A model generated the notes under the pieces. The model saw only the letters and a list, made by a program, of their open reading frames with translations, did no database searches and was not told the DNA's origin. Shown in pieces: positions 1 to 64,000 of a stretch of DNA of 64,000 bases. This DNA is from Pomacea canaliculata (taxonomy: Eukaryota > Mollusca > Gastropoda > Architaenioglossa > Ampullariidae): positions 13,947,950-14,011,949 of the forward strand of contig NC_037596.1 of NCBI RefSeq assembly GCF_003073045.1. Direction: 5' to 3'. A program made the translations under genes and the position numbers. Each line of letters starts with the position of its first letter. Position 1 is the stretch's first letter.

Positions 1-852
1 TTGAAGCGTTCTACAGTAAAGGAGACTGTTTATCCTCATATTGTTTATCTTTGTGAAGCATAGAACATTTGTTTACCCCCAACACACACACACCATCAGT
101 CTTGTCTTAAAACGTCTGGTGTGTGGTACGTGTATTTGTCACTAGTTTCCAAGATTACTTTTGTGGACTGGCCAGCGGGAATCGATGACTGAAGTCACGC
201 ACAGACACAGAAACAGTGATGGTCACTGGATATTTTCCTTGCCCCCAACTCCCGAGCCGCCCCCGCCTCCAACCAACGCCCCACGGTTGCCTTAGAAATC
301 CTTGGACACGAGCGCTTGTGGTAATGGTGCGTGTGGATGTGTCGATGAGCGAATGGCTGTGATGATACCGTCCCTGACTGATCACACGTTTGTCTTCGTG
401 GGAATCGTCTGCTAATTCACGAGATAGACAGCTGTCTATGATAACCCTCCTCTAACAGACCGGTGCGACTAGTGTGGGGGATGATCGACACAGTATCAGC
501 TTCCTCTCTTGGGGAATGGTGGGGAAGGCACCGCAAACTGGCGATGATATACGCTACAGTACATTCGACATCTTACTTTCTTCTCCTTGTTTAACCACTC
601 ATCCTGCTTATCTGTAGGAATAGTCACGTGATTTATTAGGAGAGGTAATGACGACGGAGCCGAGGACTGGGCTTTGCCTTCCAGTTCCCTTGCTCTAGAT
701 ACAGTTGACGACGCACGCGCTGGACCGTGGATTTTACGTTATCTGGATGGCTGGCTTCAAGGCACGCCGTCATGTGTGACGTGCGTCAGCTTAACCATGT
801 ACTTCCGGTGTATGCGCGCGCAAGAGCGGTGGCGGAGCTACCCACAGTCGAT

Positions 853-1045
853 CGAATCACGGACGTGTATAGGTGGATTGCTGTCTGTCTCTTCCAAGAC
901 CAACGCTCAGCCTCTTGCGAAGTTCTCCGCTGTTAGTCTCGGCGAGCCTAAACAAAAATGTGACTAAACCGGAAGCTTTGTAGTCTCGTGCCTCGTTTTA
1001 GCTGTTAACTGAAAAAAAATTCGTCCAGTAATACAAGTTCGTGAT
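853..1045 (+). repeat. Dispersed ~190-bp repeat, copy 1
   Basis: The stretch beginning gtataggtggattgctgtct and running through ccagtaatacaa matches the reverse complement of about 36645-36820 at roughly 75-80 % identity by eye, with small indels. It shows no coding frame shared by the two copies, no terminal repeats and no tRNA-type A/B boxes that I can see. It could be an old SINE core or another short element, or a small non-coding RNA gene family. I do not recognise the family. Confidence 0.6.
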
Positions 1046-1730
1046 CGAATACTGCGTCATCGCAAAAAATTGGATGTATATGAAGGTAGCCTTTGAACTT
1101 GTGATATGCAGATCCACCAAAATTAAAAATATCACCCACCCCTCTCCTACCCCCGACCTTTGCATTTAAATTGGAAAATCGGGAATTCTCTCTTTTGTTT
1201 CTTTATGAATAACGAGTGAGGTGTGTCAGTTATGACCATCACTAGAGTGTCGCTAACATCATGGGGCACCTCTTCATTATATCGGTGACCTTAGCATTTC
1301 GTGCCTGGGGTAGATAACTCTGGCCTGCGCCGGCGGATTGTCTTCCGTGCGCCTCATCTCCCGTCTGCTTCCCTTTTTTTGCAGAGAGACGATACTGATC
1401 CCGGCCCATCCCAGCAGAAGCCAAAACCGAAAAAACCTCTGCGTGATTCAGGTAATAGAATAATGTTAACAATAATAAAGTTAATCAGCGGAAGTAAATC
1501 ATAAGGCGTGGACACGTGAGATGAACGGGGTGGGAGGGTGCGTGATAAGCGAAGACGGCGACCAGACAGAAGATGAGTTAAAGGCCTGGATGAGTATTCG
1601 TGGTGGTCGGCGATTTACCGAGAGGGTGAGTTGTCCAAACTTGGGTGGTGAGCTTGCTGGTGAAGTAAACAGCCCGACAACTAGTTATAATGACCGGAGA
1701 GATTCGGACCACGTGTGTAACAATATCCAA

Positions 1731-1773
1731 GTCACGTGACCAAAGACCGACGTCAAAAGGTTGCTATCGCAAC
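1731..1773. promoter_or_regulatory. Cluster of E-box, CRE-like and RFX X-box-like sites
   Basis: Within 43 bp lie a perfect palindrome GTCACGTGAC (1731-1740, bHLH/CLEAR-type E-box), a CRE-like ACGTCA inside gacgtcaa (about 1749-1756), and GTTGCTATCGCAAC (1760-1773). The last differs at two central positions from the symmetrical RFX X-box GTTGCCATGGCAAC. Each site alone could be chance; the tight grouping in CpG-rich DNA makes a regulatory role plausible. The target gene is not visible in the window. Confidence 0.35.
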
Positions 1774-2699
1774 GACAAATAAATAAATCAGCCGTGCGTT
1801 AAACGTTAAGACCAGGCAGAAGAGATTCATAAACGCGGCCAAGAAGCTTTTCTTGCAGAAAATTCTAATTTAAATCAGAAAAATGATTTTTTTTTTTTAA
1901 ACAAAACCTGGCGTTGACTGGGTGAGTGCAATGGACGCCGTCCTAACAGTAGACGTTCCCACAAAGGGAATGAAAGTTGTAGAAATCGTGCTTTTCTTCT
2001 TCTTCTTCTTCCCCATTATGATATTTCTTCAAGTCTTGTCATCATTCACTTCTACTTTCTCTTCAGTTGTCAGTGTCGTCGGCATTGTCGTTACTGTGTT
2101 TTCTGTTCCAGATTACAACCCTTTGACGGGTGGCGGCGGAGCCTGTTACAGACCATCTCGCCGAGGGCCGACGGGAGGAGGATGAGGCTAGTGTCGCGTG
2201 TTATCCAGTCTTCACCCTTTGACCGCACAGGGTCGTAGGGTCAAGGCAGATCACATGACCGCATTATGTGACAGGATGTACGCGCAGTCTCGTCTTGTTT
2301 TCCTTTCTCTTGCAAGCTTTCCTATACGATCTTCTTGACTAACGATGGCCTTTATTTATTTTTTAATTTCCAAGGAGTTTAGTTGATTTGTTTTGTTGTG
2401 TTTAAAGGACGAGGGAATCATTTTGTCTAGTTTCGTCATGAAGTAAGGGATGTGAAACATTCTCCTCCACACCCAACCCCTCAGTCAGGAGCAGGGTTAT
2501 GTTCTGTTTACAGGGTTTAGTACAGGATGATGTTGCTTGGCTTCAAGGGTTCTCGCTATTAGAAACCACGGAAAATTACAATTCGTTAAAATTGTCGCTT
2601 TCATTTAGATAGGTGACTCCAAATTGCAGGCCAAACTCTTGGCAAAAGTGTAAGAAAATGGTGCGAAGGTGCTCGTGTAGTGGGGAGTGCAGGTGTGTA

Positions 2700-5600
2700 T
2701 GTGATTTACAATATTTCAGTGAAAACTCAGCATGGTGGCGGCTGGCTGTCGTCACACCAAGAAGCAGATTCGCATAAACAACTTCCAAGATGTAAGCTGC
2801 GTCAGAAATAAAGATTACATGATCAAGTAGTAAGGTTAATTAAAACATTACTTATGTATTTTATGTATTTACATTTATTTTACTTCTTTGACAGTTTGTT
2901 TACATGTCAACCACATTGGATCTGTCAGTAGTGATAGGAAATCAAATCTGAAGATCCATCTCTAAGAACCTACATTGTTAAGCTTGTTTTTTAAATGAAA
3001 TATCTGTACCTATTTTTGTCCTGTATTTTTTAATTAATAGCTCGTTATTAGTCACTCCATCGGACTTTTGAATCCGATGATGTTATGCTGTATACTTTGA
3101 TGCATGTTCTGGAGAGTTTGTGAGTGTTTACACTGTTTTCTTTTTCACACGTGTGTGTGTGTGAGTGAGTGAGAGAGAGATAAGGGTTATGTTTGTTGGG
3201 ATGGGTCAGCGTGTGTGTGTGTGTGCCACCTGACTGATGGTACACGTAGCTAGTGTTCAGACGTTCAGTTAATTCGTTTAAGGAAACTAACTGCACCTTA
3301 AAAGGCTAGGTGGAGGGGTTTAAGGAGGTGAGATGTGGTTGGTGGTAAAACAAATCACCCAATTTTTTTTTAAGCTTGCAAGGGAAGGAGCACAACTTTG
3401 CGCGCAGGCATTCTTAACGTGGACTTCAGTGCTTGAGAAAGTAACCGATGTAGATGATTACAGTAGTGCAATGTAGAAATGTGTTTGTTTGTTTGTTTGT
3501 GTTTTGTTTTTGTGAACTGATGGGATAAGAATCGAAAGAGCATAACATAATAAATAATACAGTTTACTGACTTCTGCTGTTTGCCGGTTTGGCATTTCAT
3601 ACTGGCTTCGAGATATGTCAGGAATGCAGTAGAGAATTATTTTAATCTCGAACATTGTGATTTTTTACCTTTAGGCGCTGTCGTAGCTGCTGAGTTATTA
3701 ATGCTGCAAACGAGGTTTGCTGACATTGAATATTGCGCAGTCAACAATATTAATCAACCATCTGCAAAACTGTCGGTGGAACTCATCGTCCTTCAATTTC
3801 TTTCCTCTCCTCGCGCGGTGGCTAAATATTCATTGTGAATTTCTTGTTGGAAGAGAATATGTGAGATGTAAATTGTAATCCGGGTGTCTTTCGTAAACGT
3901 CCCGTTCCCCCTCCCTCCATTCGTAGTCCCCCCTACCTGTATATTTTTATTCCTCGATGTGCCTCATACTGGAAGACATGGGGTGGATGGCGAAACCTTT
4001 TAAACCATCGCAGTGTGGGAGGACTGTACACAAACCTTCATCGGGTAGTTTTGCTGAACAGCGCTCAGACAATCGTACACACAAGATTCTAACAGAATGT
4101 CAGCATCTCCAAGTCTGTACCTCCCTCTCTCTCCCTCCCCAACCGCTCCTGGTCAACCCCCGCACTTGAGTTTCTTCTCTTGATCAATGTGGACAAGTGG
4201 AGGGCGTGGGGATCGTTGGTTGGCGGCCCTCGCTGGCCACACGGCGGCGACCCTGGGCCTGAGAACGTGCTCACGGATGACCGCCCGCTCAGCCTCCCCT
4301 CCATGTCCCTTTCGCTGGCACATTTAGTCCCTGATTACCAGGAGGATATTTTTACAGGAATAATTATCGAGCCTCCAGGATCATTGTCTGGGCTTGATCA
4401 GAAAGGCATTGTGGGTAAATTACAAGCGGGGCGAAGTGCTAGTGCTGGAGCGAACCAGATTTTTTTTCTTTTTCTCTTCTTCCCTTCTTTCTCTCTGTAG
4501 CTTGTCGCTGCTGATTTCTGTACAGCGCAACCGAGGGCATGAGTAACTAACGACAAATTATCCTCGTGTAATGCCTTTTTTCGGGTGGATTTTTTTTCTC
4601 TTCCTTTTATTGTTTTGATATTTATTTGACTCGGACCTCCGCCGAGAGCGCCCTCACATTGGTCACATTTCTATTGACGTAAATGGGACGTGGACAAAGA
4701 GCCTGCGAATGGGGAGCTTCTTGTAGTCCTGCATCGTTTAGAGTTTCAGTTAGGCAGTATATGTATATCAAAGCCTTACATAGTGTATCAGCTAACGAGC
4801 ATGTACAGAGTAAGCACCATGATGTCGCTGTAGTTACTGGGGATGACATATAATGGATGATAAAATATATTAAAAGGCAAACACATGTTGACTTTAAGCC
4901 CATCGCATGACTTCCTTTTCTTTTCAAATGTTAAAGCTTGACAATTTTGTCATTGGGTTTAGAGGATCCAACGATTAACAAGTTCCAGACCTCGTCTGGC
5001 GTCCTAAGTTTCTGGTCTACGTTAATGCGTCTGTACAATCACGCCATCTTGTCCTGAGCACACTCACTCCCAGAGTCGACAGATTGGAAAAGGATACCAT
5101 TACTACATAGACAATAGAGAGGAAGATTCTATATCGGTTTTGCTCAGTCCACTGAAGTCCAGTTAGAATGCGTATGACGCTTTCTGCACCAAAGGGTTGA
5201 ATGAACCTTGGCAGACAGCCTATGACCTGGCACAGAGTTGTGTTCAACCATTGAATTTTATTGTCATTTATTAACACTTGTCAGTCATAACACATATTGT
5301 TACCGTCTTAGGCTGGGGTTTATCTTTATTTTTTTGTAATGAAAAGATTGCAGTTTTGTTAGATTCACCTTTAAGTTTATATTAATAATATATTCATAAA
5401 AAAGTTTTCTTCTTTTTTTGTTTCTTTGAATGAGGCTGGACAACTGTGTGAAATTTTTCCTGTTGTCAACATTTTTTGTTCTCAGTACATTTTCCTCTTT
5501 CTTCTCTCATTCACACACACACATATACAACAAAGAACAAAGTCACGATCAAATTCTTCGAGCAAACAAAATTTCAAAATCAACATTCCTCGAGCAGGTT

Positions 5601-8600
5601 TAACAAGAAAACATCACAAGCATCTCAACAGAACAAAATCTCTCAAACTTGCCATTTTGCAGAACAGTTTTTTTTTTTATCACCATAAAAGCTAACATCC
5701 AGCTTTTCTATGTGAGACTTCACCAATAAACCCATTCACACCCATTAGGTACTGGTAAATTAGATAAATAATTACTGAAGGCATCCTATATTCAGTGCTT
5801 AATAGAGAATAACAGACCATGAAGATCAGACTGAAAGCATATTGCAATAGTCGAATTGGAGACAATATTGTTGACACAAGGACCCAACTGTTTTGAGTAA
5901 GAAAGCTGTTTATGCTTGATATGTGTGCGAGTGGATGCAAAGAAAACATCACATGGGTGCAGTAAATTAATATTCCTTACCTAAAGGCATTGTCATCTAA
6001 CTTATCTGTGGTTTTGGACAGTTCTCTAAATGTTAGTTGTATTTTTTCACCAGCCTACTGCATAATACCCCACATAAACTTAGTCCAACATAAACAGGTG
6101 CTGCTACTTTACAGGCTAAACTTCTACCTTTACCAAAAAGATGATTTTCCTCAGATCTGGAAAGAGAGGAGACTTGCTGGGCCAACTGGTAGCAATTGGC
6201 GAAGCATGACCACTAAGCTAGCCAACATGAGCTCCTCACCTCCCTTCTAAGTCTCAAGCCATTCCTTCCCCATTGTAGGTAGAAATTCGGCCTTTAATAT
6301 ATACTTGGGCATTTTGGTCCTTTTAGAACATGATGTACCCAATTCAGATAACTGTTTTCCTATAAAAGTCTTTCAATTACATTTTGCAGGTCGATCTAAG
6401 GCTTTTATTCTACCATTTTCATTAACCATCAAGAAGTAGGAGATCCTTGAAGCCACCCTTTTATCTAGATTTCTGTTTCCTTTTAGCTATCATGGCCCAC
6501 ATAAAATTGTGCATGTCATTGAAGCATTGAACAGCACTTTTTTCTCTTCCTTTCCTTTCCACTCACTCCCCTCACTTCTCTCTCTCTCTCACACACACAC
6601 ACAATTGTTTGCCTGCTCTCTCTAGAAAGAAAAAAAAAATGAACGTGTGTCTGTCTCACTACTGACTCAAGAACCAAATTGAAAGAAAACTATGCAAGAC
6701 AGCTGACAGTAGACATGAGATCTGAGGAAGGTGGGGGAAAAACTTATCACAAGCAGCCAGAGAGTTGTGTAACTTTCCCAGAAACCAATTCCATGGAAAC
6801 TCATGAATCACCGAATGAAAGATGCAATATGCTACTTAAACCTAGCCAACAATCCATAAAAGTCTCCGAACCCTGGAAAATAAGTCATACAGTGACAATG
6901 TACATCGAAAACTTTGATTATTATTTTTTTTTATCTAGGATGTGGGCTCTTAGTTTACAAGTGTGACACCTCATTCATAGCAATCTTCCAGTTTGTGAAA
7001 CAGCAATTCTTGGTTTTATGACCTAAGGCTACAGAATAAGATAGTCATCCCTGACTGAAAGTGAGAAAAAAAGCACGTGGAAATTTAAATGTGTCAAGTA
7101 TGTCCCCAATCCCCACAAACATACAAAATAAAAGAGCAGAATATAAATTGAATGAGAAAAATGACAAAAAGTACTTTGGTCTGAAAAGACAGGAAGAAAC
7201 CTAGCGCTTCTCCCACATGCACAGTACTACCAAGCAGGCTGGCAGTGACAATATGCCACCGACAGCTGCATTTGAACCGAGATTGCATGGGTTTGACAAG
7301 AAAGAGAAGTTTCACCTATTGTGTGAAAGAAAATTGCAATATGAGGCTGTTCCTAAAGTTATCACCCTGTCATCCAATCACTGGAGTGCTCAAGATCAGT
7401 ATCCATGCAGCACTTGCAAATTGCAATGTGGATTTGTGCATCTTCAGAAAATGTTTTCTCTCACACATAGGCAATCTGAGCAATAGTCCATGCTGAAATC
7501 ACATCGCAAGAACAGACTAATAATTTTTAACAAAGTCACAAGATTTAGTTTCTTATGAAAAGCTTTCAGTGCTATGTGAAGAAGCCTGCTGAATGTTGCT
7601 TAATATGCCTTGGTTTTCTATGTATTAGAGACTGCAGGCAATTAACAGAACTTTTTGCATTTGACATATTCATGCCCTGGCACACAGACAGCACAACTGT
7701 CATGTAAACAGGGACTAAACTTAAGAAATGATAAGAATTATAAGAAATCAGTCTGTCCTCCACTCATTTGCTTATTCATCTATTCATCAACTTTGATGGA
7801 TTTCATTACTTTGTCCTTTGCCCATTCATTAATGGTCTGCTTCAGTTTCTCTCTCACATACACACTGATACCTGAAAAAATTATCTTGTTGCAGATCATG
7901 CTTGTCCCAGAATATTTTTTAAAATACCACAATAAAATATTGTTGTCTATTATGTTGTAAAACTTAAATAAGGCAAAATGATCTTAAACACTGGCAGATA
8001 ACAGCCTGCCGCAAGAACTGGTTTTGCCATTTTTAAACTCTGATGTAAAGGATGTAATGCCCAAGAAGAACAAGATATAATGCACAAGTGCAAGTATGTG
8101 TCACTCTCATGCAAACTCTTCTAGTGTCAGTACAATAGAATATTTTCGAGCAGATAATTAGCTTTTCCCCTGGTTCATATAAATACTAAAGATCTTACTC
8201 CACAATCCCAACCCTCTTAGCACCCATCCCAAAACCTAGAAATAACGGAAACCCTAACCTTAAGCCTTCCCATAACACTAGTGCATCATGGGTTTTCAAT
8301 ATAGACATACACGTACATGCATATAAGTTCCCACATGTACACTCATACACAGAAGTCCTGAAGAGCAATAAATGCATGTAAATGTTTGCAGGAACAAACC
8401 AAAACAACCAAAGAAGGTACTTGTCTTCTGGCAAACAGAAACAACCAGCCTCACAGGTAAGATTAACACAATGCAGTCAAACCACTCAAAGGTGGTTTTC
8501 AAGGTTGACGAGCCATTCAGGCATGACACCTTTCTCTAAATTACATGAATCTGCTTAAAAGTCATATACTTCATGCAATTTCCTACACGCAGCATTACAT

Positions 8601-8830
8601 GATGCTAAAGAACATTATTTTGCTAAAGTGATAGAACTCATGCTAGTTCCACTAATCCGGGTAGGTATGTGTCTCCTCTGTTCTTCCTTGTGCATTACAA
8701 CTCGATAAATTAGGGGAATTGACTGTAAGCCATTTTTTAAGCACCATATAGCTCCTGAAAGAAAGCCAGTAGTGCAAGCCAGCGATCTCATTTCTTCAGC
8801 AGGATGTTGTCAACATTTCACAAGTTGGAT
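2700..8830. other. Non-coding, probably includes the 3' UTR of the IkB-like gene
   Basis: This stretch holds no exon I can support. The part next to 8831 follows the stop codon of the minus-strand IkB-like gene, so some of it should be its 3' UTR; several AATAAA motifs occur on the minus strand (for example about 5257-5262 and 5267-5272), but I cannot choose the real poly(A) site. Simple TG/GA repeats lie near 3150-3225 and CT/CA repeats near 6575-6603. Confidence 0.4.
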
Positions 8831-11800
8831 CTATCCCATTTCCATGGGCTGCTCCTTCGGTATGCTGCTCTGCGGATCCACTTTAGAAGCCGCTGTATTT
8901 TGCTGTGATGAGAACAATACCATGGGATGGGTTGCAGGATCTGAATGTGTACAGGATTTTCTGGATGTTAACCTGCCATTCTGTTCACTCACTAGGCTGC
9001 CCACTTCACTTTGCATTCCAGTAGAAGAACTGGCTCCCTCAGCAGGAAGGATATTCAGTTTGGATTCTCTTTTAACCTTTTTCTCTGTTGCATTCTGTTT
9101 GCTTCTACTGGCTTTGCTTTTTGTCTTCTTACCTTTTTCAGGATTTGTTGGATCTGAAGTAGAATTCTTACCCTGTCCAGCTACAACATTGCTGGCACTT
9201 TCAACATCTGTCTTCTCCACTGAAGATTTTTCTTTGGAATGTTCAGAGAAAGCTGCAATACCAGACTGTTTTCCCCCTGACCAATTTTTCACAGGCTCTG
9301 AATCTGATTTCACAACACTAGTGCCTTCACCTTTCCGCGATTTCAGAGAATAGTCCTTCGGTTGATCTGCCACATCGTCAGGTTCATAAAATGCCTTGAC
9401 AACACCCAAATTATCCGGGATAATGTGATTAGCCGCAGCTTTGCTTTGACTATTTTCTGATGGCAAGGCATTCATTCTTGACAAAGGAATACCACTTGAT
9501 GCCAGAAAACTCCGCAGGTGTTGAAAACTAGAGGGCTGTGTGTTTAAGCTTGGTCTAACAGAATTTGTTGGTGACTGTCGCAGAGCAAGCAAGTCATCCG
9601 GTGTAACATGGCGCAATTCCACTGATCCACCACTGCTGCCGCTGGGATCGTTGGTGGATGAACGAAACAAAAATAGGGGCCGAGTTGCCTGGGTATGAGC
9701 CACAGATGGTAAAGTCCCCAAGACCCCAGAGCTGACTTTGTCACTCACTGCTGCTGAAGGGGAGGCTACTACTGGCATGACAGGAGTGAAAGAAGACACT
9801 CTCACTGCACTTTGTTCGGAAATAGGCACAAGTTTCAAACTGTGTTCTGCAGGGGTGGTTACCATGCCAACCTGACTGACACCTGGAGTTACAGATGTCA
9901 AACCAGCAAGTCTCGCCTGCAATGCTGTGGCAGGAGCAGAGGTAACCACTGGCTTTGGGCTTTCTCTCGCCTCTGCATTCTCTCCTCCATTTTGTTTTTC
10001 TGTCCAGGCCTTGATGATGAGGTTTTGAATAACCTTGGCTAGTGAAGCCTGAGGCACACCACTCTCGTCCACATCCATAGAGCATGCATTCGGTCCCAGC
10101 ATTCCCATGTTTAATCTGGGTGCATCACCTTCTTTGTGAATCGGAATATTCAGATGGTCTTTCATAGTGCTGTCTTTCAGGATAGTAGCTTCCTCAGGTG
10201 AAGGGCCCAGCTTGAAATTCTGTTTAATCTTGCCATCCACAACACAGTTCTCTTGCAACACAGACTGGGAAGGCAGCTTCGCACCTGGATGCAACGTCGC
10301 CGTGGCAACACCAGTGGTTGATTCACCTTGACCCTCGTTTGTAGACAGAGTTTGGCCCTTCAGCTGAACATAACTTTTGCCTGAAGAGAGTGCTTGGCTT
10401 CTACTCTGTGACTGAGCACTGCTCACTCTGGCTGCCATGTCAGAGAGCACACCAGCCATGCTCCCCTTCACCCTGTCCATTGCAGCTGGTTTGGATGAAT
10501 CTGAGCTGTCTTCTGACACCGCAATCTAAAAATTTGACAAAATGCTTTGTAGTTTTGGCATAACTTTTAGTCCATCAAATTATTTGAGAATTCAGTGATG
10601 ATGATTATGATAATTATGATTAATATATTAGGAATTCACATTATCAGTCCTTCCTTTCTCTATGAGAAATTTTTTAAAAAGTGCATGACAATCAGGTTGT
10701 ACACAGCAATCGTGTTTCAAATTCACCAAGTAACAATCATCATGACTAACAATTGTCTGTGCTATGAATTTGTGCTTCTGTTTATTAATTTTACTCCCCT
10801 CCTTTTGTATCTACCAGCTGCCTGCTCTTTCATCTGAGCTGAAGACCCATTAAGAAAAAGCGCTGAGCACACACCCTCACAAAAAAGCTATCTGAAGCTT
10901 TATGGTAAAGACATGTTTACCCTCTCCCACCAGAAGTCATAAAATCTCATGTCTTTATAGGAACAGTTTTCAACCCCAAACTCTTTGCTACATCTTCTGT
11001 GGCTGCTCTCCAATAACAGTCACATACCACCTATATGGAGCACATAACAAAGATATCAATAACCAGAATCAATCTGAATTTTTTTATCAGAAGAAGAGAA
11101 TCTCAGAGCAAGAAAACGACTTACTTCCAGTGCAGGAGGTGACTGTGTTTCCATGTCTTCACCAACATCATCAAGTCCTTCATCTACTGCTCGAGCAAGA
11201 ATGCGAGCGACACTGGTGTGACTTCGTCCTTGAGCTGCCATGGTGGGAATGACACCAGCATAGTTGGCAATTTCAGGATCTGCCCCTCGACGCAAAAGCA
11301 ATTCCACAATTGGCTTTTGATTTCCCTCAGCAGCATGGAACAACACTGTTCGACCACTCTTTCCATCCTAGAGAAACATAATAAAGTGTGACTAAACCAG
11401 GTTTTCAAAGTCATATGTCGAAGAAAAATCTAGCCTGTTGGTGGAGCACACAAGCATACATTATTTTACTCAAGAGAACGATCACTTAAGCACAATATTG
11501 ATCAAAAGTTTGATGTTCATTATAGATTATACCCAACCATTTTTCATCAGGTGTTTCAATTCCATCCACACATTTTCCAGTAGTTCCTGGAATATGAAAC
11601 TTTTGACCAGTCCTGTGCATAATCATTGAACCTGTAAGTATATCTTTCCATCCAGAAATTCCTTGTCATACATGCCACCACAATATAAAATGCAACATAA
11701 CTGATATGTAGCCACATGCAAATAAAACATACAAATCAATGAAAACAAAAATGAAGACAGTAAACTACTAAACCATGATGTTGATATCAGCTCCATGATC

Positions 11801-14800
11801 CAGCAGTTTCTTGACAAGTTCGATGTCATTGTTCATCACAGCTGTGTGCAGTGGGGCCATTCCTTAAAGATGGTGAGATAAATTTAATGATACTCATAAA
11901 AAAAAAACCTAAATGTTCAAACGTTAAACTACAATCTATTTACATATCCCTTTCTTTCAGATTAAAGGATTTATGTAGCACCATCACTACGTTCTTATCA
12001 AACTGATGACATATTTGAGAAGGTAAACAATGATTTCACAACAGAAGGTTTTAAGATTTTTTTAAATGTGTATGTCGCCTTGATATAGCCTGTATTGCTG
12101 CACATTTCATAGTTATGTACACTCTGTCTTCTAATTTATTCTATGAAAGTCATGTCCTTTAACCTCACCACCTAATGTCTGCTTCAAATTCTGTCAGTAA
12201 TGGAATGACCACAAGTTCTTCACTGTCATAATTGTCTCATAATCATGTATAAAAAATTATAAAAAAATGTATATGCCATAATCATGCAGCATTAACTGAC
12301 TTCCTCATGTATACACATATGCACACACACACACATGTTCAATTACAATATTCCCAGATACAGTTTAACACAAATTTTTTTTAGTCCTAACCTTCAAAAT
12401 TACGATAGTTGAGATCACATCTGTGTTTACTCCACTGTAATAGCGCCTCAAGGCAGTCTGGATCTCTGCCCTGGACAGCCATGTGGATGCTGGTTGACCC
12501 TGAGCTGTCCACAAGATTAGGGTCTGCACCAGCGTCCAGCAGCAGTTGTATACCAGGCAAGTAAGCCAGTTTGATGGCCAGGTGCAGAGGTGTCTGAACT
12601 CACAAAGAACAGAAATAGATATCACTGAATAATTACTGTTGAGCGAGCTCATTTGATGGCCAAATGTATGGGTATCCGTAGACCCACAAGATTGAAGACC
12701 ATACGCTAGTTAAGTGAGCTTGTTTGAAGGGACAGGTGACAGATGTCTGAAGAGACAAGACATAAACATATTCCAGCTTATCTCAGTGTGGTCCATTTAA
12801 TGTTAGGTTCCCACAGTCACTGACAGACAGGGCAGATATATCTACAAATATTTCATGCTCTACAAAATCTTTCTCAATCTCTTTCTATTGCATTAACAGG
12901 TACACAAGTGGGCACACACAGACACAGACTTACTTGCTGCTGCTTATTGTATCGGTCCACACTGCGATACACAAGGCCCATAAGCTGTATCAGTTTCTTG
13001 ACCATCATATCATTCTCATGGACTACAGCAATATGAAGAGGTCTGTGGACATAGATCAGTGGCCTTATCAATATTACAGGAAACTGATATTTTTCATTTC
13101 CGTTGTCTCTCTCTCTCACATATGCATGCACATGCAGGCACACACACACACTCTCTGTGTTGACACGCTTCAAGATTGCTGTGAAACCACAGACTGGAAT
13201 GTGTTTGTTGACACTTTCTCTGACATTACTGAAGTAGCTGATTGTGTGACTGACTATATTAGTTTTTGTAAGGATTCTGTTTTAACAAAGAAAATCAGAG
13301 TTTACTCCAACAACAAGTCTTGGGTGACAAAGTATATTGAAAACAAAAGAAACCAGCTTTCAGGGACACGGAGACACTGAAAGCAATAAAGAAAGAACTT
13401 TAGACGATTATTAAGGAGAAAGAGAATATACAAGTCAAGAAACATTTTCTTGAGCATAATATGAAGAAAGTCTGGGAGGGAATAAAACTGATGAATGGGC
13501 ACCAGGGCAGGATAGCATCATGGTCCTCTCTATGTACTAATCTTCTGTCGTGGGCTTCTGCCCGTGATGAACAAATGTTTCTTTTTGTTCAGCAGTGCTT
13601 TTAGGCCCTTGGTCACCCAAGGTTTGTTGTTAGGATAAACATACACTGCCTTGATGGACTGGTGCAATCAACACTATTTTACTCCTCACTTTTACTTCTA
13701 ACTGTGTGTTAAATGTCTGTATGGGTATGTGAGCAAAGACAAATTTCTGCCCTGGGTCTCCTGGGCAGACAATAAAGTCTGTTTTGATTTTGATTTTGAT
13801 TTTGATTTGTCATAACATGCACACTCTTAAAGCAGACAGTCCTGATAAAATAAAACTAATCTAAAGGTTTTGTGCTGACCAACTTGCCAAAATTCTGTTA
13901 GGTTTAACCTGTCTCTTTTTAACAGTTCTGTCCCTTTACTCTGGAAAACATCCTGCATTGTGCCAGTGCCAAGAAACATTCTGTGGTAGAATTAACATCC
14001 TGTTGCTTTAACCTCTGTGATGATGAAAGGTTTTGAAAAGCTAGTTCTCAGACACTTTCAGACACAAGCACTAATGCAGGACTCTTTAGATCCCATACAG
14101 TTTACCTACAGAAGTAAGCACAGCATAGATGATGCTATATGTCTTAAATAGAACTTGCACACATCTGGAGTACCTGAACATCTGCATTCGCTTAATGTTG
14201 TTGGGTTTTTTTTTTTAACACAATACAATGTACAATGCCATTTGCCTGTACAGAAGCGAATTCGGTCAGATAAGCACTGATGGCAGAGCTTTTTTGTGGA
14301 TTTTAGAGTACCTGAATACTTTGTTGCATGGTGTGATAATTATTTGGAATTGAAACGAAAGGAATGATTGTCTACGTTAGAAAGGACTGGGTTGTTTTTG
14401 GTGAAAGGAGGAGTAAGAAGAGTGCGGGTTACAACTATTGAGGCATAATTATTGATAATCAATTTACTTGGAAAACTCAGGTAAATAATGTTATTAAAGA
14501 AGTGCATAGCCACCTGTACTGTCTCAGAGAGATAAGTCTTTTAATGTGCAATTAGAATGTCTGCAAATATTGTACACATCCATTATATGCAGCATGACGT
14601 TCAGTCTAGTTTTCTGGGGTGGCAATATTACAAAGCAGGAGGTTCTGATCTGCAAACCGACTGCACTTTTAGCCAACTACTCAAATCCACTACAACTGGA
14701 ATTTTACATCAGACACATACAGATGTGATAAGTTTGGAGTTCCTAAAGCTAGAACCATACATTATCTCCACTCATTTATCCCAGCTGCAATCCAGAAACA

Positions 14801-17800
14801 CAATCAGCTTGAGGATAAGACACACACATGAATTCAGTTAATGACATTGCTTACACCTCGTTTCCAGAGTGTCTACTAACATATATATAGTTGAACGGGT
14901 GTTATACAGTTTTCCTATTTTGTGCAGTAATATGGATGTGTAAAGATTTTTAATACTTGCAAGAAAGACTGTTGGTGCCAGCATAAATGAAATGGATATA
15001 GTCAGTTTATGTTCTTTTTCTTATAGCCTGTGTTACTGTTTTATGCGAAGTGATGTTCTTATGTTACCATTGGCACACAAAACAATTTCCTCTTAAAGAA
15101 CAAATACAGATATTTTGTATTTGTACACACATATGCATATTAAACTCATTCTCTCCTTCCTACTCCCCCCTCACACCCAGTTAACATTTAACATGCACCT
15201 AATCTTTCTTACCCTTAAAGCTACCCCAGACTCTATAGGCGAATGCACACATACACCCCACCTTTATATACATGCATGCACACACACTCAGAAAGAGGGA
15301 GAATGAGTCTTATCATTATAGTACATGTAACCCTGTTATCTACAAACACGAGTGTATGGGATGAAAACCAAGGAATGTATACACTTCACTCTTGGTTCTA
15401 AACTAAAAAAAAATTCCTTATGTACATTAATTTCCCCCACAATGCCTCCCACTAATCCTAAAATCAAACCCTAACCCCAGCTAATTCCTTGCCAATAGAT
15501 CCTTCTGATAGTTGATTCTCTACGATGACACATGTGTACACGCACACACACAAAAGCCTGTCTCTGCAAAAGCAAGAACAAAGGTTAGAAAAGCCTTACA
15601 AATCTCCATCTTCATCCGGTGTAATAGCGGTGTTGATCTCTGACAACAGCTGCAGACTAATTGCAGGTGGCAGAACTTGTGACAACAGGGCCGCTGGCGT
15701 AGGACCAGGCGACACAACTGAAGAAGAAAGAGAAAAAGGTTGAAAAGCAAATTTAAAAGCAGTATCTACACTGGTGCTGTTTGCATGCTTAATCCCTCAA
15801 CATATTTTCTATTCACAGGCCTGAATAACAACTTATTTTCTACTCACAAACCTGACAACAACAAAAAATGTTGTTAATTATGCATATATATTTAGCTGTG
15901 TACTCATGTGCTCACATGTACTCTAAAAAGTTTCATACATGCAATGAGCGCTTTTTCATTGTTGCAATAGAAACCTTGTCAAAACCACCAGCATACACAT
16001 GCTGCATTAATGAAAGCAATACAGCAACACACTCCTGTATATTTTTACGGAAAAATGAGAGAATGAACTTTAATGTGGAACTACTGTAATTTTACCATGT
16101 ATTTTCATTGTGCCTATAACCCAAGCCAAAAATGTTGCTCTTGAGACACAAGGGAAAGCTGTAATATATCCTACTTGAGGATGCCATGCTTGAGTGTTTA
16201 TATGCTTTGCTGACAGCAGCCTGCATTCCTGACAGTCAGTTGTCAGACTCATAATGAAGGCGTCACTTTTACAAGACCTGAGGTTAAGCTGCTGCTCTCT
16301 AACAAATAGTCTGAGCTTTGCTGCACACTATGCATGACTGAATCAAAAGCAAACCTATATTTTAAAAAACAAGAATTGTGATAAAATAGGTCTAAATGGC
16401 AGTTTCTAGATTCTCAAAATTTACATCCAGCATCATTAATCTTAATATCAGGACACTACATATGTGTGAAGCTCCTGGAAAAGCCTAGAATTAACAGCTA
16501 TTTGGATGGTATGATCATAAGTGATACAATTCTGTATTTAGCAGATCGGAGGAAAGTCTTTAATAGACAGCTGCAGATTGTAACATTTATCCCCAAATCT
16601 GCTCAGCACCACCAACCATGAAGTTTCATGGTTTTATGAACAGTGCATACAAACACAGATAAAGCATAGAACATTTTTATTCTCGGAGACTTTAATAATT
16701 ATGATCTCAACGACAAAATTCCCTTCCTGTGTTGGCTGCCCCACTCATCAGTGTGAGTGTAACTGTATGGGTGTGTAAGGTGTACTTATGGTAGCAACTA
16801 ACAAAGGAAAAGTTCTATCTCTGTTATGAACAGAAGTAGACAATAATGATTATTGTATTGTAGATAACAGCTACAGCAGGATACCACAAAGATGGAAGCG
16901 CATAGTAATAGATATGCACTTGGGACAGTTGCTATATCATCTGGCAGCAGTCAAAGGTCACAAGATGACTGTAGTCCATAGCCAGAGCCAGTGTACTGCT
17001 GTTGTTCTTTCTCTCATCCCAAGCAATTATGTTAACTCAATCTTGATATACTGAAATGCCAATTAGCTGGTGACCAACTAGTGGACTTGCAAATATTCTG
17101 AAAATGTTCTCATGAAATACTGTGTCTGTTGTTCTATGAACTACTGTACTCAAAAGAACAATAAAATCTCCATGAGGGTACATATCTTGAAATGTATTTC
17201 AATTAAGTTAAAAGTCTGAGACTTGTCCTTTCTTACCCTGTGCAGGTGTCTCTATTTGCTTCTCTGCTGTCTCAGCTGGCCCATCAATTGTGGAGGGTGT
17301 TGGTGTCTCAGCTTTTGCTGTGGCAGTTGTTGTCACTGATGGTTGAGATATTGGTGGAAATGATGATGTGGTTGGCAGGGTTTGAGGGGAGGCAACTGGA
17401 CTGGTAGCTGAACTGATGGACAAAAATGTTGAAGGTAGAGGTGTGCCCGAGACCGACTCAACAATCTTTCGCTTCTTCAGAGGAAGAGACTTGTCACTGC
17501 TGTCTCTGGGCTGAGGACTGAGTTGGGCCTCAGGACTAAGCAAATCTGGCAACAAAGGTGTCTGCACTGAAACAAATTATTAATGGTAAAATGAGAATTA
17601 TTTGATGTTCCACATGCATCACCAAATCTAAATAAAATTCCCATTACAAGTTGTGAATTAGTTTTCTATACTATTCTTATGTCTTGCTTACACCTAATTA
17701 TCTTTCACATTAAGCCATAAACTTTTGTAAGGTCATATTGCTAGTTACTTGTGGGTTTACAGACAGGTAAACAAAAGAGGCTATATCTTAGTGATATGTT

Positions 17801-19616
17801 TATAGAACTGATAATATAGAATTTCAAGTCTAAAAAAAATGCAAAAGCTGAATAAACTGGTTCTTCTTGCTAAGGTTCTTCTTTCTGCTTATATTTACTC
17901 ACAAAGATGTTTATGTATATGCATATGCATACAAAATACATCTGCAAATATAAGTCATCTTTGCATGACCAGAAACTCTATTTTCTAGGCATTCTCTCAA
18001 CAAATTCACCACAGATGCCACCTTACTTATGAACATTCGAGTTACAATCATTTGGACAAACAGACTCGTATCCTCTTCTCACATATCAACTCAAATTTAT
18101 AGTAAGAATATGAAAGGTAATAAAATTTTATTATCACAGCATTTTATTAAAATGGCAAAATAACGACTTATGAACAATTCATGTTACAAACTTTTTCTGG
18201 AATGTAACTTGTTATTAAGTAGGGTGGCATCTGTAGTAAATTTATATTTTTACAAAAATAATTTAGTAATAGATAATAATTATTAGCCATGCAGCTTTTA
18301 AATGCTGCAGTATGTGAATGAGTTGTGATCATAACAAAGTCTGGTTAATGTTGATCTGAATGAGTGACAGTGTAACAGTATTAACATAATTCTATACAGG
18401 TATCATAAACTGTGTGAGCTGTGTAATTGCGATATGAGACAAAGTTGTATTTGTATTGTAATTTTTGTGTACCTTCTACAGTCCAAGTTGTCGCTGACAT
18501 ATTGCCAATTCAACTAAACATATGGACTCTTACTAAGATATTTGAATATATTTTCCTACCTGTGCTGTTCAGCTGGAGGGAGGCAATAGCATTAGGAAGA
18601 CTGGGAAGATTTGGAATGCTGGGCAGGCTTGTGAGCCCAATGCTGCCCAAAGAGACACTTGGCAGGGTGACACTGAGGGACAAACTGGGCAGATTTTCAG
18701 GAGTTCCAGACCCACTTGCTGCACTTACAGGTAAGCAAGTTGCTGCAACAGTTGTGGGCAAGGCCACCGCTGCACTCTGTACAGGTGTGATTCTGGGAAA
18801 CTGTTCTGCATCACTAAGGTGGCCCTGTGGTGCTGCTGCTGCTGTTGTTGCTAGGCTTGCGAATGAAACTACAGGAATAATATGAGCACCTGTGTGGAGG
18901 TTGGTCCTATCTGAAAGCGTGTGTTCGAATCCCTGCGATCCTGCGAGGTGAAACGCAACTCCCGGACCACCACGAAGGCCAATCTGCTGCTGCGTTGTAC
19001 CAGCCTGGGAAGTTTTCTCTCCTTTGCCAACATTTTTGGTGTTTTTGCGTCTTCCACGTGTAGCGTTCGCAGCATGCACAATCTGCACATGCGCAGAGTC
19101 TGTTATAGATGTCAGCGGCAACGAGAAATGGCCTAACGCCGATGAAGGCAGCGAAGAGATCGGCAAAACATGTGGCACACTCACCTGAGGTACGTTCAGG
19201 GTGACAGAGCTGACACTATTACCACTACCACCACTCTCTGTTGTAGCTGAACCCCGTCCTCGACCCCGGCCACGACTTGACCTACTTTTGGTTTCGCGTC
19301 CCGTTTCACGTTGTTCGCTCTTACCTCGGCCTCGCTCCTTCGTTCGGCTCTTCACGCTCTGTATTTTCTCCCCAGCAGGCTCTGAATCAGTTTGGAGGAT
19401 GCTTATGGCAGGCACCGTGGTGTTTGCGCCCGGAAAAGTCGCCGGCAAGCCCAAGGAAGACAGCGCTTCGGCAGCTGCCATTCTGTCTTCAATCTCCTTT
19501 GGGTCCATCGTGCTTCGTGCGGTTGTGGTTACGCCTTGTGGAGTCGCACTTGTTGTCCAGTACTTTCCGTCGATTCTAGGTCGGTTACCTTGAAATTTCT
19601 GCACTGTAACGGTCAT
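8831..19616 (-). CDS. Nuclear IkB-like ankyrin protein (BCL3 / IkB-zeta type)
   Basis: Eight exons join in phase: 19616-18560, 17566-17237, 15717-15600, 13042-12934, 12593-12392, 11862-11774, 11367-11125 and 10525-8831, giving 1280 residues. The ankyrin block (about residues 497-700) opens with DEDGDLPLHIAVVHEN, continues TPLHLAIKLAYLPGI, APLHTAVMNNDIELVKKL and GRTVLFHAAEGNQKPI, and follows the repeat order and exon pattern of BCL3/NFKBIZ rather than cytoplasmic IkB. The long N-terminal part has an RG-rich stretch near residues 115-123 and a basic KKRK in exon 2 that could be a nuclear localisation signal. The C-terminal 565 residues are low-complexity and Ser/Thr-rich with a Lys-rich patch (KGKKTKSKASRSK). 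Family members bind NF-kB dimers in the nucleus and modulate target genes; that role is inferred. No serine degron of the DSGxxS type was seen near the ankyrins. Two kappaB sites precede the start codon. The ATG at 19616 is the first in the open frame; a more upstream non-coding exon is possible. Confidence 0.88.
13160..14815 (+). mobile_element. Decayed non-LTR retrotransposon (CR1/Rex1/L2-like LINE) in an intron of the IkB-like gene
   Basis: Broken frames on the plus strand, opposite to the host gene, resemble a CR1/Rex1/L2-type ORF2 in correct order. There is a linker after the endonuclease (LQDCCETTDWNVF, then NNKSWVTKYIENK near 13310); the start of the reverse transcriptase (DQLAKILLGL, then a DSLDPIQF-like stretch near 14080-14110); the C-terminal part (YKYLG-like position near 14440, LYCLREISLL, then LQILYTSIICSMTFSLVFWG); and an FIPAAI-like ending near 14780. 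The central catalytic part near 14170-14310 appears lost, and many stops and frameshifts are present. It is a dead copy, interrupted by a second element at about 13545-13815. Confidence 0.75.
13545..13815 (+). mobile_element. 3' end of a retroposon with TTTTGAT tail, nested in the LINE
   Basis: The last ~130 bp (actgtgtgttaaatgtctgt... gacaataaagtctg) match the reverse complement of 40327-40456 closely, and both copies end in short tandem tails, (ATTTTG)n here and (ATTTG)n there. Tandem tails of this kind are typical of CR1/L2-like LINEs and SINEs that borrow their 3' ends. The element interrupts the reverse-transcriptase remains on both sides (before 13500 and after 13820), so it inserted into the older LINE. 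The left border is approximate. Confidence 0.65.
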
Positions 19617-19739
19617 TGTGTACTGCTGCAGGCTTCAAGGTCGGTACAGTCGATCCACATTATTGATTTATCGCTCAACATGCGATTTCAACGGAAAAAC
19701 CAGAATCTTCGAATGTCAGTGGAAAGCACCGACTTGCCA

Positions 19740-19805
19740 GGGAAAGTCCCGCTTGTCACGTGGGCTTGGTGACCCAATCGGAACGAAGAGCCACGGGGAT
19801 TTCCC
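19740..19805 (-). promoter_or_regulatory. Two consensus kappaB sites upstream of the IkB-like gene
   Basis: GGGACTTTCC (minus strand, 19741-19750, with a further matching base at 19740) and GGGGATTTCCC (19795-19805) both fit GGGRNWYYCC exactly. They lie about 125-190 bp upstream of the ATG at 19616 and 44 bp apart, with a CACGTG E-box between them (19758-19763). NF-kB-responsive promoters are the rule for IkB and BCL3-family genes in other animals, so these sites suggest feedback control; binding is inferred. Confidence 0.65.
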
Positions 19806-21159
19806 ACTCTGTGAGCATGTCCGCGAGAATACAAGGTTTCTATTTTTAGAAACTACCAACCGTTTCGAAATCCCAAGGAAACAAAAATGGCCGCCGCGTT
19901 GACTTATTAGAACTCTCGTAACAGAATAAGTCGTTTACGGTTTGTGAGTGTGAACATCTTTGCGCAATAGACCGTCGTCTTCATGGAAACATTCATGCTG
20001 AATTTTTTTTTTTTTACGAATTTTAGTTTGCTGAGGAAGGCAGTTCTCGATGCTTACGTATGTGTTTATACTTGGTAATGGCCTGACCACGTGCTCATGG
20101 CCTCCACGTAAGCTTCCTTGCAAGGGGGTCGTTTCAGTCTATGATTTTCAGGAAAACAGAAAGCTTGCGGCGGTTTCACTCAACTCGTTAAAAGAATCAA
20201 AAATCGATTGCTGCACATGTGTTCGTTGTAGCAACAACCAGGCGAGACATGTGTAACACGGAAAATTTGAGTGTGTACTTTCTAAGCCACTTCGACTGCC
20301 ATGATTAACGACAAGCTGGTATCGACGATCTAAATTCTGAATGTACAGTCCACGAATCCATTTTTTCCCTGGAGCAATAAAAAATATATAACCACATTAA
20401 AATAACTGAAATTTCCATTGGGTCGAGTGGGATTGGAGTTCTAAGGAAATGAGGCCAAATATAGTTCTATAGATTAGAGTTATTATGGAGATATATCAGG
20501 AAATGTGTGATCAAAGGTCTATTTCAACTGCGACAGTGCCTGCATTTTCTCAAGGTGACATGTAATTATTTGTCTTCCTTGTTGCCCAGTAACGTCGACT
20601 GGCGAAGACAAGTCGGTCGAGACTCACATGACAGTATATAGTACACGTGACCGGCTATTCCGCAAATGTCAACATATGAATTCTTCTCAGCGTAAATCAG
20701 GACCTGAATATGATTGAGTTTATGCGCACTAAATGTGACTCAGCAACAACAATAAAGAATTAAATTAAATAAATAACAATTATAACAGATGAGAAGGCTA
20801 CTGATAGATGACTAATGTAATTTACATACACACATGTGCGTGCGTCACACACACACACAGGGCACCAGGAAGGGGAACACCATACACTGCATACAGCATT
20901 ACAATTCATGATCAAAAATGTGACATGATTTTTTTTTTTTTTTGGCAACAGTTTGATTAGAACGACCCCAGGTTGACACGTGTCAAGAGCCTCAGCGCAG
21001 TGTGACCCCGTGGCGTGACGAACTGTTCCCAAAATAGATTGCAGCACCACCATCGGCAAGGACTGAATGGCGACCTGTGAACACTCGGCGGGACGAGCAA
21101 AGGCCGCTCTGCCTATTCGGTGTGACAGGTACACAGGATGTTTGTGGTTATAATGACAC

Positions 21160-21194
21160 GGGGGGGGGGGGGGGAGATACAAAAAAAAAAAAAA
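21160..21194. repeat. G15 followed by A14 homopolymers
   Basis: A run of 15 G (21160-21174) is followed after six bases by 14 A (21181-21194). Such runs are prone to length error in assemblies and could form structured DNA; no gene function is evident. Confidence 0.85.
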
Positions 21195-22689
21195 TGAACA
21201 TTCTATAATTTCGCAGGCAGCTTGCCAAATGAAAGGCCTGCAGGTCAGTAACTCATGACCTCTTGCAACAGGCATCACTTACTAAGCGTCGACTTCTCCC
21301 TGCCGCCATAACAAGCAGTTCTACATAGCATCACACACCTCCCCCATTGGACTCCAACCCCACCCGACTCCAGCCCCACCGATCCCACATGTACATTTTT
21401 TTTTTCAAGGAATGAGCGCAAAGGCTAAAAATAGACGCTTACGCGGCAAAGCTGTTGTAGCGGTTACACAACAAGGCGGGCCTGTGAACTGGTTCATTGT
21501 CGGCAAAATGCACCTGCCCTGTGACCGAGATGACATCATCGGCAAGCAAAAACAAACACGTGTAGTCTGCCGATGCCTGTAGCTAATAAATTTCAAAAAA
21601 AAAAATTTATAAAATGCAGATATCGAGATTAATGACCATATTAGGGGGTAGGGGAGGAATTAATTTATTCCTTGATGCAGATATGAAATATTTATGAACA
21701 TTGATTATCTGGACCAGGTGAAGGTAGAGGCCTTGTGTCGTGTGTCTGCAAGGAAATGAAAGGTTGAAGCATTGCATAATGTGGAGGATGAGTGTGCGCT
21801 GGGGATAACGGTAGCTGCATCATGGTTATGTTACCCGACAGTCGACGGTTCGACGCCAGTAACTGCACATTAATTTTTATCAACAGGCTAAACTGCACGT
21901 GGGCGATTTCCATCGAAATTAAATTATAAATGAATCAATGCTGTAAAATATCTTTTCTGAGAGGGTCATTTTATACAAGAACCTGTCTCGATTTTTCCAG
22001 AACGTGAAAATTTCCTTTTTCCTGGATATTTCAGTTTGTGTGGGAGGAGGGATGTAATTCCCTTTTAATTTAAGAGTAAAACATTAATTACTTGTAATTT
22101 CTCAGCAGTTAATGCTCTGAAAGCTTCCTCTCAGTCGCCTCTCTAGCTGTCACCGTGCTGAACTGGAAAACCTTTCTCCTTCCTTCCTCTTGCTAAGATT
22201 TTATTTTCTCGCCCTGGCACTAACTTTTATTTATTTATTTTTTTAACTTCGAGGCAACTGAGAGAGAGCGTGAGGTGCAAAGTGTAAACGATCGGAGTTA
22301 TTTCCACAACATGAAAGCCAAAAGCTAATCGATCCGCGTGCGCGACCTTTCACCTTTTGAACTCTTTAAAAGCAGCCGTGCAATAAAAGTTTATTTCAGT
22401 GGGTTGTAGACTATTTTTTTTAACCTAATTTGGGCACACTGTGGTCAGAGGTGCAACAATGGCATCAATAAATTTGGGGAGGGGTATCTATAATTTCGGG
22501 TACCACAGGCAAGGAGTGTCAAAGGAACTTTTGTTGTATTTTTATTTTATTTGTAAGACATTAACCAGGGTAAAGCTTGAGCTTAGCTCACAGCCGCAGA
22601 GAAAAGTGTCAGGAAAATATAGTTTAGGGGGTGTATCCTGCATGGGGACATTTCTTTCAGGTTGACTGGTTTTCGGGGATATGCGGCTT

Positions 22690-22742
22690 TGTGTGTGTGA
22701 GTGAGAAAGAGAGAGAAAGAGAGACAGAAAGAGAGAGAGGGA
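22690..22742. repeat. GT then GA-rich simple repeat
   Basis: A short (GT)n run passes into a GAGA-rich stretch of about 45 bp. It is a simple-sequence repeat in the gene desert; no function is visible. Confidence 0.8.
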
Positions 22743-23035
22743 GCTTTTCTGCGTGTATGAATGAGTGTCCATGAATAACCAAGAAAACAAGAATTTGAAT
22801 TGCATTCATGAACGTACAGTGCGCCTAAACTTAATTAACTTTCAATGTGTGCATGGAGAGTTCCAAGACGAGAAGTGCTTGTGTACTCTAAGCTACCCTA
22901 CGAACTCTTGACCTCTTGTAACCTTTAGTCCTGTTTCATCAATAATCCTCTAATGGGGACAACGGTTACGAAAGCAAGCCTGCTCCCCGGGTGTTGATCT
23001 TAGTCACCTGGCTACAAAGTTTGCTGATTTTTTTT

Positions 23036-23090
23036 TCATCATCGTCATCATCTTCATCGTCGTCGTCGTCGTCGTCGACATCATCATCTC
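23036..23090. repeat. TCA/TCG trinucleotide repeat
   Basis: An imperfect run of TCA, TCT and TCG triplets, with seven TCG in succession around 23060, lies outside any supported exon. It is a microsatellite. Confidence 0.8.
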
Positions 23091-23729
23091 ACTTCTGCCC
23101 AAGCTAGTTTGCGGATAGGCAAGTACTCGAACCTCTATGGATGCAATGCACAGTGTTCTGAACCTGAGACCGTTTCCACGCTCCTATCGATTCCTCCTCC
23201 CACACACGCGCGCGCACGCACAGAAGATTGCATTGAAATTTTGATTGAAATGTCGTCCGAGCTCGTCCCTGTACAAGTCAAGGCAGCCACTGGTCGTTGG
23301 GTAGTGCAGGCTGATCATGCAGTGGATTTACATTGCTGTTGTTGTCGTTGTCGCTGTAGTAACCTCCAATTATCGTCGTAATTATAGTCGTTGTCAGTCC
23401 TACTCCACCTTTTTGTTTACCTTTCGCTCATTCTATTTAAAGCCATGATGTCATCGTACCGGATCCAGTTATGTCTGTCGTTGTCACTTCGTGTCTCGTC
23501 GATCTCGTTTGATCATTGGCTGTAAAACAAATTAAAGACACTTGCCTGGATGGGATCCCCTACTCGAACCCTAAATAATTTCAACCAGGGTAACACCAGG
23601 TCAATATGGCAGCCCTTCCCCTCCGCCTTCTCCCTCAAGCGCATGGCCAACACCAACAAGTCCTGGCTTCCTATCGAGCCAGTTAAAAAAAAAAACAAGT
23701 GAAGACAGAAGACAAAAGATTCACCTTTA

Positions 23730-24700
23730 AAACACAGCTACATTGGAAATCCTGCCGCAAATGTCTGTGAAAATCAAACCCCCGGCCTTCTCTCTACCCC
23801 TACTACTGACCAAAGTTGACACATGGTAGGGTTTTAGTTGATAGTAAGAAGGTCCTGCACAGGAGACCAGCCCATGTCTTCACGTGTGTAAATCAGTTAT
23901 CCATCCGCGATGTCGACCACCCACCTTGAAGGACAAACTTCGACAAGATGTCATGCCGGGTCACGTGTTCTTCAAGAAGATGCTGAACAGCACTCTTCAC
24001 CTACACCTACGGTCGTGTGAAAGTAAACTGCTACTTGGTTATGTTTTGAAGGATGATGATGTCTGAAATATTCAGGAGAAGGTGTCCATGTCTTCGATGA
24101 TTGAAGTCTTGTGTTTACCTGTCTTCGTAAGGGTCCTCAGTATAGTTGGTTGGCCTTTTAGCTGTCACTTCTTCTATGGTCGGGCATTGATCTACGATTC
24201 AATTTTCCCTACCTGACTTCGTCCTTTTGTTTATGGCACAATTCACTTCTTTGTATTTGAATGCTTATTCGGGTTTTTTTTCTTTACTCTCTTCAAAGCC
24301 CTCCTTTATTCACGGAGGTCTTGGATGTTCGTGACCAAGGCTTCCTCCTACGTCCTGACACATCATGAGCTGTTGGCAGTTGCACCTCTTTGATGTTTCA
24401 AGCGAGGGTGTTTACATCACAGCCTCTTCATTACCTTCAACAGTGGCTTTAAAGACCTTTGCAACATCTTGCATCTTCTCCAATTCAAAGCGAATTCGAG
24501 GGATGTCTGAGGGACGCTTCAACTTCAGTCTCACTAACACAGGGTATTGGTCATTCCCTATGTTAGGGCCATGATAATGCTGAATTGTCCAGGCAAAAAG
24601 ATGAAGTCGATTTGGTAATGGATTAGTTCATCTGGTGAGTGCTATGACCGTCCTGGATCTTTTGTGGGGATGTAATGTGTCGAGGAGGTAATGCGTTCTA
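23730..24700 (-). mobile_element. Decayed non-LTR retrotransposon (LINE), minus strand
   Basis: Read on the minus strand, 24560-24290 gives VRLKLKRPSDIPRIRFELEK, then MQDVAKVFKATVEGNEEAV and a KPWVTNIQDLR-like stretch. This is the typical linker between endonuclease and reverse transcriptase in common invertebrate LINEs. Further along the minus strand (about 23975-23860) comes EHVTRHDILSKFVLQG followed by a MDN...VKTWAGL stretch, which resembles the C-terminal zinc-knuckle-side end of the same ORF. The reverse transcriptase between them is missing, so the copy is internally deleted. The C-terminal motif resembles the element in PSMD9 intron 1, so the two may belong to one family. Confidence 0.65.
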
Positions 24701-27700
24701 GTGCATGGGTTAGTTGTTTCATTTGGTGAAAAATGTGCGGACATGCCCTGTACCAATGAACGGTCCTTCTCTTAATATCTGCTTAATGGCCCGCGAATGA
24801 TGTTATAAATATCCAAATGGCCCTTGGAGGAAGAAAAGGTTTCCCAACCCTGCATTAAACAAATCTCACGAGTGCAATAAAATAAACATCAAGCAATTAA
24901 GACAGGCAACAAAGGAGCACGCAATCATGTCGTCTGGTACTGTTTTTCACTTTCCTCTTTGATTTTGTTGTGTTCAAGACACACTGACATGAAATTTTCA
25001 TAACGTGTTTTTTTTTAAAGTAAATTTCCCAATGGTAGATGGTTATTTCTGTAAAATTAGGATGCGCATATTGAAATGCTTATGTTCTTTAAAGTTGGTC
25101 AAATGGGGAGTCAGTCATAGGAGGGAGGAACTACATTTCCTCTTCACATGGGAAAGTCATGCTTGATTTTCCTTTTTTTTTTACGCTTTTTACATACTTG
25201 TCACGGTCAGGGCAGGAAAAGGGGGACAGGGTAGAGCTGCCCCTGTGTTCTTACCCCTCTGCCACATGGAAAGCGTGGAAATCGTGGGTCCTCGGATTTT
25301 TCGGGCCTCACGTGCAGTTCGGGCCGTACCACCCTTTGTCCAGATAGCTGCTGCTGTTAGCTGACTGATTTTTCTTTTTCTTTTGTGGGATCTCTGAGCA
25401 GGGCTGAGCTGCTCCCTAGGCGCCCTCCCCACCCCATTGCCTCACAAAAGAGAACTTTTCCTCAATTATCAATAAATGTCACAAACAGTTTCAACGTGGA
25501 AAGTGTCATCATCATAAACTGCAACATACTTTCCAGGTTTTATAAATGTAAACTGGATCTGATCCTGAGGCAGATTCAGCCACAGCTGCCTCAAGACTGA
25601 CGAGCGTAGGTCCAGCAACAGCCACGACAGATGACTTTGGTCAATTCACTGAGCGTGACCACTGACGTGAGAGTTAACTGACTACCATGGACAGGAACGC
25701 CGGTAGGACCGAATGTCGGTGACTGTCACGTGACTTCGAGCTGCCAGAAGAGAACAATGGGTCACAGGACATGTTGCAGGTAAACAAGGTGACATTGGTG
25801 AAGAAGGTGACGAACGTGTTTTTGCCTCTTTCTCAGAGCTTTTTTCGTGCGACGTGAAAGTAAACAGTGGGGTCACCACAGTTTCCCGGCATCACACCTG
25901 AGCTGCAACAGGTGAAAACAAGGGTCGTAAGTCAAAACGAAGAAGAGCGCTCGGCAGAAAGTGGAGTTGACATCCAGTCATAAAGATGAGCTGATGGATA
26001 TCGAATACCTGTCATTTGCTATTCACATCTTCATCAGTGTGCCAGAGAGGGTCGCCACATTGATGACCACGATGACCTGTTCTTGAGCCCAGAGTCCGCA
26101 CAGGACGATATAGCCAACTGTCAAACTGTGTCACACGGCCAACGTGCCATTTATCTTCACAAAATACACATTAATAAAGAAACGTACTCCACCCTAACTC
26201 GGGTACCCCTGAGTCACCTACCTACTGAGGGGAGGACTAGCGCCCAGCAGGTGTGGTTGTCACTTATTCATCCGGAGCCATTTGCCGTTCTGTCCCGAGG
26301 ACCACTGATATGGGGCAGAAGTGTGAGCTGTCGAGGGACTACCTACTCAAAGACAAAATAGTACATTAAGACTTTTCCATCTTGGTAGCGGGAAGGGTGG
26401 ACCATTTGGATCCCTCTCTAATTAAGTACGATGTCTCTTCAGGCGGGAGAAGGGTGAACTGTTTATGGTTTTTCTCTCCCACCCCCTCTTCGACTGTGGG
26501 TCGGGGAAAACATTTGGCAGTGCTCCTGTGTCATATCAATTAACTGTAATGGTGCACAGGACCACGTGACATTTGCGAGAAGTCACGTTAATTATTTTAC
26601 CACATTTTTATTGGTCTGTTTTGTAATAGCACTTCATGTCAACTTCTGGGAATGTTGATTGTGTTTGCTTGGGTGCTGGTGTTGATACTTGTGTTTGTTT
26701 GGGGGTTTGTAAACATATTTTGAGAAGTGTCATAAAATTGTTGTTGCAGTTTGATTCTTTAATAAGTATTTGCCACTGGGAAGGGACGCCCCGTGCTAAT
26801 CTCGTGTTAAATAATTACTTTGAGGCTAGACTTGGTGACAGTTGAATTAATCCATGACAGATGGCAGACCAACCCTCAAACATAACAGCTATGAATGGTG
26901 AATCGGAATTATCAGACTTTCTCTCCTTTTCACATTTTCATCTCTTCCTCGATCAGTTCCTCACACTTTCTCTTGGTTATATGTGTATGTGGCAAACAGG
27001 TGTAAGCTATGTCATAAGTTTTTATTTTTTTGTGTGTATTACATCATGTCTTTCGATAAATCTCCTGCATTCTATTGTATTTTTATTTCAGGTAATACCA
27101 AGAGAGAGAGAAATTGTGATTTTCAGATGAAATGCATATATCAAATACAGTCACACTGACACAGACACTACAGACTTCTAGCTCCTCCGAAGTTCTTGTC
27201 AAACAACAACCTACTGCAACGCACGTCTCCCCCCGACGACCTTTATACAGTCGGAGGTTGGATTGTGTCGCAGCTGTCTCAGCCCCAGTGTAGTGTTTGT
27301 GAACACAGTCCTATATATATGTCACTCAATTTAAAAACAAAAACAGGCCTTTCATCACACTCTCCCAACGAGTATTGTTCTCGTTTACACGCGTCTGGGC
27401 TTTTCTATTGTTGTCTGGTTTGACTGTTGGTTTGTCCTTTGTCTTCTCGGCGGCTTGCTTAACAAGGTTTAAAGAAGCAGAAGTGTGAATGTGGCCTATA
27501 TTTGCTCCCATGATTTGTGATAGGTTTACTAGTAGGTCTACTACTATTTTTCCTCCTTTTAAATCACGAGTTGTATTTTAACAAATGTAGCTTTAATGGG
27601 TTTGCATAATTGCATACGCGCGCGCGTTCTTGTATGTGAGGTAGAGAGGAGAGAGTGAGGTAGAGAGGTGATATATAGACTGTGTGGAATCTTCAGTTAA

Positions 27701-29667
27701 GTGGTTGAATTTGATGCAGAATATAATCTTCAAAATCGGATTAGCTCTCGGCATTCAAACTTACAAACACCACACCGCATAAAAGGTCAAACCAGCGGCG
27801 ACATCATCATCTCCACTGATGTACCTGCATTCCCATCAACAGAAGCCCTGACAGCGCAAACACAAGATCCTTATGTCAATGTTTTTGACTATCTGCGCAT
27901 GACAATTATCTCGAGATTGAAAGTGGAGTTGTTCCCCAACATTTGAGGAAATATTCTGAGCTAAGCTTTTAGTCGTAGGCATTTCTTGTCACACTCCCAA
28001 AGGTATGCCTGTAAACAAAACTGTCACCTTCAACAAATGAAAGATTAGCAACAATCTGGTCTTTTGCACAACTAACCAAAAAAGCATTCATTTTTTTTTT
28101 TAAAAAAAAACCACCCTAGTAGGTCTTTAATCGCAGCACATTAGGTTACTGTTGTTTTCATGAGCTACCCTCAACCTTACCTGTCCATGTTTATGACCTA
28201 CTCTCAGGCATGTCGCCGTCCAAAACCATTTATCAGACTTGAAATGTTTTGGGCGTTTCTCGTTTTCTCAGGTTTCCGTGTTTAGACAGTTCTGCCGAGT
28301 TCCAAAATATATGGTAGCATGAATCTGCGTGCTCTCTCTCCACCCTGTCTGCTGTGCATCCCTTTCTACTTACTGTCACCATCTATTTCTGTTGACTTCC
28401 CTTCCACCGTCGAGCTTCCGCAGGTGAAAAATAATAAATACGGACCCAGCAATGGCTGTATCCTTGACGACATGAATTTAGCAATGTTTTAATATATTTG
28501 GGCCTTGTATTCAATGTGCATGCTGGTATCTAACCAAATCAAAGCGGAGGGTCTAAGCTTTTAGAATATTTATTTTAATAAAATTCAGTCATTACAAAGA
28601 GGTCATCATTTCAGTGGGTCTTTGGTGAATGAACACTGCCTGCTTAACCGGTTTTCACCCGACTGAGACCCGGAACCGACCTCTAACGGATGACTTATTT
28701 ACCTAAACATGAGTCACTGGGAGGTCCATCGCAGATGGTTTATCTCACGGTCCTTCAAAAGGTCTGCGGTTTCTCTCTCCGACTTTTGTTATCGTCATCG
28801 CACATCAGTGAGTGCGAGAGGAAAGGGAAGAGTTAATTTAATTATGAACTAATATTTTTGATAAATACTGACGACATCCAGGTGACATGTAAGTTGCCCA
28901 TGATGCTTATAAAAGTTGTTAAAGACCAGGGCCCAGCCGCACAACACGTTTAGGTCTTAAATATTTTTAGATAATAATTCAGACAATTTTTCACATCTAA
29001 ATCCAAATTGTTTCAAATAAAACTGCTTAAGCCAGATTTTCGTTCCATAGGCAATTCTTCGTATGTTTTGTGATTGTGCAATGCATATACATATAGGAGC
29101 GATTTTTGAAGGTTTATATCTTTTAGAAAAGTTACAAATTATAGAAGCATGTTGTGCAACTAGCCCCTGCAGAGAGATAAGTGTCTTTTCATTTCTACAC
29201 CGCCTGTCGCTGCTTCTTGGGATAAAATCGTTACCTTGTATTTGTTCTCACTCGCAGCCCTCTCACATTAACATAGGCCGGGAGAAACGCCACGTTGCTG
29301 CCCCATCCTTGCCTCATTGCATCATACACCTGGGCACTGAGCAAAGTTTAATTAGAGTTAAAAGTTCGAGCTTGGGGCAGCTGTTCGGCAGGTGCGAGCA
29401 TCGACCTAAAATGAAATGTTATGCTGCCCATCACTTCACCAACCGTATTTGTACCCGCAATAAAGAGCAGGCATTGAACTCTGATCATCTAGCATGTTGG
29501 TTCTCATGCACCATGGGTGGGCACACGCTGTAAAACACACCAAAACCATTGTGTAATGTGTGTCTACTACCGCGCTGATAAACACAGACCTACACTATCG
29601 CGACCCTCGTACTGCAGACATGGATCAAGTAGGACTACACTTTTATCTTGAGCCTGCATGTTACCAG

Positions 29668-29690
29668 CCAGCCAGCCAGCCAGCCGAACA
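29668..29690. repeat. CAGC tetranucleotide repeat
   Basis: About five tandem units of CCAG/CAGC in non-coding DNA. No further role is visible. Confidence 0.75.
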
Positions 29691-30482
29691 TTACGCAACA
29701 AAGTACACACCGACGACTCACTGAGTAACACAGGATTTAGTTCCTACACAAGGCGACACACTCAAGGTGAATGGATTAACTGCGTACACAATATACACAT
29801 AGATAAGATAAAGAAAAAGAGTAAGGTAGTAGGTAAGGCCATCTACCCATAGGGCAGGGAATTATAAATGGTTGACCCTCTCTAGGATACAACACATCTA
29901 AGGCAGAACGGAAACATCTCCTGCACTGTTATCAATGACAAAAAAAAAAGAAAAAAAAGAGCTAACTGTTGCTGGGTATGTGGAGTGGGGTGTCTGGCAA
30001 ACCATCGACCCATGAGGATGGACACAACTCGTATACCACACATATATACATCTTGTGACACAGGGCAAGACAGGGCTACCTTCCTGTTTCAATAATCATA
30101 CAAATGCCAGTTCATACTGCATAGTTGTATGGTGAATATTTCAGAGTACCCTTTCAGGCATGTCAGTAAAAAATACTATGCTTGCTTCATTTAGGGGTAT
30201 AAAATTTGTACAAGCTAGGTGACATTATTGGCCACTCCCTTCCTTACGCCCATTCAACCACCTTTTCTCAGAATTTCTAGGTGTGAAGAAACACAGTTTC
30301 GTTTCCTAGTGTTTCATAGAAAGGTACAAGATCGTGTTTGGTTGGTGCGTAAAGGAGAGTGGGGGGAGGGGTTGGGATTGACATACTACATTGGGAATTC
30401 CCATTCTGCCTAGTCATTGTCCACATATCCTTGCTCAAAAGCATATTCGTACACTCACACAACACACGCTGGATAACAGGTC

Positions 30483-30488
30483 TTTATT
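30483..30488 (-). terminator. Candidate distal poly(A) signal of the selenoprotein gene
   Basis: AATAAA on the minus strand (plus strand tttatt). If used, the 3' UTR of the peroxiredoxin-like gene would be about 3.2 kb and would contain an antisense SINE. A nearer alternative is at 31686-31691, so this choice is uncertain. Confidence 0.3.
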
Positions 30489-31207
30489 CTGGAAATTCAA
30501 GTAATAGTTGCAATAAGACGTTCAGATGAATTGCAAAATATTGATAACCCCTAAAAACCCAACAACAGAGGTAAAACAAGTAGGAAAGTCTTTTTTCCAA
30601 ATTTATACAAAATTGAGAAGAGGTAATAAATATTGATAAAAAAACGCACAAGCTTACCAAATGTTACAAAAATATCATTCATAAAAATTATGTAGCAAAG
30701 CACTGTTTTAGTGCAAAAACAATGAAGTCATGTAGGAGAGATAATATGAAATTTTAGTAAACCTAAACTTGACCTTACCTGGCCCTTTTGTCAATCCCCA
30801 CGGTTCAGATACATTTGCTTCACCAGCCACCTTCTCGAGTTTATTTCTGTGGATTCTGTAGGTAAACTAGCAATCTTTGTTACCATTGTTAGCCTTCTAC
30901 CTTCCTTCCCACTCCACACGCACACCTCTTCACAGACATGTTTCTGTGATCTAGTCCCTTAATGAGCCAGCAGTAAATGATTTTCATGATGGGAGGACCA
31001 AATTAAGTGATGAACACACACGCACATATGCATTTTGAAACACTGCTGTCAGTATCCCGTGTAACTGTCCTCCAGCATAAGAAAACACTTTCACAATGCA
31101 TTATTTTTTTGACCATAAATGAAGCATATAAAGGTTAGTTTTTCAAAATTATGGACCAGACCCAAAGTTACTTAGTCATATTTATTCATTCATTCCTTGA
31201 CTTGGAT

Positions 31208-31592
31208 CGGGCAGTCCAGGTGGTGCAATGGTTAGCATCTGTCACCAGTACAGTGGAGGTTGTCTTGGGCATACTGTTCTTTCGCTGCATATAGCATCTG
31301 TTTAAAGGCCCGGCTGCCTTGCCCTGATGTAGCCTTATTTTCTGACCGAGCATAAAAACACCAATTCCCCCCGTCCCCTCCCGACTTGTACCAGCAATAC
31401 TGGTCTGAACTGCTAGCTTGCAAATGTGAAGAGGTAGACTGGTCATTCAATGCAGGACCTACCCATCCTCGAGAAAGACCAAAGTGCTGAGCCTTGTCAG
31501 CTGCTGTGCTTATCCAGCTGTTCCTCTGACAACTAGTAGTAGTAGTGGTAGCAGTAGCACCAACATAACTGGGACCAGTCAAGTAACGAATG
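31208..31592 (+). mobile_element. tRNA-derived SINE, near full length, copy 1
   Basis: An A-box-like TGGTGCAATGG (31221-31231) is followed by a decayed B-box region and a ~330-bp body shared with the copy at 47303-47690: gcatactgttctttc, gcatctgtttaaaggc, then a late block ending in accagtcaagtaacgaatga. This head-plus-body structure is that of a pol III SINE of about 390 bp. It lies antisense to the minus-strand selenoprotein gene, either inside its long 3' UTR or just past it. Three copies occur in this window. Confidence 0.75.
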
Positions 31593-31685
31593 ACAATAAC
31601 CTTAAGGTTCAGATCTTAGGCGTGGTCCATAATTTATCAAAGTGCTGGTGATTGTACCTCCAAGCCACACCAACAAGACTAAAAG

Positions 31686-31691
31686 TTTATT
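31686..31691 (-). terminator. Candidate proximal poly(A) signal of the selenoprotein gene
   Basis: AATAAA on the minus strand, about 500 bases beyond the SECIS-like hairpin and about 2 kb beyond the stop codon at 33670. It would include the SECIS in the mRNA and leave out the SINE. Confidence 0.35.
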
Positions 31692-31726
31692 TAAAACAGG
31701 TTAATAAAGTCTAGTATGAAAAAAAT

Positions 31727-31740
31727 TATATATATATATT
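31727..31740. repeat. TA dinucleotide run
   Basis: A short (TA)n microsatellite in non-coding DNA beyond the probable 3' UTR of the minus-strand selenoprotein gene. Confidence 0.7.
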
Positions 31741-32197
31741 TTTGACCTTAATGCTACTGTCTTTTCCTGCTTCATTGTACGCAAAGACTGTCACATTGTA
31801 CAATAGAGAATAGCCTTTAAAAAGACTTGATGTATTATAGTTCAACACAATTCGAGCCAAGAATTTACCAAAAATGTCAGTACAGTGATCTCACTATAAG
31901 CCAGCTCTGTCTCGATATATGCTAAGGTGATTGAAGATATATACATTATTAAAAAACACACACAACTGCACAAAAGAATGACTCAATTGAATAATGCTGC
32001 CTTATACTGTTGGTGAAATATCAATGTGTGTGAAGATAAGTACATTAGAAAGCAGACCCAAGAATATGCACAACTGGCAAGCAGATGCAAAAAGGCATGT
32101 ATTTTAATGGAATGCACTGTTAGTTAAGCAGCCTCACTTTCTTGAACTCACAAGCACCTGCTGAGGGTCTTCTCGTCTTTCTCAGCTCAGTTCCTCA

Positions 32198-32275
32198 GGA
32201 CAAGAAAAATGTTTTCCACTCATGCTTGGTAACCATACTCTGCAGCTAGTTTCTTACCAAACAGTCATTCTGTCC
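32198..32275 (-). promoter_or_regulatory. SECIS-like hairpin in the 3' UTR (selenocysteine insertion element)
   Basis: On the minus strand ATGAC (32268-32264) is followed by the stem TGTTTGGTAA (32263-32254), an apical part beginning GAAAC with unpaired A residues, the pairing strand TTACCAAGCA (32232-32223) and TGAG (32222-32219). The ten stem positions all pair, one as G-U. ATGA opposite TGA forms the non-Watson-Crick quartet, and a possible ACU/AGU mini-stem in the apical loop would make it a form II SECIS. A basal helix may form from GGACA (32275-32271) and TGTCC (32202-32198), with an asymmetric internal loop. The order quartet, 10-bp helix, AAA, helix, TGA is the eukaryotic SECIS layout, as in the GPX1 mRNA. 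It lies about 1.4 kb past the stop codon, on the sense strand of a gene with an in-frame TGA. Confidence 0.8.
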
Positions 32276-33669
32276 AAGTACTGGGAAAAGAAAGAGGGAA
32301 ACTGAAACAAAAAAAGTCACCAAAAAGTGATGGTGGGTGTGGTGGAGAATGAGTGGAAAATGCGTGAATTAGGCACAACTTCTGTACTTCCAGCTGACTG
32401 AAACAATGATCTTCTGGCCCAATTATATCATATCATGTAGGTCAAATACTACATGTATCCTAAAAGGAAAAAAAACAAAAAAAAAAAGAAACCCCTATGG
32501 CTCATCATCTTTATGATTACCTCAACACTCCCCAGTTAATCTACTGTTACAAGATCTCTGTATTATCTTCTTCGGTATTATCTAAACTATGACACGGCCC
32601 AGTGTTTCGAACTTTCTGCAAAAAAAGTATGGAAAGTTTTGAGTTACTCTACACAAAGAAAAAACCCAGCTCTTAAAAACATTTGGATGGGACTACATGA
32701 GAAAGGTAAGTTCCCTAGGTGATCATCTCAAAGATGTCTTTGCTGGAAAAATGGCCTTTAAAAATGTGTCTGCTGCAATGTCGTTTTAAAATTATTGCTG
32801 TGAATGAATGAATTAGGAATAAATACAAATACAAGAGGTGGCAAACTGGTTCTGCTTGCCAATCGTATTTGAAATATTATGTTTACTTCTACAGACAGCA
32901 TGTAATCACAGAGATGCACCCTTCAAAAACACAGCAAGGCCGTTTATCCCACTGTCAAATGTGCTTAAGAAGAAACATTTTATCGGTCTAAAAAAGCAAT
33001 TTCTTTTGTGTTCTTTTTGCTCTGAACTGAAGATGCTGTCTTGAATGAGCCTAATTACTGAATTTAATACTGAAACCCTATTCCACAGAGACAAAACAAA
33101 GGATGAGGTTTAGTAAGCCATGGGAGATAAATTCCAAGAAATTTAATAATATGTACTTCCTTGAAAAGTCAGTGAAGTTATTACAGACTACAAAGAAAGA
33201 AATGAAGGCAACCACCCAATAACCAAGAGTGTACAAAGCATCTCAATGCAGAACCTCAAGAGAAGATGGTGAGAATCCTGCCCAACATCACCAGTCTCTA
33301 GAGTCTAGAGGTTCCAGGTTAGGGGCTGACCACATCACACATATTTTGCACTTATTATGGCAAAGTGCTTGTAGCTTATTGTTTGATGTTTTAATGGACA
33401 ATATTATTATAATACCTGATGAGATCAAAAGCTTCCCACTATCACAATCAATGAAAAAATTAAAACTGCTTAAGTTTAGTAAATCATAAAAAAGAAGAAA
33501 TCCATAACAGTACTCCATCATTAAAAAAATCTAATTGATTAAAAACATTAAGGATAAGGTCAAGTCACGACGAACTCCAATACACAGGAGTGGCATATGG
33601 GTAAACCAAAATGGATGTTAGCTATCTACCTTGCAAGAGTTTAGCAGACTCCTTGCTCAAGGTGGAATT

Positions 33670-35841
33670 CTAACGCTTTGAGCGGCTCTCTTCTCTGAAT
33701 TTCAGCCAGTCATCAAGTGCTTTTTTGTAGTCAACTCTGGCATTATGTATCCCCACCAGCTCGAGAACCTCTTGCATGCTAGGCCAATCTGCTGGATGCT
33801 CTTCAGTATGCTGTAAGCAAGAGAGGAAAAAAGCCAATTCAAAGTTTTTGGAACATAACATGTAGCCTTGTCAGACTGCTAACCATTATCGCTGATTACT
33901 ACTCACACCCTGGTTATCCATAATTCACCAGACATTTTTTTTTTTGGGTAGGGGATCCTACTCTTCCATTTTACTGCATTTCCTATTGTGCATAAATCAT
34001 GTAAGTGAACTCCAAATCACATAAAGAAATTTGTCAAGAGACTATGAAAACACAAATGATTTGGTATCAGGGTCTAAAAAAAGAGTTTAAGTCAGATGTT
34101 TCACTGTGTAAAAACACTGTTTTCTTAAGACACCTGAAATCTATTATATTGTCATTACCTGAGTGAGTTTTACATCCATGAAAACACATCACTTAATTAA
34201 AGCAGTTTCTTAACATCAAGGGTGAAGATCACTTAGTATTAATACATGTTTATTATGTGTTTTGTTCTGCTGTTTGATACAACCCCCAAAAATGGTTAAA
34301 TAAGAGTCTAACACCCACAATAATTTTACCTGAGTCAAAAACCCTTGCATTTTATGAATGGGAAACTCCAATTTGAATGTTCTTTGTTAATTTAGAAGGT
34401 AATGGCTAAAGACTTAAGCATGTGTTTAGCAATAATAATAATAACAGATGGAAGCTTGTTTTTCATGCAGTGTAAAAGCAACTGTCAGCAAGCCACAGCA
34501 ACAGAGCACACCCCTGATGATTCCACTGATCAAACAGTGCTCAAGTCACATGCATATATATATATCTGCATTGGTGCCTGCATGTGAGCTACACAAGCTA
34601 TTTTTACCTGATAGAGAACATTTTTATCCTTGTCCAAAAGAAGTGTTCCTCCCTGTTGCCATGAATCACCAGCAAGATGGGATGTTTCCTTTGCTAAGCG
34701 GATACCTAAATAAAGTTAGTTAACAATTAGCTAATAAATTATATATGTAACATGCTACAAACCATAAAGCTACCTCAAAAGAATCTGCAGCAAAAAGGAA
34801 CTGAACATGATGCCATGCAGTCCCTGAAGTCACTATTAAAACTATTCAAAGTATTTTCACTAGTCTCACATTATATCATGCAAGAAATTCATGTATGTTT
34901 TGCTGTCAGGCAATTTCAAAAAAACAGTAAATACCTATTATTTTCTAAAAGGATGTTTTAATATCGTTATTTACTATAAAACATTTAACATTAAATATGC
35001 TGACAAAAATAGATCAACATTACTGATTGGCCACACTCACAACCCCTACCAAGTAGTTTTTCCAATCACATATGCACACACACACACAATGAAAGAAAAA
35101 TCTCTGTGTATCCGTACCTTCCACGATACCTTTCAACCATAGGTTTTGAAGCCAGAGTAAAAGGCCGCACCAGCGAACGGAAAACACCTCTTTTTGAGTT
35201 GGAAATACTTGTACAGGCTAACAGAAGGGTCTGTAAAAAGGTCACCACAGAAAAGACCGGAGTTTCTCTGCAAGTATTCAGCCATTTGTTCTGGTGTTGA
35301 GCTTCCAATGAAAATCAGGCGAGTTTTGGTGGAGGAGAGAACATCCGACAGATAGGACAGGCCTGTACTTTGAGTAAGCTGTGGACACAAAATACAGAAA
35401 CCTAAATCTAGTAACGTATCTCTCTCCTCAAAATAAATCAACTTACAGTTTAGTGATCCAAGGAACCAAGTCGAAACGGTAATTTTTTAATTGTTCTGTT
35501 TATAGCCACCCCATTCATGAAACAAATTTGATAAACAACCATCTCTACTAATGATCCTACCTCTTCTCGAAAGGATGAAAAAACTAGCTCACAACAAAAA
35601 CAAACTACAAAAAAGTTTCCATGGTAAAAAGTTGTCAACTCTTTTTTTTATTTTGCATTTCGCGTTTCATAATGTCATTTAAGAAAATTTACCAAGCCAC
35701 TCATGCAAAGTTGCGCAGAAAAACCACCAAAGAATATTTATCATCCCCCATTGGAAGAATGGAGGAGGCAGAAACTTTCAATCCTGTTGAATCGAAAATT
35801 TCCAATTGATCGAGACTTGACGGCAAGTCAGCAGCGGCCAT
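33670..35841 (-). CDS. Peroxiredoxin-like 2 (SelU/SelL-type) selenoprotein
   Basis: Exons seen: 35841-35693 (start MAAADLPSSLDQLEIFDSTG, then LVVFLRNFA, TGA, V, A); 35378-35138 (LTQSTGLSYLSDVLSSTKTR, LIFIGSSTPEQMAEYL, DLFTDPSVSLYKYF); 34705-34608 (GDSWQQGGTLLLDKDKNVLY); and 33810-33670 (EEHPADWPSMQEVLELVG, stop TAG). The last three join in phase. The layout is that of the AhpC/TSA-like PRXL2 family: VVFLR before the redox motif, then IxIG, then the WQQGGTLLLD strand. Relatives have C or U at the TGA position, followed by xxC (or xxU in SelL). The predicted product is a small thioredoxin-fold oxidoreductase. The codon after U-V-A is split by the first intron as TG|, and the bases that complete it are not settled: a short exon or an indel near 35560 must supply one base modulo three. 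A second open frame through 35205-35115 (QLKRGVFRSLVRPF) also looks protein-like. PRXL2 family: confident; selenoprotein: likely. Confidence 0.78.
35701..35703 (-). other. In-frame TGA, predicted selenocysteine codon (residue 47)
   Basis: The exon reads ...TTT GCA TGA GTG GCT TG|gtaaat. The TGA falls exactly where PRXL2 proteins carry the first Cys of CxxC and where SelU/SelL proteins carry Sec. No consensus donor lies before it, so it cannot easily be spliced out. A SECIS-like hairpin downstream supports recoding. Confidence 0.75.
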
Positions 35842-38235
35842 CTTTGAAGAGCACTGTTAAGGGGGACAATCCATGTACACTTAGATTTGCTAACCTTCAA
35901 AGATGATTTTCGAAAAAACATGTAATTTTACTATTTCAAATCGTTTGCAGAATACTTAAGGCCTTTAATCATTAAACTTCCTCGAATTTTTTTTTACTGG
36001 TACTTCTTTAATTTTTATCACACTTTTAATTTTTCTGAAGCAAGAAAAATGTCAAGGCTTTTTAGAAGTAAAACCTTCAACCCAAGAGGTTCAACCATAC
36101 AGATTCATGGTTCAACTTTGGTTCATTCTCAAGGATGATGATGAAGTATGAAATGTTGCGGAAACAAATACGGAGCTTAGGGCACACATGAAAGGACTTG
36201 CATGAAAAAAAAAAATTTTCAACAGTTGTTTTATTTTTGCATGCACAATGTTAAACAATATTTTATGAGATTCATGCTCACGGTCAAACATTTATTAGAT
36301 TCACAATTACCCAGATTAGCCAGGCCTGACGAGATTGGGTGGGGGGAACAAGTGGATCTGATGTACCTGTACCTGCGAAAGGGCCAGCCTTGGTCTGGAT
36401 ATTTTCCCTTTTGCCTTTTAAAGGAAGGTTGAAGCAACATTCTTTACTCTGGGGATTTTTGTCCTATGGAGCGGGTTCTACAACTTTGATCCTTTAATGT
36501 CTTTTTTCCACATTTCCTGACCACTCGCATAAACAACTCTATGTAAAAGTAGTAATGTAGCCAGAGAGATCATCTACCCGGGGCCTGTGCTGGCTCTCAG
36601 TTGCCCTGGTTGTAGCTACTAATTAAAGCACAAATTTGTATTACTGGCAGACAATTTTTTTCCAGTTAACTTCTAAACGAGGCAGGTGTGTAGAAAGCTT
36701 CCAGTTTAGTCACATTCATTGTTAAGGCTCACTGAGCTTAACAGCGAAGAACTTCACACGAGGCTAAGTGTTGGTCTCGGCAGACAGACAGCAATCCACC
36801 TATACGCATCCATGATTAAAGTGTGGCGCCATTGACACAAAATGCACAACATGCCTGCATCAATAAAGTATCAAAAACAGAAGAAAACAAATGCACAGAT
36901 AATTTAATTGCTTAAAACTTATCTAGTAATAACTGTAGGTAATCTTGGCTGCATGTGTTATATGTACATACGCACATATATTTTTGTACGGTGTGTTATC
37001 ACTAATTCTTACACTACATTTGTTACACTTGTTAGTGGCCTTAAAAGATAACATAATCCCCCATATATGCTTAGCCAGCTATAACAAAATATGACCATTC
37101 TTATTTTGAGCCCAAAAGTGTTTTTCTGTTGTACTTCAACAAGTCTCAATCCCTTGCACTATTTTAACTAACCTGATACATGGTATGATTGTAGAGAGCT
37201 CAAATTCATCTATTTTATTACAACCACATGAACAAAAGTAACAGATTTAATTAGATCTGTAAATTCTTGCTGTGTCCATCTTTAATAACACAATGTGAGA
37301 AAGCTTAAACACCAATTTCAGTACTGCTGCAGACAGCAAAGTGTTAGCTTTTGTATGTACCAAGCTTTCCTCCCAACCTGGCTTTACCTCTACCCACATG
37401 ACAAGTAATCGTACAGGTCAAGGGACTTAACTTCCCTGTCCCAGCTGAATGGCTTGTTTGTGCATTGTCTTTCTACTTCTTTATCACAAAGACTGATTCT
37501 TTTGGAAAGGACTGAAGATGGTTCACATTCTTGAAACATTTTCTTGGACGGACATCATCACAAACTTTTGTGTTTGAAGTGGCACAATCTTCCCAATGTT
37601 GTGAGTCTACAAGAAATCACCACCTCAGAAACCGAAATATCCTATCTGGTGGTAGTGTCAACTGCTACATCATATGACCAGATACAGAGAAATCTCCTGT
37701 CCCATTCATCTTCAGAGCATTGTCAATTTGGTTATTTGCTGCTAGTGCTTGGAAATGCTGAAACAAAATTTAACACTGACTTAATGATCTTGGTAACTAT
37801 GCATAATGTATGTAAATAAGAATAAGAATTTTGAGTAAATATGCTGAAAACAAAGAGTATCCTCCCTGTTACATCCAAATTATAATGTGAAAATGGCAAT
37901 GTGGTCTGAGGAGAAATGTTTACTATCACTGTGGGAGAATTACACAAGTAAATTAACCAAGCCCTCCCTCTCTCACCTCACCCACATCTTTTCTCGTCTC
38001 TCTGCATCCTCGAGTAATATGACTAAGGTAACTGTAGTAGATAACTATTGTTTCATCAATGTTTTCTCTGTATGGATGATGTCACATTGCAAAGAATTTG
38101 CAATTGGGCTTGCTGCATGTGAGGAGAACAGTGTTACAAAGCTACATTGCAAGCCAAATCTTGCATGCACAAACCTTTCAAATATTGCAACGTGAGAATG
38201 TAAAGTATACATATATAAGTAGCTACGTTTGATCA
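35842..38235. other. Spacer between IFT46 and the selenoprotein gene
   Basis: It contains the upstream region of the selenoprotein gene, one copy of the ~190-bp dispersed repeat (minus strand, about 36645-36820), and whatever 3' UTR IFT46 has. I searched it for a C-terminal IFT46 exon and for a further peroxiredoxin exon and found nothing convincing. Confidence 0.4.
36645..36820 (-). repeat. Dispersed ~190-bp repeat, copy 2
   Basis: Reverse-complement match to about 853-1045. Shared blocks include gtataggtggattgctgtct, agaccaac, gtgactaaac, ggaagctttc and ccagtaatacaa. It lies roughly 0.8-1 kb upstream of the start codon of the selenoprotein gene. The family is unknown to me. Confidence 0.6.
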
Positions 38236-41200
38236 TCATGTCTTGTAACATACCTGAGAGTTCTTGAACTCTGAATAAAGTGTGAATAAAACGTGGAGTG
38301 CCTGGATTTTTTCATTGTGATGAGATAAGCCCTTGTATATTGGAATGTCCAATATGGCTGCAAGGTAAAGCAAAAACAGATGAAAGAATATAGCAATGCA
38401 CTTTTATACAAAACTGTCACCTTCAAGAACACAAGTACACACAAACAGATCCACACAAACACACATACAGTTAGACCATAGTAGAATGCATATGAGTTTT
38501 TATTTGACATATTTATACATTTTTACATATATATATATAGATACTTACAGCAGATAATTTCTGTAAACTGTGCAAGATCACAGTCCAGTTCTGCAGTAGG
38601 AAGTGATACCTGAAAATCATGACAGAAACTAATTAACTCAGCAGGAGTGCACATGCATTAAAGACAACTTAGTTTAACGAGTGTTCCAGGAGCATAAAAT
38701 TTTTATTCATTTAACCATATGAATCAACAGAAACAACCTCAGTACCTCCTTCAGCAGATCTTCAAATTCTGGTGGCCACTCCTGCATTAAGGTTTCCACA
38801 TCTGGCATATTCCTACAAAATGAATGGTACACAAGGATAACAATCTTTTTAAAATGTTTCTCTTGTTACAGCAAAGAAGTAAAAAGTAGAGTTCCCATCT
38901 TCTGCCATTACTAGAACTGCTATCAGACATAGCTATATGTGCTATGACTACCAGCAAAAAACATCCCTCTCACCTTGAATAGTGCACATTTGGAGGTGGC
39001 TTGGATCTATGAAGATTGCGGATGCTTTCAATCCAACTTTCAATAGCTTTGGGATTCTTTTCTGCTTTTTCCAGGCGTTTGACTACCTGCAACATTCTGG
39101 GGCTATGTCAGTGCTGAGAAGTCTATGACCCTTTAACTGTTTACAGGTGATCATATTTTTTAAAGTCTCTTCGAAAAAACATTTATAGGCAGTTAAGATT
39201 TCAATAGTTTATTCTTAAATGGTAAATTCCAAGGATTTGAAATGATGAGCAACAACATCCACTTGTCCTACACAAGGCTAAAGATACAAAAGTTTTTAAA
39301 ACTTGCATGAAATGAGCTTATTGTTTCTACATTTGGGATATCTCTCTTATTCTGATGATGACAGAGTGACGATAACCATTAAATGAAACATTTTCTCCAA
39401 AGGCTGTAAACTAGCTGTACAAATAAACAGGCAGTCACATACCAGAGCCTTGGCAGTGGTCTGCTTTGAGATTGCTCTCAACTGAAGATCAAGGACTGTA
39501 GGGTCAGACTGCTTTGCACATGGCTCATCAAGAACAGTCAGACCCAATGTGTCTGGTTTGTTGTCAGGGCGTGGGATCTAATGCAGCATACAAGAACAAA
39601 TTAATGCATATGTAACAACCACCTCACATTCACTCACACATACACACAAACAATTTCGACTAAAATGCACCAAAATTCATCAACATAACTCACACTTAAA
39701 AAACATAAATAGGGTTGACAAACCTTAACAAAGGCATCAATATCCCCTACAGAAGGAATGAAGTCAGGTATAAATGGCTTAAGTTTGTGTTCCAGCTCTA
39801 TGGACTGTGGTGTATACCTGTGAATTACAAATGATGTAGTTTCATTATTATGCCTGTGTACAACAACCTATGAACCCATTAGGCTGTTTTTATTTCAAGT
39901 TCAGTTAATGACTATAGCTTTGATAACATTTTACTCTAACACTTAAGTAGTCATGATGATCTACCATCCTCAACAATAATAATAAGTGTAAGCAAATATT
40001 CCCAACCAATAGAGGGATGGGTGTTTCTGGTGCTACAAAAAAAAAAAAAAAAAATCATCACTTGCAAAAGCCTTAATTCCACTAATCAGTATTCCATATA
40101 TTCAAATGTACACAGCAACTGATAAAAAAAGAGCGAGAGGGAGTCTCTAGTCATTATACCATGAGTGCCACTATATCTTGTAGTTAAGGATGAGAGGTAT
40201 TGATGAGAGGTCAGTCTGCTTCACCTATGTATAATAAATAATTAACCTTGTGATGTACTGGAAAAGTTCTTTGATCTCTGCAGACACTGAAAGATTCTCA
40301 AACTCTGCTGGATCATAGGCTCTGAAATAAAATATCAAATCAAATCAAATCAAATCAGACTTTATTGTCTGTCAAGGATACCCAAGACAGAAATTTGTCT
40401 TTTGCTCACAAGGGCAGGCATACATACACAGACATTTAATACACACAGTTAGGAGTAAAGATACATTGTCATGGTAGGTTATTATATATGAAATATACGA
40501 AACACATATAAATCTCATCACATACTTTTTATCTTACTATTATAAAGACCCATAAAAATTATCCCCCTTATCATGCTTGTCTTAGAGCTATAAACAAATA
40601 AAGAGATAAATGGCACCTTCTTGGATTTTTTACAATATGCCATATAAAGGACTCCTGAAAACTAGTTCTTGATTAATGTGAGGTGACCTAAACAGAACTT
40701 AACATATTTAACAACCCCTCCACAATTCCACCCCTCTCCCCCCAAAAAATTTTATGTATATGCAAAATCAAAAGAATACATTTTCAAATTAGTGCTTACC
40801 CTTCCACTTGAGCACGATCTTCATCATCATCATCATCATCGTCATCATCACTTTCTTCACTTTGGTCATCATCTTCCTCTTCTGAGTTGAACTGTTTAGT
40901 CTGTGTTGGTGGCTTTCGTGGAAGGTCATTGCGCATTAAAGGTGTAGGTTTCATCTTTCAAATAGATATATATTACTTTAAACATATATTTCTATCTATA
41001 AGAATAGCTTTACATACGTGTAGACTAACACAAATACATGCATGCAACTTTCAATTAATAGTTTTTCTAACATATATTTTTAAAAGCAGCCATAAGCACC
41101 TCGAGGAGTAACAGGGAATAAACAATATTTTCAATATTGAGCAAACTATTTGTTTTAGAGACAATAAAAAATTGTCAAAAGAGATATAAAGGCTATTTCA

Positions 41201-44200
41201 CAGGCATTAACTTTTTATAGCCCTAACTTGAATAATCCTTCACGGGAAATATATTAAAAAGTGATGTAGTGTTAAAAAAATAGCTCATTAAACCTTTGAA
41301 TGCTTTTACTTTTCTTTGGTGAAAAAAAAAATCATAAGTTACATAAGCACACCCACAAAACACCAGCAAACACTGGCATTTCTAAAGGTTAACAATGAAG
41401 TTATAAAGACAAACAAAACAGACAAAAAACAAAACCAAAAAGATTGGAAGACAACAACACTTGAATACTTGCTGTAACTTCCTCTTCCCCTGATCCATTC
41501 TAATGAACCCTCCCAAAAATAATCTAAACTCCCTAACACATCTAACACTCTGACACACCTGCTTAACTTTCTTGTCATCCTCATATGGATCATCCTCCCA
41601 CTATCATCATCTGTCAGTCCTCCTTGTGGTGGACTGTCACCACGAGAACGTCCTTGATCTGTTTACCACAGACACACAATGCACAATGCAAAAAATGGCA
41701 AATGATTTTATCATGACTATCATACAAAATAAAACCCTCCTGATATTCTGATGACTCTGTAAATTTTGCTTAACTTTTTTACTTGTTTATGAAGAGATTC
41801 TTGGGGAATGCTGCTTTTTGGTAAAACAGTACCCACATTAATGAAAGAACATAAGCATAGATCTTTCATCGTCTCCCCTTGCGTTTAAACAGGTTTAGTC
41901 TCTAAGTGAAAAACACTACTCATGATTTTGGTAAAAGTGCTAAAAGACTCATTTGTTCATAGGATGCTGGAATACTGAATAACTTGAAACAAAAGTATTT
42001 TAGTTTCAGAATTAAAATATATTCCACAATAAGACATTTGCCTGATTAAATCAGAAATAGGAATCACAAATGGATGCAATATGAAACATATTTACAAGCA
42101 TCCCCCAATCAATCCTATCACCAGTTTAATAGCTAAACAAAGTCATATTTACACATAAAGATTTTAAAGGCTTACCTGCCATCAAACACATGCATAACAA
42201 AATAATAATTAGATTTAATTCCAAGCAGATGACTGAAGGCCATTACGAATCAAAAACAAACTATGCCCAAATACAATTTACCACTGTTGATGATTTGTTA
42301 AGAAAAGTTGTTATAACTTTCGATAGATTTTTTTTCCAGAAAAGCACTTGTGAATTGATCACAATTCACAAACTGTCTAAAAGATATGATGTCACTAATT
42401 TGGTCCTCCGAGGCTGGTCAATATGCACTGAAAAGTGCAGTCTGGCCAGGAGTTGCCATAACAGCAATCTTATTCAAGTAACACTAAGTAAACAAGAGCT
42501 AATGGCTTCTCCATGATGACAATGTCAATGCTCAAAATCTCATGACATTTCTCACTCTTTTGAAATCAGTAGCTTACAATGAACATACCCCAGTCATTTC
42601 AAAATAGTTTTGACTTAAAATCACTGCATATTTCTCTAGCCACACAGTTAAGCCACAGCTACATGAATAAATTTTGACACCCAAGCATGCATCACAACAG
42701 CCAACACCAATCATCAGCTAAATTGTCCATCAGATGGACAAAATTTTTCATCTACTGCTGAAGTTCTCAAAATAAATGTAAACTGCAAAACTGTAGATGA
42801 CTATACATTTTTTTCTTTTTAACATATAATGCTGCATACATTAAAAAAAATACATTTGCTCTTTCTCTCTCACACACACACATATATATAAGTGATATTT
42901 ATAAATATATGTGTAGACATTAATATTTACAAAAGTACATTTTTATTTTAAACTTCTTAGTGTTAGCCCCAAGCATTACTCAGGCATGGAATTGTGTAGA
43001 ACTGGTTAACCTCCAACTATTACTAGGACTTGGAATTTTACATAAAAATTGTTAAGATTGATGATTAACCTCATTTGACCCAGATGCAATGTTAAGACCA
43101 CGGACTGCTTATTTTTTACATCAATTATAATCCAAAGTTGGGTTAAATGCCAAGGAGGTGAATGTGACAGGCACATGGTCTACTTTTTTTTGGCCCCATA
43201 ACCTGTAGATGTAAATGTGCAAAAGCAGACAACACCAAAAAAGAGACTGCCATAATTCATGCTCTGACTAGCCTGTGATTTTGGCTGCCAGTTGTATACA
43301 ACAAGCACAACCTGGCAATAAATCTCCAGACATTAACTGATGATGACTTCATCCATATAATAAATAAAGGACAGCAGTTTCGGATGCTTCTGAAAGTCTG
43401 AAGCTAAACACATCACAGTGACTTTTAGAACTACAAGCAAGACAAAGTCTGTAAATGACCACAAAGTCTGTCTGATAGCTTAGTATGTCAGATAATCATA
43501 ATGGATGCAGAGATGCATTTATGCACTATTATTGATTTATATTAGAATGACATAAAACTTTAAGTACTCTGAAGGTATGTATCTAAAACAGGCACTGAGT
43601 ATTAAGTAAGTGCAAGGTAGACAATGAAATATACTACTTCTGTCTTCTAAATCATGCAATAGAAAGGTAACAGTTATGACAATATAGCATGCTGGTGGTT
43701 GTGCACAAATAATGGTTCATACTATATTAAGGTGGACTATTTCTTCACCTTTTCTGCTTTGATTTTCTTTAAGCAGGGCCTGGCGTGCTTTGGCTTCGAA
43801 TAAAGAGAACAGAAGAGACATGAAAAAGGTAATCCTACAGGAACCATTTGTATAGCAAACATTAATTAAACATGTGTGTACATGTGTGCATATGCATATA
43901 TTATATACACATGTACATATGCACACATTGTGTGCATTTATGACAATACATGCATATGTACTTACCAAATATAATGCATGTATCTAAATTTTTGTGCACA
44001 TGCATGTTTGATGACTAAATATAAAGACACAAACAAAACCCTCCATACAAAAACACCATCTTTAAAAAGCTGTTTTCCTTTACATATGGAAGAGAGTTAT
44101 GAACAATCACTGGTGTTTGTCACAATGCTGTTGGAACTGTTTAGGATGGAAAAAGATCCTCATGCAAGCTTACAAATTTCTTACGCTCACCAGGTGGGTT

Positions 44201-44884
44201 TGCAACACGAGGTGTAGGAGAATAAGTACTGGCTATTTCTTCCGCGTCTGGAACTTCTAAAGATTCATCATAGGGTTGGTTCTGATGAAGCCGAGCCTGA
44301 AAAATTAACACATCCAAAACAGAAACGACAATCTCGCTTTGCAATTACAATATTTAGTGGGGTTGATGCAGATTTTAAAATAATACTATTGTTATTCATA
44401 CATCTATATTGGCTAGAAATACCATTACAAACTTAAGGAGACTATAATGATAATAATTTCTGGAATTGTTGATGGTGTATAAACTTTTCGCGCTATATTT
44501 ACACCTATTCAAAAGCTGACATTAATTTTATGTATTAGTACACTTTTAGCGTTTTCTGTATAATTATATTATACCCAAGTATTTTTCTTTGTACTTAAAG
44601 AGTAAGAGGGCGAGAGAAAAAAAGAGAGATAACGGAATTGTGGAGAGAAACGGAAAAGACACTAACTAGAGTCCTCGGGTTTACTCTAAAGCGTCAGTCT
44701 CTACGACCGTAGCAACCACGCTTTGAGATCAACACTTGAGTCACACTCTATTTCTACACTCTGAGAAAAGTATATATATTGTCGAATTAAAGTACTGGTT
44801 ATTATTTACATTATTAAAATTAATGTAACAAGCTATCTTTGATAAAAACATCTTTACTCGTTCATCTTCGTCTGGAGAATCCAT
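38236..44884 (-). CDS. IFT46: Intraflagellar transport protein 46 (IFT-B core subunit)
   Basis: Twelve exons: 44884-44858, 44296-44191, 43793-43749, 41658-41559, 40954-40800, 40321-40247, 39817-39724, 39577-39443, 39086-38974, 38812-38746, 38609-38549 and 38357-38254. Diagnostic stretches are YDESLEVPDAEEIASTYSP, an acidic run of eight D near residue 130, NLSVSAEIKELFQYIT, HKLKPFIPDFIPSVGDIDAF, EKNPKAIESWIESIRNLHRS, MPDVETLMQEWPPEFEDLL and IQALHVLFTLYSEFKNSQ, all in the order known from animal IFT46. The protein is a peripheral IFT-B core subunit needed for anterograde transport and outer-arm dynein cargo in cilia. Exon 41658-41559 is open in two frames split at a GGG run (41597-41599); one extra G would restore both the frame and the phase with the next exon. 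The C-terminus is uncertain: without a further exon, frame 38253-38236 adds VCYKT and a stop, but the sequence after FKNSQ is also a good donor (gtatgt). The 45-bp third exon is in phase but weakly supported. Confidence 0.92.
40327..40456 (-). mobile_element. Retroposon 3' end with ATTTG tail abutting an IFT46 splice acceptor
   Basis: The reverse complement reads actgtgtgtattaaatgtct ... gacaataaagtctg and ends in (ATTTG)4, matching the element nested at 13545-13815. Its T-rich tail ends only a few bases before the acceptor of IFT46 exon 40321-40247 (tattttatttcag), so the element sits in the gene's sense orientation and supplies much of the polypyrimidine region. The upstream border is truncated or too diverged to place. 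Confidence 0.7.
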
Positions 44885-45667
44885 TTTCCTTTCTGGCGAC
44901 TCTATGGCACGTACGCTTTAGCAGAGCTGATAGATTGTTTACGCATATGTCTTTATTATTTTATCTGGATTAAACAATGCATTTCAGTTAACAAAATTAT
45001 TTCTAAGGTTCATATTTTTATAACTTTCTGTGATTGTAAAGAATTACGAAAAAAATGCTTGACTTTCTTTCCTATAGAGCTCTGGGTTCAGATCTCGTCT
45101 CGGGCATGCTGTTCTTTCTCTGCATATGGCATCTGTTTGCACGGCTTGCCGCGATAAAGCCATAGTTACTGGCTCTGTGTAAATGTGGTATCACATTCCT
45201 TGATCTACAGCTTCCATGATTTCTAGACGTAGAGGATAATTAATAGAACATCTAACATTTAAAAAAAAAATAAATAAAAGAACATATCTGATAAGTACAT
45301 GAATACATTAAATGACAGTGTCAACGTACACACGTCAGCATACACCGCTCTGTTCCTTTATTTGTACACTAACTTTTAAGCGTATATTTTATAAATCAAT
45401 CTTTATTACATGTTCGCTTTCTGATGGAGCACGTATCTTCTTATTATCAACTTGTTAAAATATTTAAATTTGTCAGGCTTTTTGCTAACACACCAATAGC
45501 TTTCACTACACACCAATTCAATTTTTCGAATGTTACACCACGGACAAGTATACATAATTTGTAAATATATAGATTAATATTATTAATACGAGTTCGTGAT
45601 TACATAGACTAGGGGAGACAAGTATAGCCTTCAAGGGGGATAACTCTCGTATATGATAACGTCCAAA
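44885..45667. promoter_or_regulatory. Head-to-head promoter interval of IFT46 and PSMD9
   Basis: The two start codons are 783 bp apart and diverge, so this interval should hold both core promoters. It contains a truncated SINE (about 45080-45195). No TATA box in a convincing position was recognised. An RFX X-box-like sequence, ACGACCGTAGCAAC, lies just downstream, in IFT46 intron 1 (44703-44716), with one good half-site (AGCAAC) and one poor one; RFX control of IFT genes is well known in animals. Confidence 0.5.
45080..45195 (+). mobile_element. tRNA-derived SINE, truncated copy 2
   Basis: It begins at the B-box (GGTTCAGATCTCG) and keeps gcatgctgttctttctctgc, atggcatctgtttgc and ctggctctgtgtaaa. 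It lacks the A-box head and the distal body present in copies 1 and 3, and lies inside the IFT46/PSMD9 promoter interval. Confidence 0.65.
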
Positions 45668-48600
45668 ATGGCGTCAGAACATATGAAGGTTTTGATACAG
45701 AAGAAAGATGCTATTGAAAGTGAAATAAAAGAGATGAGCGATGTTCTTGAATCTGTAAGTGGGATTAGATGAAAATCTTGATTAGTTCATAAGGCATAAA
45801 CAGCATTTGCATGTAAATATAAAGAAGATATCACGGACACAAATTGTTTGAACATATCAATAGAATTCGAATATGATATGGCATAGTTAATTACTGATAG
45901 CTGATACACAAAGGAGGGGTAGAGTAATTATTTTACTTGTTTAAGTGAGTCTGTATTCTTTTAATATATGTCGTCATTGTATATTCTTGAGGTGCGACAT
46001 GTTCTTAAACTTATCTTTCTCACAGAAATATTGAAAACCCCTGTATACTTATAGATGAAGGCAGACGCTAACATCCTTTAAAAGAAGTAGACTAGAACCT
46101 TTACACCTAAATTTACCGAAAGAGCGGTACGCAATCTGAAGGGAGGGAGGGAAGTGACTTGACACTGACTACGTCCCAGCTGAGCTGCTCAAGCAGGGTG
46201 GGAGTGGTGGGCTGTCATTGCACTGCCAGAAAGGAAATGAAAAGAATAGTGAAATCATTAGTCATATCCCATTTAATAAAAAAAGGAAACAGCAAACGTT
46301 GCCAGAACTACAGAGCAATAAGTCTAATTAACCACCCGATCACGTGAAAGTAATGGGGAATTGCATTTGCACCATAACTGAGGAACTGCTAGCAGAACAC
46401 GCTGGCCTCATACCAGGTAGGAGCACAATGAGCAGATCTTCATCTGTCACATCCTAATAAAAAAGCACTTCAGCATCACCAAGACCTCTGTCACAACTTC
46501 ATAGACTTTTTTTAAAATGGCTTCTAACAGATGCAGCATCAAAGAGAATCTTATTGAAATCACTGAAGCACTGAATAAGAGCTAATCGAATGTAGTACTG
46601 CTGGGTAACCAAGAGCTTTTGTTTACACAACAGTAGATTTTAGCTAAGGGTCTTCTATCACCTGTGCTGTTCAACATCTTTTTGGAGAATATCATGTGTG
46701 AAACCATGACTGTTGCACTTCTATATACATCATTATTTACATCAGTGTGAGGCCAATTTGCAACCTATGCTTTACAGGCGACATCAGTCTGATTACAGGC
46801 AGTGACAGAGAACTGCAACAAACTGACAGTTCAAACATATATGGAATGGAGATCTTCACTAATAAGAGTAAATTCATGGTCACTGGCAATAGCAAAGCAG
46901 ATATCTACATGAACAGAGTACGACTCAAAGAGATGAACAGTTTCTAGTGCTTGCGAACCACCCTTTCCAAAGACGGCAGCTCTGACAGATGTTCACATCA
47001 GGATCACGACAACAACAGCAGCAACAGCTAGGCTGCACAGGATCTGGCATAACACCAGGTTTACCACGATGTAAAATCTGTACAGGTCTCGGGTCCTAAT
47101 CCTGAGATGAAAATCAAGGCATTCAAGAATAAGAGTGTGAGAATGCCCTTGTAAGGGCCCATCACACCAATGACTGTATGAAGCATGGTTGCAGACACCA
47201 GGAACCCATACTTGCAAGTCAAGTGGCATATTCTGATCAGTTTGGGCTGTGTGACCCACTATAACATGCAGTTGAAGGCTGTCTTTCAGGGAACCCTGGA
47301 GAGGGGTTATCCCAGTGGCACAATGGTTAGCACCTGCCACCAATACAGTGAAGATTGGATGTCCTGGGTTCAGATCTCCTGGAATGCTGTTCTTTCTCTG
47401 TATGTGACATCTGTTTACAGGGCTGGCTGCCTTGCAATGATATAGCCTTTGTTGCTGGCTCAGCGTAAAACATTAATTTCCCCCCTACTTCCACGTTGGA
47501 AAGGAGTTGATGCCATGGTACCCAGAGAAAGAACTAACTTACAAATGTGAAAGATTGGACATGTCCTGTGCAGGACTTGCTCTATCACCCAAGACAGGCC
47601 TGAGTGCCAGGCATTATCAGCTACCACATCTATTTTATTCTCCCAGACCTCCCCAACAACCAGTACCAGTCAAAGGACGAATGAGTGACTGAATGACTGG
47701 CTCACTGAATGCAACCAGACACTTAAAGTAGCTAAGAAGTGCGAGCTGATTTATATCACAACTGCATTCATCATTTACAGCAAAAGGGTGTGGGGATGAA
47801 AGGACCTCTTGTGGATGCTGAAGGTTATCCAAGAGCAGACATAGACATCTTTAGTGTCCGCCATGCACGTCACAGAATTGCATGTAAGATTCTATCATTG
47901 ACTACTGTCTTGGCTGAACTCTTTGGTCTGTGACAAGCACCAATCAATGATCTCTTCACAAATAAACATCCTTTATATTTCTACCTCTGTAAAATTACAT
48001 TCTGTAAGTTTGAATTCATGCCAAGAAAAATTGTTGGGGGAATGTGATTTTTAGAGTGCACAATTTCACTGCATAAGGTTCCTGGTTACGACTCATGGGT
48101 AACATTTATCAGATAACGTCAAAGGTTCTGCCTTCTATGTATTTCATGCCCTGGTTAACATAAACTAACTACAGCTCACTGCAATTATGACCATTGGGTT
48201 GTGAGACCTGTCACCTTTTCTTATGTCGGTTAAATACAAAGGTTATGGTAACTTCATGCCTTGCTTAAACTTTTGTGCTGTCAGGCCTGCAAACTGATCA
48301 CACAAACGTGATGAAGGAGATAGAGGAGGAGCTGCATCGCATTCACCTCCAGGTCCGACAACAGAGAGGCCATGAGGAGATGCCAATGGAGGTGTCCCCA
48401 GCTGTGTCGCCAAGCAACCAGGCCCAACCCTTTGCCAGAATAGACAGAGTTGATGCTACTTCTCCAGCAGCTGTCGGGGTCTGTACAATAGATCATTACA
48501 TTGACATTGCCTGCTGTACAGGTGTGAAGCTTCTATTGGGCTCATCTTCACAAACATATATTCTATTTCATGTGGAATTATTAATTTTCTTTTAATTTTA

Positions 48601-50367
48601 AATTATTCAATAAGTGAAGTAGAAAAATATGTTCAGAGGTCTGCAGTGATATTTTTCTGTTAATGTTTTCCTTTAAGTATTTTTCACAACACATTTTATG
48701 AGTTTCTTTCATTTGTTTATAAACCATTCCTTTAACTTAATTCCTCAGGGTCTGGAAGTGGGAGATGAAATAGTACAGTTTGGCTCTGTGTCAGCTGAAA
48801 ATTTCAGGAATCTACAGCAGATTGGGGAAGTGGTACAGCATAGTGTTGGTGTGAGTATTTGCATAGGCTTTAACAGATTACACAAAAGCTACATGCAATG
48901 GCCATTTTATCAAATAGTTCTGTAGTTTCAGCACACAGAAAATCATTCTTTTTACCTCCTTGAAAGCAAACGAAATGATTATAATAAATTATAATAAATT
49001 TGTGTCATTCAGTGTCCTCACCAACAGGCAAGCTCATTACCGTAAGCACTATTAGCAATATCCACGTAACATTTACAATGATGTAAAACAAAGATCAATA
49101 AAAGACTAGCTGTGGTAGTAAAGTATGCTTGTTTCACCTGACATGAAAATCTTCAAAAAACAAGGCTTAGTGATATCAGGAAAATATTAAGAAATAATGT
49201 CATAGCAAATAGCAAAAATACATGATCATCACTTAAGTTTATTCACTTCAACTCAATTATAATTGCTACCGAAACAAGTGAAGTATGCCAGAAGGAAAAA
49301 TATGGCCCATAAATCCATTCAATTCATACTTATGTTTATTAGAGAATAAATAAAATCCAGCCAGAAAAGAGAAGAGTGAAAGGTATCTGAGGTAGTAAAT
49401 AAACACGAAAAACCAGTACTAATGACTAAATCAAAATATGACCACAAAACAAACAAAATCAAGGAGACCCAATTCCTTTAGTCTGTTACACAAAAGAACA
49501 TAACACTTGGGAGGTCACTAGAGAGTGACATATTACAGATTCATTGTCCTTATTGATTTATAGGGTTTATTTTTTATTTGTAATCATTTAATAAATATTA
49601 ATAAAATATATATTAACAAACCTCTAAATTTTTTGTATAGATTTACATTACACTAGTGTTACAGTTTTACTCCTATTTTAAAATACAGGCTGAGACCTTT
49701 TTAACTTGTCTTCTCAAGATACTTAAGAGTGTTCAACTTGTTAAAGTTTGTTTAATTTTATGGCAGCGCCCAATACGTATTCAAGTACTAAGAAATAATC
49801 AACCACTTGCTGTCAGCATAACACCAGGACCATGGAGTGGGCGAGGCAATCTGGGGTGAGTACAAAAGGGCTATTTCCCCTTTTGCAAATTTTAGTTTAA
49901 AAAGGAAAAGTCACCTGTAGTAATTTTAGTTTTATTCCTTGTTACTCCACGGGGAGCATAGGGCTTCAACAACACCACATGGACTCAACTGTGGAGGGCT
50001 GTCCAAAACCGCATCCGCTGGCGAGATGTTGTTGATGCAGCCCTAACCTCCTCGAGGAGTAACAAGGACTAAACATGTGGTTCAAAACTAGGTGTAGCTT
50101 TGAAGAGAAATCCATTCTGTCACCGTCTTCTGAGAGGGGAGATAAGTTCACACTATAGCTATGTCAGGCATGTATGCAGATGTTAGTAGCGGCAACTTTT
50201 CAAGAAATTTGTGATTATTAATGCCTTCACAATAACACAATAACAAAAAAAAAAAGGAAACCCATTTTGAATGGTTGCAAAATATTTTATTTTGTTGACA
50301 TTGTATGAACTGTATCCTTACTTGTTGTTCTGTGTGCAGGTGCAACATAATTGCTATCAAGAGATGA
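45668..50367 (+). CDS. PSMD9: 26S proteasome non-ATPase regulatory subunit 9 (assembly chaperone, PDZ)
   Basis: Six exons joined in phase: 45668-45754, 47781-47883, 48285-48478, 48749-48850, 49767-49855 and 50340-50367, giving 182 residues. The N-terminal helices read [20 protein letters not shown], then [19 protein letters not shown] and [19 protein letters not shown]. The PDZ-like domain reads [33 protein letters not shown] and [19 protein letters not shown], and the protein ends [15 protein letters not shown]. This matches PSMD9 (yeast Nas2) throughout, including the conserved GCNII tail. The protein escorts the Rpt4/Rpt5 ATPase pair during assembly of the 19S base and is not kept in the finished proteasome. 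Introns 1 and 5 hold retroposon remains. A poly(A) signal candidate lies at 50788-50793. Confidence 0.95.
46190..47302 (+). mobile_element. Decayed non-LTR retrotransposon (LINE) in PSMD9 intron 1
   Basis: Broken plus-strand frames follow a common invertebrate LINE ORF2 in order: [20 protein letters not shown] (near 46275), a LLAEEQAGF/RPGRST-like stretch near 46385-46430, a reverse-transcriptase block with [12 protein letters not shown] (near 46670), [20 protein letters not shown] (near 46845), [20 protein letters not shown] (near 46987) and [19 protein letters not shown] (near 47250). Stops and frameshifts are frequent, so it is long dead. A SINE adjoins it exactly where the GTLEGG/RRRG-type end of the ORF should continue. 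Confidence 0.75.
47303..47690 (+). mobile_element. tRNA-derived SINE, near full length, copy 3
   Basis: A-box-like TGGCACAATGG (47316-47326), B-box GGTTCAGATCTCC (47367-47379), then the same body as copy 1, ending near accagtcaaaggacgaatga. It is inserted in the LINE of PSMD9 intron 1 and ends about 90 bp before the acceptor of PSMD9 exon 2. Confidence 0.78.
49937..50067 (+). repeat. 131-bp unit with 12-bp inverted ends and a LINE-like tail frame
   Basis: CCTTGTTACTCC (49937-49948) and GGAGTAACAAGG (50056-50067) are perfect inverted repeats. The plus strand between them reads [20 protein letters not shown], then [12 protein letters not shown] and a stop, which looks like the end of a LINE ORF2 (WRxxVxxxSSRSN-type ending). 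It could be a short LINE 3' fragment with fortuitous inverted ends or a small non-autonomous DNA element. It lies in PSMD9 intron 5. Confidence 0.4.
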
Positions 50368-53300
50368 GTTTGTAAACAGTGCAGGTGTTTTGTTCATGAG
50401 AATCATACAGTTTTTCAAGGATTGTTCCTGCTTGAATGCTTCTGTAACAAAGCTGAGAGTCTGTAAATCAAGCCTTCGTCATATTCTAGTTGCATTTCCT
50501 TTTGGGTTAACTGCAACAATTTTTATGCCAGTGGTATAGTCAAATATGCTGATTAATTTTTTTTAACCCTTTGCAGTTCAAAATTTAGTAGGCGTGGTTT
50601 TTCAATGAAAGAACAAAGTGTACTGTGTGCAGTCCTGACACCAGATGTATGTGGGTACTGAGGCCATAGCTTAGTTCTCTTCATGACTAGGAGGTGCATA
50701 AGGACTGATGCTATTAGTCAAGTGATATTATTATAGAAGCTTATTTTGTAGTTATAGACCTTCGTTGTGGAAATATGAGAGATACATAATAAAGAGAAAA
50801 TCTACCCTTTAACCCAGTTGTATTGAGAATTTGGTTTGCTTTCTTGCCAGTGAATGAAATTTGTATAATAAAAAGGCAGTTGTCATAGGCTATGAAACAT
50901 TTCGATCAGAGAAATATGAAATATATAAGTTGTGCCTAGTCATTTAACCATATAGATAATGCGCAGTAGCTTGTAAAAATTTTAAGTGCTTCTCTCTAAG
51001 TAAAGTTGATTACAACCAACATTTTCATTTAGTCCTTATAGTCTTACTATTTCGCCTGTTTGTTAGTTTCCTGTTTTTGTCCTTTAGTCTGTCACACAAC
51101 CTCCAGAGTGCAGAGAGACCTTTTCTTTGTCTCCACTTTGAAAAGCGATTCTTCATATAAATATCAACTTAATTTTTATGTTTTCTGGGGACTACAAATA
51201 TTTATCTCAAGAGAGAAAAATATTTTATACCTGTTGTACTTTAGTGCTCTGTGTCAATGGTTGACAGTCCAGTTCTTTCAAAGAGCATTGTGCTAGAATA
51301 TGAATTTTTGCAACAAAGTGTTCTGAATCTTCATTGATATTATTTGTTGAGTGATAATATTATTCTGACACACTTCTTTGTGCTCTTGATCAACTTCTCC
51401 TTAATTCCAATGTATTAAAAATTTAAGTTTTCGCCCTGTTTCCTTTTCAAGCCAAATTTCTGAAGGCTCCTCATGCCTGACAGTCCAACTAGTTTTCTTT
51501 GTTGCATTTTGGCTCTTTCCCAAGACAAGATCAGACTGACAGCACAATTTTACTTATGCATTCATCACTTAAAGATATTGTTAGTTAAATCTATAATAAG
51601 ATAGAAGAACCCATTGCTTAATAAAAAGGAATCTTCTTTGTGTATGTATTAAGTGGGTTCACTTAAATAGAGCAAAAGCTACATAACTGTATTCGCAAGA
51701 TGCCAAGCTCAGCAGGAAAATAAGCCCTATTGAGAGCAGATGTATAGATTTATGACATTTTAATGGTATCACTGCATGATAGAGGATCCAGACATGAGGA
51801 GCTATAAAAATGTCTTCATGAATGCTGTTGAGTGATACAGAGCCACTTACAACAGATTATTTATAGCCTATAAACAGATACTACCACCATTGGTGGGGTG
51901 GGTTCTGTTTACCAGAACAATACATTTCTTGATAGTCTAGTCACTTCTGCACAAGTCAGCTTCAATGAAAGGAAACTTATTACCACTGGGGTGTGCCTGG
52001 CTCTGTCTACACCCTCAGCTTCCATTCTCTTGGCGAATAATATTTTTCATGTACATCAAATATATGCCATTCCAGTTTAGTTTTTTTGTCTATTAGGTTG
52101 ACACTGACATTTAAGTAGCTATTATAAAGTAAGCAGCATTCAGGCAAAAGGTTAGGGTAATTTAAGTATTTTAATAAGGTAGGAATTGAATGTACTCCCA
52201 TAGCAGAAATCAACAGGACTCTTCTTCCCAGAGTATTATTTATGGAATAAGGTAATTTCAATACAGAGGATTGCCTGTGCCTGCAAGCAAACAATAAACT
52301 TTCATGCATCTAATACACAACACGTAAATATCAGGACATGGGTTTAATTAGCTTGTTTTCATTTGGTCGTCCCACATTTGCCTTCACTGCAATGCAGATG
52401 ACATCTCTGTATAATCTATGGCCTTAATCCTAAAAATGTAACAAAATGAATGATTAAATGATACATATAAAGCAAATGAACAACAAAATTAAAAGTCCTT
52501 ACAGTCATAGCATGATGAGCAGTGAAAGCTTGCAAGCTGGGGAAAATGTTAGGCCTATCAGAATAAATGGACTTTTAAATGAATAGCAGTTGTTGAAGAC
52601 TACTCTTTAGCCCAACATTTTAACTCACTTCCGGGATTTGTTGAGACGATGGGTAATAACCTGAGGCAGTCCATGTTTGACTAAAAAGGCAAAAGCATCT
52701 ATGGTCTGAGAAGCCGAAGAACAAAAATGCTACAAGCGCAAACCAACCAAGTATATAAGTGCACGCATTCAAGTTAAAGAAACTTTCAAATCTTTTCTGA
52801 TCACCACAAAAATGCTCTACATCTTGAATTTATATCACTCTGTTTACAAACAAAATAGTTATGTTTTTTGTAATGGATTGTTTACAATATATACAGATCA
52901 CGCAGTTTGTACAGCAGTATTCAATCTCGAAATGAAAACAAATAACCAAGCTATACAAAACATTACACATTTGAAAACTGATGCACATATTCCATTTCGC
53001 TTTCAGTTTGCTGGTAACTTTCTGTCTGTTTAGATTAAAATATTTGTCCCTTCAATTATTTATCTTAAAAAAAGTCAAGCTACTTTACTGATTGGTTTAA
53101 TAATGTGACGTTATCAGAAACTTTCCAACAAGCCAATTTTAATCATAGTCATAACAGACAAAAATGAATAATAGTATGTCTTAAAACACAACCTGCAGAT
53201 GTAAAGTACTTGCATACATTGTATCAGTAGTATCTTTGTCAAACTTTTGCATGCCTTAGCATTCCAAGCAACTTAAAGCAAGCACAAGACCTGTAAATAT

Positions 53301-56300
53301 ACTCTCAAGACTTAGCAGTGCATCCCTTCATCAGCTGTTCATTATTAAAAATAACCTTAATACAAGTCACAGTAAGAAATCAATTATCTGAAAGGAAATC
53401 TCACTGATAAAGGATCAACAGCTCTTGAGATGTTCGTGCAAGAAAGAATAATCAAATGAATTTTTTTCCAGTATCATGTGCAGAAAACATTAGACAATGG
53501 AGACTGCGTACTTTCTAGCTAACTAGCATCATACAAAGGACAGTACACAACGTGTGGCCCATGCTATGATCGACAAAAAAGGGAAGGGGGGGACAACTGC
53601 ATTTTTAGAAGAACCACCTCTCTTCTTATCACTAGGAAAAAAATACATTATTCTTAGTTATTCATTTTTAGTCATACATGAGGCTAAAAACAAATGATTA
53701 TAAAAACTGCTGAAATGCAAACTTAGTCGTAATTTTACATAAAATAATAAAAAGCACAGCACACTTTAAAAAGTTGGATAGAAAGCAGTCTTACTTTATC
53801 TTCTGCCAGTTTTGCATCAATAAAGGCATGACACTAAGCAAGAATGTCAGATGACCTTAAAACTAAACTTACTGAGCAAATGCAACACACTTTGCCTAAC
53901 AATTACTGCTCGTGGGAATGCAAAATATAGTTTATCTACAAAAAGCAAAACTGATCAAAATACTTTTTTTTCTGGTACTCAAGGAAACAAATAAAAACAG
54001 ATATAAGAACTGATAAAACGCAGTGAAAATTCTACGGATCATAGAGAAGAAATAAAACAGAAGACATTTAAAGATGCTTTACTGTTGGCAGTGTGGAAAG
54101 AATGAGTCTGATTGGATTTTCACTTTAAGGCTTTCATCAGGATGAATCAAACCAGCCCCCAGTGCCACACATACAAACACAAAGCACATATATTTTATTC
54201 TGTCTCAAATATTTTCAAACAGGAATTCTAATAAATGTACATGCAATGTGCCAGTGGATAACATGAATCTGCTCAGCTAATAGCATTCATGCATACATAT
54301 CCTAAAAGAATATTTTCTTTCAAAAATTTAATAAACATACATTCAAGATACAGCTAAATGCATTTGTTGTAAAAGAATTCAGTGTTTTCTTTACAACTAC
54401 TGCATATTTCCAATGAATCCAGCCTCTAAGGCCACACCCACACTAATCAGGTACAGCTTTTTAAATGTCTACTACAAAGCAAAAACTTTTTTCTTTTCTT
54501 TTTTTTTAATGACTGGACACAGCTCAGCCAAGATAGTTTTTCCCCCAAGTCTTGCATACACCGTTTCAATTGTTAAGATGCAGGCCTACAGAACATAAGG
54601 CATAGAAAGAGCTCAACAGAAACACAGACATCAGGATAGACTTGCTAAGACTTCAGACAATGTGAGAGCTAGAACTAAAGTTTAATTAGTCATATTAGTG
54701 GACAATCAGGATGTCATGACCAACTCTGTTCATGGTGATATTTGCAGACATGTATTTCAGGAATGTAAGAGAGTAATTCAACCACATTTGGGGAAACGTT
54801 ACCTAATACTAAGCTCAGTAAAGTGATTTAAGAAAAAAAAATTTGTGCACCTTATAAGACCAGGAAGCCTTCTGACATGCCATAACCAAGAAGAAACAAA
54901 ACCTCAGCAGGCTATTAACTGTTCAGTCATAGACTGAATTCACAAGATACACCAGATGCTGACACTCATCAGGTACCCCTCAGCACCCCCAAGCTCAACA
55001 GTCAGCCCTGCTATGGAACTCAGGTTAACTCAATTCTTCTGCACAAAACAATGTAAAATACACAAACTATTTTGCACAATGCACTCCTTCAACATTTTGC
55101 CACCTAGCATCTCAAAAACAAAAAATGTATGATTTCATAAATATCACATATTAACTAGAGTTTGCCTGAGCTACATTCCAACAGGCCGTTTTGATAATGC
55201 TTGTCTCCCTTTGATTTTGAACTTGACCAAATGCCTAAGCAGGAGTAAGGGAACTGGCTATAGATGAATCAATACACAATAAAAGTCAAACTCCTGAAAT
55301 GTTTTTAAGCTCTTGTCAAATTCTTACTAACACAGGTAAACAACCTGAAAATCTTGGCATTTTTCAAACATGACCAATCCATGAACCTGAGAACTTCAAG
55401 CTTACAATGGTCAATAACTGCAGACTGTTCACATTCACATTTTCATTCAGGCTCTTAAAGCCTGAAAGAAAGAACACAGGTTTCTCACACAAAAGAAGTA
55501 CTTCTTGTTAAAACAAAAAGTGAATCTGATAAACACCACTTCGTTAGCTAAAGGTTACAAGCCTAAAACCATGAGTACAATATGGGAATACGAGTCATTC
55601 ACAGCAATTTAATACTGTAGTGTCTCGGGAGTTTCTTTTTTGGTGGCGACGGACAAATAGAAAAGAGTACAAAGCTACTGCAGCAAACGCTTTTCCGATG
55701 TACAAAGCTGCATGTCTTCCTCTGAAGAAGATTCCCAAAGCACAGGTGAAACCAGCAAAAGTGAATATTTGACAATGATGAACAGTTCATGATCCCACCA
55801 CATTTTTTTCTAGCAAGTAATGGTGTGGAGCTTAAAGGATATGGTCTCTACACGAGTAGAAAACTTGTTACTTGACGTGGCGGAATTTTTTTTTTTTTTG
55901 GCAGCATGTTAATTTTTACGTCTTCAATCAGATGTTTACTGCACTTACAAATTGTGCACCATTGATATCACCCAAAATCACCACAATAGAAATCTGGTTC
56001 TTATATTCTTATAGTGCGATTTATTATTTCTTCTCAAAACAGTACTGGTCAAAGCAGAGATGTAGCCTTAAAAAAATAACTAAGTGAAATAATTGCATCC
56101 AAGAGCACATAGCTTTTCAACACAGCAATTTTTAGCCAAGACTTTTTATGATCTACGCCTTAACCTTGTTTCACAATTGCTGCATTTGTACCCTTTTAGA
56201 TTTGCAATCAATTGTAACCTAACATTTTCAGACATCTGTATGAAATAATCATTTACAGCTGTTTAGGACTAAATAAAATGTGTAAAGAAAAAGGCAAAAA

Positions 56301-56885
56301 TTTTCTGTCAAGTACAAAACTGTATCAATTCTGTTTGTCAGCTTAGTAGCTTCCAAAAATAAAATCATATCAAGATTTACATATTCTGTTTTTGTATATT
56401 CATGAAACTCAAACTAAAGAATTGAAAGGCTCATTAAATCTACCATTTCTGACACTAAAGAATGAAGTGATATTTGAAACAAGGAGTCATCTTCTGGACC
56501 TAAGCTGTAATCAATGCTACACCTTTTGAGAGAGAAATAGAAACATGAAATGTTAGTAAAAATTCTGCTTAGTCTTCTCACTAAATCACATGTTGTGAAT
56601 ATATACTTCTTAGACCAATTTAAACACACCTCAGCAACATAGCTGGGGCACCCTCTGAAGTCCACATGGTCATATTTTCCACAAATAGTGTAAGAAAGTG
56701 TCATCAGCTATGCTAGTTCTAACCTATAAGTGAAGGTTAGCCAATTGGTTTAAGCACAGTACATAAGCCTATCATAACCATTCATCCATCTCACTTATTA
56801 AAAGACCAGCCACACCTCTTACACATGTTCCCCATTCTCAACTGATGACGACTCATACACTCAAGAGACTGATAGTCGTCGGCAT
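50368..56885. other. Tail-to-tail interval between PSMD9 and TOMM70
   Basis: It contains the 3' UTRs of the two converging genes and otherwise no exon I can support. All open frames are short and without domains. The sequence is AT-rich with no clear repeat family seen. The TOMM70 3' UTR may be long, since no strong minus-strand poly(A) signal stands out close to its stop codon. Confidence 0.45.
50788..50793 (+). terminator. Candidate poly(A) signal of PSMD9
   Basis: AATAAA about 420 bases after the stop codon. Another AATAAA lies near 50870; the true site is not decided. Confidence 0.45.
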
Positions 56886-59800
56886 CTATGCATTTCCAGC
56901 ACCACCTAGTGGTATAGAAATGCCAAGCTTCTGCGCCACTTTCATCTGCACCTGTGCAGCATCCAGCAAGGAGTACAGGTGTGCCATCTCACTTTCCGAT
57001 TTCGACAACTGAATAGCCTTCTCAAACATCTCCACAGCCTTTTCCATATCTCCCCTGCAAATCAATGTGCCAGAGTTAGTTTTCATCAAAAAAACATGAT
57101 TTTTTTTCACAGGCATACCAAACAGTTAGATGGGCGAGTAAGTCTTCAAAGACCATACTATAACAAGCAATGGAGACTTACTGTTGTACGCTGATAGTTC
57201 CCAGGATTTCGTAGGCATATTCACACAGAGGGTCCATCTCCAATGCTTCATTTATCAGCTTCAGTGCCTCCTGGATGCTTGACTTCCATTGTAGCAAAAG
57301 CAGTCTGCCCAAAGAGAACTTTTTAATAATAACGCATATTCTAACTCTAAATAGATGTTTCAACATGCTTTCTATGGTGGCAAAGCATAGTTTTCACACA
57401 CTTTATACTTTATATGGCCAGGATGATGATGTAAATATAAAAATGACCCTTGAAGGAAAATGGGTTCTCTACTCCTGGTTTAAAGTAATGAAATGTTTCC
57501 CCTCGCCTAGCACTTTCTCCAACCTAGGTAACCTGAAACACCTTTCCTTTCAAAATCATGGACACCATCAGCAATCAATTAAAAAAAAAAATCTAAAATA
57601 ATAAGAATATAAAGAAAATTTTTAAAAAGTAAAAGTAAAAAAAAGAGACAAAAATTTGAGGCAGTTTTCATACCCACGATGCACGACGGTGTTGGCATTG
57701 TCAGGTTCCAGCTCCAGAGCTTTGATAAACTGTTGATCAGCCTCTTCAAATTTGCCTACGTCACACAAAGACTAGAAAAGAAAGCAAAGGGACTTGTTTG
57801 AATTGTTTGTGCATTAATCCATGCATGTTTGCACAAGCATATTTTGTAATATTTTCTTGAACCAAGCTCTTCCATAAGTTTTCATATTATCTCCCCTGCC
57901 ACAGCAGCTATGAAATGATCTTGAAGCAAAATGTCCAGCTTTGCACTGTCTAGTATTTGACAACTGATAGGCTCTGGGTTTTTTAATTATCTTTTCCAAA
58001 TATCTATCATTTATAATTATAGCATGTATTTAAATTGAGGACCAACAAAAATGTTTCCTGTCCATTTTTCAGACCAAACACAATGCTAAAAGCATGTCTT
58101 GCTAAAATGGGATCATGAATATGCTTTAAACATTGCAGCCATTTATAACAAACAAAAACAATGTATTCTGTTGACAAACTGCTGCCAATCTTCACAGCAC
58201 ACCTACCTGACCATACAGCATGTATGCATCTGAGCAATGTGGAAACTTTTTCACTGCTGCCTCAAACAATTTTTGTGCTGACTCTATCAATGATGGATTC
58301 TGCTGTAGAGCACGTCGGTGTTCTACCACAAAATGTAAAACATTTCACTGTTTAATATAAATCTTAAAAAAATACACTTTTCAAATGTTAAACTGTACTT
58401 GTTCGAATTCTTCTACACCTTCTTTGTTATGAATTTATGCATAAGTAGAAGACAGGCAGAGAAAAAAATGCATCTCAATCAATATTTGGTGTCAGAAGAA
58501 TTTGTGGTGTCAAAATTTCCTAAAGTCTCAAACTGATCAGTGGATGTTCGAGTGAACTTAGTCAAAGACATTGCCCTCACCTGCAAATGCTTTTTGTACA
58601 TAGGATGTTGGGAAGTCAGGGGACAGGGAAATGCTTTTATTGAAATCATTAATTGCTTCATCCAGCTTCTCCATTAAAAGATGTTGCTGCCAAATAGAAA
58701 AATAATAATATTTTAAAAATTGGTCTAAAACAGCTTTAGCAAATCATACAACTATTCAAAGAACAGGCACATGCACACAAATGAGATGCAAAAAAACCAT
58801 TGGTTTTGGTTTTTCAATTCAAGGAAAAGCAGATGATTAAACCTATATCTTTTATATAACACTGCCATGAAACTAGAAATACTTTATGCTATGGTTTCAA
58901 ATAGTAATAATAACTGACTTTGTAAAGCACATTTCTCAGTGTGAATGCAAGCTCATGGGGTGAATGCAAAACAAAAACTGACAGTACCTACTAAAATATA
59001 ACTGTTAACAGAGAGCTAACAAGATAACAAAAATATGAACAAAATGCAAGGACAAAGAACTGAGGAGAGAGCAGAACAGTAACTTTTATTATGCATATAA
59101 AGTTTGTTACTTACTCTTTTTCATGTACATGCATGCCTATACAAACATTCTCAGATGAGATATACGTGTGTGCAAGCAGACTCGTGTGTACACAAGGTAA
59201 AACTACAGCGCCTCATTTACCTGCCCTCTGTGATGATAAACATCTGAATTGTTTGGGTCTGTTCGTTCAGCAGTAGCAAAGCATTGCAAAGCCTCTGTCT
59301 GTCTGTCCTTCTGCATTAGCAAACTGCCTTTTTTTAAAAGAGCATTGGCCTTCACCTAAACACAAATTTTTACATGTTTACAAGAAAAGGCTTGGAATAA
59401 GAAAAGAAAATGGCTGATATGACCGAGATTTCAACAACATCAATGCAATCAAAAATAAAGATGTATGAATAAAAGCTTACTTGATGCCATAAGCATCAAC
59501 ATAACATAATAGTTTCTTGGATGATAATATGTAAGTCCGTTAATTGTTTAGTCGTGTAAGTTCTTTACAAAATTGAATCACCAAAAGAAATGTCATTTTT
59601 ATAAAGCTAGAATGATCACTTTAAGGTTCCACCGGAAAAAATCTACCACAGATGTAGACTTGTCTACAAAAGGCATATTACCACACAAAAACAATATCTT
59701 CAGAGCTTATTCTGTCACAAAGTGAAAATTTTTGTCTGATGACATTCAATTGCACATACCTCTGGTTTAATGTTATCTATACGCAGGAGAGCATCCAAAT

Positions 59801-62800
59801 CCCTCAACCCTGCGTCACCTTGACCCATCAGAATGTGAAATGTTGCACGTAACAATAACGACTCAGCCACCAACTTAGATCCTGGTGTCTCAATTTCTTC
59901 GGTGGAAAGAGAAATGACCTCATCATACTGGTTAGCCTCAACTAAATCTTTTGCTCGTTCAAAAGCACTGCAAGTACAAAATACAGATAAGATGTGAAAT
60001 TCCTAGAATACAATCAAGAAAGGCTTCGCGTCTTTGATATGAAAAGAGTTTTTAGAGCAATACTTAATCCACTGGATACCAACAATTTACTGCCTTATTC
60101 TGACTACTATGTTTCTGCATGGAGTGACCATAGTCACATGACAACTATAGTCACAAACAGAATCTAATGAGTTAAAACTGTGAGGGTTTTCAGACTCTTG
60201 TAAAAACTTGGAGGTGGGGAGGGGGGAGAGGTAGCTTTCCTCTCTGATAAAATATTGGACATCTAATCAATCAGTACCAAAGATAAAATGTACACAGCAA
60301 TGTACATTTGTTAATATCACAACCTTTATGCCATGTGTTTATAAAGGTGTTTGATAACAAATGACTAAATGACACCTTTCATGTTGGTCCTTGCATGATG
60401 AGGCCTCTAACCTAAACTAAAATTTCTTGGACTCCCAACACCAAACAACGTTTTCTTAAGCACATAATTAGGATCTATATAATAATTTGCCAATGGTTTT
60501 ATGTTGACAATTATTTGCATATAAGTCATAAAATTTATAAAGCCCACCTGGCTGCAGCATTATTTTTAAAACATTTGAATTTGCTAAGTGCATTCCCCTA
60601 TGCTAGCATCAACCAACTACTTTCATCATTAAGCCTATCAGGAAGACGCTAAACCAAACAGCATTTTCACAAGCAACCCTCCTGCTTGCCGTGTGATTTT
60701 ACCACACTGCCAAAGAGTAAAACTTATTGCGCTCAGAACATTGTACTTTTTCCACATGGCTGTAATCTCGAGCCTTTCATTTGATCAAATTAATTGCTAT
60801 GATTAAAATATGATTTAAGACGAACAGCGTTCGGTGCTTATCAAGCAGTCGGAAAAGCAAAGCCAAGCTTGAAGCATCTTGTGTCTTTAAATCGTCATCT
60901 ATCAAAGCACCTGGAAAAGATTCCCATTAACTTTACAGAGCACAGGAATTTTTCCGTCTTGAGTTTTTGTGTTTATAATCCCCAGACAGCCTGGCTGGGA
61001 TACCGTAACATAAAAGCGCACTCTATTATTATTATTTCGTGGGGAATGTGTGAAGCTAAATATCTAACCACGTCATGCAGATGTTCAACTCCTTAACTCT
61101 AAACTGATGAACAAAGTTGAGACACAACCTTGGCTTCTCTAGCAAAACAGCATCTCCATTCTCATCAGAATTTTCCTCTCCAATCACAGTAGTCTGCTCC
61201 TTGACATCTGCTCCATCATCTTTTTTCTCCTTAGGATCAACCTCAGGATGGGCATCTGCAGTCAATCTGTTAGAACGCCCCACCTTGCCAACGTCTTCTA
61301 TTTTTAAAATGGGATCTCTGGCAAATCCAGCAAGATAATTTCTGACATAGAATCTAGATGGTAGGCTTGGCTTCTTCTTCTGTGGGAAAAATAAAATAAA
61401 TAAATAAGAGGCCAGTTTATTTTTAAATGATATCAAGTAGCCATCAAAAGACATGATGAGAAAAATCCGATACAAGCTAAGCACACTTGTATTTCTCACA
61501 GTAGCAGCAGCACGTTTGTATTTTTAAACCCCAAAGATGTTTGAATATTAAGCTTTTATTCGTAAATCTTTACTCTTATGGTGTATACTTCTATTAAAAT
61601 CAAGCACAGTATTTCAAGAAGGAACCTTTGGATCTTTTCAAGCACGATCATGTATAGCTTATAAACTATCAAGGAAACATACTATGAACCCATGAACACT
61701 CAGGACTGACTAGTTCTCATTGTGTACCAAAAAATGCATGTAAACACAGACACGAAAATGCATACAGGGACACTCACATATACTCAAAAATGCATGCAGG
61801 CACATATAGGCACCAATGCACATACACAAAAATACATATGGACACACAAAACACCTGGTAAGCCAGTCTAGCTCGTGATTTCCCCTGCTCTTTCAAGACT
61901 CGGTCAGCAATCTGAAGACTAGCCTGGTTTTGAAAACCTTCTAAAATGCACACTGTAGTAATATCTGCCAAAAAAACAACCATCATATTTTTGATTAATT
62001 AGTAGCCAAAGATCTTTTCTTGGATGACCAAGAATGAATAAAATATATCACGCAGATAAGGTGGAGGATGCAAGTAATTATCTGATATAATTCACAATAT
62101 GAATAAGCAAGTTCTTAAGGGTGTTGTGCATTCAACAATATATTCCCACCTTCTAAGGCATCACGGAACTGTTCCATATGTTCATAAGCTTTGGCTCGCC
62201 GTCCAAGAGCTTTAATGTACTGTGGTTTGAGCTCAAGAGCCATGGTACAGTCACTAACTACTCGCTGATAGTTTTTCTGAAATAATAAAACGAGTTTTAA
62301 AAACACATTTCACACCACCAAATGGCTGTCCACACCCAAGAAAAAAAAATAATGTATATTTATATCATTTTATTATTATTAAAGAAATTTATGTAGTGCG
62401 TTTTTTCACTGATAAGCAAGTTCACACAATGAGTACAACACATTAGACATAAAATGGAAGAATATATGACAGTCTTGTGGACTGAAAGGACTTCTTCATA
62501 ATTCAAAATGTCAGACTTACCCTTCAGTTCTGTAGCCGCAAAAGATATGACATTATAAATTTATGTATACACTCAGTGGAATTGATTGCTCCATGCAAAA
62601 GGAAGAAAATGTGTTTAAGAAATGTGTTTTTTGTTTAAAAATGCATCTCCCACTTGACAAATAGCTCTACGCACTATACAGTACACCTGCGCACACCCCT
62701 GTGTCTGCATGTCTGCTGAATTACTACAATGTAGCTGGTTCACTACATTTAAAGTCCATAGTTGTAGAACAAACAACAGACCTGGGACTAAGATCTATAG

Positions 62801-64000
62801 TTTAACCAGAATAATTAATAACCATCACCTACCTTTATTAACTTTCCTTGCATTCTTATAATCGTGATGGAAATAGGACACTTTTTTCCCAATGTAAACA
62901 CTAATTAACCAATCTTGGCAATGCAAAACAGTCACAAGTATCATACATAGGGACCACAAAATGCTTCACTGGTTTAGAATTTTGGTAACCTGATCATGTC
63001 CTTGACTAGCCAGCTTGGAATTGTGTCTACCCATCCAAGCAGTTGTCCAGCAAAAACTAATGCTGGATTAAACTGGGAATGTAGAATTTAAAGAAGAGAT
63101 TTGGGCTTTGCCTTTCACATTTCTACATGCCATAGACTATCCTTAAGGTACAGGCATACAAGAAACCAAACGTTTTTCAAAAACAGCCATTTACCAACTG
63201 TTTCACAAACCAGTTTGGCGGACTGCTGATCACATAGCAAAACGTTCAAATACACTGTTTCGAAAACATTATAATGACAGTACCTGATGACAGTTCATCT
63301 GATCTGCTCGTGTTACTTTATATGTGTGTGTGTATATTTCAAAGCCAACATCTGGTGCATACTTGTTTCAAACACCTATACCTCTGCAGTGTGGGTTTTT
63401 GATTTATTTTCTGCTATGGTTGTATTTGTAATCTAAAACGCAATTAATTTGTGGTGTAATCCTGTCTAATTCTTATTTTAATAATGACTGTGCTATTCTA
63501 GAGATAAAACTATCCAAAAAACAATACTCATCATTTCAGCATAAGAAACTTATAAAAACTAACCATGGCTGAGAGCTAAATCTTTCTCAAAGTTTCATAA
63601 CTGTACAGTCAAAACTCTTTATCTTGCCACCATCCAAATGCTGGATGAGGAAATGGGGACAATATATATGATCCAAAACCAAGTTAACTTTAGGGGAAAA
63701 TCTATTCTGTCACAAAGTATGGTGAGAGATGGGGTTGGTGAGATAAATGTGGCTAGACAACGAGTTCATGGTACATTCTGAACTAAATATCTTTCGTTTA
63801 CTTTGAACTTAAAATGCAGGAATAAAAATGAAGACATGTTAATATTACCACATAATCAGTCAGAATTTCTTGGAAAGACCATTTTCTGTACGAAATCACA
63901 ACTCACCAAATTTTCATATGCTGCTGCCCTGTTTTGATAGAAGGTTGAGATATCCTCTTTGAATTCCGTCGGACAAATGCGAATGGCTTCTGTGTAACAT
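56886..64000 (-). CDS. TOMM70: Mitochondrial import receptor TOM70, partial (5' end outside window)
   Basis: Eleven exons in phase: 64000-63907 (cut by the window edge), 62276-62150, 61964-61855, 61379-61129, 59967-59760, 59355-59221, 58686-58581, 58322-58207, 57771-57674, 57304-57182 and 57054-56886. The frame runs TEAIRICP, STFYQNRAAAYENL, ALGRRAKAYEHMEQFRDALE, TTVCILEGFQNQASLQIADR, SRFYVRNYLAGFARDPILK, a Lys/Asp/Glu-rich linker, AESLLLRATFHILMGQGDA, SDVYHHRGQ, DEAINDFNKSISLSPDF, KKFPHCSDAYMLYGQ, NEALEMDPLCEYAYEILGTI and MAHLYSLLDAAQVQMKVAQK, in the order of animal TOM70 with its TPR repeats. The N-terminal membrane anchor and the first TPR lie to the right of the window. TOM70 sits in the outer mitochondrial membrane and receives Hsp70/Hsp90-bound precursors through its N-terminal TPR clamp. 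It ends IPLGGAGNA. Confidence 0.95.

Follow-up and report, generated by a model that had tools for sequence, protein, structure and literature searches.

The window, a stretch of 64,000 nucleotides of Pomacea canaliculata DNA, very probably carries on its minus strand a single-copy apple-snail gene for a SelL-related peroxiredoxin-like (PRXL2/AhpC-TSA_2) selenoprotein, in which a UGA would be read as selenocysteine (Sec). The sequence evidence strongly supports Sec recoding at codon 47, which the preliminary description had put forward as the best reading of the locus. The TGA lies on the column of a catalytic Cys, two database proteins splice after it, and credible residues ahead of its column are found in none of 75 relatives; a SECIS-like core, genes for tRNA-Sec and EEFSEC, and other selenoprotein genes with TGA in the same genome add to this. 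The features of the locus are collected in Table 1.

Table 1. Features of the putative selenoprotein gene (window positions)
Feature	Position	Strand	Remarks
Exon 1	35693..35841	minus	149 bases, ATG start to donor TG/gtaaat
In-frame TGA, proposed selenocysteine, first position of UxxC	35701..35703	minus	codon 47
Exon 2	35118..35378	minus	donor GAAG/gtacgg; tblastn with P0002, three-frame translation
Exon 3	34608..34705	minus	contains ETSHLAGDSWQQGGT
Exon 4	33670..33810	minus	through stop codon TAG 33672-33670
SECIS-like core	32219..32268	minus	ATGAC, 10-bp helix, G, AAA, apical loop, TGAG; 1,402 bases after stop
First AATAAA downstream of SECIS-like core	31686..31691	minus	further AATAAA beyond

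Exon 1 gives the product MAAADL...LVVFLRNFA-U-V-A-(C), in which 46 residues ending in KYSLVVFLRNFA precede the TGA, and the TGA is followed by GTG GCT TG up to the donor. The motif is U-V-A-C (UxxC), with a Cys at its second position encoded by TG/C, a codon split by the intron. When aligned with the PDB entry 9us9 using phmmer, the TGA codon falls on the first Cys of FGCVVC, a CxxC motif. The TGA had been described as standing at the redox position of a clean first exon with no consensus donor before it, and both observations were borne out. There are five GT dinucleotides in exon 1 upstream of the TGA, and the only one that fits the frame of exon 2, at base 20, is a poor donor, matching 3 of 8 consensus bases where the actual donor matches 6. 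The 46-residue piece before the TGA, searched alone, gave no match and no homologue.

Two database proteins share the junction 35693/35378, just after the TGA, and an initial guess at the splicing was dropped on their evidence. The first, P0001, is the NCBI protein from Pomacea canaliculata, which is flagged LOW QUALITY. Its start codon is an out-of-frame ATG overlapping the TGA; its first 24 residues are those of the window read from that ATG, and it joins ATGAGTGGCTTG to exon 2; mis-annotation of this kind by gene callers had been forecast. The second, P0002, starts MACLLKVQA, and the window directly after the TGA reads VACLLKVQA. The contig that encodes P0002 is most likely spliced, because its 1,235 bases are fewer than the 1,709 bases spanned by exons 2-4 in the window. 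From a spliced contig we infer that the exon 1 bases following the TGA would be present in transcripts and that Cys would occupy the second motif position, as it does in both P0002 and P0003. The latter has the same start as P0002 and is 74% identical to a conceptual chimera, made by joining window exon 1, its TGA entered as Cys, to P0002.

When P0002 was used to search the genome (440,159,624 bases in 24 contigs), three exon matches were obtained, all at the window locus. Identity to P0002 is 100% over 33 residues in exon 3 and 97.9% over 47 residues in exon 4. In exon 2, tblastn and three-frame translation show the similarity passing through frames 1, 0, 1, 0 and 2, which implies four one-base frame breaks, absent from the preliminary description, at about 35361, 35189, 35159 and 35135; the adjacent exons show no such breaks. 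Close to 35135 the sequence also has another in-frame TGA, which was considered as a second Sec and rejected, being a product of the frame break. The breaks are likelier to be assembly errors than decay, because P0002 reads intact across exon 2. They could also be real lesions of a decaying pseudogene in which the TGA is a nonsense mutation, a reading that gains from the combination of four breaks with an in-frame stop and from the LOW QUALITY flag on the NCBI model. Yet it is very unlikely, as the breaks are confined to exon 2, with exons 3 and 4 nearly identical to P0002, P0002, whose contig is in all likelihood spliced, is intact through exon 2, and more distant relatives also start just past or near the TGA column, which a species-specific nonsense mutation does not explain.

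Searches for such relatives gave 15 and 75 proteins, and all 75 were aligned to the chimera. They comprise molluscs, one Balamuthia record and many contigs, and none shows a Cys form, in a search that covered only proteins of 0.55-1.75 times the query length sharing short words with it and that could miss such forms. None of the 75 has credible sequence ahead of the TGA column. The alignments of 43 relatives, including Mytilus, Haliotis, Crassostrea and Saccostrea records as well as contigs, start between residues 47 and 62, i.e., within 15 residues of the TGA column; the other 31 start further down, and many of these are single-exon pieces. P0005 alone starts before residue 47, from residue 42, and P0012-P0014 start at residue 47; the leading letters of these four were judged by eye to be intron-derived. 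For relatives that come from genome contigs, closure of the frame may also be due to an intron; this complication does not arise in a spliced contig, P0002 being one example. Searches of prokaryote genomes and viral contigs gave 22 and 24 pattern-matching stretches, respectively, none of which was confirmed as a relative. These data suggest that the database records found for the SelL-like family are truncated at the active site.

Taken at face value, the starts of the relatives that reach this region, all downstream of the TGA column, would fit a protein translated from beyond the TGA without recoding, and so devoid of its first strand and its first redox residue, as the NCBI model and ORF callers take it to be; an ATG that overlaps the TGA is also at hand. 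This is less probable still than decay, since that ATG is out of frame with codons 48-56, which match P0002, and the residues upstream extend the domain match, by 25.6 bits with the typed Cys. Annotation with a downstream start is, moreover, a common error for vertebrate selenoproteins (PMC12822975). Loss of the TGA through splicing or RNA editing, or its translation as another amino acid, is scarcely credible: no evidence supporting any of these was found, P0002 retains the amino acids specified by the 8 exon bases after the TGA, and splicing would have to use the poor donor at exon base 20.

For a SECIS element, the preliminary description had directed the search to the minus strand of 30480-33670, with no particular hairpin named. 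A SECIS-like core does lie there, at 32268-32219, although Rfam SECIS_1 does not report it. A loose scan of the 3' side returned this one candidate, with an energy of -12.6, and was non-discriminating, giving 1.05 matches per shuffled UTR and 6 of 100 shuffles at -12.5 or lower. A strict core pattern (ATGA or GTGA, a helix of 9-12 pairs, AA in place, and GA) was then employed, written after the candidate had been seen. With no mismatch allowed, the candidate is the only match in the window on both strands (128 kb), and 2 of 1000 shuffled UTRs match; allowing one mismatch raises these counts to five sites in the window and 91 of the 1000 shuffled UTRs. Across 27 other loci, some overlapping (209,768 bases over both strands), there was one further perfect match, and 11 matches at up to one mismatch, counting that perfect match and the SelU1 core described below.

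The strict pattern was also tried on six other selenoprotein genes of the snail, of which the SelN, C4 GPX and GPX4 places had already been shown by Rfam. Two of the six match without mismatch (SelN and the C13 GPX) and four with one mismatch, which adds the C4 GPX and SelU1, a second match in the SelU1 stretch being set aside. GPX4 and a SelW-like gene are missed even at one mismatch. In its spacing (ATGAC, ten pairs, G, AAA) the SelN core is identical to the candidate, whose lower helix looks weak on visual inspection. Genome-wide, five Rfam SECIS_1 matches were listed of 150 scored candidates, all under the cut-off; three adjoin genes recognised as SelN, GPX and GPX4, and the remaining two (L010 and L012) were not tied to any gene. 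We presume that the candidate is the working SECIS and that it is part of the transcript. ATTAAA signals lie on both sides of it, one past it at 32108 and three after the stop codon but ahead of the core, at 33395, 33147 and 33068; if the transcript ends at one of these, the core lies outside it.

Genes for Sec insertion are present in the genome, with a tRNA-Sec gene (78.4 bits, anticodon tca) and the EEFSEC domain PF21208 at 117.1 bits, a domain found in 0 of 14 control genomes. For SepSecS, the genome search gave no candidate. The sole other PRXL2-like match over the Pfam cut-off is on C2 and reads ITFLRRFG-TGA-AFCRLGAKEL, which from its sequence we take to be SelU1; a match at C8:9968812 (19.2 bits) was taken as a chance match. 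This SelU1/PRXL2A-like locus (L028, G000:C2:33435394-33435513, minus strand) has an in-frame TGA and a SECIS-like core about 1.4 kb past the last domain match. With a putative Sec at the same column and a UxxC motif, SelU1 is the best in-genome control.

Several other loci in the genome also resemble selenoprotein genes. Three GPX genes have the TGA after NVA.. in the usual place, in exons on C10, C13 and C4 (L018, L020 and L022 of G000) that were found with PF00255, and SECIS cores lie downstream of them on C10 and C4 (by Rfam) and on C13 (by the strict scan). Among the SelN, GPX and GPX4 pieces, Pfam confirmed only GPX4. An exon on C8 (L011, G000:C8:7925156) reads SC-TGA-GS and has a SECIS core, and was recognised by eye as presumably SelN. 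A SelW-like exon of the Rdx family (L025, G000:C2:23789810) begins GK-TGA-GYEPRYRALKDAILKQIPDAEISGG, and the strict scan found no SECIS in about 8 kb there with 0 or 1 mismatch. Elsewhere in the window, open frames of 562 and 368 codons at 8831-10519 and 18510-19616 on the minus strand have no Pfam match (E 0.01).

Family membership was assessed with profile models, using both the chimera and a first reading of the window in which Cys was typed at the TGA and some frames were still wrong. PF13911 (AhpC-TSA_2, cut-off 27) gave 52.4 bits for the first reading and 60.5 for the chimera. NCBIfam NF040769 (SelL_rel_redox), the only NCBIfam match for the whole protein, gave 89 and 101.5 bits, both below the cut-off of 120 in a collection that serves bacterial and archaeal genomes. 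Adding exon 1 to P0002 raises the NF040769 score from 75.9 to 101.5 bits, part of the gain coming from the typed Cys, and the match, which for P0002 begins at model position 39, then begins at 12. Among solved structures, the nearest by sequence is 9us9, a prostamide/prostaglandin F synthase (E 2.5e-10), which is presumably PRXL2B; in the related entry 9usa both motif Cys are replaced by Ser. The PRXL2/SelU/SelL family had been named for this gene, and the assignment can be narrowed: NF040769 and PF13911 point to a SelL-related peroxiredoxin-like protein, and the SelU part falls away, with a separate SelU1 gene on C2.

Two Sec residues are reported for SelL (PMC3473315, PMC3316567, PMC12822975); they are two apart and served by one SECIS (PMC3316567), and their UxxU motif forms a diselenide (PMC12822975). 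The window gene shares with SelL/SELENOL the peroxiredoxin-like fold, a putative Sec first in the redox motif and, here, one SECIS-like core, but its motif is UxxC where that of SelL is UxxU. The snail's own SelU1/PRXL2A resembles it in having a TGA at the same column and UxxC, but is a separate gene, and NF040769 gives 22.6 bits for a 57-residue SelU1 piece compared with 35.5 for a 64-residue piece of the window protein. With a separate SelU1-like gene on C2, orthology of the window gene to PRXL2A is not supported. The synthase 9us9 is alignable over residues 37-185 with its CxxC on the U/C columns, but is a Cys form, and scores 48.5 bits with NF040769 for a 150-residue piece compared with 75.9 for P0002, also without the N-terminus. 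A likeness to PRXL2C/AAED1 comes from annotation names alone, NCBI naming P0001 AAED1 and the mussel relative P0008 peroxiredoxin-like 2C. We call the window protein a SelL-related, probably single-Sec selenoprotein, a variant of a known family and not SelU1, because it has UxxC in place of UxxU and is not the SelU1 gene. Literature searches returned no report of this Pomacea gene in the text they retrieved.

In animals, Sec is inserted at UGA by the combined action of a SECIS element, SBP2, EEFSEC and tRNA-Sec. For the snail protein we infer the same route, in which the UGA at codon 47 would be read as Sec with a SECIS in the 3' UTR (32268-32219 being the best candidate), SBP2, EEFSEC and tRNA-Sec. 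The resulting Sec-x-x-Cys motif would lie where the first helix of a thioredoxin-like fold begins. By analogy, because of the UxxC motif and the PRXL2 proteins, Sec would be the attacking residue and, as a peroxide or a disulfide is reduced, would form a selenenyl-sulfide with the Cys located three residues further along.

If this is correct, a selenoprotein is added to the gastropods. An invertebrate survey, in its Table 1 and section 5, lists SelL for five of six invertebrates and does not list it for the snail Lottia (PMC3473315). It is conceivable, if a little short of probable on present sequences, that the SelL-like family has a single-Sec branch in snails. In this branch the second Sec of UxxU would have become Cys or would never have been Sec, giving a selenenyl-sulfide enzyme with the attacking Sec kept throughout. 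Should that be true, Sec in the SelL-like family may be nearly irreplaceable, because no Cys form was seen among the 75 relatives. With a UxxC version of a SelL-like protein, the step between diselenide (UxxU) and selenenyl-sulfide (UxxC) chemistry would also become testable within one family.
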